Source of the DNA: Aminiphilus circumscriptus DSM 16581
GTDB lineage: Bacteria > Synergistota > Synergistia > Synergistales > Aminiphilaceae
Reading direction: 5' to 3'
Length of the DNA stretch: 64,000 nt
Assembly: GCF_000526375.1 (NCBI RefSeq)
Contig: NZ_JAFY01000007.1
Location: 744,001 to 808,000 of the forward strand
Shown here: positions 1-64,000 of the stretch, piece by piece
Layout of the letters: every line of letters starts with the position of its first letter
Position numbering within the stretch: the stretch's first letter is position 1
Notes under the pieces: model-generated
Seen by the model: only the letters and a program-made list of their open reading frames with translations
Told to the model about the DNA's origin: nothing
Database searches by the model: none
Program-made: the position numbers and the translations under genes

Positions 1-419
1 AATCCGTTCTTTCCTTCGTGGAAACACTTTTTTCAGGAGGTGTCCATGTGGAGTTGACGCATCTCCTCGTTCCGGGATTCAACGACTCGGAAGAAGAATT
101 TGAATCCCTTCTTCGCTGGATCGCCGCTCTCTCGCCTTCGATCCCTCTCCACGTGAGTCGCTCCTTCCCGCAGCACCGCTGGCCGGGCCCCTCTCCATCC
201 CTCGAACAGATGCAACGGAGAGAAAAACTTGCAAAAACCCACCTCTTCTACGTATATCTCGGCAATGTTCCCTCCATGGCAACAACCATCTGCCGCCACT
301 GCGGGCATGACATTCTTACAAGGGAATGTTATAATATAAAAATGATGGAATTAGATGCATTTGGAAAGTGCAACTTTTGCGGAGGGAACAATTTTTTCCG
401 CCTGCCTGGTTCCGTCTGA
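1..419 (+). CDS. amrS: AmmeMemoRadiSam system radical SAM enzyme, C-terminal part (5' end cut by window)
   Basis: The reading frame is open from the first bases of the window, so this is the 3' end of a longer gene; the GTG at 18 is not a likely start. The visible part has the end of a radical SAM barrel (HLLVPGFNDSEEE, then LHVSRSFPQ), the motif YLGNVP, and a C-terminal zinc-ribbon-like tail with four Cys in CRHCG and CNFCGG. This order is typical of AmrS, the radical SAM member of the AMMECR1/MEMO1/radical SAM trio. The radical SAM Cys motif itself lies outside the window. The substrate of this family is not settled. Confidence 0.8.
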   Translation, partial: SVLSFVETLFSGGVHVELTHLLVPGFNDSEEEFESLLRWIAALSPSIPLHVSRSFPQHRWPGPSPSLEQMQRREKLAKTHLFYVYLGNVPSMATTICRHCGHDILTRECYNIKMMELDAFGKCNFCGGNNFFRLPGSV

Positions 420-567
420 GTGAGAAAAGTGTTTCCGAAGACGGACGCGTGTGGGGTTTCGTTTGCACTTGCGACAGAGAGGGAAAACTTCGAAAAGTAT
501 AACAGAAGACAAACCGCGTGAGGGCCCATTCACCTACATCGAAGAAGAGAAAGAAGGGGACGGAAAG

Positions 568-2100
568 ATGAGCATGCAGAGCATCGAACTGAACGGCCAC
601 TCCCTGACCCTGCAGGATGTCGTGCGTGTTTCCAGGGAGGATTTCCCCGTGTCGCTCGATCCCGCCGCTGTAGCCTTCGTGGAGCGAGGTGCAAACATGG
701 TTGCCTCCTGGGTTCGTGACGGAAGAGTCATCTACGGAATCACCACGGGGTTCGGAGATCTCGCTTCGGTAGTCATCCCCCAGGAGAAAAGCGAACTGCT
801 TCAGCACAACCTGCTCGTTAGCCATGCCTGTGGCGTAGGCGAACCCTTTCCCGAGGATGTGGTCCGAGCGATCATGCTTCTGCGGATCAACACATTGATC
901 CGCGGCTTTTCCGGCATCAGCCTCCCCACGCTCACCCTTCTGCTGAACATGCTCAATCTCGGCATTCATCCGATCATTCCCTGTCAAGGCTCCGTCGGAG
1001 CCAGCGGAGATCTCTGTCCTCTTTCACATCTCGCCATAGCGCTTCTTGGTCTGGGAGAAGCCATGTACAAGGGAAAACGCCTTCCCGTCGCCGATGCGTT
1101 CGCTCAGACAGGGCTGGAAGCGGTGGCACTCAAGCCCAAGGAAGGACTTGCTCTCAACAATGGAACAACTGTGTTGACTGCAGTGGGAGCGTTGACGGTA
1201 TACGATGCACTTCATACGGCAAAGGTCGCGGACATTGCCGCGGCACTTTCGCTTGAAGCGCTCCGAGGCGTTCCCTACGCGTTTGACCCTCGAACACACG
1301 AATTGCGCCCCCACATCGGCCAGAGACAGGTCGCGTCGAATATGCGCCGTCTCATCGAAGCCAGCGAAATCATCGAAAAATACAAACATGACCGTGTCCA
1401 GGACGCTTATTCCCTGCGCTGCGTCCCCCAAGTCCACGGAGCAAGCCGGGATGCGGTGGAGTATGTACGCCAGAAGATCGCGGTAGAGATTAACTCCGTG
1501 ACGGACAATCCTCTCATCTTTCCCGCCGAGGAAGAAGCTATCAGCGGAGGTAATTTCCATGGCCAACCCATCGCCATCGCCATGGATTTCTTCGGTATCG
1601 CCGCTGCGGAACTGGCAAGCATTTCCGAGAGACGGGTGGCTCGCCTGGTGGATGCGAAGCTCTCCGGACTTCCTCCGTTTCTCGTGAGCAACAGCGGCCT
1701 GAACAGCGGGTTCATGATCCCGCAATATGTCTGCGCCGCACTCGTGTCCGAGAACAAGGTCCTCGCTCACCCCTCTTCCGTGGACAGTATTCCCACGTCT
1801 GCAAACCAGGAAGATCATGTCTCCATGGGGATGTATTCTTCCAGAAAGGGAAGAGCGATCCTTGAGAACGCCGAGAAGGTTCTCGCCGTGGAACTTCTCT
1901 GCGCTGCCCAGGGGGTGGAGTTTCACAAACCCCTTCAGCCAGGAAGAGGAACCCGTGTCGCCCGGCGCCTGATTCGGGAGCACGTACCCTTTGTTCAAGA
2001 GGATTGTTTTCTCCAGCCGCTCATCGAAGACGTGCTCCATCTGGTTCGCAGTGGAGAACTGGTGCAGTGCGTGGAGGAAGAAATCGGGCCCCTCTCGTGA
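568..2100 (+). CDS. hutH: Histidine ammonia-lyase
   Basis: Deaminates L-histidine to trans-urocanate in the cytoplasm, the first step of histidine degradation. The protein is 510 aa, normal for the family. It carries the Ala-Ser-Gly triad at about residues 145-147 (in GASGDLCPLSH) that cyclises to the MIO electrophile. Other family motifs are YGITTGFG near the N-terminus and QEDHVSMG near the C-terminus. The frame is open upstream to 451, but ATG 568 is chosen because AAGAAGGGGA precedes it at good spacing and family homology begins there. It is the first gene of a hutH-ftcD-hutI-fchA-folD run. Confidence 0.96.
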   Translation: MSMQSIELNGHSLTLQDVVRVSREDFPVSLDPAAVAFVERGANMVASWVRDGRVIYGITTGFGDLASVVIPQEKSELLQHNLLVSHACGVGEPFPEDVVRAIMLLRINTLIRGFSGISLPTLTLLLNMLNLGIHPIIPCQGSVGASGDLCPLSHLAIALLGLGEAMYKGKRLPVADAFAQTGLEAVALKPKEGLALNNGTTVLTAVGALTVYDALHTAKVADIAAALSLEALRGVPYAFDPRTHELRPHIGQRQVASNMRRLIEASEIIEKYKHDRVQDAYSLRCVPQVHGASRDAVEYVRQKIAVEINSVTDNPLIFPAEEEAISGGNFHGQPIAIAMDFFGIAAAELASISERRVARLVDAKLSGLPPFLVSNSGLNSGFMIPQYVCAALVSENKVLAHPSSVDSIPTSANQEDHVSMGMYSSRKGRAILENAEKVLAVELLCAAQGVEFHKPLQPGRGTRVARRLIREHVPFVQEDCFLQPLIEDVLHLVRSGELVQCVEEEIGPLS

Positions 2101-2236
2101 CAAGACAATCTGAAAAGACACGGTGATGCGCGTGTGTCATTTTTGCGGATTTGGAAACGTTTTTGCACGTAATGGCAGACAACAGGATGATTTTGAACAA
2201 CGAATGGTGTATTTTTTAAGGGAGGGACTATAAACA

Positions 2237-3160
2237 ATGGTACGCAGATTGGTCGAGTGTGTTCCGAACTTCAGCGAGGGACGACGTCCAGAGATCATCG
2301 AGGCACTGGTGGCACCCTTCAAAAAAAGGAAGGGTGTTTATCTGTTCGACTACAGGGCCGACGAGGACCACAATCGTCTCGTCGTGAGCTTGGTGGGTGA
2401 ACCGGAACCGATGGAGGACGCACTGCTCGAAGCCGCCAGGGTCGCGATGGAAAACATCGATATGGAGCATCACCAAGGCGGTCATCCCCGCATCGGCGCG
2501 GTGGACGTCATTCCATTCACACCGCTGAAGAACATGAGCATGGAGGAATGCGTGCTCCTCGCGCATACCTTTGGAGAGCGTTATTGGCAAGAGACGGGCA
2601 TTCCCGTGTATTTCTACGAAGAGGCGGCCCTGCGCCCCGAGAGAAAACGCCTTGAAGTTATCAGAAAGGGGCAGTACGAGACACTCAAGGTGGAAGTCCT
2701 CTCGAATCCCGAGCGGCTTCCGGACAAGGGGAGTGCAGCACTCCATCCCACTGCCGGAGCCACCGTGATCGGAGCACGCACCTTCCTCGTCGCGTTCAAT
2801 GTCAATCTTGGAACAACGGATGTCGCCATCGCGAAAGAAATTGCCAAGGCTGTTCGCGCTTCCAGCGGAGGCTTTTGTCATGTGAAAGGCATCGGCCTCG
2901 CCCTTGAGGACCGAGGGCTCGTTCAGGTGAGCATGAATCTCGTTGACCACCGAAAGAACGCCCTCTACCGCGTGCTGGAGACCATTCGGATGGAGGCCCG
3001 CCGCTGGGGTGTCCCGGTGGTGGAGACCGAACTCTACGGCATGGTTCCCACCGAGGCTCTTCTCGACAGTGCCGCCTATTATCTCCAAGCTAACGGATTC
3101 GATCCGCGACAGGCGATCGAACTACGCCTCCTGGAAATGATGGAGGAGGAGCAAGCATGA
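2237..3160 (+). CDS. ftcD: Glutamate formimidoyltransferase
   Basis: Transfers the formimino group of N-formimino-L-glutamate to tetrahydrofolate, giving glutamate and 5-formimino-THF. The 307-aa protein is the transferase only, not the bifunctional FTCD, because the cyclodeaminase is the separate gene at 4505. It opens with LVECVPNFSEGR, a family hallmark, and contains HHQGGHPRIGAVDVIPF. The SD AGGGAGGGAC lies about 8 nt before ATG 2237. The stop overlaps the hutI start (ATGA), implying translational coupling. Confidence 0.95.
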   Translation: MVRRLVECVPNFSEGRRPEIIEALVAPFKKRKGVYLFDYRADEDHNRLVVSLVGEPEPMEDALLEAARVAMENIDMEHHQGGHPRIGAVDVIPFTPLKNMSMEECVLLAHTFGERYWQETGIPVYFYEEAALRPERKRLEVIRKGQYETLKVEVLSNPERLPDKGSAALHPTAGATVIGARTFLVAFNVNLGTTDVAIAKEIAKAVRASSGGFCHVKGIGLALEDRGLVQVSMNLVDHRKNALYRVLETIRMEARRWGVPVVETELYGMVPTEALLDSAAYYLQANGFDPRQAIELRLLEMMEEEQA

Positions 3161-4422
3161 CCGTGAAACTTTTCCACAACGCCCGGATCTGGACAGCCTC
3201 CGACAGGGGAATTCCACTGCGCGGAACGGAACAGGGGAACGTGACCATCTGGGAACGTGGAGCTCTTTTGGTCCAAGGCGGAACCATCGCCTGCGTCGGA
3301 GAGGAGATTCCCGTTCGAAAAGCGTTGGAAGAGCTTCTCGCCGAAAAAGGGGATTCCGTTCCGTTTCAGGAAATCGACTGCTGTGGGCGCTGTCTTGTCC
3401 CTGGATTTGTGGACCCCCACACGCACATGTGTTTTGTCGAGCCACGTGAAGAAGAGTTCGCACTCCGCCTCGAGGGAACACCTTACCTGGAAATTCTTCG
3501 CCGCGGGGGCGGCATTCTTTCTTCTGTCAGATCCGTCGAAGCGGCGGAAGAAGAACTGCTCTACGAAAGAACTCGAGCAACCGTTCTGCGCGCTCTTTCC
3601 TTCGGAACGACCACAGTAGAAATCAAAAGCGGCTACGGTCTGGACACGGAGACGGAACTCAAGATGCTCCGCGTCATCGACAGGATCCGGCGCACCACAC
3701 CTCTCGACGTGGTTCCCACATTTATGGGAGCCCATGCCGTTCCACCTCGTTTTCGGAACGATTCGGAAAAATATGTGGAACTGCTCGTGGAAGAAATGCT
3801 GCCCGCCGTGCAAGCACAGGGCGTGGCTCTTTTCTGCGACGTGTTCTGTGAAGAAGGTGTCTTCTCGGTCGATCAGAGCCGGCGAATTCTCGAGGCAGCC
3901 CGAAACTGCGGCCTCGGGCTCAAGATCCATGCCGACGAGGTCCACGATCTGGGAGGCGCCGGTCTCGCTGCGGAGCTTCGCACACTCTCGGCGGAGCATC
4001 TCCTCGCGGCAAGCGAAGAAAACCTCCGCAGAATGGCCGAGAAGAATGTACTGGGTATTCTTCTTCCCGCAACTGCCTACAGCCTCCGCAAGCCCTACGC
4101 TCCCGCACGGAAAATGATCGAACTGGGTGTTCCTCTTGCCATCGCCACAGACTGTAACCCAGGATCGTGCTACACTGAATCCATGCCCTTCGTCTTCGGT
4201 CTGGCGGTAATGCAAATGGGACTTTCCGTCGCGGAAGCGTTCGTCGCCTCCACGTTAAATGCCGCGTATGGAGTCGGACTATCCTCTGTTGTAGGCAGTC
4301 TCGATCGGGGAAAACGTGCGGATTTCCTCCTCCTGGCAGGAAAAAGCCCCGCGCTGTTTGCCTATCATGCCGGCGTTTCCCCCGTGGAAGAGGTTTACAA
4401 ATCCGGAGAAAAGGTTGTTTGA
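3157..4422 (+). CDS. hutI: Imidazolonepropionase
   Basis: Hydrolyses 4-imidazolone-5-propionate to N-formimino-L-glutamate. It is an amidohydrolase-fold metalloenzyme of 421 aa. Metal and substrate motifs visible include DPHTHMCF, HADEVHD, AEHLLA and ATDCNPGSC. It shares a 4-nt overlap with ftcD. The urocanase (hutU) that should supply its substrate is absent from this window, so it must be elsewhere or replaced. Confidence 0.95.
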   Translation: MTVKLFHNARIWTASDRGIPLRGTEQGNVTIWERGALLVQGGTIACVGEEIPVRKALEELLAEKGDSVPFQEIDCCGRCLVPGFVDPHTHMCFVEPREEEFALRLEGTPYLEILRRGGGILSSVRSVEAAEEELLYERTRATVLRALSFGTTTVEIKSGYGLDTETELKMLRVIDRIRRTTPLDVVPTFMGAHAVPPRFRNDSEKYVELLVEEMLPAVQAQGVALFCDVFCEEGVFSVDQSRRILEAARNCGLGLKIHADEVHDLGGAGLAAELRTLSAEHLLAASEENLRRMAEKNVLGILLPATAYSLRKPYAPARKMIELGVPLAIATDCNPGSCYTESMPFVFGLAVMQMGLSVAEAFVASTLNAAYGVGLSSVVGSLDRGKRADFLLLAGKSPALFAYHAGVSPVEEVYKSGEKVV

Positions 4423-4504
4423 GAATGCGCTCAAGCAGAAAACGGGCAGCTCTTTTGTGGAAAAACACTACGAGTTTCTCAAGTCTGAAAGGGGATGAAC
4501 ACCA

Positions 4505-5134
4505 GTGAATGCCGCAGACATGACTCTTTCCATGTTCTTCGACGAGCTCGCGTCCGATTCTCCCGCACCCGGCGGAGGGACGGTCGCCGCTTTGGGTGCT
4601 GCCGCCGCCGCCGGGCTTGTTTCCATGGTCGCCCGCTTGACCCTCGGCAAGGAAAAATTTCGAGACCATTGGAAAGAAATGGAGACGATCGCAGAAAAAA
4701 GCGACGTATTGCGCTCTCGCTTTCTTCGACTCATGAAAGAGGACGCCGACGCGTTCAACGAATTTATGGCGGCCATGAAACTCCCGAAGGAAACGGAAGA
4801 ACAGAAAAAAACAAGAGCGGATGCCATGCAGAACGCGCTTTTACACGCTGCGGAAGTCCCCCTTGAGACGCTTCGCCTCTGCGCCGACATCGCACTCCTC
4901 GCCTTCGCGACGGCGGAGCGCGGTAACCCAAATGCGTTGACAGACGCAGGCGCCGCTGCTGCGTTCGCCCTTTCCGCCGCACAAACCGCAGCCTACAATG
5001 TACGCATCAACACAAAGGCCCTCCGGGACCAACTTCAGGTTACCCGCCTCGAAAAAGAAACGAAACAACACCTCCAGACAGTTCGAAAGTTTGCGCTCCA
5101 AACGACCGATTTCGTCGAAGCGCAGCTTTCCTGA
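4505..5134 (+). CDS. fchA: Formimidoyltetrahydrofolate cyclodeaminase / methenyl-THF cyclohydrolase family
   Basis: Releases ammonia from 5-formimino-THF to give 5,10-methenyl-THF; FchA-type homologues can also act as methenyl-THF cyclohydrolases. The 209-aa protein has the family signature SPAPGGGTVAAL-GAAAAAGL near the N-terminus and is largely helical. The start is GTG 4505, preceded by AAAGGGGA; an ATG at 4495 is in another frame. It lies between hutI and folD, which fits feeding the histidine-derived one-carbon unit into folate metabolism. Confidence 0.88.
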   Translation: MNAADMTLSMFFDELASDSPAPGGGTVAALGAAAAAGLVSMVARLTLGKEKFRDHWKEMETIAEKSDVLRSRFLRLMKEDADAFNEFMAAMKLPKETEEQKKTRADAMQNALLHAAEVPLETLRLCADIALLAFATAERGNPNALTDAGAAAAFALSAAQTAAYNVRINTKALRDQLQVTRLEKETKQHLQTVRKFALQTTDFVEAQLS

Positions 5135-5149
5135 GAAGAGAGGCTTCTC

Positions 5150-6085
5150 ATGACCCTTGAACTCCGCGGTAAACCACTGGCGGACGCATTGAAGAGTTGG
5201 TGCGCCGAGAAAATCATCGACCTGGAGAAAACTCGAAAAGCACCTCCAGGACTTGCGATTGTCCAAGTGGGAAACGACGCTGGATCGGAGGCCTATCTCC
5301 AACAGAAAGTGAAAAACGGAGAGAAATTGGGTATGTCGGTACGCATCTTCCCTTTTCCGGCCACAACCGAAAAGGGAAAAGTCCTGGAATGTTTGCACTT
5401 CCTCAATACAGATCCTGGAATAGACGGCGTCTTCATAGAACATCCTCTTCCCGGGGGATGGGAGGTATGTTTGCGTAGTGCGCTGCTCCCGGAAAAAGAT
5501 GTGGAGGGACTCCATCCTTTGAACCTGGGGAGACTCTATCTTGGTGAAAAGGGATTTCCCATCCCCTGCACCGCCGAGGCAGTGATACGGTTGCTCGAAT
5601 GGTATGCGCTGGATCGTCTCGACGGCCTTTCTGCGGTAGTGATGGGACGGAGCGTTTCCGTAGGAAGGGCGCTGGCCCTCCTCCTCCTGGAAAAAAATGC
5701 CACTGTGACGGTAGTACACAGTCGAAGCAGAAACCCTGCAATGTTCCTTGAATGTGCCGATGTCGTCATCACCGCTGTCGGGAAAGCGCATGTCCTCGAT
5801 GCGCTACAGATGAAGCCCGAGAGCGTCCTCGTGGACGTAGGAACAAATGTGACGCCTGAGGGGGCTTTAGTTGGAGACGCGAATACAGAATCCTCGTCTC
5901 ATTTAAAAGCATTCTCTCCCGTTCCAGGAGGCATCGGCCCTGTCACAGTGAGTATCCTCCTCGCCAACGTCGTGCGAAACGCACTGTTACGCGCAGGGGC
6001 TTCCGCTCCATCCTCCTGTTACAGAGCGGATATTCCTTCCACACACGAACTCGCACGCGACAACACGCAAAACAAGAACCCATGA
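5150..6085 (+). CDS. folD: Bifunctional methylene-THF dehydrogenase / methenyl-THF cyclohydrolase
   Basis: Interconverts 5,10-methylene-, 5,10-methenyl- and 10-formyl-THF. The 311-aa protein shows the catalytic Tyr-x3-Lys motif (YLQQKVKN), the EKDVEGLHPLNLGRL segment, the Rossmann-type dinucleotide motif VVMGRSVSVGR, and the terminal PVPGGIGPVT motif. Placed after fchA it completes a histidine to folate one-carbon route. Its stop overlaps the next start by 4 nt (ATGA). Confidence 0.95.
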   Translation: MTLELRGKPLADALKSWCAEKIIDLEKTRKAPPGLAIVQVGNDAGSEAYLQQKVKNGEKLGMSVRIFPFPATTEKGKVLECLHFLNTDPGIDGVFIEHPLPGGWEVCLRSALLPEKDVEGLHPLNLGRLYLGEKGFPIPCTAEAVIRLLEWYALDRLDGLSAVVMGRSVSVGRALALLLLEKNATVTVVHSRSRNPAMFLECADVVITAVGKAHVLDALQMKPESVLVDVGTNVTPEGALVGDANTESSSHLKAFSPVPGGIGPVTVSILLANVVRNALLRAGASAPSSCYRADIPSTHELARDNTQNKNP

Positions 6086-6939
6086 GACGAAACAAAGCGC
6101 CTCTCGAAAAGCGCTTCTTGAGGAGCACCATCTTCTTGTTTCTTTTGATCGAGGTCCTTTCCGGCAACGCCTTTGCCACAGGCCGACAAGAAGTTTGGGC
6201 GACGACACCGTTGCTTTCCCTCATGGTTCGCTTTCTCGGAGGAATCCACGTCTCCGTCCACGCTCTTTCCCGTTACGACGACCACGGGCGACTTATTCGC
6301 GTAAAGACGAAAATCCCTTCAGAAGCCCGCGTGGTGGCTCTCGACGAAACGGAAGCGGTGGAGTTCGGCCTTTCCGAAGGATACCGTTCCGCCCCTCTCT
6401 TCGAACGAATGCCGTTTCTCCGAAAGGAGGGTGATGCATTCTTCCTCGATCCAGCCACGATGCCCGCTCTCGGACAACGGGTACTCATCTCCCTCTCCAC
6501 TTTCGATGCCGCAAATTATCTCTATTACCAACGGCGCCTCGCGGAATTCCAGTCACGCCTGGAAAGTACCGTAGGCGTCGGGAGACAACTCCTCGGAGAG
6601 ATGGCGATTCTTGATCTGACCTCCATCTTTCCCCTTTGGATCGATGCGGCGGTACAACGCCATATTCGCCCCCCAGTAAACGTGATAACTCTCTGGCAAA
6701 AAGAGGAAAGCCTTGACGTCCTTGAAAAAACCATTGCTGAAGCGGAAAAAGGGGGCTGGATCATTCTCTATGACCCCCTGACCCCTTCGGTGGTGAAAGA
6801 ACGTCTGCTGCGTTCCCCTAACGCGCTCTCCCTTGCTCTGCCCGATGTGGAACGTGTCGAAGATCTTTTCCTTTTTCTCTACGATCAGTATTTGGCTGTG
6901 TGGAATTTTTCGAGACAGCGATCAATGAGAACTCGCTAA
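6082..6939 (+). CDS. Exported protein resembling metal-binding (ZnuA/TroA-type) substrate-binding proteins, degenerate
   Basis: A 285-aa protein with an N-terminal signal peptide: basic start, hydrophobic stretch FLFLLIEVLSG, then AFA as a probable signal peptidase I site. The middle reads FFLDPATMPALGQRV and then DAANYLYYQRRLAEFQSRL, which mirrors the ZnuA pattern of a WLDP motif followed by DP-ANAAYY-NL--F--RL. The order of segments (TTP-LSLMVRFLGG, then the LDP region, a LTSIFPL segment, then TIAEAEKGGWIILYDP) follows the TroA fold. However, metal-ligand His residues expected in ZnuA are mostly missing. No ABC permease or ATPase is adjacent. The family link is my inference from the pattern; ligand unknown. 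Confidence 0.55.
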   Translation: MRRNKAPLEKRFLRSTIFLFLLIEVLSGNAFATGRQEVWATTPLLSLMVRFLGGIHVSVHALSRYDDHGRLIRVKTKIPSEARVVALDETEAVEFGLSEGYRSAPLFERMPFLRKEGDAFFLDPATMPALGQRVLISLSTFDAANYLYYQRRLAEFQSRLESTVGVGRQLLGEMAILDLTSIFPLWIDAAVQRHIRPPVNVITLWQKEESLDVLEKTIAEAEKGGWIILYDPLTPSVVKERLLRSPNALSLALPDVERVEDLFLFLYDQYLAVWNFSRQRSMRTR

Positions 6940-6989
6940 GAAAACCAGTGGGAGAAAAGTTCCTCTCGGTTTTTGAGGAAATGGTTTTC
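6940..6989. terminator. Imperfect hairpin after the ZnuA-like gene
   Basis: An 8-bp arm GAAAACCA (6940-6947) pairs with TGGTTTTC (6982-6989), with an inner TTCCTC/GAGGAA stem and an asymmetric bulge. It lies in the gap between convergent genes, directly after the stop at 6939. The U-tract is poor, so a terminator role is only possible. Confidence 0.3.
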
Positions 6990-6999
6990 CCGGAAAGGA

Positions 7000-7041
7000 G
7001 ACGAACACGTCGGCAATGCCTCCTGTGACGGCGTGTTCGTC
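7000..7041. terminator. 10-bp perfect inverted repeat downstream of selD
   Basis: GACGAACACG (7000-7009) and CGTGTTCGTC (7032-7041) form a perfect 10-bp stem with a 22-nt loop, about 20 nt beyond the selD stop. On the minus strand it is followed only by TCTCCTTT, so termination would be weak or factor-assisted. Confidence 0.4.
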
Positions 7042-7059
7042 AACCCCCCGAGCAGTGAG

Positions 7060-8094
7060 TCATTGTACAACCCCGATTCGGCCCGTCCCTTTGGTGAAAC
7101 GACCTATCCGGCGAGCTTCTTTGAAACCTCCCTGATGAAGCGAGGCAAGCAGGGAAGATGCCTCAGTCTCCGGAACAGCGAGGAGAAGCCCTCCAGACGT
7201 CTGGGGATCGTAAAGGATATCGCTTTCATAAGCGGCGATAGTCCCTTGGTTTTGAACTCTTGGACCATAGAGTTCCCTGTTTCTGTACGCTCCTGCCGGC
7301 ACCAGCCCGAGTTCGGCCTTTTCCTTTGCACCGGTCAAAATGGGCAACTCCGAAAAGAGCACTTCCACATCCAACGCTTCTCCCAGCATATCCAACAAAT
7401 GTCCTGCCAACCCAAAACCTGTCACGTCCGTACAGGCAACGACAGCTCCGAGCCGTTCCGTCGGAAGACACGCGGGAAGGTTGTTCAGCGTTCGCATACA
7501 TGTCACCGCCGCATCAATCTCTTCTGATTCGACCATACCGGCTTTGATTGCCGTGACAAGAATACCCGTTCCCAACGCCTTCGTGAGGAGCAAGACATCG
7601 CCCGGCTGTGCGCCGTTCACCCTCCAGAGTCCCCTCGCATCGACATCCCCAAACACAACAAGACCGTATTTCGGCTCTTCATCTTCGACACTGTGCCCTC
7701 CTGCGAGAACGGCACCTGCTTCATCGACTTTTTTCTGTCCCCCTCGAAGAACGAGGGCAAGCTCTTCGATTGGTCTGCAATGCACCGGATAGGCAACGAC
7801 ATTGAGTGCCACCCGAGGCACGCCCCCCATTGCAAACACGTCACTGAGCGCATTGGCCGCAGCGATTTCACCCCACACTTCCGGATCGTCCACTACGGGA
7901 GTGATGAAATCCACCGTGAGAATTCCGATGCGGCCATTGCCCAGATCCCAGAGGGCCGCATCCTCACCGTGATCCCAGCCGGAAAGAAGCCTTTCGTGCT
8001 CCGGTTTCCTCAAGCCGCCAAGAATCAAGGACAGGTCCGCCGGACCTATCTTGGCTGCTCACCCACTTGTTCTGGCAAGTTCAGAAAGTCTCAC
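7060..8094 (-). CDS. selD: Selenide, water dikinase, itself a selenoprotein (in-frame TGA at 8061-8059)
   Basis: Makes selenophosphate from selenide and ATP, the selenium donor for Sec-tRNA and selenouridine synthesis. An ORF from 8028 lacks the catalytic N-terminus. Reading upstream through TGA at 8061-8059 restores GTG 8094 and the N-terminus RLSELARTSGUAAKIGPADL, where U12 sits in the catalytic Cys/Sec position just before the conserved Lys of SelD. The full length is 344 aa, normal for SelD. Later motifs include GWDHGEDAALW, DFITP, NALSDVFAMGG and DVTGFGLAGHL. The SD AAGGGAGGTGA (8110-8100) overlaps the birA stop, so translation is probably coupled. A SECIS-like hairpin follows the UGA. 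Confidence 0.92.
8017..8055 (-). promoter_or_regulatory. SECIS-like stem-loop directly after the selD UGA codon
   Basis: On the minus strand, 3 nt after the UGA, GCCAAGA (8055-8049) can pair with TCTTGGC (8023-8017), and inside it AGGTCC (8047-8042) pairs with GGACCT (8038-8033) around a GGC loop. The apical loop lies about 17 nt from the UGA, and unpaired U residues occur on the 3' side. Bacterial SECIS elements are hairpins at this place inside the coding region that recruit SelB. The sequence is a candidate, not verified. Confidence 0.55.
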
Positions 8095-8099
8095 GAGTT

Positions 8100-9131
8100 T
8101 CACCTCCCTTCAGGAAAGGGAACATCGCCCCCGCGACGAAGGTGTACCACGTCCGCTGCGGGAAAGAGACGCCTTCCCTGGGACGTCTCGACTACGAGCG
8201 TGCCCTCGCCGGTCACATCCATCGCCGTTCCCTGAATGACCTCGTCTCCGGTGAGAACACTGACGGCGGAGCCGATGGTCTCGCATTTCCTCCGATAGGC
8301 TTCGACCAGCTCCAGGGCACCCCTCGGTTCGCACAAATGTTGGAATTCTTCATAAAAGCGGCGAACTATCGCTGCGGCAAGGGCGTTTTTCGGTATGTTC
8401 CGCTCCGTCGCTTCCTCAATCGACGTCACGCGCTGTCGCAAGTCTTCCGGCAGATGCTCAGGGGAAAGAGAAAGGTTGATACCCAGGCCGATCACTGCAT
8501 AATGCACTCTGTCAGGCTCAATAGCGGCTTCGCAGAGAATACCGCAGAGTTTACGCCCCCTCCACAGCACGTCGTTCGGCCATTTCAACGTGGCGGATAC
8601 GTCCAAAAGCTCTTCGAGCGTGTCCCTGACGGCAAGTCCCGTTGCAAGACTTAGAAGTTGCAGCTCGTTCATACGCAACGATGGCCGTAAAAGGAAGGAA
8701 AAATACAGGCCCTTTCCGCGAGGCGATTCCCAGCTTCTGCCCAGTCGCCCACGCCCTTGGGTTTGTTCGTCGGCGAAAACGAGAAGTCCCTGTTCCGCAC
8801 CGTCACGAGCGAATTCCTTCACAACAAATTGCGTTGAAGCGATGCGTTCAAATGCCAAGGTCGGGTGCCCGAAAGGAATGTCACCCAAAAGACTCTCGAT
8901 CCAAGAAGGACTGATGCGGGTTTCTCCAGCACTTTGGAAGCGATATCCCCTTTGGGGAAGCGACTCCACGGGAAACCCCTCTTCCCGAAGTCCCTCCACG
9001 GCTTTGGACACAGCCTGACGGCTCACATTCACGTGTCCGCACAACTCGGCTCCCGAAACAATCGTGTCGGGATGCCGGAGCAGGTATTCCACGAGAGCTC
9101 TTTTCGTCGAATTTGTCCGCAGCAACGGCAT
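8100..9131 (-). CDS. birA: Biotin--[acetyl-CoA-carboxylase] ligase / biotin operon repressor
   Basis: Activates biotin to biotinyl-AMP and attaches it to carboxylase or decarboxylase biotin domains. The 343-aa protein has an N-terminal winged helix (VSGAELCGHVNVSRQAVSKAVEGLR), so it may also be a biotin-responsive repressor. The ligase core has the GRGRLGRSW loop that holds biotinyl-AMP, then LKWPNDVLW and GLGINL, and a C-terminal SH3-like domain. Start ATG 9131 is preferred (GGGAG upstream, domain starts here); the frame is open to 9191, which would reach into the prfB promoter region. selD follows after 5 nt, so the two form an operon. Confidence 0.94.
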   Translation of the reverse strand: MPLLRTNSTKRALVEYLLRHPDTIVSGAELCGHVNVSRQAVSKAVEGLREEGFPVESLPQRGYRFQSAGETRISPSWIESLLGDIPFGHPTLAFERIASTQFVVKEFARDGAEQGLLVFADEQTQGRGRLGRSWESPRGKGLYFSFLLRPSLRMNELQLLSLATGLAVRDTLEELLDVSATLKWPNDVLWRGRKLCGILCEAAIEPDRVHYAVIGLGINLSLSPEHLPEDLRQRVTSIEEATERNIPKNALAAAIVRRFYEEFQHLCEPRGALELVEAYRRKCETIGSAVSVLTGDEVIQGTAMDVTGEGTLVVETSQGRRLFPAADVVHLRRGGDVPFPEGR

Positions 9132-9158
9132 CTCTCCCGTTTCTTGGTCTCGCGACGA

Positions 9159-9167
9159 TGATATAAT
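9159..9167 (+). promoter_or_regulatory. Extended -10 promoter element upstream of prfB
   Basis: TGATATAAT at 9159-9167 combines an extended TGn motif with a consensus TATAAT box, 41 nt before the prfB ATG. No good -35 hexamer is visible at 16-18 bp, which extended -10 promoters can tolerate. It lies in the short divergent gap between birA and prfB. Confidence 0.55.
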
Positions 9168-9208
9168 GAAAAACAAGAGATCACAATGCACCTCGAGGAG
9201 GAAGGATA

Positions 9209-10310
9209 ATGGCCATTATCTCCACCACCACGATTTTGGAGGAACTGCGATCGTTGTTACGCGATCTGCAGGACAGTCTTTGACCTGCCTGCATTGAACG
9301 AACGCATGGAGCGTCTTCTCGCGAAAACCGCCGAACCGAATTTCTGGAGTACTGCCGACGCTCACGTGACGAGTCGCGAATTGGCTCGTCTCCAGGATAA
9401 AAAAACACAATTTGAAAGTCTTGCTTCCGAAGTGGAAGAGCTTGATTTTCTTGCATCCCTGATCGCAGAAACGCCGGATCCGGAGTTGGAAGCGGAATTT
9501 TACACCCGCTCGACTGCACTGAGGCAAAACGCCAAACGGGAGCAGCTCCAATTGCTCATGAACGACGAATACGACGAGAGCAACGCTCTCGTCAGCGTAC
9601 ACCCCGGTGCAGGAGGTCTGGATTCCCAGGATTGGGCGGAGATTCTTTACCGTATGTATCTTCGTTGGGGAGAGGCTCAGGGATTTTCCCTCAAAATTCT
9701 CGAACTTCTGCAGGATATGGAAGCGGGCATCAAAAGCGTCACGTTGTTGGTTAAAGGGCGCTATGCCTACGGCTATCTAAAGGCAGAAAGAGGAGTGCAT
9801 CGGCTGGTACGCATTTCCCCCTTCGACGCAGCAAAGCGGAGACACACGAGTTTTGCCTCTGTCGATGTTTCTCCGGAACTCCCGGAGGATGTGGAGATCG
9901 ATATTCGAATGGAAGACCTGAAGCTCGACACGTTCAGAGCCAGTGGTGCCGGGGGCCAATACGTGAATATGACCGACTCGGCGGTCCGTATCACACACCT
10001 TCCGACGGGTATTGTCGTCAGCTGTCAGGACGAACGATCCCAACACATGAATCGTGCTGTGGCCATGCAGATCCTCAAGTCGCGGTTGTTTGAAATGCAA
10101 CTCCGGGAGCGCCAGGAGAAACTTGAGGCGCTCCAAGGCGAGAAGAAAGACATCGAGTGGGGAAGTCAGATCCGTTCTTATGTGCTTCATCCATACACCC
10201 TGGTTAAAGACCACCGAACTAATTATGAGACAGGAAATGTGCAGGCCGTCCTGGACGGTGATATTCAGGATTTTATCATGGCCTATCTGCGCTGGAAAAA
10301 AACGCGATGA
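9209..10310 (+). CDS. prfB: Peptide chain release factor 2, with programmed +1 frameshift at 9278-9283
   Basis: Recognises UAA and UGA stop codons and triggers peptide release. Translation starts at ATG 9209 (SD GAGGAGGAAGGA), runs 24 codons to CTT, and meets an in-frame TGA at 9281. A +1 shift on CTT-T-GAC continues from GAC 9282 in the long frame to 10310, giving a 366-aa RF2. AGGA a few bases before CTT matches the Shine-Dalgarno-like stimulator of the known RF2 site. The anticodon-like SPF tripeptide (ISPFDAAKRR) and the GGQ peptidyl-tRNA hydrolysis motif (GAGGQYVN) are both present. Annotating only from TTG 9294 would lose the N-terminus. The shift provides autoregulation by RF2 level. 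Confidence 0.95.
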
Positions 10311-10440
10311 CCTGCGGTGATTCCTGGGGTACCAAAAGCCTCCAACCCGGAATTGTCCCGTATGGAGGGAAGGGGCAGGGGAGTCTTTTCGATCCGCCGA
10401 AACGAGGAAATTACACATCAATGACAGAAAGGAGTATCTC

Positions 10441-12420
10441 ATGACCTTCAGAAAGATGCTCCGAGGAATAGTCTTGTTCATGATCCCCCTCCTGGCGATA
10501 CTTACGGCGGAAGAAGTTCTTCCCTTGCCGGTTTTGGCCTCTCCGCCCGCTTTTGACGCGGGAATACCCACACTTCCGATCACTTTGGTGAAGCCAGGCA
10601 TGAAAGGGATCGCACGTACGGTTCTCCAGGGAAGGGAGATCGTCTCGTTTCCCCTGGAGATCCTGAGTGTGATCGAACGAAAGGGAACCCCGCGACATCT
10701 CATTCTCGTTCGAGCATCAGGCCCTTTGATGGAAAGAACGGGAGGCATCGCCGCAGGCATGAGCGGGAGCCCCGTTTTCGTGGAGGGGAAACTCGTCGGT
10801 GCCATTGGATATGGCTGGGATTTCAGCGATCATCGAATTGGTCTTGTTACACCGATCGAAGACATGGCTTCCGTGTGGGACTGGCCGGAGCGTCTTCCGC
10901 CTTTTTCTCGACCGTTACCGCAAGGGCTTACTCTTTTTACCTCCGAAGACAAAGTACCCGAGGAAAACGCCTCGCCGAATCCGGGGGAAAAAGAACCTGA
11001 CGAAAATGAAAACAATAACGACGTGGACTCGATGGAGGAGGAAAACTCGGATCGGCAAGACACATCTCTTTCATTCCCCTTTGGCGCGAAAGATCCCATT
11101 CTTCTGGAAGTGACGCGTGAGGAGACCAACGTAAACGTAAACAGGATACTCCGCGAACGCGCCGCACCTCTTCTTGTCGATGGGCTCAGCCCGAGGGCGG
11201 CCAAATCTTTGGAGACGGATTTAGGCACCAGGATTCTCGCCATGGGCACGGGAAGCGGCGGAAGTGACCTTCCCGTAGAGTACGATGCACACATGACCCC
11301 TGGAGATGCCATCGGCGTTCTGCTCGCTTGGGGAGACATTACCATCGGCGCCACCGGCACCCTTACGGCGGTGGGGAAAGATGGACGCTTTCTTGGCTTC
11401 GCCCATCCTTTCCTGAACCGGGGAGCCGTTGTCTTTCCAGTGACAAAAGCCTGGGTCCACGATGTCATTCCCAGCCTGGAGTCTCCCTTCAAACTAGGCT
11501 CGCCCCAGGCAATCGTAGGAACTGTTACCCAGGATCGCCCACAGGCCATCGGTGGACGTATCGGATATTTCGCTCCTTCCGTGTCGTTCACGGTGACCGT
11601 CCGGAACCAGGAGACGAAGAAAAGTGTCATCAAAAGATTCCACGTGGTGGACGATCCTTTTCTCGTGGCAAAAATCGCTCCTGCGGCAATGCTCGGCATT
11701 GTGGACGACGAATGGGGCAGGGTAGGGCAGGGAACAGCCCATGTGACCGTTTCGATCTCCGGAGGCGGGCTCGAAAAGGGGTGGACGCGAGCGAACATGT
11801 TCTTCTCTCCCGAGGATCTCGCTAGGGATACCATAAAGGAATTCTCCGATCTGGTGGATATTTTTTCCACGAATGAATTCCTGGAGGTAAAGCCCCTGGG
11901 ATTTCGGATCGACGTGGAATTAACGCAGGCTCCTCGCGTGCTTTTCATTGAGGATGTGGAGATCGACCCGAAAGAAGCCGCCCCCGGAAGCGACGTGACC
12001 ATAACCGTGAAATTACGTCCCTACCGAAGGAACCCACTGACGAAGACGTTTACCCTGAGGGTGCCCGAAGGCGCCCAGGGGACATGTGACGTTCTCGTCC
12101 GGGGTGGGGGCATCGCAGAACCCGAACAAGAGTCCATCCTGCAAGGATGGAGGTCCATCGCTGCCTTCGAAGAGCTGCTCAGCGAACTGAACGCGAAGGA
12201 ATCGAACAACGAACTCGTAGTGGAACTCCTCGCCAAGGTCGAGGAGCCTTCTCAGGACAAGATGGAAGAGGAGGAACCAAAACTTCTCAGTGAAATCAAG
12301 GCACGAAGGATGAAGGAAGGAACATTGCGTCTCTTCAAGTCGAATTATTATGTAGAAGGGCTCATGCGACGCGTTCTTCACGTGAGGCCCGAAAACGGCG
12401 CGACCGATTCCGGTCAGTAG
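10441..12420 (+). CDS. Exported SpoIVB-type (S55) serine peptidase domain protein
   Basis: A 659-aa protein with a signal peptide (hydrophobic residues 9-21, probable cut after VLA near residue 33). Residues about 45-142 carry the S55 core: GIARTVLQGREI, then GGIAAGMSGSPVF at about 101-113, where S108 aligns with the catalytic Ser of SpoIVB, and LVGAIGYGW. A Glu/Asp-rich linker (about 175-205) separates this from a second conserved region with GDITIGATGTLTAVG and FLGFAHPF, and a C-terminal beta-rich part. SpoIVB normally signals during sporulation; this gene sits upstream of an Mla lipid-transport operon, so an envelope role is more likely here. The substrate is unknown. The SD AAAGGAG precedes ATG 10441. 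Confidence 0.8.
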   Translation: MTFRKMLRGIVLFMIPLLAILTAEEVLPLPVLASPPAFDAGIPTLPITLVKPGMKGIARTVLQGREIVSFPLEILSVIERKGTPRHLILVRASGPLMERTGGIAAGMSGSPVFVEGKLVGAIGYGWDFSDHRIGLVTPIEDMASVWDWPERLPPFSRPLPQGLTLFTSEDKVPEENASPNPGEKEPDENENNNDVDSMEEENSDRQDTSLSFPFGAKDPILLEVTREETNVNVNRILRERAAPLLVDGLSPRAAKSLETDLGTRILAMGTGSGGSDLPVEYDAHMTPGDAIGVLLAWGDITIGATGTLTAVGKDGRFLGFAHPFLNRGAVVFPVTKAWVHDVIPSLESPFKLGSPQAIVGTVTQDRPQAIGGRIGYFAPSVSFTVTVRNQETKKSVIKRFHVVDDPFLVAKIAPAAMLGIVDDEWGRVGQGTAHVTVSISGGGLEKGWTRANMFFSPEDLARDTIKEFSDLVDIFSTNEFLEVKPLGFRIDVELTQAPRVLFIEDVEIDPKEAAPGSDVTITVKLRPYRRNPLTKTFTLRVPEGAQGTCDVLVRGGGIAEPEQESILQGWRSIAAFEELLSELNAKESNNELVVELLAKVEEPSQDKMEEEEPKLLSEIKARRMKEGTLRLFKSNYYVEGLMRRVLHVRPENGATDSGQ

Positions 12421-12445
12421 TCAAAAGCCTCGTCGAGAGCCGATC

Positions 12446-13231
12446 ATGTCATTCTTCGCCTGGATTGGAAGATGGCTTCTTCGGTTTTGGGGGGATTTGG
12501 GCGCCTTCGCTCTTTACGGCTGCCGTATGGCCTGTGGGATTTTTGGAGGTCGTTGGGGAAGAAGAGAATTCTTCGAACAGCTCGATCGCATCGGTGTGGG
12601 GTCTCTTTCCATGGTGGCCGTGACGAGCGCCTTCTCTGGAATGGTCATGGCCGTACAGACCCTTGACCAGTTCGTTCGTTTCGGGGCAACGCAATATATC
12701 GGGGGCGTCATTGCCATCACCATGGTGCGGGAAATGTCTCCGGTCCTTACGGGTCTTGTCGTCGCAGGACGCGTCGGCGCCGCAATGGCCGCCGAGATCG
12801 GTTCCATGAAAGTGACGGAACAGCTGGATGCCCTTCGGGGATTCGGGCTCGATGATGTGTCCTTTGTCGGATCGCCGCGTCTTCTCGCCAGTTGTATCAT
12901 GTTACCGGTGCTCACCGTTTTCTCCTTCGCCATCAGCATCCTTGGCGCCTATTTGTACGTGAGCACTCATGGTGTCAGCGCATTTGTGTTCCGCCGTTCC
13001 GTTGCAGTCATGCTCGAACCGCTCGATCTTTACGGTGGCGTGACGAAGGGGTTCGTCTTCGGCCTTCTCATTGCCGTCTCCTCCTGCTCCGAAGGTTTCC
13101 GTGCGGAGACAGGGGCTCGAGGTGTTGGAATCGCCACGACGAGTGCCGTCATTTGGAGCAACATGCTCATCCTCGCCTTCAACTATTTTCTATCCACGCT
13201 CTTCTTCGGTGGAATGCCCCGGGGAGGGTGA
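12446..13231 (+). CDS. mlaE: MlaE family lipid ABC transporter permease
   Basis: Inner-membrane permease of the MCE-type phospholipid transport system between inner and outer membranes. The 261-aa protein has several transmembrane helices and the MlaE hallmarks FGATQYIGGVIAITMVREMSPVLTGL-like segment and VAGRVGAAMAAEIGSM-VTEQLDAL (coupling region). The gene order mlaE-mlaF-mlaD is the standard core. It starts 25 nt after the S55 gene and is likely co-transcribed. Confidence 0.93.
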   Translation: MSFFAWIGRWLLRFWGDLGAFALYGCRMACGIFGGRWGRREFFEQLDRIGVGSLSMVAVTSAFSGMVMAVQTLDQFVRFGATQYIGGVIAITMVREMSPVLTGLVVAGRVGAAMAAEIGSMKVTEQLDALRGFGLDDVSFVGSPRLLASCIMLPVLTVFSFAISILGAYLYVSTHGVSAFVFRRSVAVMLEPLDLYGGVTKGFVFGLLIAVSSCSEGFRAETGARGVGIATTSAVIWSNMLILAFNYFLSTLFFGGMPRGG

Positions 13232-13235
13232 GACC

Positions 13236-14015
13236 ATGAAACACCTTGTCCAGTTGCAGGACGTAACCATGTCTTTCGGGACCAAGCGTGTTCTCTCGGG
13301 GGTAAACATGTCCATCGCGCCCGGAGGCATCACAGCTCTCATGGGCGCCTCCGGATGCGGAAAAACGACCGTTCTCCGTCTGATTGCGGGACTCCTCGGC
13401 ATTCAAGGCGGCACCCTCTTTCTTTTCGGGACGCAGCTTGATATCGAGACCAATCCGGACGTAATCGTCGCACTCCGCAAGCGTATGGGTATCGTTTTCC
13501 AGAGCAGCGCACTTTTCGATTCTCTCACCGTTGGAGAAAACGTGCGCTTCCCTCTGAAGTTCTGCCTCGGCATTACCGATGAAAGCGAACTTGGCGCCCG
13601 GGTCGAACGTATGCTTTCCCAAGTCGAACTGGAGGGAATCGAGAAACTGTATCCCTCCGAACTTTCCGGGGGAATGCGCCGACGGGTTGCCATCGCCAGA
13701 TCACTCGTCTATGATCCTGAATTGCTCCTCCTTGACGAACCGACCACAGGGCTCGACCCGATGACGGCACGACACATCGACCGCCTGGTGGCCAGTCTCG
13801 GTCGGAGGTCCGGAGCAGGCGTTCTCCTGGTCACCCACGACCTCGTCTCAGCTCTCGGTGTGGCCGACACGATACTGCTCATGGAAGAGGGACAAATCGC
13901 CTGGAGTGGCACGCCAGAGGAATGGCATGCCACCGATGATGTCTGTGTCAGATTCTTCTCCAAGGGAATGATTCCTGTCACAAAGGGGGGAGAAGAACCA
14001 TGGAACGGGAACTGA
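13236..14015 (+). CDS. mlaF: MlaF family lipid ABC transporter ATP-binding protein
   Basis: Cytoplasmic ATPase that powers MlaE. The 259-aa protein contains Walker A GASGCGKTT, the signature LSGGMRRRVAIARSL, Walker B LLLLDEPTTGLD and the H-loop VTHD. The frame is open back to 13071 inside mlaE, but ATG 13236 has a strong SD (GGGGAGGGTGAG) and matches the family N-terminus. It overlaps mlaD by 16 nt. Confidence 0.95.
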   Translation: MKHLVQLQDVTMSFGTKRVLSGVNMSIAPGGITALMGASGCGKTTVLRLIAGLLGIQGGTLFLFGTQLDIETNPDVIVALRKRMGIVFQSSALFDSLTVGENVRFPLKFCLGITDESELGARVERMLSQVELEGIEKLYPSELSGGMRRRVAIARSLVYDPELLLLDEPTTGLDPMTARHIDRLVASLGRRSGAGVLLVTHDLVSALGVADTILLMEEGQIAWSGTPEEWHATDDVCVRFFSKGMIPVTKGGEEPWNGN

Positions 14016-15361
14016 AGGCGGGACTCCTTGTCTTTTCCGCTCTTGTTCTTTTCGGTGCTCTGGTATTTGTCACGGGAGGCGCTTTGTTCGGACGAAAGGG
14101 GTATTCTTTCTCCGTGCTGTTTCCCGACGCAGGAGGACTCCAGGTGGGTGCTCCGGTTTTTGTCTCCGGTGTGGAACTCGGCCAGGTTCAGGCACTTCGC
14201 CTGACGCCGGAAGGCGTTTTCGTCGTCGTGTCGCTCCCTCCCGAAGTAGCCATTCCCGAGGACAGTGTCTTCTCCATAGGCAAGAGCGGATTGTTGGGAG
14301 ATGCGAGCATAAAGGTCGTACGCGGCGGAGCGGAGCGCATGGTCTCTTCGGATGAAACCGTCACAGGGCATCTTCCTCCGTCTTTCGAAGAGGCCCTTGA
14401 AGAAATCCGGGGAGATTTCCTCGAAGTACGACGGACTTTCGCGTACATCAACGACATCCTTGGGGATTCAGAGCGGCGAAGCGCCATGAAAGACATGCTG
14501 GACGCTCTTCCAGAACTTGTCGAGGAAGGAAGAACTACGTTCGGCACAATCGGCGACGCTGCACAAGACGCACGTCATTTCCTCTCCCGTGCCGAGGAAG
14601 AACTCCAGGACGTCTCGGGCAAACTCTCCGTCCTTCTGGAGAACGTGGACGCATCCGTACGTGAAAACAAGGACGTGTTTGCGGAGACACTCCGCCATAT
14701 TCGAAACGTGGCAACACAACTCGACGATGTCCTGAGAGATTTCAACGAAGACAGTCTTTCCGGAAAGGACCTCCGACGAGCCGTAACAAAGCTTGGGGAT
14801 GCCGCTTCCCAGGTGGAACAGCTCGCCCTGCGTGTGGAGGAGGAACTCTTCGCCTCCGAAGGAACAGCATCGCTTCCTGAAGTGGTGCGAGAGGTACGGC
14901 AAACCGTCTCAAGGGCACAGGACATCATCCATGAAGTAGAAAGTGTCCGTACCGAGGGGCAGGTCTCTCTGCACAGCGCTGTTTCGGGGAAAACCGATGC
15001 AGAGGAAAGCCTCCTTTTGGATGCCTCCATATGGATCGGAAAAAGGGATTTCCCGTACGGCATTCTCCTGGGTGTGGAAAACGTGGGCCTTCAGGATGGG
15101 CTGACCTTGGCTCCCACGTATGATCTTCCATGGGGACGCGTGTGGGCAGGAATCGTGAGAGGATACGTGGGATTGGGGTTTCTATGGCAGGGAAGCGGAA
15201 GCAGCCCCTTCTCCCTTCAGGGACAATGGTGGAACGAGGACGGCGGTTTTTGGGCCGCAGAAGGGCGGATTCGTGTGAACGAACGGTCCGGTTTTCTCTT
15301 CAAGCATGAAGAACAGAATCCGGAATCTCGTCAATCCGTGGGCGTTTACTACAGATTCTGA
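14000..15361 (+). CDS. mlaD: MlaD/MCE-domain protein with long helical region and C-terminal beta-rich domain ending in Phe
   Basis: The 453-aa protein is far longer than the roughly 180-aa proteobacterial MlaD. Residues 8-29 form a membrane anchor, residues about 34-112 the MCE domain (VLFPDAGGLQVGAPVFVSGV), and about 130-320 a helical region. The last 115 residues alternate polar and aromatic or hydrophobic residues in strand-like blocks (YGILLGVENV, VWAGIVRGYVGLGF, SLQGQWW) and end VGVYYRF. A terminal Phe is the usual outer-membrane beta-barrel signal. This layout matches the trans-envelope MlaD described in diderm Firmicutes, where the C-terminus sits in the outer membrane. Neither MlaC nor MlaA is nearby, which fits a direct bridge. 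The barrel is inference from pattern. Confidence 0.85.
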   Translation: MERELKAGLLVFSALVLFGALVFVTGGALFGRKGYSFSVLFPDAGGLQVGAPVFVSGVELGQVQALRLTPEGVFVVVSLPPEVAIPEDSVFSIGKSGLLGDASIKVVRGGAERMVSSDETVTGHLPPSFEEALEEIRGDFLEVRRTFAYINDILGDSERRSAMKDMLDALPELVEEGRTTFGTIGDAAQDARHFLSRAEEELQDVSGKLSVLLENVDASVRENKDVFAETLRHIRNVATQLDDVLRDFNEDSLSGKDLRRAVTKLGDAASQVEQLALRVEEELFASEGTASLPEVVREVRQTVSRAQDIIHEVESVRTEGQVSLHSAVSGKTDAEESLLLDASIWIGKRDFPYGILLGVENVGLQDGLTLAPTYDLPWGRVWAGIVRGYVGLGFLWQGSGSSPFSLQGQWWNEDGGFWAAEGRIRVNERSGFLFKHEEQNPESRQSVGVYYRF

Positions 15362-16002
15362 TGCAGTGTGGACAATTCATCACTTTTGAAGGTATCGATG
15401 GCTCCGGGAAGAGTACCCAGGCAAAACTTGCGGCGGAATTTTCCGCCCATGCCTTAGGGGAAAACCGTGTTCTCTGGACAAGAGAACCCGGCGACTGGAA
15501 AGGCGGAAAGCACATCCGGGAATTGCTCTTGCATGGAGATCTTCTTCACTGCCACGCAGAACTCTATCTTTTCCTTGCGGATCGTTGTGAACACGTCCGC
15601 CAGGTCATCGAACCCGCACTGGCCAGAGGTTGCCTGGTCCTTTGTGAACGCTATTGCGATTCCACACTGGCATATCAGTCGTGGGGAAGGAACCTCTCTC
15701 GCGCATGGATCGAAAGCCTATTTTCTACGAGCGGTTTTCCAACTCCAAATCTCACGTTGTGGATTGATGTTCCGGTGGAGAAAGCCTGGGAGAGACTGAC
15801 CGAACGCGGAAGTGCGGATCGTATAGAATCCGAAGCACTCACTTTTTTGCATTCCGTGCAGAAGGGATATGCGGCGCTTTCGGAGGAATATCCCCAACGG
15901 ATCGTTCGGATTGATGGCACACGTGCTCCGCATCTCGTCTTCGAGGACGTCCGCTCCTTGTTGAAGAAAACCCTGAAAGAAAGTTTCGGTATTGCGCTAT
16001 GA
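15361..16002 (+). CDS. tmk: Thymidylate kinase
   Basis: Phosphorylates dTMP to dTDP. The 213-aa protein has the P-loop GIDGSGKST, the DRCEHV segment and the substrate motif CERYCDSTLAYQSWGR. The start overlaps the mlaD stop by one base (TGATG). It begins a tmk-yaaR-holB-ricT block like that of Bacillus. Confidence 0.94.
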   Translation: MQCGQFITFEGIDGSGKSTQAKLAAEFSAHALGENRVLWTREPGDWKGGKHIRELLLHGDLLHCHAELYLFLADRCEHVRQVIEPALARGCLVLCERYCDSTLAYQSWGRNLSRAWIESLFSTSGFPTPNLTLWIDVPVEKAWERLTERGSADRIESEALTFLHSVQKGYAALSEEYPQRIVRIDGTRAPHLVFEDVRSLLKKTLKESFGIAL

Positions 16003-16451
16003 AAGTAGAAAAACCAAGGGAACAGAAATCGCGATCCGTATCGAAAAATACCGGACAATCCGTTTCTGGTGGGAGAGGACGCAGTGGAGCACAGCGTCTC
16101 GTGGAAGTTCCCAAGGAAACCTTCGACGAGTCGTTGCAATCTCTTGAAATCAGCGCCCTTCTCGAAGAGGTGGAAGCGGTGGGAAAACAATTGTTCCGCT
16201 ATCCCAGCCCACAACTGCTCGCCAGATACCGCCGTCTTGTAGGCGACCTGCTTTTCCGAGCCGAACAAGGACTGCAGATGAAAAAAGATTTTCGCTGGCG
16301 GCGAGCGAATAGAGCAACTTATGTCATCATTGAGAAAACGGAAAATATGTTGGATCAAATCGAGAAAGTCCTCGCCCAGGAGGGAGAACGAAGTAAACTC
16401 TTGGAACTTATGAACGAGGTGAAAGGGTGTCTCATATCACTGTTCATGTAG
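15999..16451 (+). CDS. YaaR family (DUF327) protein
   Basis: A 150-aa protein with a basic, Ser-rich N-terminal tail (about 35 residues) followed by a helical DUF327 core, including LARYRRLVGDLLFRAEQGL and a DQIEKVLAQEGERSKLLELMNEVKG C-terminus typical of the family. In B. subtilis yaaR lies between tmk and holB, exactly as here. The molecular role is unknown. Its ATG overlaps the tmk stop (ATGA). Confidence 0.8.
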   Translation: MKVEKPREQKSRSVSKNTGQSVSGGRGRSGAQRLVEVPKETFDESLQSLEISALLEEVEAVGKQLFRYPSPQLLARYRRLVGDLLFRAEQGLQMKKDFRWRRANRATYVIIEKTENMLDQIEKVLAQEGERSKLLELMNEVKGCLISLFM

Positions 16452-17203
16452 AGAATCAAAACGAAGAACATTCACTGGAGGAATTTTTTGCAATGACGTC
16501 TGGAGGATCCTTTCCCCAGGCGATGGTGGTGCGCACGTCCCGCTCTTCTTTCTTGCGGACCATGTCGATTCTCGCCCATCGCTACCTCTGTTTCCACGGA
16601 ACTGGGAATGACACGTGCGCGTCCTGCCGCAGTTGGAGCGACTCCTTTCATCCCGATCTTCTGATCGTTGGAACTCAAGACGCGGCGCCAGGCATCGAAG
16701 AATGTCGACATCTTGCCGCCGGGCTTTCATTAGCTCCGTTTTGCGCGCCTCGTCGACTCGGAGTCGTGTTGTGCGCCGACATCCTCTCACTTCCGGCTGC
16801 CAACAGCCTTTTGAAAATAGTGGAAGAACCGCCTCCCTCTGCGCATCTTCTCCTTTTTATCGAAACCAACCGACTTCTCCCCACTCTTCGCAGTCGAGTC
16901 TGGCAGCTTTCCGTTTCTTCGGAGGAACCATCACCCATACAAGCACCTCCGGAAGGGAAAGCGGAGTGGATACGGCGCATCAGCGAAAAACGGGGCACAA
17001 AAGCCGATGACATGACGGAAGAACTGCGCCAGTGGTGTTCCTATCTGATACGAAATGGGCATGGTCTTAAAGCACAGCGGTTGGAAACGCTCCGCAATTT
17101 TTCGGAGAAGAACCGCCTTGTTGTTTCCATGTTACAGGACCTTGCGTATTTGGCCCTTGAGGAGGAGTATCCCGTTGAATGCCTTTTTGACGATTTTTGG
17201 TAA
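16427..17203 (+). CDS. holB: DNA polymerase III delta' subunit, degenerate nucleotide site
   Basis: Clamp-loader subunit. The 258-aa protein has a CASCRSW segment from the zinc-binding module, HPDLLIVG, an APFCAPRRLGVVLCADILSLPAANSLLKIVEEPPPSAHLLLF block that is diagnostic for delta', and a short C-terminal domain. The P-loop region (VVRTSRSSFLRT) is not a working Walker A, as is common for delta'. Start GTG 16427 follows GAGGTGAAAG and overlaps yaaR by 25 nt. Confidence 0.87.
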   Translation: MSHITVHVENQNEEHSLEEFFAMTSGGSFPQAMVVRTSRSSFLRTMSILAHRYLCFHGTGNDTCASCRSWSDSFHPDLLIVGTQDAAPGIEECRHLAAGLSLAPFCAPRRLGVVLCADILSLPAANSLLKIVEEPPPSAHLLLFIETNRLLPTLRSRVWQLSVSSEEPSPIQAPPEGKAEWIRRISEKRGTKADDMTEELRQWCSYLIRNGHGLKAQRLETLRNFSEKNRLVVSMLQDLAYLALEEEYPVECLFDDFW

Positions 17204-18674
17204 ACCTCGCTATCTTGGCGTCGTTGATTTGCCCGAGAGTGCTGCACCTCTGAAAAATCGCTGGATCTTCGTCCAGACATCCCGAGGCGAAGAACTTGCC
17301 TTTGTCATTGGTCCCTTGACATCGGAGCAGATTGAGCGGTACCGGACACAGCGCAGAATCGAGGACAGGGAAAACGCCACTCCCCGCGGAAACGAACAGG
17401 GACTTGAGGAGATCACCTTTGTTGCCGATGCTACGGACACTGCTCTGGCGCTCCGAGAAGAACACCAGGCAGAAGAAACCCACGTTCTTGTCACAGCACG
17501 TCAACTCCTGCGCGAACACAATCTTTCCATGAAACTCGTCGACGTAGAATATTTGCTCGATAAGAAAAAGCTTTTTCTCTACTTCACTTCGGAGCAACGT
17601 GTCGATTTCCGTGCCTACGTGCGCGATTTGGCTAAGGAATTCAAGACACGCATCGAACTACGTCAAATCGGCGTCCGTGACGAGGCCAAGGTTCTGGGAG
17701 GCATTTCCCCCTGCGGGCTCCCTTGTTGCTGCAGTTCCTGGTTGAACGGTTTCTCGCCCATCTGTATCCGCATGGTGAAGGAACAGAATCTTGCCCTGAA
17801 TCCGACGAAGATTTCCGGGATCTGCGGACGCCTTATGTGCTGTATGGCCTATGAACACGCCACCTATCGAGAACTCTGGGAACATCTCCCCAATCCGGGG
17901 AGTAAAATTCGTGCGCCCCAAACAACCTACATCGTCACCGGTGTGGACATCAAAGCCAGAGCGGTCCGAATTTGTGGGCAGGGAATACGGGAATTCGAGG
18001 TCCCCGTGGACGATTTCCCGGCGTTCAAAGAATGCGTACTTCGAGGAAATGAGTGGATTACAGAGGACTCTCCCAGTCAGGAGGTGTCTCGCGTCCCACA
18101 CACCTTCCCTGAAAACGCCAAACATCAACGATTCACCAGAGCTTCCACTTCATCCACAGAAGAAAAGCCACACTCCGTCAAAGAACGGACATCTTCGGAA
18201 CGTGGGACGGCATCGCCTTCCCCCATGCCGGAAGAAAAAGAACCGAAGCGGGGAAAAACGTCTTTCTCTGGTGGCACAGAAAGTTCGGACAGTATTCCCG
18301 AGAAGCCGAAGAAAACTCGCCGTCGTCGAAAAAAGAACGCGAGTGCGAAACAGGAAGAGGGAAAAGAACGCGTGATCTCTCCGAGGACACAGCAGGAGGA
18401 GAAGTCTGCGCCTCTCGAGGAAAACAAGAACCCGGCCAGACCCACCGCAGGAAAACGGCATGCCGACTCCGTCGAACATTCATCGCGTACATCGCGGGAA
18501 GAACAGGCTTTGAAAAGAACTCCCCCCGATGGAGAGGGCGAACAAAAGCAAAAAACGAGGCGGAGACGACGTCCAAAACGTAAACCACAACAGATTGCTT
18601 CTTCGCCTTCGGAAGAAAACCGTTCCGCTGAAAAACCGAATCGCACGACCGTCGATGCAACATCCAAAGGGTGA
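17175..18674 (+). CDS. ricT: PSP1-domain protein RicT/YaaT with long basic C-terminal extension
   Basis: RicT family proteins carry Fe-S ligating cysteines and, in Bacillus, act with RicA and RicF on RNase Y and phosphorelay functions. The core has the expected Cys-rich motifs [11 protein letters not shown] and [16 protein letters not shown]. The start is taken as TTG 17175, 7 nt after GGAGGAG inside holB; the frame is open further upstream but without an SD. The product is 499 aa, about 200 longer than usual: after about residue 300 comes a low-complexity tail rich in Lys, Arg, Glu and Ser, with [10 protein letters not shown] and [11 protein letters not shown]. The tail looks disordered and could bind RNA or ribosomes (inference). 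Confidence 0.88.
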
Positions 18675-18679
18675 GCGCA

Positions 18680-19620
18680 ATGGCATTATGGAGTAATTTA
18701 AAAGAAAAACTGAAGGGGGTCACCGAGCGGTGGAGTGGGGGCATTGCAGGCCTTTTCTCCGGGCACTCGATCGACGACGCGTTTTGGGAGGAACTTGAGG
18801 AGCGGCTTCTCGCAGGCGATGTCGGAATTTCACTGACAGAACGCCTCCTTGAACGTCTTCGCGACGAGCACCGGACAAAACACATCCGAGAAACCGAAGT
18901 GCTACGCAACGTCTTCGTGGAGATTTTGGTAGAACTGCTGGAAAGCGTTCCTGGAATGGGGGCTCCGCTTCGGTCCGACATCTCTCCATCTGTGGTTTTA
19001 CTTATTGGCGTAAATGGAAGCGGAAAAACCACGACGGCAGGGAAACTCGCTTTTCAGGCAAAACAAGAGGGCAAAAGTGTTCTCCTCGCAGCAGCGGACA
19101 CGTATCGCGCCGCTGCCATCGATCAGTTGAAAATTTGGGGGAGCGAACGGGAATCCGTGTCATAGCCCAGGAACCGGGTAGTGATTCTGCAGCGGTCGTT
19201 TTCGATGCCGTTCGTGCCGCCAGAGCGTCGGATTGTCGTATGGTCATCGCGGACACTGCGGGAAGACTGCACACAAAACATAATTTGATGGAAGAACTGC
19301 AGAAAGTCCACCGTGTGGTTTCCAGGGAAATTCCCGAGGGCCCTGCAGAGGTTCTTCTCGTCCTTGATGCAGTGATGGGACAAAACGCATTTCGACAGGT
19401 CGAGGCGTTCAATGCAGCACTTCCTTTGACTGGGATCGTGCTTACAAAATACGACAACACCGCTAAAGGTGGTATTCTGCTTTCCGTAGTCGATTCGTTG
19501 CATCTTCCTATTCGTTACGTAGGCCTGGGAGAAAGTGCGGAGGATCTCCAGATCTTCACTCCGCGCGACTTCGTCGAAACTCTGCTGAAAGAAGGGAAAA
19601 CCCATGAGCCTGCCCAGTGA
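18680..19620 (+). CDS. ftsY: Signal recognition particle receptor FtsY, interrupted by a -1 frame discontinuity at the G-run 19137-19141
   Basis: The SRP receptor GTPase for membrane protein targeting. The first frame (18680-19165) encodes the N domain and G1 [14 protein letters not shown] and G2 [11 protein letters not shown], then leaves the family after KIWG. The second frame resumes at [16 protein letters not shown] and holds G3 [13 protein letters not shown]4 [10 protein letters not shown] and G5 [12 protein letters not shown]. Joining at 19141 by repeating one G gives an uninterrupted 313-aa FtsY with no residue missing. The junction is TTTGGGGGAG; six Gs would restore the frame. Since ftsY is normally essential, this is a sequencing or assembly error, or else slippage on the G-run. 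ATG 18680 follows AAAGGGTGAG. Confidence 0.9.
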
Positions 19621-20401
19621 TGAATCGTCCGAGAATCTTTTTCTCCAGGACACTTTTCAGGACGCCCTTCGCCATCTCTTCTTTCTGGGCCTTGAATATC
19701 TTCATATCGAGAAGGGAATGGAAGCACGCCTTCTTTCCAAGGAACAGCTCATCAGTTCTCTGGAGCGCGGATGTGGAGAACATCCCCTGGAGAGCCTTCT
19801 TGATGACACTCATGATGTCGATCCTTCGAAGCGTTTTTGCTTGACTCCCCAAGAAGTGAAACGCCTCGCACCAAGCATACGCGTACTCTGCGTCGAAGAA
19901 AAGGGATCCCGCATTCTTTCCATGCTGGACATTCAAAGCACGTCCCTCCTTTTCGCGCTTCCCACCTGGTGGGAAGTACCTCTTCCGCTCTTGTCCGTTC
20001 GCGAGGATACAATTCGCATCAACAGAAAAGGCAAAGAACTGTTCGGAGACATTTCTATATCGCGCAAAGAAGTGGAGCGTGCACTCCGTGAATCGGAACA
20101 TCTGTTCACGTTCCGCGCTTCAAATCGGGAAACAACGATACTTCTCTCGCCTCTCGACCGCGGTATTTATCTTATGGAAGACGTGAGTTCCGACATGCGT
20201 GCCGCAGAGGATATCGCCTTCTGGGCCGCAGCGGGAAAATCTTTCGTGGCCCGCCTTGAGGAACAAGGCGTCCATGTACGCCGATGGGGAACCGACGACG
20301 CTCCCCAAACCTCACCTGAAGGCGAAGTCCTCACCTGCGTCTGGGAGGATCGTTTTCTCGGCTACGTAAGTCTGGATCCGCCGGCGGAAAATCCATCATG
20401 A
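19604..20401 (+). CDS. Conserved-looking hypothetical protein, function unknown
   Basis: A 265-aa soluble protein that I do not recognise. It starts inside the end of ftsY (17-nt overlap) and shares a 4-nt overlap with the next gene, so it is embedded in the operon and surely translated. The N-terminal part is acidic and helical (DALRHLFFLGLEYLHIEKGMEARL). A middle beta-rich part contains LPTWWEVPLPLLSV, and the C-terminal half has IYLMEDVSSDMRAAEDIAFW followed by a RWG segment. No membrane segment, signal peptide or known catalytic motif is visible. Confidence 0.7.
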   Translation: MSLPSDESSENLFLQDTFQDALRHLFFLGLEYLHIEKGMEARLLSKEQLISSLERGCGEHPLESLLDDTHDVDPSKRFCLTPQEVKRLAPSIRVLCVEEKGSRILSMLDIQSTSLLFALPTWWEVPLPLLSVREDTIRINRKGKELFGDISISRKEVERALRESEHLFTFRASNRETTILLSPLDRGIYLMEDVSSDMRAAEDIAFWAAAGKSFVARLEEQGVHVRRWGTDDAPQTSPEGEVLTCVWEDRFLGYVSLDPPAENPS

Positions 20402-20910
20402 GAGGCATTTTTCTCACAGGTGTTCTCTACCCCTCGGAGGAACGGTGGATGTGGCTTTTTCCGCGCCTTCGGGAGATTTGGGGGGAGCCTCAACGAGAAA
20501 GCCCTCCGTTCCTTTTCGATTGCACCACATATTATCGTTCGATCGGTGATCCGCTTTACCGTAAGTTCCTCTCTTTTCCAGGACTTCGTTCCGGAGACGA
20601 GCTGGCAACATGGAAACAGCAAGCACTCTCTCTCGAACGGGCGAGTGGTCCTCAAAGAAGCGTCAACATCGATCCGGGGATCCTCGATGGAGCCCGTCTC
20701 ATCTTGGCCTCCACCAAGGATCGGGCGCAGCGCATTCCTGTCGGGCAAGGTCTGTTTGCAGAAATAACTCTCATGTACCGGCGAGGAAAGTGGATCTCCT
20801 TCGAGTATACCTTCCCAGACTTTCGGGACGAAAGATATCATGGATTCCTGTCCGCCGTAAGAAACGATTGGGTAGATGCAATGCGAAGAGGAGGAACCAG
20901 TCATGATTGA
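20398..20910 (+). CDS. DUF4416 family protein
   Basis: A 170-aa protein with the DUF4416 pattern: FDCTTYYRSIGDPLYRKFLSF, then RSVNIDPGILDGARLILASTKDRAQRIPVG and GLFAEITLMYRRGKW-FEYTFPDFR. The NIDPG and STKD segments are the most conserved parts of the family. Function is unknown. It overlaps its upstream neighbour by 4 nt and purB by 8 nt. Confidence 0.8.
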   Translation: MRGIFLTGVLYPSEERWMWLFPRLREIWGEPQRESPPFLFDCTTYYRSIGDPLYRKFLSFPGLRSGDELATWKQQALSLERASGPQRSVNIDPGILDGARLILASTKDRAQRIPVGQGLFAEITLMYRRGKWISFEYTFPDFRDERYHGFLSAVRNDWVDAMRRGGTSHD

Positions 20911-22213
20911 GCGTTACAGAACGGCTGGCATGAGCGCCATCTGGTCGGACGAGAACCGCTTCAGGAAATGGCTCGACGTTGAAATTGCCGTGTGTCAGGC
21001 TTGGCTTGAGGCGGGTATCATTCCTCAGGACGCTTTTGACGACATTCTTGAAAAAGCTTCTTTTGATGTACAACGTATCGCGGAAATCGAGGAAACCACC
21101 CAACATGATGTCATCGCTTTCGTGAGCTGCGTCGCCGAACATGTAGGTCCCAGCGGACGCTACATTCATCTCGGGCTTACCAGCAGCGATGTCGTAGATA
21201 CTGCAGCGTCTCTCCTCCTCAAGGAGGCGCTCTCCCTGGTTCTTGAGGAGCTGGAAGAGGTGAAGAGCGTTGTTCTCTCACAAGCGTGGAAATACAAGAC
21301 CACGCTTTGCGTCGGCCGAACCCACGGAGTTCATGCAGAACCAACGACATTCGGCCTCAAACTCCTCAACTGGTACGAGGAATTGGAGCGAAACACCTCC
21401 CGGCTTCTCCTCGCCAAGGAGCAGATCAGCACGGGAAAGATCTCCGGTGCAGTTGGAACTTACGCTCACTGTCCTCCCTCCATTGAGGCGCGGACGTGCC
21501 AGCTTCTCAAACTCGACCCCGCTCCAGTATCGACACAGATCCTGCAGAGAGACCGGCACGCCTTCGTCCTCACCACGCTTTCCGTACTCGGAGGAAGCAT
21601 CGAACGCATGGCCACCGAGTTCCGTCACCTACAAAGAACGGAGGTTCTCGAAGCGGGAGAACCCTTCCGGAAAGGACAAAAAGGCTCTTCCGCCATGCCG
21701 CATAAACGAAATCCCATCATCAGCGAACGCCTCTGCGGCATGGCCCGCCTGCTCCGTGGCTACGCTGTCACCGCTATGGAAAACATGGCACTTTGGCACG
21801 AGCGAGACATCAGCCATTCCTCAACAGAACGGGTTATTTGGCCGGATGCCTTCCATCTGGTCCATTACATGCTTCTTGCGCTGAAACGGATCGTTTCTGA
21901 AATGACCATAGACAAGGGGCGCATGATATCAAACATGAATCTCACCAGAGGACTTCTCTATAGTCAACGAGTTTTGCTTCATCTTATCGAGGAAGGCGGC
22001 ATGACCCGGGAAGATGCCTACCACCACGTTCAAAGCGCCGCTATGCGTTGCTGGAACGGAGAAGGTGATTTCGCCGACCTTCTTGCTGCGATCCCCCAGG
22101 TGGCTTCTGTTCTTTCCAAAGAAAAAATGTCTCAGCTCTTCACTCCGGACCATTACCTCCGGCACGTAGATGCCATTTTCAACCGTTTTCCACCCTCACC
22201 CGACCAAGGGTGA
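20903..22213 (+). CDS. purB: Adenylosuccinate lyase
   Basis: Cleaves SAICAR and adenylosuccinate in purine synthesis. The 436-aa protein carries the fumarase/aspartase superfamily signature GSSAMPHKRNP, the TQHDVIAF and GLTSSDVVDTA motifs, and GRTHGVHAEPTTFG with the catalytic His. Start ATG 20903 follows AGAGGAGGAACC; the frame is open to 20876 without support. It is the last clear member of the operon that began near prfB. Confidence 0.96.
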   Translation: MIERYRTAGMSAIWSDENRFRKWLDVEIAVCQAWLEAGIIPQDAFDDILEKASFDVQRIAEIEETTQHDVIAFVSCVAEHVGPSGRYIHLGLTSSDVVDTAASLLLKEALSLVLEELEEVKSVVLSQAWKYKTTLCVGRTHGVHAEPTTFGLKLLNWYEELERNTSRLLLAKEQISTGKISGAVGTYAHCPPSIEARTCQLLKLDPAPVSTQILQRDRHAFVLTTLSVLGGSIERMATEFRHLQRTEVLEAGEPFRKGQKGSSAMPHKRNPIISERLCGMARLLRGYAVTAMENMALWHERDISHSSTERVIWPDAFHLVHYMLLALKRIVSEMTIDKGRMISNMNLTRGLLYSQRVLLHLIEEGGMTREDAYHHVQSAAMRCWNGEGDFADLLAAIPQVASVLSKEKMSQLFTPDHYLRHVDAIFNRFPPSPDQG

Positions 22214-22332
22214 TCGCTCGGATATATTCTTTTCCTTGATGCGTCTAACACGGGGTGTGCCAAGCAAGCAAATGGGGAAAAAGGAACCATTCGTGGAGAC
22301 CACTGAAACAATCTATTAGGGGGTGTATTTTT

Positions 22333-23325
22333 TTGGACAAACCAGACCGCAACATGGCGCTCGAATTGGTTCGGGCTACAGAGGCCGCTGCAATGGCAGC
22401 AGGGAGATGGATGGGACGAGGCGACAAAAACGGCGCCGATGGCGCAGCCGTGAATGCCATGCGTTTCATGCTCAACACGGTGACAATGGATGGAATCGTC
22501 GTCATCGGCGAAGGGGAAAAAGATCAGGCGCCTATGCTTTTCAACGGCGAGCGACTCGGTACGGGAGAACCGCCCCTCGTGGACATTGCCGTGGATCCCA
22601 TCGACGGAACGACACTCACCTCGCAGGGACGTCCCAATGCAGTGAGCGTCGTCGCTGTTGCAGAAAAAGGAACGCTTTTCAATCCGAAGCACATCTATTA
22701 CATGGATAAAATCGCGACAGGCCCGGAAGCAGCAGGAGTGATCGATATCAATGCACCCGTTGCAGAAAACATCGCCGCAGTTGCAAAGGCAAAAAAGAAA
22801 AGCAAGGAGGACATTACCGTCGTGGTTCTCGATCGCCCAAGACACCAGCAGCTCGTGTCCGAGATCAGAGCTACGGGGGCGCGCATCCGCTTCATCTCCG
22901 ACGGAGATGTCTCGGGAGCACTCATGACGAGCAAGCAGGGCAGCGGCATAGATCTCCTCATGGGCATAGGCGGATCGCCGGAAGCAGTCATCACCGCCTG
23001 CGCACTCCTGTGTGTGGGAGGGGATTTCCAGTGTAAACTGTGGCCCCGAAACGACATCGAGGCGGCTCAATGCAAGGAAAAGGGACTCGACCTCAAGAAA
23101 GTGCTCTATATCAATGACCTGGTAAAAAGCAACAATGTGTTCTTTGCGGCAACAGGCATCACGGATGGAGAGCTTCTCCGAGGTGTCCGCTACGACGGGA
23201 ATCGCATTCACACACATTCCCTGGTCATGCGTTCAAAAAGCGGGACCATCCGTTATATCGACGCCCTCCACAGTGCAGAGAAATTGCAGACTTTCAGCAG
23301 CATCAACTACAGTGGAAAATCTTAG
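22333..23325 (+). CDS. glpX: Class II fructose-1,6-bisphosphatase
   Basis: Hydrolyses fructose-1,6-bisphosphate to fructose-6-phosphate in gluconeogenesis. The 330-aa protein has the GlpX motifs [45 protein letters not shown] and [13 protein letters not shown] 22333 is chosen because AGGGGGTG lies just upstream; ATG 22354 is a less likely alternative, and upstream codons to 22255 lack an SD. Confidence 0.93.
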
Positions 23326-23351
23326 CTGTTCTTTCCCCTGAGATTTTCCAG

Positions 23352-23400
23352 CACGAAGAAGAGGCGCAATGTGTCAATTTGCCTGCGTTTCTTCTTCGTG
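23352..23400. terminator. Hairpin after glpX
   Basis: CACGAAGAAGA (23352-23362) pairs perfectly with TCTTCTTCGTG (23390-23400), and part of the intervening sequence (AGGCGCAA / TTTGCCT) extends the stem. It begins 26 nt after the glpX stop. There is no uridine tract, so intrinsic termination is uncertain. Confidence 0.4.
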
Positions 23401-23420
23401 TATTGATAGCTGCCTCCGTT

Positions 23421-23451
23421 CTCAAATTATTTAATATTAATATAATTTGAG
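23421..23451. repeat. AT-rich 31-bp near-perfect palindrome
   Basis: CTCAAATTAT (23421-23430) and ATAATTTGAG (23442-23451) flank the centre TTAATATTAAT, itself nearly palindromic. It lies in the convergent glpX-hypF gap between the glpX hairpin and the first copy of the interspersed element. It could be a protein-binding palindrome or part of a terminator. Confidence 0.6.
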
Positions 23452-23480
23452 TTCCTTTTCAAAAAAACAATTCTTTTTAT

Positions 23481-23582
23481 AGGAAGCTCTGAATAAAGGA
23501 CTTTCGCCTTCCCTTGACTCGGGTCGCATCAGGCTCTGCGAGGCGCCCTGCGGGGCTGACGCAGCCTTATTCAGAGATTCCT
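23481..23582 (+). repeat. MITE-like interspersed element, copy A (102 bp)
   Basis: The ends are AGGAAGCTCTGAATAA and TTATTCAGAGATTCCT, which are inverted repeats with one mismatch in 16. The GC-rich core carries CTCGGGTCGCATCAGGCT and nested inverted repeats such as GCCCTGCGGGGC and AGGCT...AGCCT. Two other copies occur at 36528-36635 (inverted) and 39495-39594. It contains no ORF. It lies between the convergent genes glpX and hypF. Confidence 0.85.
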
Positions 23583-23681
23583 ATGAAGTTACTCAAAAAA
23601 GAAAGAATCGCTACAGTGCCCTGAGAAATCACAAAAACACACCTGAACACACCTGCTTTTTCGAGGGGGATCCATCCCTTT

Positions 23682-25985
23682 TCATTTGAATTTTCGTTCT
23701 GAACAAGCGGCCTTCCAATGAGCCGCACCGATCATCGCCTGTCCCAGAGCGACACATTCATCATTGGGAGGAATCTGTCGGTGCAGTAATGGGACAAGCC
23801 CAGCCCTCTCCAGACGGGCTCGGGTTTCCTCTAGCAGGCGCATATTCTGCCAAACACCTCCGGAGAGGGCCACCTTTTCCGTTTCCAGGGACCTGCCGAG
23901 ATGAACGCACACTTCAGAAAAAACGGCAGCAAGGCCAGCATGAAAAGCCTGAGAAAGCGCTCCGGACCCCATCGTTCCCCGATTTTCAAGAAGCCAACGG
24001 ACCGTCGGCCTCCAGTCGATGCGGAGAACGTCCTCTTTCGCTACGACTGAAAAGGGGGCCCGCACATCACACTCGACTTCAGCAATATCCTCCAGCTCCA
24101 TGGCGGCTTGAGCGTCGTAGGAGACCTCCGAGCGCAAACCAAGCAGCGCCGCCACACCGTCAAAGAGACGACCGCAGGAGGTCGTTCTCGGAGCGTCAAA
24201 GGCCAGCCTATCTAGAACATCGAACACACTCGCCCTCTCGGGCCAGAGTTCACTCCCAAGTACCTTCGCCTCGTTTTCGCCGACCGCTCCTGCCAGGAGG
24301 GCATAACCGATACGCCACGGCTCCTGTACTGCTCGGTCTCCCCCAAGGAGTGGAAAACTCTCCAGGGCCCCCACCCGGCGAAAGAAACGAGCATTTCCAT
24401 AGAGGAGTTCGCCTCCCCAGAGCGTTCCGTCCGTCCCATACCCCACGCCGTCCAGGATGACCCCGAGTGAGGATTCCTCAACGCGATTTTCAAAGAGACA
24501 TGCCGCGAGATGTGCGTGGTGGTGCTGTACGGTCAGCGTCGCTTCAAAAGAAGAAGCAAGTGCCTCCTCGACGAGGCGGGAAGAGACGAATTGAGGATGA
24601 AGATCCTTCACGAGAAAACGGGGAGTAAGTTTGAACAATTCCAGGAAATGCAGGAGCGCATCCTTGTAGAGATCCATTGTCTCAAGTTCCTTCAAATCCC
24701 CTAGATACTGACTCAGAAAAATCGAGTTTCCCTGCGTCACCGCGAAGGTCGCCTTCATTTCCGCTCCCGCTGCGAGAAGCTCTGGAAGCGGTGCGTCAGC
24801 AACAAATGGCGTGGGAACGTAGCCTCGCGCTCTTCGTATCACCACGGGAAACTCCGACGAACAGGCAACCACGGAATCATCTATGCGCCGCCGTATGGGG
24901 CGGTCGTGTTCAAGAAAAAAATCCGCAAGATCGCGGAGCCGGATGAGCGCCTCGGGAGTATCCGCTACAAGCGGCTCGTCACTCAGGTTTGCGCTGGTCA
25001 TGATCAGCGCGTCGAAGTCCTCCATCAGCAGATGATGGAGAGGTGTGTAGGGAAGCATGATTCCCAGTGTGTTTCGATAGGGGGCCACGAGAGGCGACAA
25101 GATTCCCTTTTCCTTGATGAAGCAGAGAAGGATGGGTGCCGCCGGAGAAACGAGAAGTGCTTCGGCTTTTGCGGAAAGCCTCACGAGCCGCTTTGCCACC
25201 GTCGTATCCTTCACCATGAGAGCAAAGGGTTTGTGAGGACGGACCTTTCTCTGTCGCAAACGAAGAATTGCCTCGTGATCCTCAGGCCGCACAGCGAGAT
25301 GAAATCCACCCAATCCTTTGATGGCAACAATGTGTCCCTCTCTCAAAGCACAGCTCGCCCGCAGCAACGCTTCGTTTTCCAGAGCCAGTTCCTCCCCATC
25401 CCGGGAAAGGAACCGCAGACGTGGACCACAGGCAGGACAGGCCACGGGTTGGGCATGATAACGACGATCGTTCACGTCCTCATATTCTTTTGCGCAGGAG
25501 GGACACAGAGGAAAGGATGCCATCGTCGTCCCAGGACGATCGTAGGGAAGAGATGTAATGATGGTAAAGCGGGGACCGCAGTTCGTACAATTCGTGAAAG
25601 GGTAACGGAAGCGACGTTCACGTGGATTCTTGATTTCCGCAAGACATTCCGCACAAGTTGCGACATCGGGGGGAATAAAGACCTGCTGTTCCTCCTGGGA
25701 AAGACTGGGAAGGATGGAAAACGCGGAACGGGGCGACGAGGAAAGAAGTGTTCGCTCCTGCACGGAAATATCGTTTATCATCGCAAGAGGCGGAGGCGAT
25801 GCGGTCAGATCTCGGAGAAAAGCATCAACCGCAGTGGACTCGCCCTCCAAAAGCACCTCCACTCCACGAGACGTGTTTCGTATGTCACCACCCACTCCGT
25901 GCCGTGCGGCAAGACGAACACAAAAAGGACGGAATCCGACACCCTGCACGGTGCCGATCACAAGACAAGAAACGCGGATGTTCAT
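23682..25985 (-). CDS. hypF: Carbamoyltransferase HypF (hydrogenase maturation)
   Basis: Makes the carbamoyl group used with HypE to form the cyanide ligands of [NiFe]-hydrogenase. The 767-aa protein has all the usual domains in order: N-terminal acylphosphatase (VIGTVQGVGFRPF), two zinc-finger CxxC groups (CAECLAEIKNP, TNCTNCGPRF, CPSCAKEYE, ACPACGPRL), a YrdC/Sua5-like domain (KGLGGFHLAV), and a C-terminal Kae1-like domain with VQHHHAHLAACLFENR and LSGGVWQN. ATG 25985 is favoured because GGAGGT lies just upstream; a TTG at 25991 is too close to it. No other hyp or hydrogenase gene is in the window. Confidence 0.95.
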   Translation of the reverse strand: MNIRVSCLVIGTVQGVGFRPFCVRLAARHGVGGDIRNTSRGVEVLLEGESTAVDAFLRDLTASPPPLAMINDISVQERTLLSSSPRSAFSILPSLSQEEQQVFIPPDVATCAECLAEIKNPRERRFRYPFTNCTNCGPRFTIITSLPYDRPGTTMASFPLCPSCAKEYEDVNDRRYHAQPVACPACGPRLRFLSRDGEELALENEALLRASCALREGHIVAIKGLGGFHLAVRPEDHEAILRLRQRKVRPHKPFALMVKDTTVAKRLVRLSAKAEALLVSPAAPILLCFIKEKGILSPLVAPYRNTLGIMLPYTPLHHLLMEDFDALIMTSANLSDEPLVADTPEALIRLRDLADFFLEHDRPIRRRIDDSVVACSSEFPVVIRRARGYVPTPFVADAPLPELLAAGAEMKATFAVTQGNSIFLSQYLGDLKELETMDLYKDALLHFLELFKLTPRFLVKDLHPQFVSSRLVEEALASSFEATLTVQHHHAHLAACLFENRVEESSLGVILDGVGYGTDGTLWGGELLYGNARFFRRVGALESFPLLGGDRAVQEPWRIGYALLAGAVGENEAKVLGSELWPERASVFDVLDRLAFDAPRTTSCGRLFDGVAALLGLRSEVSYDAQAAMELEDIAEVECDVRAPFSVVAKEDVLRIDWRPTVRWLLENRGTMGSGALSQAFHAGLAAVFSEVCVHLGRSLETEKVALSGGVWQNMRLLEETRARLERAGLVPLLHRQIPPNDECVALGQAMIGAAHWKAACSERKFK

Positions 25986-26009
25986 TGACAAACCTCCATT
26001 CCATGGCGC

Positions 26010-26038
26010 ATTCTAGGACACATTGAAAAGTTTCACAA
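26010..26038 (-). promoter_or_regulatory. Probable sigma-70 promoter for hypF
   Basis: On the minus strand TTGTGA (26038-26033) and TAGAAT (26015-26010) are separated by exactly 17 bp, 24 nt before the hypF ATG. It lies in the divergent gap with the cobalamin adenosyltransferase gene. Confidence 0.6.
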
Positions 26039-26072
26039 GAGAGACGGCGCGAAGCACGTCAAAGGAGGGACC

Positions 26073-26603
26073 ATGACACTCTACGAGCGAGGAATCGTAC
26101 ACATCTACACCGGAAACGGCAAAGGGAAGACCAGCGCCGCCTTTGGGCTCGTACTTCGTGCCGTAGGACATGGCGCTCGAGTCGGCATCATCCAGTTCCT
26201 CAAGGGCTGGGATTTCTACGGAGAAATCAAGGGTTTGTCTTTTCTTCCTTCCGTGGATCTTGAGCGGACAGGAAGAGCGACCTTCGTTGATAAAAAGGCT
26301 CCCCACGCCGAGGATTACGCGGAAGCCGCCCGCGGTGCAGCCTTGGCGGAGGAGTGGATCCTCTCGGGGAAATACGATTTGATCGTGCTTGATGAAATCA
26401 ACGTGGCGACGCATTACGGTCTGGTCTCCTGGGAGAGCTTAAGGCGCCTTCTTGAAAAACGCCCGTCCCACGTCGAAGTAGTGCTTACGGGAAGATACGC
26501 CACCGAAGAAGCGTGTCGTTTCGCCGATCTGGTCACGATCATGGAAGACAAGAAACACCCCTTCTCGAAAGGGATCAAGGCGGCACGGGGGCGGGAACAT
26601 TGA
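26073..26603 (+). CDS. cobO: Cob(I)yrinic acid a,c-diamide adenosyltransferase (CobO/CobA/BtuR type)
   Basis: Adenosylates corrinoid Co(I), forming the adenosylcobalamin series. The 176-aa protein has the modified P-loop GNGKGKTSAAFG near the N-terminus, VGIIQFLKGW, and LIVLDEINVATHYGLVS with Walker B-like acidic residues. The SD AAAGGAGGGACC precedes ATG 26073. It lies alone as far as cobalamin genes go, suggesting salvage or that the rest is elsewhere. Confidence 0.92.
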   Translation: MTLYERGIVHIYTGNGKGKTSAAFGLVLRAVGHGARVGIIQFLKGWDFYGEIKGLSFLPSVDLERTGRATFVDKKAPHAEDYAEAARGAALAEEWILSGKYDLIVLDEINVATHYGLVSWESLRRLLEKRPSHVEVVLTGRYATEEACRFADLVTIMEDKKHPFSKGIKAARGREH

Positions 26604-26622
26604 TGTCTCTGCGAGGTCTCCC

Positions 26623-27666
26623 ATGAACGTTCTCCTCGCCATGAGCGGCGGCATCGACAGCTCTGTGGCAGCTCTGTCGCTGCTCCGCGAAAATGCCGCC
26701 GTCCGCGGGATATTTCTCAAAATGCATGATAAACACGTCACCGAAGAGGAACGCGTACAGGAAATCTGCGACGTCCTCGGAATTCCCCTTCGCACTCTGG
26801 ATGTGCGCGATCTCTTTTCCGATCGGATTTTACAACCCTTTCTGGAGGAGTACGGACGGGGTTTCACACCTAATCCGTGCGTTCTCTGCAATGCGGAAGT
26901 GAAATTCGCCGTTCTCTTCAGGTTTGCACATCTGGAAAACGCGGACTACGTGGCTACCGGCCACTACGCGACATGCGCTGTTGTCTCCGGGGACGTCGGG
27001 ATTTTCCGGGGAACGGACGAAAAAAAGGATCAAAGTTACATGCTCTATCGCCTGCGAAAAGAGTGGCTCCCATCTCTTCTGTTCCCTCTAGGAACACAAC
27101 ACAAGCGCGATGTCGTTCGAATCAGCCAGGCACATTTCGGCAACCTCTTTTCTTCGGTGAAGGAAAGCCAGGATATCTGCTTTCTTCCTTCGGGGACGCT
27201 TCGAAACTACCTCGAGAAAGCTCTTTCAGAAATGCCCGACGGAGAGATCGTCTCCCTCGACGGAAAGACGCTTGGTAGACACGGAGGGCTCTTTCGATAT
27301 ACGATTGGGCAGCGAGAAGGCTTGGGCTTGTCCGGCGGCCCGTGGTTCGTCGTCGCCGTTGACGCAATGGCGAACAAGGTTGTCGTAGGCGAACGGAAAG
27401 ATCTGGATGTTTCTGTAATACAGTGCACACGATCGAATTGGCTCGTGTCCGCTCCAGAACGACACGAGCCGCATTGTGCCCAGTTTCGATACCGCTGCCG
27501 TCCCGTACGATGCACCTTTACCCTCCATGCTGATGATCACTTCGTCGTGACACCAGAGGACCCGGTGGAGGGAGTGGCCCCAGGCCAATCTCTCGTGCTT
27601 TACCAGGGCGATCGGCTTCTTGGAGGCGGCATCATCGAAAAAACCGTAAGGAGGAATCGTTCATGA
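26623..27666 (+). CDS. mnmA: tRNA-specific 2-thiouridylase
   Basis: Forms 2-thiouridine at wobble position U34 of tRNA for Lys, Glu and Gln. The 347-aa protein has the PP-loop AMSGGIDSSVAAL, NPCVLCNAEVKF with one active Cys, VATGHYA, and SQDICFLPSG with the second Cys, followed by the C-terminal beta domain (RYTIGQREGLGL). The stop overlaps the start of the Lon-related gene (ATGA). Confidence 0.95.
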   Translation: MNVLLAMSGGIDSSVAALSLLRENAAVRGIFLKMHDKHVTEEERVQEICDVLGIPLRTLDVRDLFSDRILQPFLEEYGRGFTPNPCVLCNAEVKFAVLFRFAHLENADYVATGHYATCAVVSGDVGIFRGTDEKKDQSYMLYRLRKEWLPSLLFPLGTQHKRDVVRISQAHFGNLFSSVKESQDICFLPSGTLRNYLEKALSEMPDGEIVSLDGKTLGRHGGLFRYTIGQREGLGLSGGPWFVVAVDAMANKVVVGERKDLDVSVIQCTRSNWLVSAPERHEPHCAQFRYRCRPVRCTFTLHADDHFVVTPEDPVEGVAPGQSLVLYQGDRLLGGGIIEKTVRRNRS

Positions 27667-30173
27667 CCGTGCGCGATCATGCTTTGCTCCCACCTGAAAA
27701 ATTGCGAAAAACCACCGACCCGGCGGTCCTCGGCTTTACGACGACGTCGAACATCGATTGTCTTGAGGGACTCATCGGACAAAAGCGGGCAGTCAAATCC
27801 ATTTCCTTTGGCCTCGCCGTTCCGGCCAAGGGGTACAACATTTTCGTCGTTGGAAACCCAGGAAGCGGACGCACCACCTACACGCTAAAGCAGCTCCAGA
27901 GCCGGGCGGAACAAGAAACCACTCCGGAGGATTGGGTCTACGTGTACAATTTCGCAGATCCAGGACGCCCTCTCGCGGTAAACCTCCCCGCAGGAAAAGG
28001 GAAGGAGCTGGCCTCTCGACTGGAGGATCTTGTGGAAGATCTCAAGATCACCCTCAACAAGGCCTTCGAGAACAACCAGTACGAGGACAACAAAGCGACA
28101 CTGGTGAAGGAGTTCCAGGAGCAAGTCAACGCCTTCATGGAGGAGCTCCGCACCTGGGCCGCGGAAAAGGGATTCGCCATCAAACGCACCCCGCAGGGCT
28201 TTGTGAATATCCCTCTTGTGAACGAACAGACCGAGGACGGCAATACAACCCAGCGGGAAATGCAGCAGGAGGAATTCGAGGGACTGAGTGAGGAGCGCCA
28301 AAAGGAGCTTCAGGGCAACTCCGAGCAGATCTCTCAGAGAACACTTGAAACACTTCGAAAAATCCGGGATCTCGAAAAATCTCTGAAGGAGCGCATCAAA
28401 GATCTGGAAGCCGAAATCTGCCGAAATGCCATCAAACCTTTTCTCCAGGACCTGGGGGATGCATTCGGGCACGAGGGGAAGATCGGCGAGTGGATTGACG
28501 ATCTTGCGGAGGACATCATCGCAAATTTCAGCATGTTCATCGCAGCCGCCAGGGATGAAAATGCCGAGGTTGACTTCAGTCGTTACACGGTGAACGTCTT
28601 CGTCTCAAACGATCCGGAGAAGGGAGCCCCCGTGGTTTTCGAGACAAACCCGACCTATTACAACATGGCCGGAAAAGTCGAATATGAAAGTCGCCAGGGG
28701 TATCTCTACACCGATTTTAGACGTATCGTCGCCGGAGCTATGCACAAGGCGAACGGAGGCTACCTTCTCCTTGAGGCGGATGACCTTTTCCGCCATTTCA
28801 TGTCCTGGGACGCCATCAAGCGCGTTCTCAAAACAGGAGAGCTTGTTATCGAAAACCTGGGGGAACAGCTCGGATTCGTCCCCGTCTCCTCTCTTCGGCC
28901 AGAGCCGATCCCCCTTCACATCAAGATCGTTATCGTCGGTACCCGCTGGATCTACCACCTCCTTACCATCTACGACCCGGAGTTTCCGAAACTGTTCAAG
29001 GTCAAGGCCGACTTCGACGTTGACATGATACGCTCCGAGGAAACCGAGCGTGACATGGCTCGCTTCGTGGCAGGATTCGTGAAAAAAGAAAACCTGCTTC
29101 CCTTCACGAATTGCGCCGTGGCGGAACTGACCGAGTGGGCTTCGCGTCTCGCCGGACACCAGGAACGACTCTCTACGCAGTTCAACCGTATCGCTGAAAC
29201 CATCGTGGAAGCCTCCGCATGGACACAGATGGACGGCAAGGACATCGTACAGCGGGAGGACGTGCGCAAAGCCATCGAAGAAAAGACATTCCGGGCCAAT
29301 CTTATCGAAGAGCGCATTCAGCGAATCTTCGAGGATGGAACAATCCGCATCGACACGGAAGGCGCGATAGTCGGACAGGTCAATGGCCTGACCGTCATCG
29401 ATATGCGCGATCACGCCTTTGGTCAACCGGTTCGGATCACCGCCAACGCCTTCATGGGACAGGAGGGCGTTGTCAACATCGAACGCGAAGTCAAAATGAC
29501 CGGCCCTATCCATAACAAGGGATTACTCACTCTGAGCAGCTACCTCGGACGTATGTACGCCCAAGACATCCCTCTAGCTCTGTCGGCCCGCATCGCCTTC
29601 GAACAGACCTACGACGGAATCGAAGGCGATAGTGCCTCCTCGACGGAGCTGTACTGCCTCCTTTCCGCCCTTTCCGGAGTTCCCATTCGACAGGGCATTG
29701 CCGTAACGGGTTCCGTGGATCAGTTCGGTAACATTCAGCCCATTGGAGGCGCCAACGAGAAAATCGAAGGATTCTATCGCTATTGCAAAGCACGACGACT
29801 TACCGGAGATCAGGGTGTACTGGTTCCCGTACAGAACGTGCAACACCTCATGCTGCACCACGAAGTCGTCGAAGCGGTAAGAAACGGAGACTTCTCCGTC
29901 TGGGCCGTATCCAACATCGGAGAGGGCATTGAAATACTGACGGGTGTTCCCGCGGGGACGCCGGGCGACGATGGGGAGTACCCTGAAGAATGTATTCACG
30001 GCAAAGTGAAAAAACGCCTCAAAGAATGGCTGAAACGAGCCTCCTCACTGAAAAAGGAGTTGGGAGAGACCAACGGCGGAACAGCTGCGAAAACAAGCGC
30101 CAACAACGAGGAGGATGCTGGAGAAACAACAGGCCCACAGGATGACAATGACGACACGGACAATGTCGAATAA
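27663..30173 (+). CDS. Lon-related ATP-dependent protease (AAA plus Ser-Lys protease domain)
   Basis: An 836-aa protein of the Lon-like family that lacks the classical Lon N-domain. An early P-loop variant GNPGSGRTT has Arg in place of the usual Lys, as is known in this family. A long helical insert (about 110-270) precedes a second AAA part (GAMHKANGGYLLLEADDLF). The C-terminal protease domain has the catalytic Ser in EGDSASSTEL and Lys in GGANEKIEGFYRYC. The last 45 residues are acidic, Asn- and Thr-rich and probably disordered. The SD AAGGAGGAA precedes ATG 27663. Confidence 0.88.
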   Translation: MTVRDHALLPPEKLRKTTDPAVLGFTTTSNIDCLEGLIGQKRAVKSISFGLAVPAKGYNIFVVGNPGSGRTTYTLKQLQSRAEQETTPEDWVYVYNFADPGRPLAVNLPAGKGKELASRLEDLVEDLKITLNKAFENNQYEDNKATLVKEFQEQVNAFMEELRTWAAEKGFAIKRTPQGFVNIPLVNEQTEDGNTTQREMQQEEFEGLSEERQKELQGNSEQISQRTLETLRKIRDLEKSLKERIKDLEAEICRNAIKPFLQDLGDAFGHEGKIGEWIDDLAEDIIANFSMFIAAARDENAEVDFSRYTVNVFVSNDPEKGAPVVFETNPTYYNMAGKVEYESRQGYLYTDFRRIVAGAMHKANGGYLLLEADDLFRHFMSWDAIKRVLKTGELVIENLGEQLGFVPVSSLRPEPIPLHIKIVIVGTRWIYHLLTIYDPEFPKLFKVKADFDVDMIRSEETERDMARFVAGFVKKENLLPFTNCAVAELTEWASRLAGHQERLSTQFNRIAETIVEASAWTQMDGKDIVQREDVRKAIEEKTFRANLIEERIQRIFEDGTIRIDTEGAIVGQVNGLTVIDMRDHAFGQPVRITANAFMGQEGVVNIEREVKMTGPIHNKGLLTLSSYLGRMYAQDIPLALSARIAFEQTYDGIEGDSASSTELYCLLSALSGVPIRQGIAVTGSVDQFGNIQPIGGANEKIEGFYRYCKARRLTGDQGVLVPVQNVQHLMLHHEVVEAVRNGDFSVWAVSNIGEGIEILTGVPAGTPGDDGEYPEECIHGKVKKRLKEWLKRASSLKKELGETNGGTAAKTSANNEEDAGETTGPQDDNDDTDNVE

Positions 30174-30894
30174 TAGAGGAGAAAAACATTTCCTGGAAAA
30201 ACGGGGTAAAGGGCTCTCCCGGAAATGGGTGGCACAGATTCTCGACATTCTCGAGGCAAACTGGGGAATGGAGGCAAATCCTCACTTCGTCTCCACCGAA
30301 GACCCTTTGGATGGATTGATACTTACGGTCCTCTCCCAGAACACGAACGACAGGAACAGAGACACCGCTTTCCTGCGTCTCAAACAGCGGTTCCCCTCCT
30401 GGAAAGAAGTGCACGAGGCACCGACGGAGAATCTGGAAGAGGCGATCCGTCCAGCAGGGTTGGGACCAACGAAAGCGAAGCGCATCATCCGCCTTCTCTC
30501 GCTGATCCTTGAGGCTTTCGGCGACTTCAGTCTCTCTTCCTTGCGAGGGTGGAATCCAGAGGAGGCAAGAGCCTATCTCGAAGCACTCCCTGGCGTGGGA
30601 GCGAAAACCGCCGCGTGCGTTCTTGTCTTCGATCTGGACATGCCCGCCTTTCCAGTGGACACACATATAGCGCGACTCTGCACCCGTATCGGCTTTGTTC
30701 TTCCCGGAACAACTCCGGAAGGTATTGCGCGCATTATGGAGCAATATGTCCCGAAGGACCGCTACCGTGGTGCACACCTCAACTTCATTGAACACGGGCG
30801 CCATGTTTGCGGCGCCAGAAAACCAGCCTGTGAGGAATGCCCCCTTCGCCTACGCTGCAACACGGGGAAAGGAGGTGGATCTTCTCGTGATTGA
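30163..30894 (+). CDS. nth: Endonuclease III-type DNA glycosylase/AP lyase
   Basis: Base-excision repair enzyme of the HhH-GPD superfamily. The domain includes the helix-hairpin-helix LPGVGAKTAACV with the catalytic Lys, the Asp in FPVDTHIARL, and a C-terminal 4Fe-4S loop with spacing C-x6-C-x2-C-x5-C (CGARKPACEECPLRLRC). The start is uncertain: ATG 30163 overlaps the Lon-related stop, the frame is open to 30115, and a GAGGAG occurs just after ATG 30163. About 243 aa from the chosen start. Confidence 0.88.
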   Translation: MSNNRGEKHFLEKRGKGLSRKWVAQILDILEANWGMEANPHFVSTEDPLDGLILTVLSQNTNDRNRDTAFLRLKQRFPSWKEVHEAPTENLEEAIRPAGLGPTKAKRIIRLLSLILEAFGDFSLSSLRGWNPEEARAYLEALPGVGAKTAACVLVFDLDMPAFPVDTHIARLCTRIGFVLPGTTPEGIARIMEQYVPKDRYRGAHLNFIEHGRHVCGARKPACEECPLRLRCNTGKGGGSSRD

Positions 30895-32041
30895 CGCTAC
30901 CCTGTATCTTGTCGGTGTCGCTCCCTGCCAGGACTACGGGCCGGAAAAGGTCCGTGCCGCAGTGGACAGCGCCGTCGCACATGCAGGTGGATGGCCTCTC
31001 ATTTCCGGAGATGTTCTCTTCAAGGCAAACCTCCTCGCACCCCGTAACCCGGAAGATGCGGTGACAACCCACCCGTCCGTTCTTCGGGGAGCAATCCATT
31101 CGCTGAAAGCACGCAATCCGGAGATACAAGAACTCCTTATCGCGGACAATCCCGGCTATATTTTTAGTCATCAAAAAGAAATGCTCCTCTCCAAGAGCGG
31201 CATGGCAGAACTGGAACAATCCGGACTCGCCAAGGTGGAATTACTTTCCGAACGGGGGCTCGTCAATGTGGGGAAGGGGAAGGCTCTTCTCTCGTCCATG
31301 CGTATCGCACGCACCTATCTGGAGGCCGGGACCGTGGTCAACGCGGCCAAGCTGAAAACACATGTGGAGACGGAAATGACGGGATGCCTGAAAAACATCT
31401 TCGGCATCGCGGATACATCGACGAGAAAAAGTGCACACACCTCCAGGTCGGACGAGCACCTTTGCCATGCTATCCTTGACATCTTCGAAATTCGCCCACC
31501 GGAATTTCATCTTCTCGATGCCGTGACCGCCATGGAGGGGAAGGGACCATCCCACGGAACCCCTCGCCACCTCGGTTGGATTCTCGCCGGGAAAAACGCT
31601 CTCGCCATCGATGCAGTGGCGGCGTGGATGATGGGATACCAGGATCCCTTCTCGATTCCGCTTTTGCGCGTTGCCCGCAAACGCGGCATAGGGCCAGGGT
31701 CTCTTGAGGCAATCCATCTCCAGGGAGCATCTTGGGAACAGATCCGCTGTCCTGGCTTCAAGAGAGCTCCGGGAAATATCCGCTGGATTCCTACGTTTCT
31801 AAGAGGTGCGGTACACGGGCTCGTCAGAGTTAAGCCGCTTCTTCAGCGGGAGCACTGTGTTCGCTGCGGCATCTGTGCCACCGTGTGTCCCGTGAATGCC
31901 ATCGAACTTCGGGAAGGATACCCCGTTATCGACTCGAACCGCTGTGTTTCCTGTCTTTGCTGCCACGAGATGTGTCCTCCCGGAGCGATGACCGCAAAGG
32001 AGAATTTTTTGGCTCGGATTGCCATTCGAAACAGGGCCTGA
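30887..32041 (+). CDS. DUF362 protein with C-terminal 2x[4Fe-4S] ferredoxin domain
   Basis: A 384-aa protein. The N-terminal two thirds are DUF362 (PEKVRAAVDSAVAHAGG, VFKANLL, NAAKLKTHVETEMTGCLKNIFG, LLDAVTAMEGKGPSHGTPR, AIDAVAAWMMGY). The C-terminus has two 4Fe-4S motifs, CVRCGICATVCP and CVSCLCCHEMCP. The frame is open far upstream inside nth, but GTG 30887 follows AAAGGAGGTG and overlaps the nth stop by 8 nt. The family is thought to be an electron-transfer or Fe-S associated protein with no fixed role. Confidence 0.88.
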   Translation: MIDATLYLVGVAPCQDYGPEKVRAAVDSAVAHAGGWPLISGDVLFKANLLAPRNPEDAVTTHPSVLRGAIHSLKARNPEIQELLIADNPGYIFSHQKEMLLSKSGMAELEQSGLAKVELLSERGLVNVGKGKALLSSMRIARTYLEAGTVVNAAKLKTHVETEMTGCLKNIFGIADTSTRKSAHTSRSDEHLCHAILDIFEIRPPEFHLLDAVTAMEGKGPSHGTPRHLGWILAGKNALAIDAVAAWMMGYQDPFSIPLLRVARKRGIGPGSLEAIHLQGASWEQIRCPGFKRAPGNIRWIPTFLRGAVHGLVRVKPLLQREHCVRCGICATVCPVNAIELREGYPVIDSNRCVSCLCCHEMCPPGAMTAKENFLARIAIRNRA

Positions 32042-32076
32042 GCCTGACTCACTTTCGCTCGATGCTCCTGTACAAG

Positions 32077-32128
32077 AAAACCATGCACAAAGGCCGGAGG
32101 CGTTCCTCCGGTCTTTGTGCATGGTTTT
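32077..32128. terminator. Strong bidirectional intrinsic terminator
   Basis: An almost perfect stem of about 24 bp: AAAACCATGCACAAAG and GCCGGAGG, a CGTT loop, then CCTCCGGT and CTTTGTGCATGGTTTT. A-runs and T-runs at both ends let it work from both sides. It separates the plus-strand hypF-distal block from the minus-strand TrpR-like gene. Confidence 0.9.
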
Positions 32129-32195
32129 CTCTTGAGTCGCGAATATTTTCGCTCCTGCGGGAAAAAGCTGCGGAACGTTTTCTTCTGAAAGAGAC

Positions 32196-32489
32196 CTACT
32201 TTTCTTCCTTCATTCTCTCAAGAACCAGCTTGTATCCATCCGCGCCATACTCGAGAAATTTCTTGACGCGGCTGATCGTCGCGGTGCTCGCTCCCGTCTG
32301 CTGCGCAATCTGAGGGTAGGTATATCCCTCACTCAGGAGGCGCGCAACTTCCAAACGCTGTGCCAGAGCCCGAATTTCACCTATAGTGGCAATATCCTCC
32401 AGGAAACTGTACACTTCCTCCGGGTTTTCCAGCGACAAAAACGCATTGCACAGTTGATCCGTCAAACGATCCTTCCACTTTTCCGCCAT
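32196..32489 (-). CDS. TrpR-like YerC/YecD family transcriptional regulator
   Basis: A 97-aa helical protein with a central helix-turn-helix, EGYTYPQIAQQTGASTATISRVKKFL, and a family N-terminus that includes LENPEEVYSFLEDIATIGEI. It belongs to the Trp repressor-like clan; ligand and targets are unknown in YerC. Lying next to hisC it might respond to amino-acid supply, but that is inference from position only. It has its own promoter at 32547-32575. Confidence 0.88.
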   Translation of the reverse strand: MAEKWKDRLTDQLCNAFLSLENPEEVYSFLEDIATIGEIRALAQRLEVARLLSEGYTYPQIAQQTGASTATISRVKKFLEYGADGYKLVLERMKEEK

Positions 32490-32546
32490 GCAGGATTCCT
32501 CCTCCGTGTGTTCCAGAAATCAGGTCATCCTATTTCCTTTCACCGC

Positions 32547-32575
32547 ATTCTAGCACATACTCCGGAGAGGTTCAA
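32547..32575 (-). promoter_or_regulatory. Probable sigma-70 promoter for the TrpR-like gene
   Basis: Minus strand TTGAAC (32575-32570), 17-bp spacer, TAGAAT (32552-32547). It is located 58 nt before the ATG at 32489. It lies downstream of hisC, so the regulator can be transcribed separately. Confidence 0.65.
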
Positions 32576-32620
32576 GGATCACAACGGTAAAGTGGAGCAT
32601 GCACAGCGAATCACACATCC

Positions 32621-33721
32621 TTACGCCAGAGCACTTGTCGACAGGGAGTGCTCTTCTTCGCCACCAACACATGCCTGGCTACATTCATCCAGAACGGCCC
32701 GCATGTCTTCCTCGCGGCCGACGGTGATACGAAGCCATGTCCCTTCCCAGGGGAGATCGCTGAGAAATTTCACCCGAATGCCTGCCCGTTCAAAAAGAGA
32801 ACGGGCGAAGCGTTCCTCGGCTGTGGTACGCAGCAGAACAAAATTTCCGTCACTGGGGAAAGCTTCCCATCCGGGAATTCGTGCCATGCTCTCCACAAAA
32901 CGGTCTCTCATGTAGCGGATACTGTACACGCGGCTTTCCATCCATTCTCTGTAGTGGAGAAGGATCTTCGCGATCTCTTGGGTAAGTACATTCACATTGA
33001 AAGGCCCCCGCACATCATTCAGTGCCTTACAGATTTTTTCCCCGGAGACAGAATAGCCGAGGCGGATGCCTGCGAGCCCCCACGCCTTGGAAAGAGTGCG
33101 GAGAACAAGCACATGGCGGGGAAACCCTTCTTTTTTAAAAATATCCAGAACAGATTGACCACCAAACTCGATGTACGCCTCATCGAGGACGACAGGGCAG
33201 GGAGAAAGTCTGGCTAATCTCGCCAAAAATTCCGGTCCCATGGAAAAACCGGTAGGATTATTGGGACTGTCGAGAAGGACAAGCTTCGGCGACGATGCAG
33301 CTACGGCATCCAAAAGCGCCTCTTCGTCGATGCGAAACATTCCCTGCCGTGAATCCAACTCCACGGGCACAGTCTTCTCGCGAGCTCCGAACACACGAAT
33401 CAGGTGGGAATACTGCGAAAAGGAAGGATGCAGACGAAGGACCACATCCCCGGGTTTGACGAAAGCGAGAAAACAGAGAAAAAGAATCTCGTCGCCGCCA
33501 TTGCCCACAATAAGTTGGCTCGCATCCACATTCACGTATCCCGCCAAGGCCTCCCGGAGGGATCGATATTCCGGCTCAGGGTAACGATTCAAAGTAATCG
33601 TTGAAAGGAGATCCCGAATCTCTTCTCTCGGGGAGGGGGGAAGATCGAACGGATTCTCATTCTTATCGAGGCAAACCTCACCTGTGTTCATTGCAAAAAA
33701 CGCTTCGCGACCAAACCGCAT
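32621..33721 (-). CDS. hisC: Histidinol-phosphate aminotransferase family (PLP-dependent)
   Basis: Class I/II aminotransferase of 366 aa, HisC-like by motifs: DKNENPFDLPPS near the N-terminus, LVLLDSPNNPTG, VVLDEAYIEF and the PLP-lysine segment TLSKAWGLAGIRLGY. It normally converts imidazole acetol-phosphate to histidinol-phosphate. No other his genes are here, so it could serve histidine synthesis from a scattered pathway or act on aromatic amino acids. The SD AAGGAGGAG precedes ATG 33721. Confidence 0.87.
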   Translation of the reverse strand: MRFGREAFFAMNTGEVCLDKNENPFDLPPSPREEIRDLLSTITLNRYPEPEYRSLREALAGYVNVDASQLIVGNGGDEILFLCFLAFVKPGDVVLRLHPSFSQYSHLIRVFGAREKTVPVELDSRQGMFRIDEEALLDAVAASSPKLVLLDSPNNPTGFSMGPEFLARLARLSPCPVVLDEAYIEFGGQSVLDIFKKEGFPRHVLVLRTLSKAWGLAGIRLGYSVSGEKICKALNDVRGPFNVNVLTQEIAKILLHYREWMESRVYSIRYMRDRFVESMARIPGWEAFPSDGNFVLLRTTAEERFARSLFERAGIRVKFLSDLPWEGTWLRITVGREEDMRAVLDECSQACVGGEEEHSLSTSALA

Positions 33722-33955
33722 GACCCCTATCTCCTCCTTGATTGCTGTTTACTCCGATAAAATGATGTTTTTGTCAACGTTGGGCAGTCTATCATGTCTT
33801 TCTTCGCCCGTCAAGTCCCCTTTCTTTGCTTGTGGCCATCAGGAATGCGATAGTTTCAGAGTTCTTTTCACTGCCTGAATGCAGAGAACTGCTGCTTAGT
33901 CCGTGACCTTCGAGTTCCGTATAAACAGCAAGCCAAGAGAAAACCGCAAAAAAAC
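33722..33955. other. Divergent intergenic region hisC / rplU, hisC side
   Basis: Contains the hisC SD and a TTGACA on the minus strand (near 33770) without a well-placed -10 box. I see no ORF, RNA gene or clear T-box here. The rplU promoter lies at its right edge. Confidence 0.5.
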
Positions 33956-33984
33956 TTGACGCAAAGGACAGGTATTCGTAAAAT
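33956..33984 (+). promoter_or_regulatory. Sigma-70 promoter for rplU-prp-rpmA-obgE
   Basis: TTGACG (33956-33961), exactly 17 bp, TAAAAT (33979-33984). The transcription start would leave an 85-nt leader before the rplU ATG at 34078, with space for autogenous L21 control, though no structure was identified. Confidence 0.8.
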
Positions 33985-34077
33985 GCTTGGGTTAGTATTC
34001 GTATGCGCATGGGACAGGTGCAAAAGAATCCTTTCGGATCACCTGAAAAATCCCAGCGGAAAGGGGACAGACTGTTC

Positions 34078-34395
34078 ATGTACGCAATTGTTGAAGCATG
34101 CGGCAAGCAGTATCGTGTTGCTCCGGGAGATGTCGTCAAGATCGATCATCTTCAGCTCGCCGAGGGCGAGCCTCTTCGTCTTGAGAAGATTCTCTTCGTC
34201 CAAAAAGACGACGCAACGGTGACGGTGGGAACGCCTTTTGTCCAGGGAGCCTCTGTGCGTGGAACCGTCTTAGCGCATGGCAAGGATCCGAAAGTGATGG
34301 TCTTCAGATACCGTCGCAAGAAAAACATCCGAAGATTTCGCGGCCACCGACAGCAGTTCACTCAAGTGAAAATTGAAGGCATTGATGTAGAGTAA
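34078..34395 (+). CDS. rplU: 50S ribosomal protein L21
   Basis: A 105-aa L21 with the N-terminal YAIVEACGKQYRV and the basic C-terminal segment FRYRRKKNIRRFRGHRQQFT that is typical of the family. ATG 34078 follows AAAGGGGA; the frame is open to 34003 but homology starts at 34078. It opens the rplU-prp-rpmA-obgE operon. Confidence 0.97.
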   Translation: MYAIVEACGKQYRVAPGDVVKIDHLQLAEGEPLRLEKILFVQKDDATVTVGTPFVQGASVRGTVLAHGKDPKVMVFRYRRKKNIRRFRGHRQQFTQVKIEGIDVE

Positions 34396-34407
34396 TCTCT
34401 ATAAAAA

Positions 34408-34746
34408 ATGACGACTGTGCGTGTTTTTCGACGAGAAGGAACCATTGCAGCCGTCATAGCCGAGGGACATGCAGGTTATGCTCCGTCCGGTCAGGATATT
34501 GTTTGTGCTGGCGTATCGGTTCTTATGCAATGCCTCCAAGTTGGCCTAGAGGATGTGATTGGCCTCCGGGATGTTGAAATCACATGTGACGAAAAGGATG
34601 GGATGATGTCCATCCATTGGCACAATGGGAGTCATCCGTGTGTTGCTGTGCTTGCGGAATCTATCGTGAGAAGTATATATGGCATCTCCGCCGGATATCC
34701 GGAGATGGTACGGATCATAGAGGAGGATCACCATGCGGATCTTTAA
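34408..34746 (+). CDS. prp: Ribosomal-processing cysteine protease Prp
   Basis: Removes the N-terminal extension of ribosomal protein L27 in bacteria that carry it. The 112-aa protein has the catalytic His21 in EGHAGYA and Cys33 in [10 protein letters not shown], the spacing known for Prp (formerly YsxB). It overlaps rpmA by 14 nt. No strong SD is visible before ATG 34408, so it may rely on coupling to rplU. Its presence matches the cleavable L27 next door. Confidence 0.92.
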
Positions 34747-35023
34747 TCTTCAGCTTTTCGCGCATAAAAAGGGACAGGGCAGTAGCACCAATGGGCGTGA
34801 CACGATTGGAAAGAGATTGGGCGTCAAAAGACAGGATGGCCAGTTCGTTCTTGCGGGAAATATCCTTGTTCGCCAACGGGGAACCACTATTCACCCAGGG
34901 AAGAATGTCGGTTGCGGCAGGGATTATACTCTCTTTGCCCTTGAAGAAGGGATTGTTCGCTTTCAGATGAAGGGAAATCGGAAAGTCGTCAGTATCGCCC
35001 CTGTGTCTTTGGAAGTAGAGTAA
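34733..35023 (+). CDS. rpmA: 50S ribosomal protein L27 with Prp-cleavable N-terminus
   Basis: A 96-aa L27. The N-terminus [16 protein letters not shown] carries the NLQ-FA extension that Prp removes to expose the mature HKKGQG end near the peptidyl transferase centre. The remaining sequence has [18 protein letters not shown] and the terminal SIAPV segment. The SD AGAGGAGG lies in the 3' end of prp. Confidence 0.97.
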
Positions 35024-35139
35024 TCCCTGGAGAATGACTTGGCTTGGACACAACGGAAACTGTGTTATGGGGCCGCCATGTGTGTGGTCCCTTTTTTCTT
35101 TTTCTTTGGGAAAAAATGAGTGGGAGTGGACGGTTTTCC

Positions 35140-36516
35140 ATGAAATTTATCGATAAAGCAATACTTACCCTTCGTGCAGGCAAGGGCGGAGATGGATGTA
35201 TGAGTTTTCGCCGCGAAAAATTCGTCCCTCGCGGAGGACCCGATGGAGGGAACGGAGGACATGGTGGTAGTGTTTTTCTCGAAGCTACCAGGAGCCTTCA
35301 CACTCTTGCAGATTTTGAACATCGTCACCTTTTTGCTGCAACCGAAGGCGAGCGGGGAAGGGGAAAGAAGCAGCATGGGCGTCGCGGAAAAGATAGTGTC
35401 ATCCATGTCCCCTGTGGTACCCTTGTCTTTGAAAGGGGGAGCGAAGAGACACCTCTCGCGGATTTGACAGAACCCGGAGATAGGTTTCTCGCAGCCCGAG
35501 GCGGAAGAGGTGGAAGAGGCAATGCTCATTTCGCGAACGCGGTGAGGAAAACACCTCGCTTTGCCGAGAAGGGCGAACCGGGAGAAACACGTACCCTTCG
35601 ACTTGAACTCAAGCTCATTGCCGATGTTGGACTTGTGGGTTTACCAAATGCCGGAAAATCAAGCCTTCTGGCCGCACTTTCGAATGCGCAACCGAAAATT
35701 GCGAGCTACCCTTTTACGACCCTGACGCCAAACCTGGGGGTTCTACCCATGGCGGATGACCGTGTTGTCATTGCAGACATTCCCGGACTTATCGAAGGTG
35801 CGAGCGAAAATCGGGGGCTCGGACATGATTTTCTCAGACATATCGAACGAACACGGTTGCTTGTGTATCTTTTCGACATCAGCGACAACAATGTGGATAC
35901 TGTCCGTACACAATGGAATATTCTTCGACAAGAGTTTGCTGAATATGACAAAGCGCTTTTGGAAAAACCCTTTATCCTTGTTGGAAACAAAATCGATCTC
36001 CTTTCCGATCACGGAGAAATCATTCTTTCACATCTTCTCTCTGCACACGCCACACCCTGGAACAAAGCCGAGGGCATCTTCTTGATCAGTGCGAAAGAAG
36101 GGATTGGAATAGAAAAGCTCATCGAAGGGATCTCCCGTTTTTCGGCACGACATCCACGGAACGCAATGCCATCCCGTCTTTTTGCACCTCTTGAGGGTGG
36201 ACCGAATACCTCAAGAACGCTGGAGACGCGTATGCCTCTCGTCATCATTCCGGAAAATGCACACACCTTCAGAATCGTACACACCTATCTCGAGCGAGCT
36301 ATTCTTCGATTCGACTTCGAAAGCGACGAAGCAATCATGCGTTTCAACAATCTTCTCCGACGATATAAAGTTGAAGAAGCCCTTGAAGCTTACGGAGCTG
36401 AAGAAGGCGATACTATTCTGCTTGGGGAATTGGCGTTCGATTTTCTTCCCCAGAGAAGTGCGGAGGCGGAGGGGAATAGGCACGCGCTCGCTTCCTCCGA
36501 GGAAGAACATCCCTAA
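35140..36516 (+). CDS. obgE: GTPase Obg/CgtA
   Basis: Ribosome-associated GTPase in 50S assembly and stress control. The 458-aa protein has the glycine-rich Obg fold (GKGGDGCMSFRREKFVPRGGPDGGNGG), a G domain with GLPNAGKSSL, DIPGLIEGAS and NKID, and a C-terminal OCT domain (RTLETRMPLVI to ILLGELAFDF). ATG 35140 starts at the conserved MKFIDKA; ATG 35116 is possible, and the frame is open to 35044. Confidence 0.96.
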   Translation: MKFIDKAILTLRAGKGGDGCMSFRREKFVPRGGPDGGNGGHGGSVFLEATRSLHTLADFEHRHLFAATEGERGRGKKQHGRRGKDSVIHVPCGTLVFERGSEETPLADLTEPGDRFLAARGGRGGRGNAHFANAVRKTPRFAEKGEPGETRTLRLELKLIADVGLVGLPNAGKSSLLAALSNAQPKIASYPFTTLTPNLGVLPMADDRVVIADIPGLIEGASENRGLGHDFLRHIERTRLLVYLFDISDNNVDTVRTQWNILRQEFAEYDKALLEKPFILVGNKIDLLSDHGEIILSHLLSAHATPWNKAEGIFLISAKEGIGIEKLIEGISRFSARHPRNAMPSRLFAPLEGGPNTSRTLETRMPLVIIPENAHTFRIVHTYLERAILRFDFESDEAIMRFNNLLRRYKVEEALEAYGAEEGDTILLGELAFDFLPQRSAEAEGNRHALASSEEEHP

Positions 36517-36527
36517 CCTCAAATCAC

Positions 36528-36635
36528 GGAATCTCTGAATAAGGGAATAAGGCTACGTCAGCCCCGCAGGGCGCCTCGCGGAGCCTGATGCGACCCGAAT
36601 CAAGGGAAAGCGGAAGGTCTTTATTCAGAGCTTCC
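36528..36635 (-). repeat. MITE-like interspersed element, copy B (inverted, 108 bp)
   Basis: Terminal inverted repeats GGAATCTCTGAATAA and TTATTCAGAGCTTCC with the same GC-rich core as copy A in reverse orientation. Compared with A it carries a short duplication around the TTATT end (two CTTATT units), giving the extra length. It begins 12 nt after the obgE stop, between co-directional obgE and nadD, so it might end obgE transcription. Confidence 0.85.
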
Positions 36636-36766
36636 TTAAATTTATTACATAAAAATATGAGCGCCAACGCATGACCTGTGGATGCTTTTTATCTACAGCG
36701 ACCAAAATTTTGACCGGGATTTTTCGAAAAGTTCGGAAAGAATAAAAGAACGGGAGCCGATTGAGT

Positions 36767-37399
36767 ATGACGGACGCACATGTTCTCAAGAAAAGGCGTA
36801 TCGGCATCATGGGGGGCACCTTCGACCCTATTCATTTCGGCCACCTTGTCGTTGCGGAGGAAGCCTATTCCGCGCTACGACTTGAGGAGGTTTTTTTTGT
36901 TCCGACGGGATCCCCTCCCCACAAGGCAAAAACACGCGTCTCCATGCCCGAGGATCGGTACACCATGACGCTGCTCGCGACACTTGACAATCCACACTTT
37001 CGTCTTTCGCGAATTGAAATTGATAGAGGCGGCTCCAGTCATACCGTTGATACTATCCGGGAAATGCATCATTGGTACCCTCCGGCGAGCGTGGAGTTTT
37101 TCTTCATCACGGGAATGGATGCCGTTCTGGACATCCTGTCCTGGAAGGAACCCTTTGCCTTGAGCCGCATCTGTCGCATTGTCGCAGCAGGACGCCCCGG
37201 TTACAGCACCTCTGCACTCGATGACCTTCCGCCGGAAATCAGAGAAGCCATCGTTCCTCTGGAGATTCCACTTCTTGCCATATCGAGCACGGAAATCAGG
37301 GAACGTGTTGCAACGGAAAGAAGTATCCGCTATCTGGTTCCTTGGCCGGTGGAGCATTTCATTCACAAAAAGGCCTTGTATTTTCGTCATGGGCGGTGA
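36767..37399 (+). CDS. nadD: Nicotinate-nucleotide adenylyltransferase
   Basis: Converts nicotinate mononucleotide to deamido-NAD. The 210-aa protein has the nucleotidyltransferase motif GGTFDPIHFGHL near the N-terminus and the C-terminal ISSTEIRER (SSTxIR) motif. ATG 36767 or TTG 36761 could be used; GGGAG lies at 36752-36756. It forms a nadD-LCP-rsfS group. Confidence 0.95.
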   Translation: MTDAHVLKKRRIGIMGGTFDPIHFGHLVVAEEAYSALRLEEVFFVPTGSPPHKAKTRVSMPEDRYTMTLLATLDNPHFRLSRIEIDRGGSSHTVDTIREMHHWYPPASVEFFFITGMDAVLDILSWKEPFALSRICRIVAAGRPGYSTSALDDLPPEIREAIVPLEIPLLAISSTEIRERVATERSIRYLVPWPVEHFIHKKALYFRHGR

Positions 37400-37405
37400 G
37401 GAATC

Positions 37406-38728
37406 ATGACAAAGATAAAGATCGTTCTCGCGATTTTTCTCGCATTGCTTTCCAGCGGGATAGGAGTCGCGCTGAGATTGCAGCAGGTGATTCAACCTGA
37501 CTCCAGCGATATCAAAGAAAATTTTCACTACAATCAGACATCCGGATCCGTCACGATACTGCTTGTGGGCGTGGATTATACGGAAGGCTCCAGACGAGCT
37601 GATTCGATTGCCGTTGCCACGATCAACATCGACACCAAAAAGATCAAAATTCTCTCGATCCCCAGAGACACCCGAGTCCAAATCCCTGGACACGGCTGGC
37701 AGAAGATCAACCATGCCTATGCTTTTGGTGGAAAAGATCTCCTTTACAAAACGATCATCAACTATTTGGGCATCCCCATTGATTACTTTGTCGTCCTCAA
37801 CTACGATACTTTTCCTGCATTGGTCGATCTGGTGGGCGGCATTGATCTTCTTGTCGAGAAGAGACTCCATTACGTTGACAGAGCCGGTGGACTTTACATC
37901 GATATCCCCGCGGGGCAGCAACATCTCGACGGGAAACGTGCACTTCACTACGTTCGTTTTCGCAACGATGCACAAGGGGATATTGGGAGAGTGAAGCGAC
38001 AGCAACGTTTCATGGCAGCACTCCTGGAAAAGATAAAAAAACCTGCGATGTTACCTAAACTACCTCAGATTGTTGAGGAAACTATCCGTAATATCGAGAC
38101 GAACATGAACACTACCCAGGCACTCCAACTAGCATCCTATTTGAAGGATGTCTCCGTGGAGGACCTGGTTGCAATGACACTTCCGGGAAACCCTGCCTAC
38201 ATTTCCGGAATCAGCTATTGGTTGGGGGATCTCAACGCCACGGCCAAATTTCTTTCCTGGGCAGAAGACGAGAATGCAGAAGAGCCTCTTTCTCAAGACC
38301 TTCTCTCTTTCCCCGGAAGAGGGGACTCCGAGAACACTTCGGGCGATGACTCACTCGCCGTGGCCGAACCAACCCTCACAAGACAGGACATGGAAGCACT
38401 TGTCCAGTCCATCGTGGAACGTGTTGCCGTTCTGAATGGAAATGGAACGAAGGGGATTAGCAAGGATGCGGCTACCTTTTTGCAAAAAATAGGTGTTGAT
38501 GTCGGCTATGTCGGGAATGCAAAACATTTTGATTATCACACGAGCAATATTCTTTACCCGCAAAACGCCAATGAGAAAGTACGAAAAACGGCAAGTAGCC
38601 TCGGCGTTCTTTGTGAGATATCGCCCAGACTCATCAGGCCTGATGCAAAAGTAGCCTATGCCACGCTTATCCTGGGACATGATTACAAAAAAGTCCTTTC
38701 TAAACTCCAGGCCCTCGCGCAGCAATAA
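37406..38728 (+). CDS. LytR-CpsA-Psr (LCP) family protein with C-terminal LytR_C domain
   Basis: A 440-aa membrane-anchored extracytoplasmic protein. An N-terminal hydrophobic segment (residues about 6-25) is followed by an LCP domain with DSIAVATINID, KILSIPRDTRV, KINHAYAFGG, and LHYVRFRNDAQGDIGRVKRQQ, which contains the conserved Arg and Asp residues. Residues about 350-435 form a LytR_C module (VAVLNGNGTKGISKDAATFL). LCP enzymes transfer polymers from undecaprenyl carriers to the cell wall; the acceptor here in a diderm is unknown. Confidence 0.9.
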   Translation: MTKIKIVLAIFLALLSSGIGVALRLQQVIQPDSSDIKENFHYNQTSGSVTILLVGVDYTEGSRRADSIAVATINIDTKKIKILSIPRDTRVQIPGHGWQKINHAYAFGGKDLLYKTIINYLGIPIDYFVVLNYDTFPALVDLVGGIDLLVEKRLHYVDRAGGLYIDIPAGQQHLDGKRALHYVRFRNDAQGDIGRVKRQQRFMAALLEKIKKPAMLPKLPQIVEETIRNIETNMNTTQALQLASYLKDVSVEDLVAMTLPGNPAYISGISYWLGDLNATAKFLSWAEDENAEEPLSQDLLSFPGRGDSENTSGDDSLAVAEPTLTRQDMEALVQSIVERVAVLNGNGTKGISKDAATFLQKIGVDVGYVGNAKHFDYHTSNILYPQNANEKVRKTASSLGVLCEISPRLIRPDAKVAYATLILGHDYKKVLSKLQALAQQ

Positions 38729-38798
38729 ATAAATTAACAATCAAATCCAAAAAAGAATTCTATGTGCGCATATAATTAAAAAAAGAAAAGATGGGGGC

Positions 38799-39200
38799 AT
38801 GCAAATGGAAGAGCATAAGACACTGCTAGAAGAACATGAGAATAGGACGAATGAGGATTTTCGTGAAACGCATCGCATCATTAAAGCACTTGACGATAAG
38901 CATGCCATGGACATTTTGTTTCTCGATCTCCGTGATTTTACGACGGTCTCCGACGCATTCATCCTCGCCACGGCAAATTCTGAAACACACCTGCAAACGC
39001 TACAAGATACAACAGAAGAGGTAATGGGAGAGTTAGGCCTTTTTTGCCAGCTTGAAGGCCAAACCAGCAATCGTTGGCGCCTCGTTGATGCAGGACATGT
39101 AGTGATTCATCTCTTCAGTAAAGAGGGACGAAAGTTTTATGGCCTCGAGCGCATCTGGGGAGACGCGCCGCGCACACAGTTTGGGGAACACAGTGAGTAA
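38799..39200 (+). CDS. rsfS: Ribosomal silencing factor RsfS
   Basis: Binds L14 and blocks subunit joining under starvation. The 133-aa protein has DILFLDLRDFTTVSDAFILATANSETHLQTL and a C-terminal DAGHVVIHLFSKEGRKFYGLERIWGDA, both typical. A TATAAT at 38771-38776 lies upstream but without a good -35 hexamer. In B. subtilis and others it also follows nadD. Confidence 0.95.
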   Translation: MQMEEHKTLLEEHENRTNEDFRETHRIIKALDDKHAMDILFLDLRDFTTVSDAFILATANSETHLQTLQDTTEEVMGELGLFCQLEGQTSNRWRLVDAGHVVIHLFSKEGRKFYGLERIWGDAPRTQFGEHSE

Positions 39201-39346
39201 GACACAAGGGTGCCGTTTTATCGTCGCGGAGCAGTAAGCTCATGCTTTTTCGTGTCCTATAATGTATCTTATGTTGCACTTGTGGTGTTGGTGTCTACCA
39301 AGCTCTTCTCATGTGCTTTCTCGAAATATCCACGGAACTTTGTTCA

Positions 39347-39392
39347 AACAAGTTGCGAAATTGTGGATCCACCCATAATTTCGCAACTTGTT
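39347..39392. repeat. Perfect 16-bp inverted repeat enclosing a BamHI-type palindrome
   Basis: AACAAGTTGCGAAATT (39347-39362) pairs perfectly with AATTTCGCAACTTGTT (39377-39392); the 14-nt loop starts with the 10-bp palindrome GTGGATCCAC. It lies about 150 nt after rsfS. Flanking T-runs are weak, so it is not an obvious terminator. The region 39201-39346 holds no supported gene. Confidence 0.6.
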
Positions 39393-39494
39393 GTTTCGTT
39401 GCTCTGCATAAGGCTTGTGACAAACACATATCGCTGGAGTCAGGCTGAATCACCGGCCACAATCTCAGCGCACTCAGCGCGACTCCTATTTTGA

Positions 39495-39594
39495 GAAAAC
39501 CCTGAATAAAGACCTTTCGATTTTCCTTGACTCGGGTCGCATCAGGCTCTGCGAGGCGCCCTGCGGGGCTGACGTAGCCTTGTTCAGAGATTCC
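39495..39594 (+). repeat. MITE-like interspersed element, copy C (100 bp)
   Basis: Same orientation and nearly the same core as copy A (CTCGGGTCGCATCAGGCTC and GCGAGGCGCCCTGCGGGGC are identical). The right terminal repeat TTGTTCAGAGATTCC is kept, while the left end is degenerate (AAAACCCTGAATAAAG). TTGAG occurs at or near both flanks and could be a target duplication. It ends 6 nt from the tpiA stop, in the convergent rsfS-tpiA gap. Confidence 0.85.
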
Positions 39595-39600
39595 TTGAGT

Positions 39601-40413
39601 TTAGGCGAGAACCTTCAGAGCACCCTCAATAATTTCCAAATAGCTATCGACTTGCAAAGAGGCTCCTCCGATCAGCGCTCCGTCAATATCCGCTTGTCTC
39701 AACAATCCTTCCACGTTACCCGGCTTGACACTTCCACCATAGAGAATCGAAACCGCCTCACCGGCTTCTTCGCCAAAACGCCGAGACAGCAATTCCCGAA
39801 TATGACGACACACATCCTGGGCATCCTCGTCTCGTGCGTTTTTCCCTGTTCCAATGGCCCAAACGGGCTCGTAGGCAACAATAAGGGATGCGAGGACATC
39901 TTTGGGGGAAACGTCCTTGAGTGCTTCGGTGAGCTGCCTTTCCACCACCTCAAAAGTGGAATTCCGTTCACGCTCTTCCAGCGTCTCGCCTACACATAAA
40001 ACGGGGGTGATACCACCTGCAATACATGCACATACTTTCTTTCCCACAGCGATGTCGGTCTCTCCAAAAAGTTGCCGCCTCTCGCTATGTCCTATAATAG
40101 CATAATCACAGGCCATCTCCTGCAGCATAGGGACCGAAATCTCTCCCGTATACGCCCCTTCTTTTTCCCAATGTACGTTTTGAGTGCCATATTTGAGAAA
40201 AGGAAACATTTCTTTTCCTTCACGAAACACGTGGAGACTCAGCGCAGGTGGAAAAAGTGCCACAACGAGACGATGTTCCATAATCGCCTTTTCAATCGTC
40301 TGAGAAGATTTCACTCTTTCTACCAGCTTCGAGAGAAAGCTCCGGGCAGCTCCAGGACCGTTATACATTTTCCAGTTTCCGGCAAGGAAAACACCACGTT
40401 TTTTCTTCACCAC
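39601..40413 (-). CDS. tpiA: Triosephosphate isomerase
   Basis: Interconverts DHAP and glyceraldehyde-3-phosphate. Catalytic residues are in NWKM (Lys), IIGHSERR (His) and AYEPVWAIGTG (Glu), with a phosphate loop LYGGSVKPGN. Several GTG codons are stacked at 40419-40408; GTG 40413 is 7 nt from GGAG and is preferred, giving 270 aa. It is the last gene of gap-pgk-tpiA. Confidence 0.95.
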   Translation of the reverse strand: MVKKKRGVFLAGNWKMYNGPGAARSFLSKLVERVKSSQTIEKAIMEHRLVVALFPPALSLHVFREGKEMFPFLKYGTQNVHWEKEGAYTGEISVPMLQEMACDYAIIGHSERRQLFGETDIAVGKKVCACIAGGITPVLCVGETLEERERNSTFEVVERQLTEALKDVSPKDVLASLIVAYEPVWAIGTGKNARDEDAQDVCRHIRELLSRRFGEEAGEAVSILYGGSVKPGNVEGLLRQADIDGALIGGASLQVDSYLEIIEGALKVLA

Positions 40414-40466
40414 AACCACACTCCTTTTTCCTTTTTATCTTCATCTTCTTCCAATTCTTCCAAACG

Positions 40467-40495
40467 AAAGCGGGGAGCAAAAGCTCCCCGCTTTT
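40467..40495. terminator. Hairpin between pgk and tpiA
   Basis: AAAGCGGGGAGC, AAAA loop, GCTCCCCGCTTT: a perfect 12-bp stem. The longer T-run (TTTTT) is on the plus strand. On the minus strand, the direction of the operon, it is followed by TTTCG, so it may partly terminate or attenuate transcription between pgk and tpiA. Confidence 0.7.
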
Positions 40496-40514
40496 TCTTC
40501 TTCAAGTTCATAAT

Positions 40515-41708
40515 CTAGGCATGTTCGATGAACGGTTCCACACCGGGAAGGGTTTTTCCCTCGAAGAACTCAAGACTTGCTCCTCCACCGGTAGAGACGT
40601 GGCTGACCTTTTCGGCAAACCCAAGTTCGTTGATAGCTGCGGCGCTGTCACCACCTCCGACCACAGTGAGAGCTCCCTCCCTGGTGGCTTCGGCCATGGC
40701 CTCACATACCGCACGAGTTCCTGCCGCAAAGGCGGGAATCTCAAAAACACCCATTGGACCATTCCAAAGGATTGTCTTCGCCTGGGTCAAGATTTTCGCA
40801 AAGCGTTTGCACGTCTCCGAGCCGATATCCAAACCCATCTCTTCATCGGGAATGGCATCAACAGAAACCAGAGATACTGGAACGTCAGCCCTGCACTCTT
40901 TCGCCACAAGAACATCCACGGGAAGATGAATCGCGATGTTTTTTTCTTGCGCAAGAACCAACATCTCTTTCGAAAAGGCGAGCTTCTCCTCCTCGCAGAG
41001 GGAATTGCCGACGTTCTTTCCCATGGCTTTCAGAAATGTGAAGGCCATGCCTCCTCCTATGACAATGGAAGAAACTTTGTCCAGCAGATGCTCAATGACC
41101 CCGATCTTGTCAGAAACTTTCGCTCCGCCCAAGACGAGCACAAAGGGCTGCCTCGGAGCATCACGCACCTCTCCGAGAAATTCTACTTCCTTCAATAAGA
41201 GTTTTCCCGGATAGGAAGGCAACACTTCCGCGACGCCTCGTGTGGATGCATGCGCCCGATGAGCGGCACTAAAAGCATCCATGACAAAAGCATCAAAGGG
41301 TACAGCGAGATTCCGTGCAAATTCTTCGTCGTTCTTCTCTTCCTCCGAATAAAAACGAACATTCTCCAGAACAACGAAACTTCCACGAGAACACTGTGCC
41401 ATGGCGCCCTGAACAGCATCACCAACACAGTCGTCACAAAAAGCGACATCCCATCCCGTTAGTTTCCGAAAATATTCCGCCACCGGCCTCAAGGAGAACG
41501 AAAGGTCTTTCTTTCCTTTCGGCCGGCCAAGATGCGAAACCAAGGCTGTCTTCGCCCCGGCATCTTTCAGCAGGCGAAGTGTTTCTAAATGTGCCCGGAT
41601 CCGAGTGTCGTCGGTCACGCGCCCCTCTTTCATGGGAACGTTGAAATCAACCCGGACGAGAACGTTTTTCCCTTGAAATTCCTCAGCATTGATCTGCCGA
41701 AGCTTCAT
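40515..41708 (-). CDS. pgk: Phosphoglycerate kinase
   Basis: A 397-aa monofunctional PGK with the substrate region VRVDFNVPMKEGRVTDDTRI near the N-terminus, SHLGRPKG, VLGGAKVSDKIGVI, and the nucleotide-binding GPMGVFE and VVGGGDSAAA followed by HVSTGGGASLEF. The order gap-pgk-tpiA is common in bacteria. Confidence 0.97.
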   Translation of the reverse strand: MKLRQINAEEFQGKNVLVRVDFNVPMKEGRVTDDTRIRAHLETLRLLKDAGAKTALVSHLGRPKGKKDLSFSLRPVAEYFRKLTGWDVAFCDDCVGDAVQGAMAQCSRGSFVVLENVRFYSEEEKNDEEFARNLAVPFDAFVMDAFSAAHRAHASTRGVAEVLPSYPGKLLLKEVEFLGEVRDAPRQPFVLVLGGAKVSDKIGVIEHLLDKVSSIVIGGGMAFTFLKAMGKNVGNSLCEEEKLAFSKEMLVLAQEKNIAIHLPVDVLVAKECRADVPVSLVSVDAIPDEEMGLDIGSETCKRFAKILTQAKTILWNGPMGVFEIPAFAAGTRAVCEAMAEATREGALTVVGGGDSAAAINELGFAEKVSHVSTGGGASLEFFEGKTLPGVEPFIEHA

Positions 41709-41752
41709 GAGTACGACTCCCCTCCTACAATCCCCTTGGTGAGTCCTGCCGT

Positions 41753-42901
<1,149 letters not shown>

Positions 42902-42989
42902 TCACCTCACAAAGGGTTATTGCAGAAAAGAACAACGCTTTTCGTCTTGAGCTCATCAACAGGACTCTTCAAGGGAAAACCATGTTTTC

Positions 42990-43018
42990 ATAATACATGG
43001 TGCTCGTGATTTTGGCAA
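42990..43018 (-). promoter_or_regulatory. Sigma-70 promoter for gap-pgk-tpiA
   Basis: Minus strand TTGCCA (43018-43013), 17-bp spacer, TATTAT (42995-42990). It lies in the 428-nt gap between whiA and gap, so glycolytic genes are expressed apart from the upstream whiA cluster. Confidence 0.75.
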
Positions 43019-43176
43019 GACGGCATTTCCGTCTGAAATCAGCACATTTCGTGCACCTTTCCATACGACACCGGACAAAAGTGTTTCAGGAACTTCTTCT
43101 GCGCAATAAATCCCCCAAGTAAAAAACAATCATTTCCTTCCCGCGGAAGCCAAGAACAATCCGAGCACATCGCAAA

Positions 43177-43205
43177 GAGACCATCCCACACGCTGGTCTG
43201 GTCTC
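43177..43205 (-). terminator. Short hairpin at the whiA stop
   Basis: GAGACCA and TGGTCTC (43177-43183 and 43199-43205) form a 7-bp stem overlapping the whiA stop codon, followed on the minus strand by TTTGCG. A weak terminator candidate for the long minus-strand run. The rest of 43019-43176 shows no feature I can name. Confidence 0.35.
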
Positions 43206-44118
43206 ACTTCTCCTCCTCAGTCGCAGTCTCCACTCCTGCCCAGCGACTGAGTTTGTTCCAACGGTATTCCACAGTACTCTTACTGACAGGCTTGGAGAGC
43301 ATTTGCCCCAGTTCCTTGAGGGTCAGACTGGGGTGTTGGAGACGAAGCATCACCAATTCTTTCAAGTCGTCGGGAAGGTATTCGAGGGCATTCATCTCCA
43401 CGAGCCTTTTTGAAAGTGCAATGTGTCTGGCAGCAGCCTCCAGGCTCTTCCGGATATTCGCGGAGTCACAGTTGACGATCATATTTGCCCGCTCCCGTAG
43501 GGAACGCACTCTGGCGTTTTGTTCCAACAAGGTAACTGTCTTCGTCAACCCCAAGCACTCGAGAACGCGGCTGATCGTCTGCTGGTCACGCACAAGCCAT
43601 TCAGCGCGTCGGCCTCGCCGCCTCGACGATGCCCGGACATTCAAGCCTCTCAGAATTCCCTGAAGACGAAGACGCGTCTGATCCTCCTGTGGTTGTTTCA
43701 AAGCAAGGTAATAACCAAAACGGGGTAAATAGAGCGAACCAAGATTTCCCCAAATGCCCCTAAACCAGGGAACAGGCCTGGAGAAAAGCTTTTTGAAAAC
43801 TTCGGCGTTTCGCTCCTGCACCTCGGAATAAAGCCTACCAGGAAGCGTCAGAAGAATTCTCCCGTGTTTCTCCCTAGGCACTGAAAGCAATTCTCCAAGT
43901 TCCTGCAAGCCTTTCCAGGAGGAACTGTTCCAAAGTCTTCGCAATCTGCGAAAAACCCAGAGACGTCGACTTCCGAGATGGATTTTATCCTTCCCGTTGG
44001 ATGAAGAGGACACTAAATCCATTCCCGAGAGAATACCATCAATTTCTTCCTGTGTTTCCTCCGCTCTTTGAGCAAAAAGCACCCATTCGTCCCAAAGTCG
44101 GTTCGTCAGTTTTTCCAC
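43204..44118 (-). CDS. whiA: WhiA-family DNA-binding protein
   Basis: A 304-aa protein with the divergent LAGLIDADG-type homing-endonuclease fold of WhiA, GILRGLNVRASSRRRGRRAEWLV, and a C-terminal helix-turn-helix region (HPSLTLKELGQMLSKPVSKSTVEYRWNKL) that is the family signature. WhiA controls sporulation in Streptomyces and division or fatty-acid traits in Bacillus. It is the third gene of the conserved rapZ-yvcK-whiA trio. The GTG start overlaps yvcK by 13 nt. Confidence 0.9.
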   Translation of the reverse strand: MEKLTNRLWDEWVLFAQRAEETQEEIDGILSGMDLVSSSSNGKDKIHLGSRRLWVFRRLRRLWNSSSWKGLQELGELLSVPREKHGRILLTLPGRLYSEVQERNAEVFKKLFSRPVPWFRGIWGNLGSLYLPRFGYYLALKQPQEDQTRLRLQGILRGLNVRASSRRRGRRAEWLVRDQQTISRVLECLGLTKTVTLLEQNARVRSLRERANMIVNCDSANIRKSLEAAARHIALSKRLVEMNALEYLPDDLKELVMLRLQHPSLTLKELGQMLSKPVSKSTVEYRWNKLSRWAGVETATEEEK

Positions 44119-45239
44119 GTTTGTCTCTCTTGGGATTCACGGGTGATGCGGATGATCGCTTCCGCGAGATTGTGGCTCTGATGGCGGACTATCTTCTCTT
44201 TGTTCAAGGCGAGGAATGAGCCGACAACAACATTGATGCCCTTCCGGCGCATGTTTTCGAGCTCCTCTTCTCCCAGATAAAGCGGACGTGCTCCTGCCAA
44301 CGCATAGCGCTTCGCCACAGCCTCAGGGACCTGGTCTTCATTGGCAAGAACATAGTCAGGATAGCGGCGTGTCGTGCGGGCGATCCATTTTACATGATCG
44401 AAGATGCTGAATGTTTCCGTCTCGCCCGGCTGCGTCATGAGATTTGCCACGTACACGACAGGCGCAGGGCTTTTTCGGATCGCGGAGGCAACTGCGGGAA
44501 GTAGGAGATTCGGCAAGATGCTCGTGAAAAGACTACCGGGACCCAGGACGATCACTTCTGCCCGTTCCACCACGGAAAGGACGTCCGGGAGAGGTGTCGC
44601 TCCGGGAGGCTCAAGCCAGATCTGTTCCAATTTCATGCCATTGCGCGAAATATCGAGTTCACCCTTGACGTGAAGATTCTCCTTGGTTCGCCCGTGAAGG
44701 CTTACCGCCTCGGTCGTCACAGGCAATACCCTACCGCGAATAGCGAGCAGATTGTTCATTTCCTCCACCGCGAGACGGAAATCTCCGGCAAGTTCCGTAG
44801 CCGCAAGAAGAATGAGATTACCCAAACTGTGCCCGGCCAATTCGCCCCGGTCGAACCGAAAGCTGAGAAGACGATTGAGAGCACTGTCATCTTCGGCAAG
44901 GGCAACCAGGCAATTTCGGATATCTCCAGGAGGAAGAACACCCCACTCCTGGCGAAGTCTCCCTGAGCTTCCCCCCTCGTCGGTAACCGTGACTACCGCG
45001 GTGAGATTTCTCGTAAATCCCTTGAGTCCTCTCAACAGTGTGGATAGACCGGTCCCACCTCCGAAAGCGACAATCTGCGGGCCCATGGAAAGGCGTATTT
45101 CCCTGGCTTTCGCCATAACATCGCGCTTTGAGTGGTTTCGTCGTTTGTTCCATCGCTCAAGAAGCATTCTGAGGATGGATATTCCGATCCCCCCGCTACG
45201 ATGCCGAGCGCAAATTCCACCCAAGATGGCATCTACCAA
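44106..45239 (-). CDS. yvcK: YvcK/CofD-like gluconeogenesis factor
   Basis: A UDP-sugar binding protein needed for growth on gluconeogenic carbon and for envelope homeostasis in Bacillus. The 377-aa protein has a basic N-terminal extension of about 50 residues with a hydrophobic patch, then the core IVAFGGGTGLSTLLRGLK, TVTDEGGSSGRLR, GELAGHSLGNLIL and VLGPGSLFTSILPNL. TTG 45239 is preceded by AAGGAGG; the start is inside the rapZ end (7-nt overlap). Confidence 0.92.
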   Translation of the reverse strand: MVDAILGGICARHRSGGIGISILRMLLERWNKRRNHSKRDVMAKAREIRLSMGPQIVAFGGGTGLSTLLRGLKGFTRNLTAVVTVTDEGGSSGRLRQEWGVLPPGDIRNCLVALAEDDSALNRLLSFRFDRGELAGHSLGNLILLAATELAGDFRLAVEEMNNLLAIRGRVLPVTTEAVSLHGRTKENLHVKGELDISRNGMKLEQIWLEPPGATPLPDVLSVVERAEVIVLGPGSLFTSILPNLLLPAVASAIRKSPAPVVYVANLMTQPGETETFSIFDHVKWIARTTRRYPDYVLANEDQVPEAVAKRYALAGARPLYLGEEELENMRRKGINVVVGSFLALNKEKIVRHQSHNLAEAIIRITRESQERQTWKN

Positions 45240-46120
45240 CGTGCCTCCTTATCGATGTCTCGGTGACGAACGGTGCATACCCATCCCTTTTCTCGAAAAT
45301 GGGCGCCTATCCATTCCGCCACAGCGACGGATCTATGCCTTCCTCCGGTACAGCCCACCCCGACATGCATCTGCATTTTCCCCGTGTTTCCATAAAGGGG
45401 CAGCACAAGCTCGAGAAAGCCCAGTAACGATGTCATGAGCCGTTCCGACTCCTGAAGATTTCTGAGATATGTCTGTACCGCATCGTCCCTGCCCGACAGA
45501 GGCCTCAGCTCCTCACTGTAGTAAGGGTTCAGAAGAAAGCGGACATCGAAAAGGAAGTCACAGTCTTTGGGAACACCATATTTATACCCGAAGGAACTGA
45601 CAATAAGTGTGACATGTTCCCGAGAAGAGCCCAGCTCTCCAAGAATTTTTTCCCGAAATGCGGTCGGCAAGAGACCGGACGTGTCAAGAACAACATCCGC
45701 AATATCCCGAATGGGTGCCAGGACATCCCTCTCCCAAGCAATTCCCTCCAGAATCGGTATTCCTCCAAGGGGATGTCGTCTTCGAGTCGTCTCAAAACGG
45801 CGAAGCAGTTCCGCATCATCAGCATCGAGAAAAACAAGCCTGACATCGGAAATGGAACGGCGAAGAAATCCCATCACCTCGATGAGATCATGCAGAAGTG
45901 CCTCGCCCCTGACGTCAACGACAGCGGCGACACCGTGCTCCACTGCCGCTTTATGCGTTCGAAGTACATCGAACAGTTGAGGCAAAAGCGACGGCGGAAT
46001 GTTATCAATGGCGAACATACCCTGATCTTCAAGATGATGCAGGGTTGTCGTCTTTCCACTACCGGAGATTCCCGTAATGATGATACAGCGGGACACTTTT
46101 TCGTCGTTTTCCCCTGGCAC
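45233..46120 (-). CDS. rapZ: RNase adapter / nucleotide-binding protein RapZ (YvcJ)
   Basis: P-loop protein that in E. coli binds GlmZ/GlmY sRNAs to control amino-sugar synthesis. The N-terminal Walker A is TGISGSGKTTTL, followed by FAIDNIPPSLL, and the C-terminal part has FGYKYGVPKDCDFLFDVRFL and GCTGGRHRSVAVAEW. GTG 46120 has GGGAG 6 nt upstream and gives 295 aa; ATG 46144 has no SD, and the upstream open frame to 46363 overlaps mogA. Confidence 0.92.
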   Translation of the reverse strand: MPGENDEKVSRCIIITGISGSGKTTTLHHLEDQGMFAIDNIPPSLLPQLFDVLRTHKAAVEHGVAAVVDVRGEALLHDLIEVMGFLRRSISDVRLVFLDADDAELLRRFETTRRRHPLGGIPILEGIAWERDVLAPIRDIADVVLDTSGLLPTAFREKILGELGSSREHVTLIVSSFGYKYGVPKDCDFLFDVRFLLNPYYSEELRPLSGRDDAVQTYLRNLQESERLMTSLLGFLELVLPLYGNTGKMQMHVGVGCTGGRHRSVAVAEWIGAHFREKGWVCTVRHRDIDKEARW

Positions 46121-46158
46121 GATGATCTCCCAACCTTTTGGCATGAGCCGAATGGGTA

Positions 46159-47010
46159 TTACGCATGGCTGTGATGGTGCGTATGCGAACCACAGTCCTT
46201 TTCCCAATTCCGGAGGATCTCCACCGCATGACGAAGAACGGGAGCCACCGCGCCGAAGCACTCCCGCGCTCCACGTTCGCTTCCTGGAAAGGACACGATA
46301 AGAGATTCGCCTCGCGTGACGGCGAGACCTCGCGTCAATATCGCTCTGGGTGCGTTTTGCCATGTCAAAGCCCGCATGGCTTCACCGATTCCAGGAACAA
46401 CACGAGATGCGACGGAAAGGAGGGCCTCCGGGGTCACATCCCTGGTAGCAAGCCCCGTTCCACCGGTCGTGAGAACCAAATGGCAGTCATCTTCATCTAT
46501 CCATTGCTTTATCGTTCCAGCAATCATGTCTCTTTCATCAGGAACGATACCACGTTGCCGGACAATGCCGCCGATGTCGAGAACAAGTTCTTCGAGAGCC
46601 GGCCCCGCCGTGTCGATTCGCTCACCCCTACTCCCTTTGTCGCTGATGGTGAGGATACCAACCGAAAGAGGACGAAGAGGCAATAATTTTTGGGATAACG
46701 TCAGGAATCCCGAGCGGAGGACCTCCACCTCGCAAGACGCAGGTGAACACCGTACTACTCGAAGAAAACACTCCTCTTCATCATCCTCGGGCTTGAGAAA
46801 CACGCCTTCTTCCATCTGAGAAAAACCAGAGAGAGTCACATGCAAATCGTCTCCCTCGGCCGCCAAAGGCGTTCCCGGAGACAAAAACACTATCTTTCCG
46901 GGAGATCCGTTGATCGCGGAGAAGCCCTTCGCGTTTCGATGAAGGTAGACAACAAAAAAATCCTCAGAACGGAAAGGACGAACAAACCTGAGAATACGGG
47001 GAGAACTCAT
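46159..47010 (-). CDS. MogA/MoaB-type molybdopterin adenylyltransferase with extra N-terminal domain and His-rich tail
   Basis: The C-terminal half (about residues 115-265) is a MoCF domain: SVGILTISDKGSRGERIDTAGP, IVPDERDMI, LVLTTGGTGLATRDVTPEA and SFPGSERGARECFGAVAPVL. These proteins adenylylate molybdopterin before metal insertion. An N-terminal domain of about 110 residues, beta-rich and unlike MogA, precedes it. The last residues are His-rich (HTHHHSHA) and could bind metal. ATG 47010 shares ATGA with the moaC stop and follows GAGGTGG. 283 aa, against about 165 for ordinary MogA. Confidence 0.87.
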   Translation of the reverse strand: MSSPRILRFVRPFRSEDFFVVYLHRNAKGFSAINGSPGKIVFLSPGTPLAAEGDDLHVTLSGFSQMEEGVFLKPEDDEEECFLRVVRCSPASCEVEVLRSGFLTLSQKLLPLRPLSVGILTISDKGSRGERIDTAGPALEELVLDIGGIVRQRGIVPDERDMIAGTIKQWIDEDDCHLVLTTGGTGLATRDVTPEALLSVASRVVPGIGEAMRALTWQNAPRAILTRGLAVTRGESLIVSFPGSERGARECFGAVAPVLRHAVEILRNWEKDCGSHTHHHSHA

Positions 47011-47489
47011 CGTTCCACCTCGCATTCGAAAAAGCCGCTTTTTCCCCCGCTCTTTCGAAGCAGGCGAATGCCCTCGATGCGCATACCTTTGTCAATACCC
47101 TTGCACATGTCATACACGGTCAACGCCGCAAGAGATACCGACGTCAATGCCTCCATTTCAACTCCCGTAGCCTCCCGCGCTTTTGCCGTGGCGATGATAT
47201 GGACGGCTTGTTTCTCTCGGTCCATCTCGCAACGGACGGCAACAGCATCAAGGCGGAGAGGGTGACAAAGAGGGATCAACTCGGCGGTTCGCTTGGCGCC
47301 TTGAATCCCCGCCAGTTCAGCGATTTGCAGTACATCACCCTTCGCCACGGTGTTGTTCTCGACCGCATCATACACGCTCCTCGGAAGATGCACCCATCCT
47401 TCGGCTGTCGCCTCCCGCCTCGATGGGGCTTTCCCTTCAATATCCACCATTACGGGATGGCCCTCTTTGTCAAGATGATTAAAAACCAT
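47007..47489 (-). CDS. moaC: Cyclic pyranopterin monophosphate synthase
   Basis: Acts with MoaA to make cPMP, the first molybdenum/tungsten cofactor intermediate. The 160-aa protein has MVDIEGK, IPLCHPL, GVEMEALTSVS and VYDMCKGIDKGM. The SD TTGGAGG lies at the 3' end of moaA. Confidence 0.96.
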   Translation of the reverse strand: MVFNHLDKEGHPVMVDIEGKAPSRREATAEGWVHLPRSVYDAVENNTVAKGDVLQIAELAGIQGAKRTAELIPLCHPLRLDAVAVRCEMDREKQAVHIIATAKAREATGVEMEALTSVSLAALTVYDMCKGIDKGMRIEGIRLLRKSGGKSGFFECEVER

Positions 47490-47491
47490 GT

Positions 47492-48463
47492 TTATCCTCC
47501 AATGCGCGACATGTGTCTTTCCCCATCAAGCAGATCTTTCCAGCACCGTGGTTTTTCCTGCGCCACGCCCACGATCAGCTCTTTCACCGCATTGCGCTCT
47601 CGTGCTCGCAAAGGAAGAAAGAGAGAGGTCCCTTTTCGGCTGAACAGACAGGATCTGATTTCTCCGTTAGCACTGAAACGAAGTCGATTACAAGTATCGC
47701 AAAAATGATGCGTCACTGCCGCGATGATTCCGATTCGCTGTGCCGTTTTCTCATGGCGGAGATGCATTGCAGGTCCTTCGCTGTGATCCTTTTTTTCGAT
47801 GAAATGCCACATTTCCGGCTCCGGGAGACGCTGGAGGATCATTTCTGCCGGAAGAAAACGTCCTTCGCTCCAGACATCTCCATCCAAAGGCATGAACTCA
47901 ATGAAACGCAGTAGCGCTCCTACTCCATGTGCGTACTCCAATAGAGCGGGAATTTCTCCATCGTTGAATCCTTGAATAAGGACCGTATTAATCTTTGTTG
48001 CAATTCCCGCAGAAGTTGCACGCGCAATTCCCCGAAAAACCTGCCGGAGATCTCCACCTCGAGTGACAAAGGTGAATTTTTCCGGGTCGAGTGTGTCCAA
48101 GCTCACATTGATCCCAGAAAAACCTGCATTCACAAGAATTTCGGCGTACTTTTCCAAGAGAATTCCGTTGGTCGTCAGAGCAAAGCGCAGGCTCGGAAAG
48201 GTTGGTTTCAGCATCGCCAGAAAGGAAGCGATACCCTTGCGGACAAGAGGTTCTCCACCGGTAATGCGGATCTTTCTGATACCCAGATCCTGGAGAATAT
48301 CTATGAGAAAGAGCATGTCCTCATAGGTAAGGATATCGTCATGCGCAATCCAGGGTATTCCTTCTTCCGGCATGCAATAACGACACCTGAGATTACAACG
48401 GTCCGTGATGGAAAGTCTAGCGTAGTCCAAACAGCGTCCCAGAGAACCAATCAGGCTGGCCAT
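47492..48463 (-). CDS. moaA: GTP 3',8-cyclase
   Basis: Radical SAM enzyme that converts GTP to 3',8-cyclo-GTP. The 323-aa protein has the N-terminal Cys motif TDRCNLRCRYCMPE, a C-terminal Fe-S site (CDTCNRLRFSANGEIRSCLF) and ends in Gly-Gly, as MoaA needs. ATG 48463 follows CGGAGG; the frame is open to 48499. It overlaps the preceding fusion gene by 13 nt. Confidence 0.95.
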   Translation of the reverse strand: MASLIGSLGRCLDYARLSITDRCNLRCRYCMPEEGIPWIAHDDILTYEDMLFLIDILQDLGIRKIRITGGEPLVRKGIASFLAMLKPTFPSLRFALTTNGILLEKYAEILVNAGFSGINVSLDTLDPEKFTFVTRGGDLRQVFRGIARATSAGIATKINTVLIQGFNDGEIPALLEYAHGVGALLRFIEFMPLDGDVWSEGRFLPAEMILQRLPEPEMWHFIEKKDHSEGPAMHLRHEKTAQRIGIIAAVTHHFCDTCNRLRFSANGEIRSCLFSRKGTSLFLPLRARERNAVKELIVGVAQEKPRCWKDLLDGERHMSRIGG

Positions 48464-50397
48464 CGGTAGCCTCCGAGTAGTTCCACCCGATACTTCCACG
48501 CGGAATCCTGAAGACAGGCGAAAAGAATCTCTATTCCAAGATGCGAAAGATGTTTTTCTGGAATAATCAATTCGTAAGGTTCTTCAGTGAGGGGAAGAAA
48601 ATCCAGATCGAATGCATCAGCGGCAGCTTTGATTCCAAGAGCGGCATCGGCAGATCCCGAGGCAACCCGGGAGGCTGCGTCGAGATGCGTCGTGCAAACC
48701 ACGCCATATCCCTGCACGTTCTCCGGAGCAACACCCTTCTCTTTCAAAAGGGCATCCAGCAAAACTCTCGTGCCCGCTCCAGGTTGGCGGTTGGCGATAC
48801 GAACCGTTTCTCTCGAGAAATCCGCCACGGAAAAGATTCCTTTCGGATTGCCCCGGGGAACAAGGATTCCCTGCATCCTCCAGTAGATCAGGACACGTTT
48901 CCAGACACCCTCCTGGAGGCGTTGTATGAATGGAGTATTGTACTCTCCCGTCTCCGGGTCGAGCAAATGACATGCTCCGACATGTCCTTCTCCCCGGCGC
49001 AGCGCCGTGAGTCCACCAAGGCTTCCCACCGAACGAATGACCATGTCGCCCCCACGATCCCGCAACAAGGGGAGGAGATGTTCCAACGCAGGATCATTCG
49101 ATCCCTGAAAGAGAATCCTCGTTTTCCAGGAAATATCTTTCACGAGAAAAACATTGACAGAGGTCCCCTTCGGAAGTTCAAACTGTTCCGGGTGAAGAAG
49201 CGCGAAACCGTCCGCTTCGGCCATCGCCCACATGACGCTGGATCCGGAAGGCAAGGGAACGGCATAACGAACCCCATCCAATTCAACACCTTTGACGCGT
49301 AACCATTCCGCAATTCCCTGGGGAGAGGAATGGGGCATAAGAAGCTTCATGGATTCAGGAACGGCCCGAAGGGCCTCCCGCAGAAGATCCCCCTCGGGCA
49401 ATAGGCCGAACAAGAACCAACGGACGAGAGGATAGAGAACGCTCCAGGCGACCACGGCCGAGGACATGGGGAAACCAGGGAGGCATAGGACGGGGGTATC
49501 CTGCACCATGCCGAGAATGGCCGGGCGTCCCGGCTTCATGCGAAGTCCCTTGAAAAGGATCTTCCCCAACGATGCCAACACTGCTTCGGCATGATCCCTC
49601 TTGCCCTTCGCGGTTCCAGCACCTACCAGCACAATGTCCGATCGTTTCACCGCATCGAGCACAGCCTCTTCAAGACGGACTCGGTCATCGGCGACAATCG
49701 GACAAATCATGCAGGGAACTCCCCACTCATGGAGAAATCCGGCTATCATAGTGGAGTTAGTCTCCGCAACACGACCTGGCACCGGCATGTCCTCCATTTT
49801 TTCCGGCGTTTCTATTTCATCCCCGGTGGGAATCATGGTGACGACAGGCGGTTCCGAAAGAGGAAGGTCCAGAACACCTGCGGCGAGAAACAACGCAGCG
49901 GACATGGGAGTGACCCTTTCGCCCCTCTTGCCGATGATTTGCCCTCGCATGACATCTTCTCCCACCGGGCGAATATTGGCCCCCAGTGAGAGACTCTTGT
50001 AAACACGAAAGGAACCATCAGGGAGAAATGACGCATCCTCTACCATCAACACCGAATCGAATTCCTCGGGAACAGGATTGCCCGTATTTACCCACAGACA
50101 CGAGGTGTCGTCGATCTCCACGGGTGCGGAGGCGCTCGCCCCTTTGGTCCTCGCGGCAGAAAGAGCATATCCATCGACGGCCGATGCCTGGTAGTGGGGG
50201 ACATTGCGTCTGGCCAGCACATCCTCGGCGAGGATACGCCCCAGTGCATTCCGACAAGGAGTCTTCACGACACGTCGACGCAGGTGCGGAAAAACCTCGT
50301 CGTACAATATTTCAGTCGCTTCCGCCAAGGAAACATATTCCCTCTGCCTTGATTTCTCGTGCCTAGGCTCTTCTGATCCGGGTTTCACGGCAACCAA
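48451..50397 (-). CDS. MoeA-type molybdopterin molybdotransferase fused to a periplasmic-binding-protein-like domain
   Basis: A 648-aa protein. Residues about 20-415 are MoeA (NVPHYQASAVDGYAL, WVNTGNPVPEEFDSVLMVED, GDEIETPE, LPGFPMSSAV). Residues about 440-640 are a PBP-like domain of the COG1910 type (GSNDPALEHLLPLL, GHVGACHLLDPETGEYN, NRQPGAGTRVLLDALL, SGSADAALGIKAAAD). The fusion is known in archaea and some anaerobes and is thought to sense or deliver oxyanion; it is cytoplasmic, as there is no signal peptide. TTG 50397 or GTG 50388 could start it, after GAGGTGGTGG. Confidence 0.9.
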   Translation of the reverse strand: MVAVKPGSEEPRHEKSRQREYVSLAEATEILYDEVFPHLRRRVVKTPCRNALGRILAEDVLARRNVPHYQASAVDGYALSAARTKGASASAPVEIDDTSCLWVNTGNPVPEEFDSVLMVEDASFLPDGSFRVYKSLSLGANIRPVGEDVMRGQIIGKRGERVTPMSAALFLAAGVLDLPLSEPPVVTMIPTGDEIETPEKMEDMPVPGRVAETNSTMIAGFLHEWGVPCMICPIVADDRVRLEEAVLDAVKRSDIVLVGAGTAKGKRDHAEAVLASLGKILFKGLRMKPGRPAILGMVQDTPVLCLPGFPMSSAVVAWSVLYPLVRWFLFGLLPEGDLLREALRAVPESMKLLMPHSSPQGIAEWLRVKGVELDGVRYAVPLPSGSSVMWAMAEADGFALLHPEQFELPKGTSVNVFLVKDISWKTRILFQGSNDPALEHLLPLLRDRGGDMVIRSVGSLGGLTALRRGEGHVGACHLLDPETGEYNTPFIQRLQEGVWKRVLIYWRMQGILVPRGNPKGIFSVADFSRETVRIANRQPGAGTRVLLDALLKEKGVAPENVQGYGVVCTTHLDAASRVASGSADAALGIKAAADAFDLDFLPLTEEPYELIIPEKHLSHLGIEILFACLQDSAWKYRVELLGGYRWPA

Positions 50398-51614
50398 ACT
50401 TCCACCACCTCTCCTCGACGCGCCGTTTCTCTATTCTCCGGGAGGCGCAATAAGCCCTCCGCACTGGAAAAGGAACCAACAAAACCGGATTTGTTCGCAA
50501 TGGGATAAACGAGACCATCTTTTAAGGCAACAGGGAAAAACTCCTCCACGCCCGTTCTGCCCACTACATCATCTCCCAGGGTAAGGAAGAATGTCCTTCG
50601 CGCTTGCTTCGGAACACCGGCCAATGCGTCTAGCAAAGGAAGAAGCACGGCAAGCGCTACAACCGTACAGGAATGAGGATGCCCGGGAAGTCCCACGAGA
50701 AGCCTTTCTCTCTTTACGTCCCCTGCAATGAGAGTTGGTTTTCCAGGACTCATATTGAGACCGCGTACAATCAAACCCGGCAAGGGAAAAGAGGCGAAGA
50801 GATCGGAGCAGAGATCACGGCTGCTCACCGAGGAGCCTCCACTGAGAAGAAGAACCTGGCATTGTTTCAGTGCTTTCTCCATGGCATGGCGAAGAGAAAA
50901 CTCATCATCGCGCACAATTCCAAAATAGGACACAGAAAAACCGTATTCCCGGAGAAGCGCCTGCAACATCCAGCCATTGGCATCTCGAACACATCCTGGA
51001 GGAAGAGGAGTCGTTTCTGGAGGAACGATCTCGTCCCCCGTGCTAAGGATACCAATCCGAAGCACCTTGCACGGTACAGATACAATACCCAATGTCGCGA
51101 GAAGTCCCACTGTTCTATAGTCGATCCGCATCCCCTCTTTGAGAACAACGTCTCCTGGGGCGTACTCCTCGCCTTCAAGAAGAACGTTTTCGCTCTCCTG
51201 AAGAGAGCGACGAACTTCAAGAAGAGACGCGCTGCGATCTGTATCTTCAAGCATAACGACAGCATCATATCCCTTTGGCAATACACCACCGGTATAAATC
51301 CCCGCAGCGGTAAAGGGAAGTCCCTCCTGCAACGGAAGCGTGCCCATAGGGACATCAAACCGCACGTCCAAAAAAACCGGAGAAGAGGATGAAGCGCCGA
51401 TTACATCGGCGCTTCTCACCGCATATCCGTCCCGAAGGCTCCGAGAAAAGGCTGGAGCCGCCTCCTGCGTGCGAATATCTTCGGCAAGGAGTTTCCCCAG
51501 AGAATTTCGCAGGGGAAGAAGTTTACTCCCTATTTTCCAGGGGAATCCCAAGGATGCGGCAACTTTTTCCAGAGCCTCCTTCCGTGAGGACAACGCATGC
51601 ACGAAACCCGCCAT
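50385..51614 (-). CDS. moeA: Molybdopterin molybdotransferase MoeA (second copy)
   Basis: Inserts Mo or W into molybdopterin. The 409-aa protein has FSRSLRDGYAVR, GGVLPKGYDAVVMLED, GILSTGDEIV, LLSGGSSVSSRD, PGKPTLIA and LVGLPGHPHSCTV. Two MoeA-type genes in tandem suggest either Mo and W specialisation or hetero-complexes. It overlaps the fusion gene by 13 nt. Confidence 0.93.
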   Translation of the reverse strand: MAGFVHALSSRKEALEKVAASLGFPWKIGSKLLPLRNSLGKLLAEDIRTQEAAPAFSRSLRDGYAVRSADVIGASSSSPVFLDVRFDVPMGTLPLQEGLPFTAAGIYTGGVLPKGYDAVVMLEDTDRSASLLEVRRSLQESENVLLEGEEYAPGDVVLKEGMRIDYRTVGLLATLGIVSVPCKVLRIGILSTGDEIVPPETTPLPPGCVRDANGWMLQALLREYGFSVSYFGIVRDDEFSLRHAMEKALKQCQVLLLSGGSSVSSRDLCSDLFASFPLPGLIVRGLNMSPGKPTLIAGDVKRERLLVGLPGHPHSCTVVALAVLLPLLDALAGVPKQARRTFFLTLGDDVVGRTGVEEFFPVALKDGLVYPIANKSGFVGSFSSAEGLLRLPENRETARRGEVVEVWLP

Positions 51615-51650
51615 GCCGAATCGCTCCTTACATTGATTTTGGAGAGACGT

Positions 51651-52307
51651 TCAATTCTGAGGAACGACATAGGTGGGATACCCAGACGCCTTCAGTTTTT
51701 TCTCCAGTTCGAGTGCTTCACCACGGCTTTTCCCCGCGACGATCCGCACGCGATAATACAACACGCCCTTGACATCTCCCTGAGTGACGAGCACTGTATA
51801 TCCTTCTTTTCGTGCCTTGCTCGCCAGCTGTTCCGCCTGTCCCTTTTCAGTAAAGGCGCCTATTTGGACAGTCCAATTTCCGCTCGTTGGAGACGATATC
51901 GTTGTTGCAAGCGCTTTTTCACTCCCCGGAACAGGTTTGGCCGGTACAGCAGTTTTCTCGACTGCCTGCTTTTGCCCATTCGTTTTTGTGGAAGGTGGAA
52001 CACCTGTGGTCTGTGGCTCTCCGACAGGGACGGCGACAGGTCCGTCTCCGTTCTGTACGGAAACAGTATTGGACGTGGAGGAGTTGCCCGAATCTTCAGG
52101 TTGGAGAGAATGTGTGGGAGTTACCGTAACAGAACGGGATACTTCGGACTGATAAAGCGAACCACCTTTCGAAGTAGGCAGAAAAAAAAGTTTTACTCCG
52201 ATCACGAGAAGTCCCACGGCAATGATGCCGACAATGGGCAACATCAACTGCCCGAAAGCGAACATGGGACGCCTCATTTTATAACGCCTGCTCCTTCGTG
52301 CGTTCAT
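51651..52307 (-). CDS. SPOR-domain membrane protein
   Basis: A 218-aa single-span protein. A basic cytoplasmic N-terminus (NARRSRRYKMRR) is followed by one membrane helix (about 20-40), a Ser/Thr/Pro-rich linker, and a C-terminal SPOR domain (NWTVQIGAFTEKGQAEQLASKARKEGY, YYRVRIVAGKSRGEALELEKKLKASGYPTYVV). SPOR domains bind denuded peptidoglycan at septa. Lying just downstream of the fts/mur cluster, a cell-division role similar to FtsN or DedD is likely (inference). Confidence 0.85.
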   Translation of the reverse strand: MNARRSRRYKMRRPMFAFGQLMLPIVGIIAVGLLVIGVKLFFLPTSKGGSLYQSEVSRSVTVTPTHSLQPEDSGNSSTSNTVSVQNGDGPVAVPVGEPQTTGVPPSTKTNGQKQAVEKTAVPAKPVPGSEKALATTISSPTSGNWTVQIGAFTEKGQAEQLASKARKEGYTVLVTQGDVKGVLYYRVRIVAGKSRGEALELEKKLKASGYPTYVVPQN

Positions 52308-52451
52308 CAAGGCCTCACCTCCGAAATGATCGCACCGGAAAGATTTTTGGAGCCGTTGCACGCTTCGCAGAGAATAAATCTTTCACGTGCTTTCTCGTCT
52401 CCGGTACAAATCAGATTTCTGCCAAGGGCAGTTCACCAAAAGCACGTCGCG

Positions 52452-53969
52452 CTAAAGCACTGTCAAAGGGAGAAGATCTGGAGAGGGTCTCCCGAGAAAA
52501 GTCACAAACGGCGTCCCTTCGCTTTCTCCCCATTGAAGCAGACGTTCACTGTCCTCGCACACGAGATGCGCGATTGTGTATTCCAACACTGCCTCCCGAG
52601 CGCTTCCTGGGCGAAAAGTACACCCGAACCGCCCCTTGACGCCCCGAATGGATCGTTTAACAAGCTGAAGTCGACGCTTCGCTTCCTTTTCTCCCACAAA
52701 AGGTTGCGCACTCCATGGGGTGAATGGTTTCGGCACAAACGTGTTCACGGAGAGAACGACATCAAGCCGTAGTTTTCCTTGGATGATTTCGACCAAGTCA
52801 CCAATGGCTCGGAGATCCTCGTCGGTCTCTCCGGGAAGCCCTGTCATGAAATAAAGTTTTACCTTTCGGACGCCTATTTTTTTTGCCATCTCAAGATTCT
52901 TAAAGAGAAGTGCATTATCGAAATGTTTTCCGCACTGTCGACGCAACGCATCGTTCGCAGCTTCGGGCGCCACAGTAATACTGGTATGACCACCCTTCAC
53001 AAGAGCTTTTAACATCCCTTCCGTGAGATTATCCACTCGAAGGGAAGCGAACGAAACCCCTTTGTTCCTTTCCGCTAAAGCGTTCAATAATGCGTCCAAG
53101 TCATCGTAATCTCCTGCCTCCGGGGTAACGAGTCCCACTCGTGCAACATCGGGAGGGCAGGTTTCAAGGAAGTCCAAAAGCGTCTCCATCCTCCGCCGTC
53201 TAGGCTTCGAGTAACACACGGGGAGGGTACAGTAGGAGCACTTCCTGAAACATCCCCGCTGCAACTCAAGCAAAAACGTCTCTCCAAAAACGCTCTCCGG
53301 TGTCGTCCAGAGGCTACTTCCGGGGAACATATCGAGATCGGAAACAGTGTTGCGCCTGAGAGTGACGGCATTCCCGCTTCGCAACAACGGAATATGCACA
53401 GGCGGAACAAAGAAAGCCGGGTTGGAGGCCAAAGCTCTCCAAAAGGCAATCCTGTCTCCGTTTCGGAGAAAACGCCTGGTTTCCTCCACCAAAAATGGAA
53501 TGACCGTCTCTCCTTCGCCAAGAACGACAAAATCCGCCATGGCCGCGAAAGCCATTGGATTGATACCACAAAGAGCGCCGCCGACTCCGACGAGAGATCG
53601 GGATGACGCCACTCGATCTTTCCAGCGAAGTGGTACATTTTCCGCAACAAGAGTCTTGACGAAATGAAGGAGATCCGCCTCATAAGAAATACTTGCCGTA
53701 ATAATTGGAAACGAACCGAGACTCCTCCCATTTTCCATAGAAAAAAAGGGGGCGGAGATCCCAAAAAAGCGCTCCACCCCCACTCCAAGCGATTTGAGCA
53801 TCCTCACGACCAAATGCAAACCGAGATTCGCCATTCCCACCGAATAGGAAGCGGGGAAAAGCAACGCCCAAAGGGGGTCTCCCCCTTCTTTGAGAGGGAT
53901 CAGGAGCCTTTCTTTTCCAGGCCGTGGCTTTGAGAATGCTCTACTGCTCTTTTTCGTCTCTGTCGTCAT
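52452..53969 (-). CDS. Radical SAM protein with B12-binding-like N-terminal region
   Basis: A 505-aa protein. The N-terminus (LLFPASYSVGMANLGLHLV, GGALCGINPMAFAAMADFVVLGEGE) resembles B12-binding radical SAM enzymes of the MiaB/YgiQ type, though no clear cobalamin DxHxxG motif is seen. The radical SAM cluster is LQRGCFRKCSYC. Further motifs are PEAGDYDDLDALL, HTSITVAPEAANDALR and FMTGLPGETDEDL. The substrate is unknown. It lies immediately downstream of ftsZ. ATG 53969 follows AAAGGGACGC. Confidence 0.82.
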   Translation of the reverse strand: MTTETKKSSRAFSKPRPGKERLLIPLKEGGDPLWALLFPASYSVGMANLGLHLVVRMLKSLGVGVERFFGISAPFFSMENGRSLGSFPIITASISYEADLLHFVKTLVAENVPLRWKDRVASSRSLVGVGGALCGINPMAFAAMADFVVLGEGETVIPFLVEETRRFLRNGDRIAFWRALASNPAFFVPPVHIPLLRSGNAVTLRRNTVSDLDMFPGSSLWTTPESVFGETFLLELQRGCFRKCSYCTLPVCYSKPRRRRMETLLDFLETCPPDVARVGLVTPEAGDYDDLDALLNALAERNKGVSFASLRVDNLTEGMLKALVKGGHTSITVAPEAANDALRRQCGKHFDNALLFKNLEMAKKIGVRKVKLYFMTGLPGETDEDLRAIGDLVEIIQGKLRLDVVLSVNTFVPKPFTPWSAQPFVGEKEAKRRLQLVKRSIRGVKGRFGCTFRPGSAREAVLEYTIAHLVCEDSERLLQWGESEGTPFVTFLGRPSPDLLPLTVL

Positions 53970-54029
53970 GCGTCCCTTTCGAAGAAACGAGGGGGCTGTC
54001 CTCGCATCGGTAAGCAATGAGGAGCACTG

Positions 54030-55181
54030 TTACTTTGCATTCTTCCGTCGCCTCACGACGGAGGGAATGTCGAGATCGCTGCGTGGCATATCTTTGATGC
54101 GAAAGAGATCGTCCTCAAGGACCGAACGGACCTCAGATTCCTCCAATTCGATGCGCCCCTTGCCTCGAACATTTTTCCCCGGTGCAGTCCCCGACGGAGC
54201 GCCACCAGCAGGTGAGAATCCCGTGGCAATGACCGTTATTTGTATTTTGTCCTCCATCTGGGGATCAAGAACATGTCCCCAGATGATTGTCGCATCCTCA
54301 TCAGCCGCCTCGGTGATAACCTGCGCAGCCTCCTGGACTTCGACGATTCCGAGATTTGGGCCTCCAGTGACGTTAAACAGAATCCCCTTCGCTCCGTTCA
54401 TGGGATTCTCCATGAGAGGGCTATTGATGGCAGTACGGGCGGCCATGGACGCCCGTCCATCGCCATGGGCCTCTCCAATCCCCATAATCGCAGATCCTGC
54501 ATTACTCATGACGGTCCTCACATCCGCAAAATCCACGTTTACAAGTCCGGGACGCAGAATAAGATCCGTCACACCTTGTACTGCCTGGCGCAAAACCTCG
54601 TCTGCCAGCTTGAACGCCTCAGAAAGAGGTGTGTTCTTGTCTGCGATCTGCAAAAGTCTGTCGTTTGGAATAACAATAAGAGCATCGACTTTCTCTTTTA
54701 AATTTTGAATCCCAGACACTGCGTGACTCGTTCGCCTCCGCCCTTCAAAAGCAAAGGGTCGGGTCACCACCGCAACGACGAGAGCACCGGATTCCTTCGC
54801 CGCTTCGGCAATAACAGGAGTAGCTCCTGTTCCAGTACCCCCCCCCATTCCTGCGGTAAGAAAGACCATATCCGCACCCTGGAGAAGTACCTTAAGTTCA
54901 TCAAGCGACTCCTTCGCCGCTTTAAAGCCAATTTCCGGATTCGCTCCTGCACCAAGCCCCCGCGTGAGTTCAGTGCCAAGCGCAATCTTCGATTCGGCCT
55001 CTGATCTTTCAAGATGTGCCATGTCGGTATTAGCGGCAATGAACTCCACACCGGCGATACCGCTACGGATGATATGGTTGAGCGCGTTATTCCCTCCACC
55101 GCCGACACCCACGACCTTTATGACTTCGCGGTATTGTCGATGCATTCTATCAATCTCAAACATATCGCCAATGCCTGCCAT
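54030..55181 (-). CDS. ftsZ: Cell division protein FtsZ
   Basis: Tubulin-like GTPase that forms the Z ring. The 383-aa protein has VGGGGNNAL, the GTP loop [24 protein letters not shown] and a very short linker to the C-terminal peptide [12 protein letters not shown] that binds FtsA. ATG 55181 has AGGGGG at good distance; the upstream GTG 55202 lacks an SD. Confidence 0.96.
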
Positions 55182-55232
55182 TCCGCCAACCCCCTGCGAC
55201 ACGATCTGATAGGTAAATCATCACTACTTAAA

Positions 55233-56597
55233 TTAAAATAATTCTTTCAATGCTTTTTTTATGGAATCGATGATGCCTTGGAAAGAGGTTCTACCCTGAG
55301 GCGTTTTTTTTACTCCAGAACTTCTCTTTGTCCGGTCATCTGAAACCGGCGCTCCGGGTACGGACAAAACCGGTTCCAGATATCGAAACGCATTGCGCTC
55401 CTTCTCGAGTACATAGCGGATGACACCTGATGCCGCCGCATATTCCAAACCGTTTCTTCCCGGAGGCATGCGATGGATATCGAGCGGTTGAGCAATTCTC
55501 ACGGGGAGATCCACAACCTGAGAGATGAATTGATCAATCCCATCCGTTTTCGCAACTCCTCCTGTGAGGACAATACCAGCGGGAAGCATGGTTACACCAG
55601 ATTCAGCAATTTCCTTGGAGACAAGTGTTCCGAAAAGTTCTTCAAGCCTGCAAGCGATGACATCCACAACCTCTTTCACTGTGCAGACGAATCGTTTGCC
55701 TCGATTTTCGAATTCCAACTCATCCACAAGCGATTCTGGGTTCTCGTCGAGCGAGACTTCCCGTTTCACCGCTTCTGCCTTACTAATAGGAATTCGCAAA
55801 ACACAGGCCAAATCGTTGGTAATATGATCTCCACCGACGGGAATCACCGAAAGGCGTTTCGGTTTTCCCTCGGCGTACACGGCAACTCCCGTCGTGCCTC
55901 CTCCGACATCCACCACCGATGCCCCGGCCAGGGCTTCTTCATTCGTCAGAACTCCCAATGCACTGGCCAAAGGTTTGATGATCATTCCTTGGACGCGGAG
56001 TCCTGCCCTCTGCACACAGGTAACCACGTTCTGCACCACCGCCGTGGGCAAGATGATGGACTGCAACTCCATTTCAAGCCGAACCCCCGTCATGCCAAGA
56101 GGATCGTCAATACCGCTGTGCCCGTCAATGGAATATTCAACAGGAATTGTATGAAGAATACACTGATTGGAAGCCACGTTCACCTCTGTTTGCGCAGCCT
56201 CAATAACGCGCTCGATATCCTGAATGGTAGTCTGCCGTGGAACACGGCCAAGGGATATCATGCCCCGCGAACGGATGCTCGTCACATCGCTTCCGCCAAA
56301 GGAGACGGTAGCCTCCACGATGGGAAGACCGACCATGTTCTTCGCATCTTCAACGGCATGACGTACGGACTGCACCGCTTGCTCGAGATTGACAATAAGG
56401 CCTTTCCGGATACCCCTGGAAAGAGCCTGTCCAATCCCAATGATCTGAGCCTCACCGGACGTGCCGTCTCTTTCGGCGACAACGACCACAACCTTACTTG
56501 CTCCTATGTCCAGCCCCACAAGGAGCTCAGGCTCCGCGATCACGGCATCATCCGCTCCCTTCCCCGCTCTCTTCCGTAAATGCGGGCGTCGTGTCAT
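55233..56597 (-). CDS. ftsA: Cell division protein FtsA
   Basis: Actin-like membrane tether of FtsZ. The 454-aa protein has LLVGLDIGASKVVVVVAE, an SHS2 insert, VVDVGGGTTGVAVYAEG, PVGGDHITNDLA, GIVLTGGVAKTDGI, and a C-terminal amphipathic helix (IIDSIKKALKELF) for membrane binding. It overlaps the FtsQ-like gene (ATGA). Confidence 0.95.
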   Translation of the reverse strand: MTRRPHLRKRAGKGADDAVIAEPELLVGLDIGASKVVVVVAERDGTSGEAQIIGIGQALSRGIRKGLIVNLEQAVQSVRHAVEDAKNMVGLPIVEATVSFGGSDVTSIRSRGMISLGRVPRQTTIQDIERVIEAAQTEVNVASNQCILHTIPVEYSIDGHSGIDDPLGMTGVRLEMELQSIILPTAVVQNVVTCVQRAGLRVQGMIIKPLASALGVLTNEEALAGASVVDVGGGTTGVAVYAEGKPKRLSVIPVGGDHITNDLACVLRIPISKAEAVKREVSLDENPESLVDELEFENRGKRFVCTVKEVVDVIACRLEELFGTLVSKEIAESGVTMLPAGIVLTGGVAKTDGIDQFISQVVDLPVRIAQPLDIHRMPPGRNGLEYAAASGVIRYVLEKERNAFRYLEPVLSVPGAPVSDDRTKRSSGVKKTPQGRTSFQGIIDSIKKALKELF

Positions 56598-57391
56598 TCG
56601 TAGTTCTTCCTCACGACGATTTTATCATCATATGTGGCATCTATGAGATAGACGGCATCCTGCTGCGGCGTAAGATCCCGAACGATAACATCCACCGCTC
56701 CCTTCAAGCCCTCCCAACGCCGGTCCCGGCCATCCACCATCAGAAGTATACGCCGTCCGTCCAGCGTCATCCGAAGAGTGACGATTTCGATGCCGCTTCT
56801 CTTGTGTACTGCCCATTCTTCGAGAAGTGGAAACCATCCGATGAGTTGCAACGTTTTCTTCCAGCTCTCCAGCATTCCAAGAGGCAGTCGCGATCGAAAA
56901 ATCTGGCGATCTTCAGGGACAACCGCCTGAGGCGACGGCATTTCATCACCCCAAAGCAAAGCGGGTCCTGATGGTCTTCGAATTCCCTTTACGATGTTAT
57001 TCTCTGGCAAATCTGTCGCCCACAGAAGCCCCTCCTCGTCCACATACCATTCTTTTCCCTGCCAACGAAGAACGAACCAAGGGACCAAGGGACGACACTT
57101 CCATTCAAAAAAGCCCCATCCGGCAAAAGAAATCCGAGTCCGAAGAGGGTACATACTTTCCAGATAATTCGCCATATGTTTCGCATGGAGCCAGAAAAGA
57201 AGCCAGTTACGTTTTTCTTTATCGGGGATGAGAGACAATAGCTCAACTTCCGAAATACCTACTTCAAGCGACATACGCAAGCCGCGAAGGCGAAAAAACT
57301 GAAAATGCTCCTCCGCAGAACAGGCAACCCCTCCCAAAAAAGCAATCAGGAGAACCCATGTTTTAATCCTTAGCCAAAAAGCCCCATTCAT
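56594..57391 (-). CDS. FtsQ/DivIB-like cell division protein (by position and topology)
   Basis: A 265-aa protein with one N-terminal membrane helix (about 6-26) and an extracytoplasmic rest. Sequence similarity to FtsQ is too weak to assign by motif, but the position murB-X-ftsA, length and topology match FtsQ. A short POTRA-like segment (VGISEVELLSLIP) and a C-terminal region (EIVTLRMTLDGRRILLMVDG, then WEGLKGAVDVIV) resemble the FtsQ beta domain. It overlaps murB by 29 nt. Confidence 0.7.
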   Translation of the reverse strand: MNGAFWLRIKTWVLLIAFLGGVACSAEEHFQFFRLRGLRMSLEVGISEVELLSLIPDKEKRNWLLFWLHAKHMANYLESMYPLRTRISFAGWGFFEWKCRPLVPWFVLRWQGKEWYVDEEGLLWATDLPENNIVKGIRRPSGPALLWGDEMPSPQAVVPEDRQIFRSRLPLGMLESWKKTLQLIGWFPLLEEWAVHKRSGIEIVTLRMTLDGRRILLMVDGRDRRWEGLKGAVDVIVRDLTPQQDAVYLIDATYDDKIVVRKNYE

Positions 57392-58295
57392 CTCCTAAGA
57401 GCCGCACTTCCGGTTCCAAAAGAATACCATATACCTGGTAAACATGATGGCGGCATTCTTCTACCAAGGTAACAATATCCGCTGCTCTGGCATTTCCCCT
57501 GTTTTCTATGAAATTCGCGTGGTGCAAGGACACCACTGCGTCGCCACATCGCATTCCCTTGCATCCTGCCCGATCAAGCAACTCTCCTGCAAATTCTCCG
57601 GGGGGATTCTTGAACACGCATCCCGCCGTTCTCACATTACGCGGCTGCCCACGACGTGCGTTCGCGTAATGAAGGACGTTCCTTCGTATCGTCTCCTGAT
57701 CGCTCTTACGAAGGAGTATGCCGCATCGAGAAATCACACGCAACGAATCCGAGAGACCACAAAAACGATACGCCCAGGCAATCTCTTTTCCCTCGTAGCG
57801 AATTCGTTCTCCGTTCGATTCGATTGTCTCCACCCATTGAACGAGTTCACCGATGTAACGCTCTCGGGAACCCGCATTCCCCATAAGTGCTCCCCCTATT
57901 GTACCGGGGATTCCCGTAAGAAACTCGCCTCCACCCAACTCTTTTCGGTAGGATTCACTCAGCCAGCGAGAGAGCAAAACCCCTGCACCCAAAACACATT
58001 CCACATACCCGTTCCCTTTTTCCTGGAAAAGGACGGAATCAAGTCCTCGAGTGTAAAGAACAAGCCCCTCTAACCCCTTGTCCGGTATGAGTACATTGCT
58101 TCCTCCACCAAGAATCCACAGAGGAAATTCATGTTCACTTCTAATCTTCAAGATCAGGGCAAGAGACTTTTCTTCCCTCGGACAACAAAAGAACTCTGCT
58201 GCCCCACCCACTTTCCATGTGGTATAGGCTCCGAGCCCCTCATTTCTTCGAAAGACGGCGCCGAACTCTCGCTCAAGCACCGACGACCATTGCAT
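57363..58295 (-). CDS. murB: UDP-N-acetylmuramate dehydrogenase
   Basis: FAD enzyme that reduces UDP-GlcNAc-enolpyruvate to UDP-MurNAc. The 310-aa protein has TTWKVGGAAEFF, LGGGSNVLI, GIPGTIGGALMGNAGS and a C-terminal VEECRHHVYQVYGILLEPEVRLLG with the active Glu. The proton donor, usually Ser in AGSVFKNP, is Cys226 here (AGCVFKNP). It lacks the long insertion of type I MurB. Confidence 0.94.
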   Translation of the reverse strand: MQWSSVLEREFGAVFRRNEGLGAYTTWKVGGAAEFFCCPREEKSLALILKIRSEHEFPLWILGGGSNVLIPDKGLEGLVLYTRGLDSVLFQEKGNGYVECVLGAGVLLSRWLSESYRKELGGGEFLTGIPGTIGGALMGNAGSRERYIGELVQWVETIESNGERIRYEGKEIAWAYRFCGLSDSLRVISRCGILLRKSDQETIRRNVLHYANARRGQPRNVRTAGCVFKNPPGEFAGELLDRAGCKGMRCGDAVVSLHHANFIENRGNARAADIVTLVEECRHHVYQVYGILLEPEVRLLGDEWGFLAKD

Positions 58296-59688
58296 TCTCG
58301 AAGACTCCCTCCCGTAACGCTTGCAAGAGTCTCGGACCGAGAAGACATACGTTCCCGGCGCCTATGGTCAAAATAACATCGCCACTGCGGACAAGTGAAG
58401 TGATCTGTTTTTGTACGTCCTTCATGTTTTGACAAAAATGGCAGACATGTCCCTCACGTTCCATCGCATCGGCGATAAGAGCTGAGGAAACGCTATCCGT
58501 CTGTTCTTCGTCCGCAGGGTAGATGGGAAGAAGAAAGACCTCGTCTGCAAGAGGAAGAACTTTGGCAAAATCGCCGAACATCGCAGCTGTACGGGTATAT
58601 CGGTGAGGCTGAAATATCGCAATGAGACGATGACCAGGGAAAATATTCCGAACCGCCCGGAGAGTAGCAGCTATCTCGTTCGGGTGATGGCCGTAATCGT
58701 CGTAGATCTGCACATCTCCGATGCTCCCCACATACTGCAATCGTCGCTTGGCACCCCGAAAGACGCGCAGTGCCTTTTTCGTCACAGCAAAGGAAATCCC
58801 CAAAGCATCGGCAACCGCACATGCAGCAAGGGCATTCAGAACATTATGCTCTCCCGAAAGACCCAAAATGATATCCCCCATGGGGATCCCGTTCTTATGC
58901 GCAACAAAGGAAACACCTCCACCCTGTATGTGGTGGACATGAGTGGCTCCCCAATTCCATCCCTTTCCCCATCCGTATGTAAGGATGTTCTTCCCTTTTA
59001 TGTGCGGGAGAATAGCTGCCACGCCAGGATCCTCGGCACAAAGAACGGAAATGCCTTCCGGCTTGACATGCCCGAGAAAACGAACGAAGGCATCCTTGAC
59101 GCTGTCCAAATTTGGATAGTGGTCCACATGATCCCAGTCCACATTCGTCACAACAGCCATTTGGCAATGAAAAAGCTCGAAGGAACCGTCGCTTTCATCG
59201 AGTTCCGCTACCATACAAGCTCCATCACCGAGCTTCGCATTGCCTCCGATATCACAGAGTTCACCTCCAATGGCGAGCGTAGGTGAGAGGTCTGCCGTCT
59301 CGAGAATCAAGCCTATCATCGAAGACGTCGTTGTCTTACCGTGTGTACCCGCGATACCGATTCCTTTCCTTTCATTGAAAAGCAGACTGAGAATTTCCGC
59401 TCGCCGCGCAACGGCGATGCCTCGTTCTCGAGCTGTAAGCAGTTCGAGGTTCGTGGGAGCAATAGCGCTGCTATATACCAGAAGCTCCACGCCGTAATTT
59501 TCCAGATGGTCTGCGGAATGTCCGAGAGAAACGGGAATTCCTCTCTCAAGAACCCTCTCCACATACGACGTGGACGTCACATCACATCCGCTCACGGCAA
59601 ATCCCATCTCATGGAGAAGCCGAGCGAGACCACTCATTCCAGCACCACCAATGCCCATGAGGTGCACGTTATGAAGGCTCTTGAGCAT
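58273..59688 (-). CDS. murC: UDP-N-acetylmuramate--L-alanine ligase
   Basis: Adds L-Ala to UDP-MurNAc. The 471-aa protein has HLMGIGGAGMSGLARLL, the ATP loop GIAGTHGKTTTSSM, ELDESDGSFE and DDYGHHPNEI. ATG 59688 starts the conserved part; ATG 59706 and 59715 are possible, as GAAGGGAG precedes them. It overlaps murG by 20 nt and murB by 23 nt. Confidence 0.95.
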   Translation of the reverse strand: MLKSLHNVHLMGIGGAGMSGLARLLHEMGFAVSGCDVTSTSYVERVLERGIPVSLGHSADHLENYGVELLVYSSAIAPTNLELLTARERGIAVARRAEILSLLFNERKGIGIAGTHGKTTTSSMIGLILETADLSPTLAIGGELCDIGGNAKLGDGACMVAELDESDGSFELFHCQMAVVTNVDWDHVDHYPNLDSVKDAFVRFLGHVKPEGISVLCAEDPGVAAILPHIKGKNILTYGWGKGWNWGATHVHHIQGGGVSFVAHKNGIPMGDIILGLSGEHNVLNALAACAVADALGISFAVTKKALRVFRGAKRRLQYVGSIGDVQIYDDYGHHPNEIAATLRAVRNIFPGHRLIAIFQPHRYTRTAAMFGDFAKVLPLADEVFLLPIYPADEEQTDSVSSALIADAMEREGHVCHFCQNMKDVQKQITSLVRSGDVILTIGAGNVCLLGPRLLQALREGVFENAMVVGA

Positions 59689-60811
59689 GAGTCCTTGTCC
59701 TTCCATTCGGGACATCTCCCTTCATGGTCAACGCGATCACTTTTTCGTAAAGATGTTCACAAATTGTCTCTGATTCGGATGAAGTCGTATCATTGAAGCT
59801 TCTGGTTCGATCGTGCACCATTTTCACTACGTGAAGAAGTGCCGCGACAAGGGCAGCCATGGATTCATTTTCTCGCCAGAGCACCCCTCCACCGGCATCC
59901 ACAAAGGCTCGAGCATTCCACAATTGATGCGCATCACTCGCATGTTCCCAAGGAACGACCACACAGGGAATATGCTGATCTTTCATTTCCGCTAACGTGG
60001 AAGCGCCTCCTCGAACAACGGCGACAGTAGCAAGCGAGTAAAATGGCGACGGATCCCAGCGCTGAGAAACAAAAACACAGTTTTCAGCCACCCGTGGCAA
60101 GTTTTCGCCTTTCGTGACGAAAAGGAATGTCCATTCGCGAAAAAGGGGCAACTGTGCTATATCTCGCACCACCTGCTCCAATTTCCGGCTTCCCAGCGAT
60201 CCTCCAAAAATGAGGATCGTCGGTCCCTCCCGAAAAACCACACCGCGCACAAGTGTATTCCATGCCTCGGAATTTTGCAAATGCCGAAACCGCCGCACCG
60301 GAATGCCGACATGCGTAAAAAAATCTCTCGACAACGGAGAACACGAAGACCATCCACTCAGCACGGGAACCCGAAAAAAAGCCGCCAGGCGAGTGACTTT
60401 TCCCGCATAGGCGTTCTGTTCATGAATTGCCACAGGGACACGACACAGAAGAGATGCGAGGAGCATGGGAAAACTCACATATCCACCAAAAAGCAACACC
60501 GCGCCGAAATGACGCTCCTTGAGCAATTTTATGGATGTTTTTATCGCTCCTCCCAAAGCATACCATCTTTGAAGGAGATTGGTTGCAGAGAAATCCAGCG
60601 GTGAACCAACCATATTTAGAGAGAGATAGGGGACGCCGCACGCTTGAAAAATCTCTCGCTCCAATTGCCGTTGTCCGGAAAGAAATACCGGCTGGTGTCC
60701 TTTGCACTTTCTTTCCATCCACTCCCCAAAGGCAATCGCGGGCCAGAGGTGTCCCCCGGTTCCTCCAGAGACGAGAAGAAAAGGCATGCGCTCTTTCACG
60801 TGCTGTGTCAC
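59669..60811 (-). CDS. murG: UDP-GlcNAc:lipid I N-acetylglucosaminyltransferase
   Basis: Makes lipid II from lipid I at the inner membrane. The 380-aa GT28 protein has LLVSGGTGGHLWPAIAFGE, IHEQNAYAGKVTRL, ILIFGGSLGSRKL, VVRGGASTLAEM and PCVVVPWEHASDAHQ. GTG 60811 shares GTGA with the ftsW stop and follows GGGAG; ATG 60787 is the alternative. Confidence 0.94.
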   Translation of the reverse strand: MTQHVKERMPFLLVSGGTGGHLWPAIAFGEWMERKCKGHQPVFLSGQRQLEREIFQACGVPYLSLNMVGSPLDFSATNLLQRWYALGGAIKTSIKLLKERHFGAVLLFGGYVSFPMLLASLLCRVPVAIHEQNAYAGKVTRLAAFFRVPVLSGWSSCSPLSRDFFTHVGIPVRRFRHLQNSEAWNTLVRGVVFREGPTILIFGGSLGSRKLEQVVRDIAQLPLFREWTFLFVTKGENLPRVAENCVFVSQRWDPSPFYSLATVAVVRGGASTLAEMKDQHIPCVVVPWEHASDAHQLWNARAFVDAGGGVLWRENESMAALVAALLHVVKMVHDRTRSFNDTTSSESETICEHLYEKVIALTMKGDVPNGRTRTHAQEPS

Positions 60812-61938
60812 GACCGGCTCTCCCTGGCCAGACGCAAGATAATGCCCGTCCGCATCCAGGCCATTACCAAGGCACTTCCTCCGTAGCTGACAAAGGGAAG
60901 TGGTATCCCTGTCAACGGGATAACCTTGGTAACACCACCTACATTGATGAGAAGAGGGAGCACAATGGAAAGCACCATTCCCCACAACAATGAGCGTTCA
61001 AAGCCCCGCGGAAAGAGAATGTACACTGACCACGCTCTCCAAATCCATAAAAAGAACAGAAAGAGGACAAAAAGCGTTCCGAACAGTCCCAGTTCTTCGC
61101 CTATGGCAGCAAAAATAAAATCTGTATGTGCCGCCGGAAGATACTGCAGTTTCTGAAGGCCATGCCCGACCCCCAAACCCCACAAGTTTCCGTTGGCAAA
61201 GGCAATCAATCCCTGAATGACTTGAAACCCTGTGTTTAAAGGATCTGACCAGGGATCGACAAGTGCAAGAATGCGTCGCATTCGATACTCCTTGAAAAGG
61301 ATGAGAGGAGCAACAGCCAAGAGGGACAGAGCACCCGTACAAAGAGGATAAAGCCAACCCCAAGCCTCAACGAAAAGTCCCATGGCCAGCACGAGTAAGA
61401 GAAGAGTTCCTCCCATATCAGGCTGCAGAAGCACCAAGGGAAGAGTGAGGAGAACCACTCCCATGCAGCGTCGAAAAGCTTCGCTTCGCTCCTGTCCCTC
61501 TCCTGTAATTTTTTTCGCCACGTGAATCACAAGAGTAAAGGCGAGAAGTTCCGATGTCTGAATGGGCAATGACCCGAGCCGAAACCATCTCCGAGCTCCA
61601 CCGACAGTCGCGCCGAAAGGCGTAAAAAGCGTGAGAAGAGCCAACACGAGCGCCAATATCCACAATAGTCCGCTCGTTCTGTACCAGAATCCTATAGGAA
61701 TGGCATATCCACAGACCATGGCACCCAAAGCGATGAAAAGCCAAACAACCTGTTTGGCTCCGAGAGCATAGGGGCTTCCGTAAACATCAATGGCAGCTCC
61801 GCTGGACGAGGACGCGATCATCACGATCCCGATACCGCAGAGAAGCATCGGAATAAGCCATAGGAGAGGCTCGCGGAGCTTTTCGATGACACCCTCATTC
61901 TGTTGGGCCGAGAACACTTGAGTATCCATCTTCGTCAC
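60808..61938 (-). CDS. ftsW: SEDS family peptidoglycan glycosyltransferase FtsW
   Basis: Polymerises lipid II at the division septum. The 376-aa multi-pass protein has GGARRWFRLGSLPIQTSEL, LLQPDMGGTLLLL, GFQVIQGLIAFANGNLWGLGVGHG and the C-terminal PLTGIPLPFVSYGGSALV. Location inside the mur cluster supports FtsW rather than RodA. GTG 61938 shares GTGA with murD. Confidence 0.93.
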   Translation of the reverse strand: MTKMDTQVFSAQQNEGVIEKLREPLLWLIPMLLCGIGIVMIASSSSGAAIDVYGSPYALGAKQVVWLFIALGAMVCGYAIPIGFWYRTSGLLWILALVLALLTLFTPFGATVGGARRWFRLGSLPIQTSELLAFTLVIHVAKKITGEGQERSEAFRRCMGVVLLTLPLVLLQPDMGGTLLLLVLAMGLFVEAWGWLYPLCTGALSLLAVAPLILFKEYRMRRILALVDPWSDPLNTGFQVIQGLIAFANGNLWGLGVGHGLQKLQYLPAAHTDFIFAAIGEELGLFGTLFVLFLFFLWIWRAWSVYILFPRGFERSLLWGMVLSIVLPLLINVGGVTKVIPLTGIPLPFVSYGGSALVMAWMRTGIILRLARESRS

Positions 61939-63293
61939 GTCCGGGCCTGAAAACCTTGAACTATACGACGAAAATGCTCTCCCCGTTCTTTGTAGTTGCT
62001 ATACGCATCCCAACTCGTGCAAGCGGGAGAGAGGAGAACCATCATTCCCGGTCTGGCGAGGGACCTCGAAATCATCAGGGCCGCTTCCATATCAGCCGCC
62101 CGCTCATATTTGTCATACCCCACCTCGTCAAGTGCACGGCAGATATGTTCCCTTTCGCTACCCATCACCACTGCTCGTTCGGCATGGTCTCGTACCGCCT
62201 CGGCAAGTCCGCCATACGATTCTCCTTTACCCTGCCCGCCTAAAATGACGATTTTCGGTTTTTCGAGCGAAGTCAGAGCAGTAACTGTAGCAGCCACATT
62301 TGTTCCCTTGGAGTCATCCACGTATTCAACACCATCAATGGTTGCAATAATTTCGCATCGATGCGGCAAAGAGCGAAATGTCTTCAACCCTTCCGTCAAG
62401 CACTCGGGACACTCCCCCAAGAGAACTGCCGCTGCCATGGCCATGGCGGCATTTTCCGCATTGTGTTTTCCTGGAATAGGCACTATTCGCCGATCAAAAA
62501 GAAACATTCTCTCGTCACCCTGGCGCAAAAAACAGGACTCCTTCTCGAAAAAGACCACTCGTTCGAGTTCCTTCGAATCCTCCCAGGCGAAGGGCACTGT
62601 CGGCATCCTCTCGTGAGTCCTGTAGAGAACCCGTTCCCGCTCCTGCCCGATTAAAGCTCCACCGTCGGTGAGGAGATCGAAAAGGCGGAACTTCGCTTGC
62701 ACATACTTTTCAAAGGAACCGTGCCAATCCAAATGGTCCGGATCAAGATTCGTAATGATACCAAGATGAACAGCGATATTTTTTGTCCAGTGAAGTTGAA
62801 AACTGCTCAATTCCATGACGACATCGTCGTACTCGACATCCGCGATATCACCAAGGGGAAGGCCGATATTGCCCGCCACAACAACATTTCGGCCCACACC
62901 CCGAAGGAGATGTCCCAAAAGGGATACCGTAGTACTCTTTCCGTTGCTCCCTGTGATAGCGACAAGACGCCCCCGAAGAAAAGGAGCCACCGCATCAAGC
63001 TCTCCAGTCACCCTTATATTCAATGAAAGCGCATGCTCCACCAAAGGTGCTTTTGGCGAAACACCCGAGCTGAGAAGTAATTCGTCACAAGCACAGGCTC
63101 GTTCGGAATGTCCCTCTTCCCACGATATTCCCTCGCGGAAGAAGAGAGCTTTTGTCGACTCCGAGAGTGTTTTCTGCTCCGTAACGAACACCTGTGCTCC
63201 TTTTCGTCGGGCAAAACACGCCAACGACACCCCGCTGACGCCCGCTCCCAAAACCGTTATCCTTTTGCCTGCAAACCTTTCCAACACCGCCAC
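61935..63293 (-). CDS. murD: UDP-N-acetylmuramoylalanine--D-glutamate ligase
   Basis: Adds D-Glu to UDP-MurNAc-L-Ala. The 452-aa protein has ITVLGAGVSGVSLA, the ATP loop AITGSNGKSTTVSLLGHLL, ITNLDPDHLDWHGS and YVDDSKGTNVAATVTAL. Start GTG 63293 (SD AAGGAG), with GTG 63287 as an alternative. Confidence 0.95.
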   Translation of the reverse strand: MAVLERFAGKRITVLGAGVSGVSLACFARRKGAQVFVTEQKTLSESTKALFFREGISWEEGHSERACACDELLLSSGVSPKAPLVEHALSLNIRVTGELDAVAPFLRGRLVAITGSNGKSTTVSLLGHLLRGVGRNVVVAGNIGLPLGDIADVEYDDVVMELSSFQLHWTKNIAVHLGIITNLDPDHLDWHGSFEKYVQAKFRLFDLLTDGGALIGQERERVLYRTHERMPTVPFAWEDSKELERVVFFEKESCFLRQGDERMFLFDRRIVPIPGKHNAENAAMAMAAAVLLGECPECLTEGLKTFRSLPHRCEIIATIDGVEYVDDSKGTNVAATVTALTSLEKPKIVILGGQGKGESYGGLAEAVRDHAERAVVMGSEREHICRALDEVGYDKYERAADMEAALMISRSLARPGMMVLLSPACTSWDAYSNYKERGEHFRRIVQGFQART

Positions 63294-63328
63294 CGTCTCC
63301 TTGCCACTCCATTTTCATCAAAAAGTCA

Positions 63329-64000
63329 TCAAAAAAAGAAGAATTTCAACAACACAAACGTTGCAAGCATACCACACGCATGAACAATCCAGAAACGAGC
63401 TACGATTTGTGTCTCACTCCAACCCACTAGTTCAAAGTGATGGTGTAATGGACTCATGAGAAAAATCCGCCTCCGGAAACCCCTGATCGCTAGTATTTGC
63501 AGAATCACCGAGATGATCTCGACCAAAAAGAGAAACGACAGTGAAACAACAAGAATGGGAGTACCCGAGAAAATAGCCGTGCTCATGAGCAATCCGCCAA
63601 AGAAATGAGCTCCCACATCCCCCATGAAGATTTTCGCCGGATGTGCATTGTGCCAGAGAAACCCCAAAGCGGTAACCAAACCAGTCATCCCCGCCCAGGA
63701 AACGGCCTTCTCCACATCACCCAATGTAAGAAGTCCCGTAAAAGAGATGACCGCTGCGCCAGCGGCGAGTCCATCCAACCCATCGGTGACATTAAAAGCA
63801 TTGAGAAAACCGACAGATGCGAACGTCAAGAGCATCGCGGCAAGTAAAAATTCCGGACGAAAACCTGGAAAAAATTCCAAATTCTGCGCCGCAACAAACA
63901 ATGACCACGGTAAGCATACTGCGATCTGTGCAAAAAACTTTCCACGACTTGAGAGGCCTTCACTGGAGCGATGCGAAAACTTGAGCCAATCATCAACAAA
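63329..64000 (-). CDS. mraY: Phospho-N-acetylmuramoyl-pentapeptide-transferase, 5' end beyond the window
   Basis: Transfers phospho-MurNAc-pentapeptide to undecaprenyl phosphate. A TTG at 63901 is not the true start: the same frame is open to the window edge and reads FVDDWLKFSHRSSEGLSSRGKFFAQ, the conserved DD-K region of MraY. Later motifs are FNVTDGLDGLAAG with catalytic Asp, HNAHPAKIFMGDVGAHFFGG, and the terminal SPLHHHFELVGWSE with the conserved His cluster. Several membrane helices are visible; the N-terminal part is missing. Confidence 0.95.
   Translation of the reverse strand, partial: FVDDWLKFSHRSSEGLSSRGKFFAQIAVCLPWSLFVAAQNLEFFPGFRPEFLLAAMLLTFASVGFLNAFNVTDGLDGLAAGAAVISFTGLLTLGDVEKAVSWAGMTGLVTALGFLWHNAHPAKIFMGDVGAHFFGGLLMSTAIFSGTPILVVSLSFLFLVEIISVILQILAIRGFRRRIFLMSPLHHHFELVGWSETQIVARFWIVHACGMLATFVLLKFFFF

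Follow-up and report, generated by a model that had tools for sequence, protein, structure and literature searches.

A minimal mlaEFD locus in Aminiphilus circumscriptus, with a predicted Veillonella-type barrel on MlaD, and its uneven occurrence in Synergistota

The window of Aminiphilus circumscriptus DNA analysed here (the whole stretch of 64,000 nucleotides) contains a row of three genes, mlaE-mlaF-mlaD, which with a probability of about 0.8 encodes a minimal three-gene Mla transporter of the Veillonella parvula MlaD type in a Synergistota bacterium carrying lipopolysaccharide (LPS) genes. This transenvelope MlaEFD type was described by Grasekamp et al. (2023; PMC10665443). The genes and the predicted domains of MlaD are listed in Table 1. 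The mlaD gene, starting with ATG, is the last of the row, and the same row was found in six further Synergistota regions. The product of mlaF also matches the NCBIfam MlaF model NF008809, below its cut-off. The neighbours of the row are an S55 peptidase gene and tmk; no gene for MlaB (STAS) lies beside mlaDEF.

Table 1. Features of the mla region, with positions in the window
Feature	Position	Strand	Evidence
SpoIVB-like S55 peptidase gene, directly 5' of mlaE, conserved neighbour	10441..12420	+	PF05580 E=4.4e-10
mlaE, lipid ABC transporter permease	12446..13231	+	PF02405 E=4.4e-68; NCBIfam TIGR00056 over cut-off
mlaF, transporter ATPase	13236..14015	+	PF00005 E=6.4e-34; sits between mlaE and mlaD
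mlaD, elongated, 453 aa	14000..15361	+	PF02470 E=1.5e-15; related loci in 31 Synergistota genomes
MlaD inner-membrane anchor, residues 3-25	14006..14074	+	AlphaFold2 helix; hydrophobic in all aligned relatives
MlaD MCE domain, residues 33-107	14096..14320	+	PF02470; Foldseek to E. coli MlaD core 5uw8
MlaD helical stalk, residues 129-314	14384..14941	+	AlphaFold2 helices, low confidence
MlaD C-terminal ten-strand beta barrel (predicted), residues 316-453	14945..15358	+	AlphaFold2, Foldseek, homology to Negativicutes MlaD barrel
C-terminal outer-membrane insertion signal SVGVYYRF, putative	15335..15358	+	fits polar-x-G-x-x-aromatic-x-aromatic
tmk, thymidylate kinase, downstream boundary of mla genes	15361..16002	+	read from translation; synteny

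The mlaD product has an N-terminal anchor and a single MCE domain, as indicated by Pfam and AlphaFold2. Pfam finds PF02470 in one stretch (residues 33-107, E=1.5e-15), and the protein is the sole PF02470 match in the source genome (3.22 Mb, 99.9% complete), no second one being present. The NCBIfam model of the E. coli-type MlaD covers residues 4-121 only and scores below cut-off, as expected because this MlaD is long. PqiB and LetB of E. coli, likewise periplasm-spanning MCE proteins, carry several MCE domains per chain, whereas the window protein has one.

Full-length MlaD was modelled with AlphaFold2 from an alignment of 28 MlaD proteins. The model consists of a helix at residues 3-25, MCE strands at 35-124, helices at 129-314 and ten strands at 316-452. 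Together with the Pfam match it bears out the sequence-only reading of this DNA, which had described a membrane anchor, a single MCE domain, a helical stretch of about 190 residues and a beta-rich end terminating in Phe, and the C-terminal beta strands on which that proposal depended are predicted, ten in number. Two of its details have to be revised: the putative barrel, put at about 115 residues, comprises 138 (316-453) in the AlphaFold2 model, and oligomerisation, which had been thought necessary to build it, is not called for, as ten strands are present in one chain, the arrangement reported for V. parvula. Oligomerisation of MlaD is still to be expected, not on account of an incomplete barrel but because every characterised MCE protein is hexameric.

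Confidence differs along the model. The ten C-terminal strands have a pLDDT of about 92, mostly above 90, and prediction of the C-terminal domain alone again gave ten strands (mean pLDDT 91.7, pTM 0.82). The stalk helices at 129-314 have a pLDDT mostly below 50; the stalk of V. parvula MlaD is likewise of low predicted confidence (PMC10665443). Stalk length varies among relatives, about 27 residues (approximately 153-180 of the window MlaD) being missing in most members of family f10, and this variation may track the width of the periplasm.

Foldseek comparison of the full-length model placed the mycobacterial Mce1 chains 8fed and 8fef at the top and also recovered E. coli MlaD, whose core (5uw8) superimposes on the MCE domain with a TM-score of 0.85 by target length. 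The C-terminal domain matched OmpX best (E=4.4e-4), and next came Ail, designed membrane barrels and OmpA. Superposition on TMB10_163, a membrane barrel designed with ten strands, gave a TM-score of 0.53 at 4.6 A. Judging from these matches to closed barrels, the ten strands would close as well. No Pfam model covers the barrel domain with confidence, and a sequence search of the PDB with the barrel profile returned antibodies only, at E>0.05, which were taken as chance matches.

The consensus of the outer-membrane insertion signal is polar-x-Gly-x-x-aromatic-x-aromatic. The C terminus of MlaD, SVGVYYRF, fits it, and by script scoring 25 of 27 aligned tails fit, the source MlaD counted among them. 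This near-universal signal, together with OmpX, Ail, OmpA and designed membrane barrels being the best structural matches, makes it very improbable that the beta domain resides in the periplasm, outside the outer membrane. Such a location would accord with the lipocalins found among the weaker Foldseek matches, the outer-membrane placement of the barrel being itself a prediction. Hydrophobicity alternates along the barrel strands more strongly than in any of 5000 within-strand shuffles; the strands of the soluble MCE domain alternate to an equally high degree, so this property is not decisive for membrane insertion. The homologous barrel of V. parvula fractionates with the outer membrane, and the MCE part of that protein with the inner membrane (PMC10665443), which also argues against a periplasmic domain.

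Homology of the barrels was assessed with profiles. Relatives of the locus, among them Acetomicrobium, Thermovirga and Synergistota bacterium L-13, were collected by a pattern scan with an MlaE alignment; an MlaD alignment had been tried as the query and was too divergent. The scan also reached a Veillonellaceae genome in which mlaE-F-D is followed by a TolC-like gene, and the tails of 30 MlaD proteins from the class of this genome made up the Negativicutes barrel profile. Alignment of the Synergistota and Negativicutes MlaD tails with hhalign gave a probability of 98.1 and E=1.2e-13 over 134 columns. When whole genomes were searched with the Synergistota barrel profile, it found the Veillonellaceae MlaD tail (1.8e-9) and an Armatimonadota MlaD tail (3.3e-10), the latter forming the C terminus of an MlaD whose gene is preceded by an MlaF-like one; the remaining six genomes tried gave no match at E<=1. 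A Sericytochromatia MlaD tail reached 13.3 bits against the same profile, which is suggestive only.

Locus L133, encoding an MlaD of 419 residues followed by TolC- and TamB-like genes, agrees with the published description of V. parvula and is taken to be that species from protein length and gene order. Against the Synergistota profile its tail alone reached 16.3 bits, whereas no shuffled control exceeded 4.9 bits; in hhalign this tail gave E=1e-5 and a probability of 82. From the match of the Negativicutes profile and the recovery of the Veillonellaceae and Armatimonadota tails it follows that the barrels of Synergistota and Negativicutes MlaD are, on the evidence of their sequences, homologous. 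The barrel has been reported absent from the MlaD of the PVC group (PMC10665443). The present searches agree with that report, to which homology at the sequence level is an addition: a barrel inherited in common by several phyla now has support beyond similar predicted folds.

The V. parvula system is the closest of those compared. It shares the gene order mlaE-mlaF-mlaD, an MlaD composed of an anchor, one MCE domain, long helices and a ten-strand barrel ending in Phe (PMC10665443), the homology of this barrel, and the lack of MlaA and MlaC. The suggested match to the one-piece bridge of Veillonella is thus upheld by the domains, the ten predicted strands, the barrel homology and the absence of MlaA and MlaC. 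The stalk is about 150 residues long in V. parvula and about 190 here, and tolC and tamB lie downstream there, whereas here the S55 peptidase gene is upstream and tmk downstream. E. coli MlaABCDEF is alike in the fold of the MCE domain and in its MlaE and MlaF relatives; its MlaD, however, is short (183 aa), without stalk or barrel, and works with MlaA, MlaB and MlaC, of which MlaA and MlaC were undetected here. Mycobacterium Mce1A-F proteins also combine one MCE domain with long helices, but form a heterohexamer of six proteins, each giving one strand to a six-strand barrel (PMC10665443), instead of a full barrel per chain.

By analogy with the experiments on V. parvula, from which outer-membrane insertion, the hexamer, the tunnel, the substrate and the direction are carried over, the transporter may operate as follows. 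Six copies of MlaD would be seated on the inner-membrane ABC transporter MlaE-MlaF through their MCE domains and N-terminal helices, with the long helices building a tunnel or groove that crosses the periplasm. In the outer membrane, every C-terminal domain would by itself become a ten-strand barrel. Driven by the ATP that MlaF uses, misplaced phospholipids would be returned from the outer membrane to the inner one, with neither MlaA nor MlaC taking part.

It counts against this picture, for the source MlaD and V. parvula alike, that a phospholipid would not fit through the narrow barrel predicted for V. parvula and that six complete barrels per complex are without known precedent (PMC10665443). 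The same narrowness, and the lack of a barrel in most long MlaD proteins (PMC10665443), would suit a barrel serving as a mere outer-membrane anchor or spacer, with a separate outer-membrane protein passing lipid to the stalk. This arrangement is a real though less probable possibility: in the six further Synergistota regions with Mla, as judged by homology to the window's row, mlaEFD has no gene for an outer-membrane protein at its side, and the barrel is present in all 31 Synergistota genomes with MlaD.

Movement of phospholipid outwards, or of another hydrophobic substrate, is unlikely, although the direction of Mla transport is disputed and a related mycobacterial MCE system has been described as a cholesterol transporter (PMC10665443). 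In V. parvula, mla mutants show lipid-asymmetry phenotypes that are suppressed by tamB mutations, which points to opposite directions for the two systems (PMC10665443), and the source genome also encodes two large AsmA/TamB-like proteins, one matching TamB (E=2.1e-14) and the other weakly DUF748/YhdP. LpxC is encoded as well, and in its neighbourhood lie genes for LpxI, LpxB and a BamA-type Omp85 protein that carries POTRA domains. The genome thus holds genes for an LPS outer membrane, for machinery that inserts barrels and for candidate carriers of lipid in the outward direction.

Occurrence of the system was surveyed in 188 Synergistota genomes, 116 of them of good quality. MlaA (PF04333) and MlaC (PF05494) were detected in none of the 188, the source genome included, with searches that were positive in the E. 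coli and Caulobacter controls. The six-component Mla of E. coli, defined by MlaA and MlaC, is consequently not what the source genome encodes; the earlier observation that no mlaA, mlaB or mlaC gene adjoins mlaD holds at the locus, and a complete MlaABC set elsewhere in the genome, which would have spoken against a one-piece bridge, was not found, MlaA and MlaC being undetected. The searches for MlaD, for MlaE and with the barrel profile picked out one and the same set of 31 genomes, and no stand-alone barrel without MlaD was found among the 188. In two of the 31 the barrel match falls, in part or in full, on a short contig piece of its own, as expected of a split gene. Genome G022 was rejected as a carrier of MlaD: its match is confined to residues 168-269 (E=3.4e-4) and is regarded as a chance match of helical repeats, neither PF02470 nor the barrel profile detecting anything there.

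LpxC was found in 167 of the 188 genomes. Among those of good quality, 111 of 116 have LpxC and 21 have Mla, and in at least 90 LpxC is present with MlaD and MlaE undetected. Many Synergistota relatives are thus without the system, in contrast to the class of the Veillonellaceae locus, where an MlaD match was obtained in 119 of 120 sampled genomes. Whole families of Synergistota have LpxC and no detectable MlaD or MlaE, so mlaEFD is dispensable. Some phyla are known to have LPS but no Mla (PMC10665443); a split within one phylum with a visible gap was not found in the main text of that paper.

The gap can be read from the gene order. In Mla-positive genomes belonging to the main taxonomic order of the phylum the row is prfB - S55 peptidase - mlaE - mlaF - mlaD - tmk - (yaaR) - holB - PSP1 - ftsY. 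In four genomes of family f5 (G025, G029, G031 and G085) and one of f7 (G121) the S55 gene is followed directly by tmk and the row continues, and in three f6 genomes a peptidase-like open reading frame on the opposite strand stands alone between the two. Among the genomes read, the five of f8 and one of f6 have the row broken after the S55 gene. For the regions read, the direct junctions and the opposite-strand frame of f6 led to rejection of the idea that another gene systematically takes the place of mlaEFD. In the distant family f11 the S55 gene adjoins mlaEFD too, and therefore presence of mlaEFD is likely ancestral in Synergistota and its absence a loss. The tree of the S55 protein, whose backbone lacks resolution, is consistent with one or two losses: its best topology calls for two changes or more, a single change being possible.

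It appears rather probable, then, that the MlaD barrel is a single inherited domain common to Synergistota, Negativicutes and Armatimonadota, and that Synergistota cleanly lost mlaEFD once or a few times while keeping the LPS genes, leaving natural pairs with and without retrograde transport. Related families that keep LpxC but differ in mlaEFD make the phylum suited to asking whether an LPS outer membrane depends on retrograde phospholipid transport, and what takes its place; this phylum-wide comparison set is of more interest than the mlaD gene itself. Judged from a ranked list, no paper in the library searched combines Synergistetes, the outer membrane, MlaD and the Mla system, and the stem 'Synergist' is absent from the main text of PMC10665443. 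The present locus extends the Veillonella-type lipid bridge to a phylum not named in that main text.

Several further observations concern the genes and genomes compared. Of 26 Synergistota genomes searched, 25 had the S55 peptidase gene, which adjoins mlaE in every Mla-positive region read; it is kept where Mla is lost, and it is a SpoIVB-like gene in a diderm phylum. The row tmk - yaaR-like - holB - PSP1, at window positions 15361-18674, is kept in many of the Synergistota regions read and resembles the gene order of Firmicutes. JAGGWM010000122.1, deposited as a Thermococcus MAG contig, carries a Synergistota-type mlaE (61% identical), probably because the bin is contaminating or wrongly labelled. 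In Acetomicrobium sp. UBA3949 two separate contigs each hold an mlaE locus, and two MlaD proteins occur in genome G012; this looks like a bin in which two species are mixed rather than a duplication.
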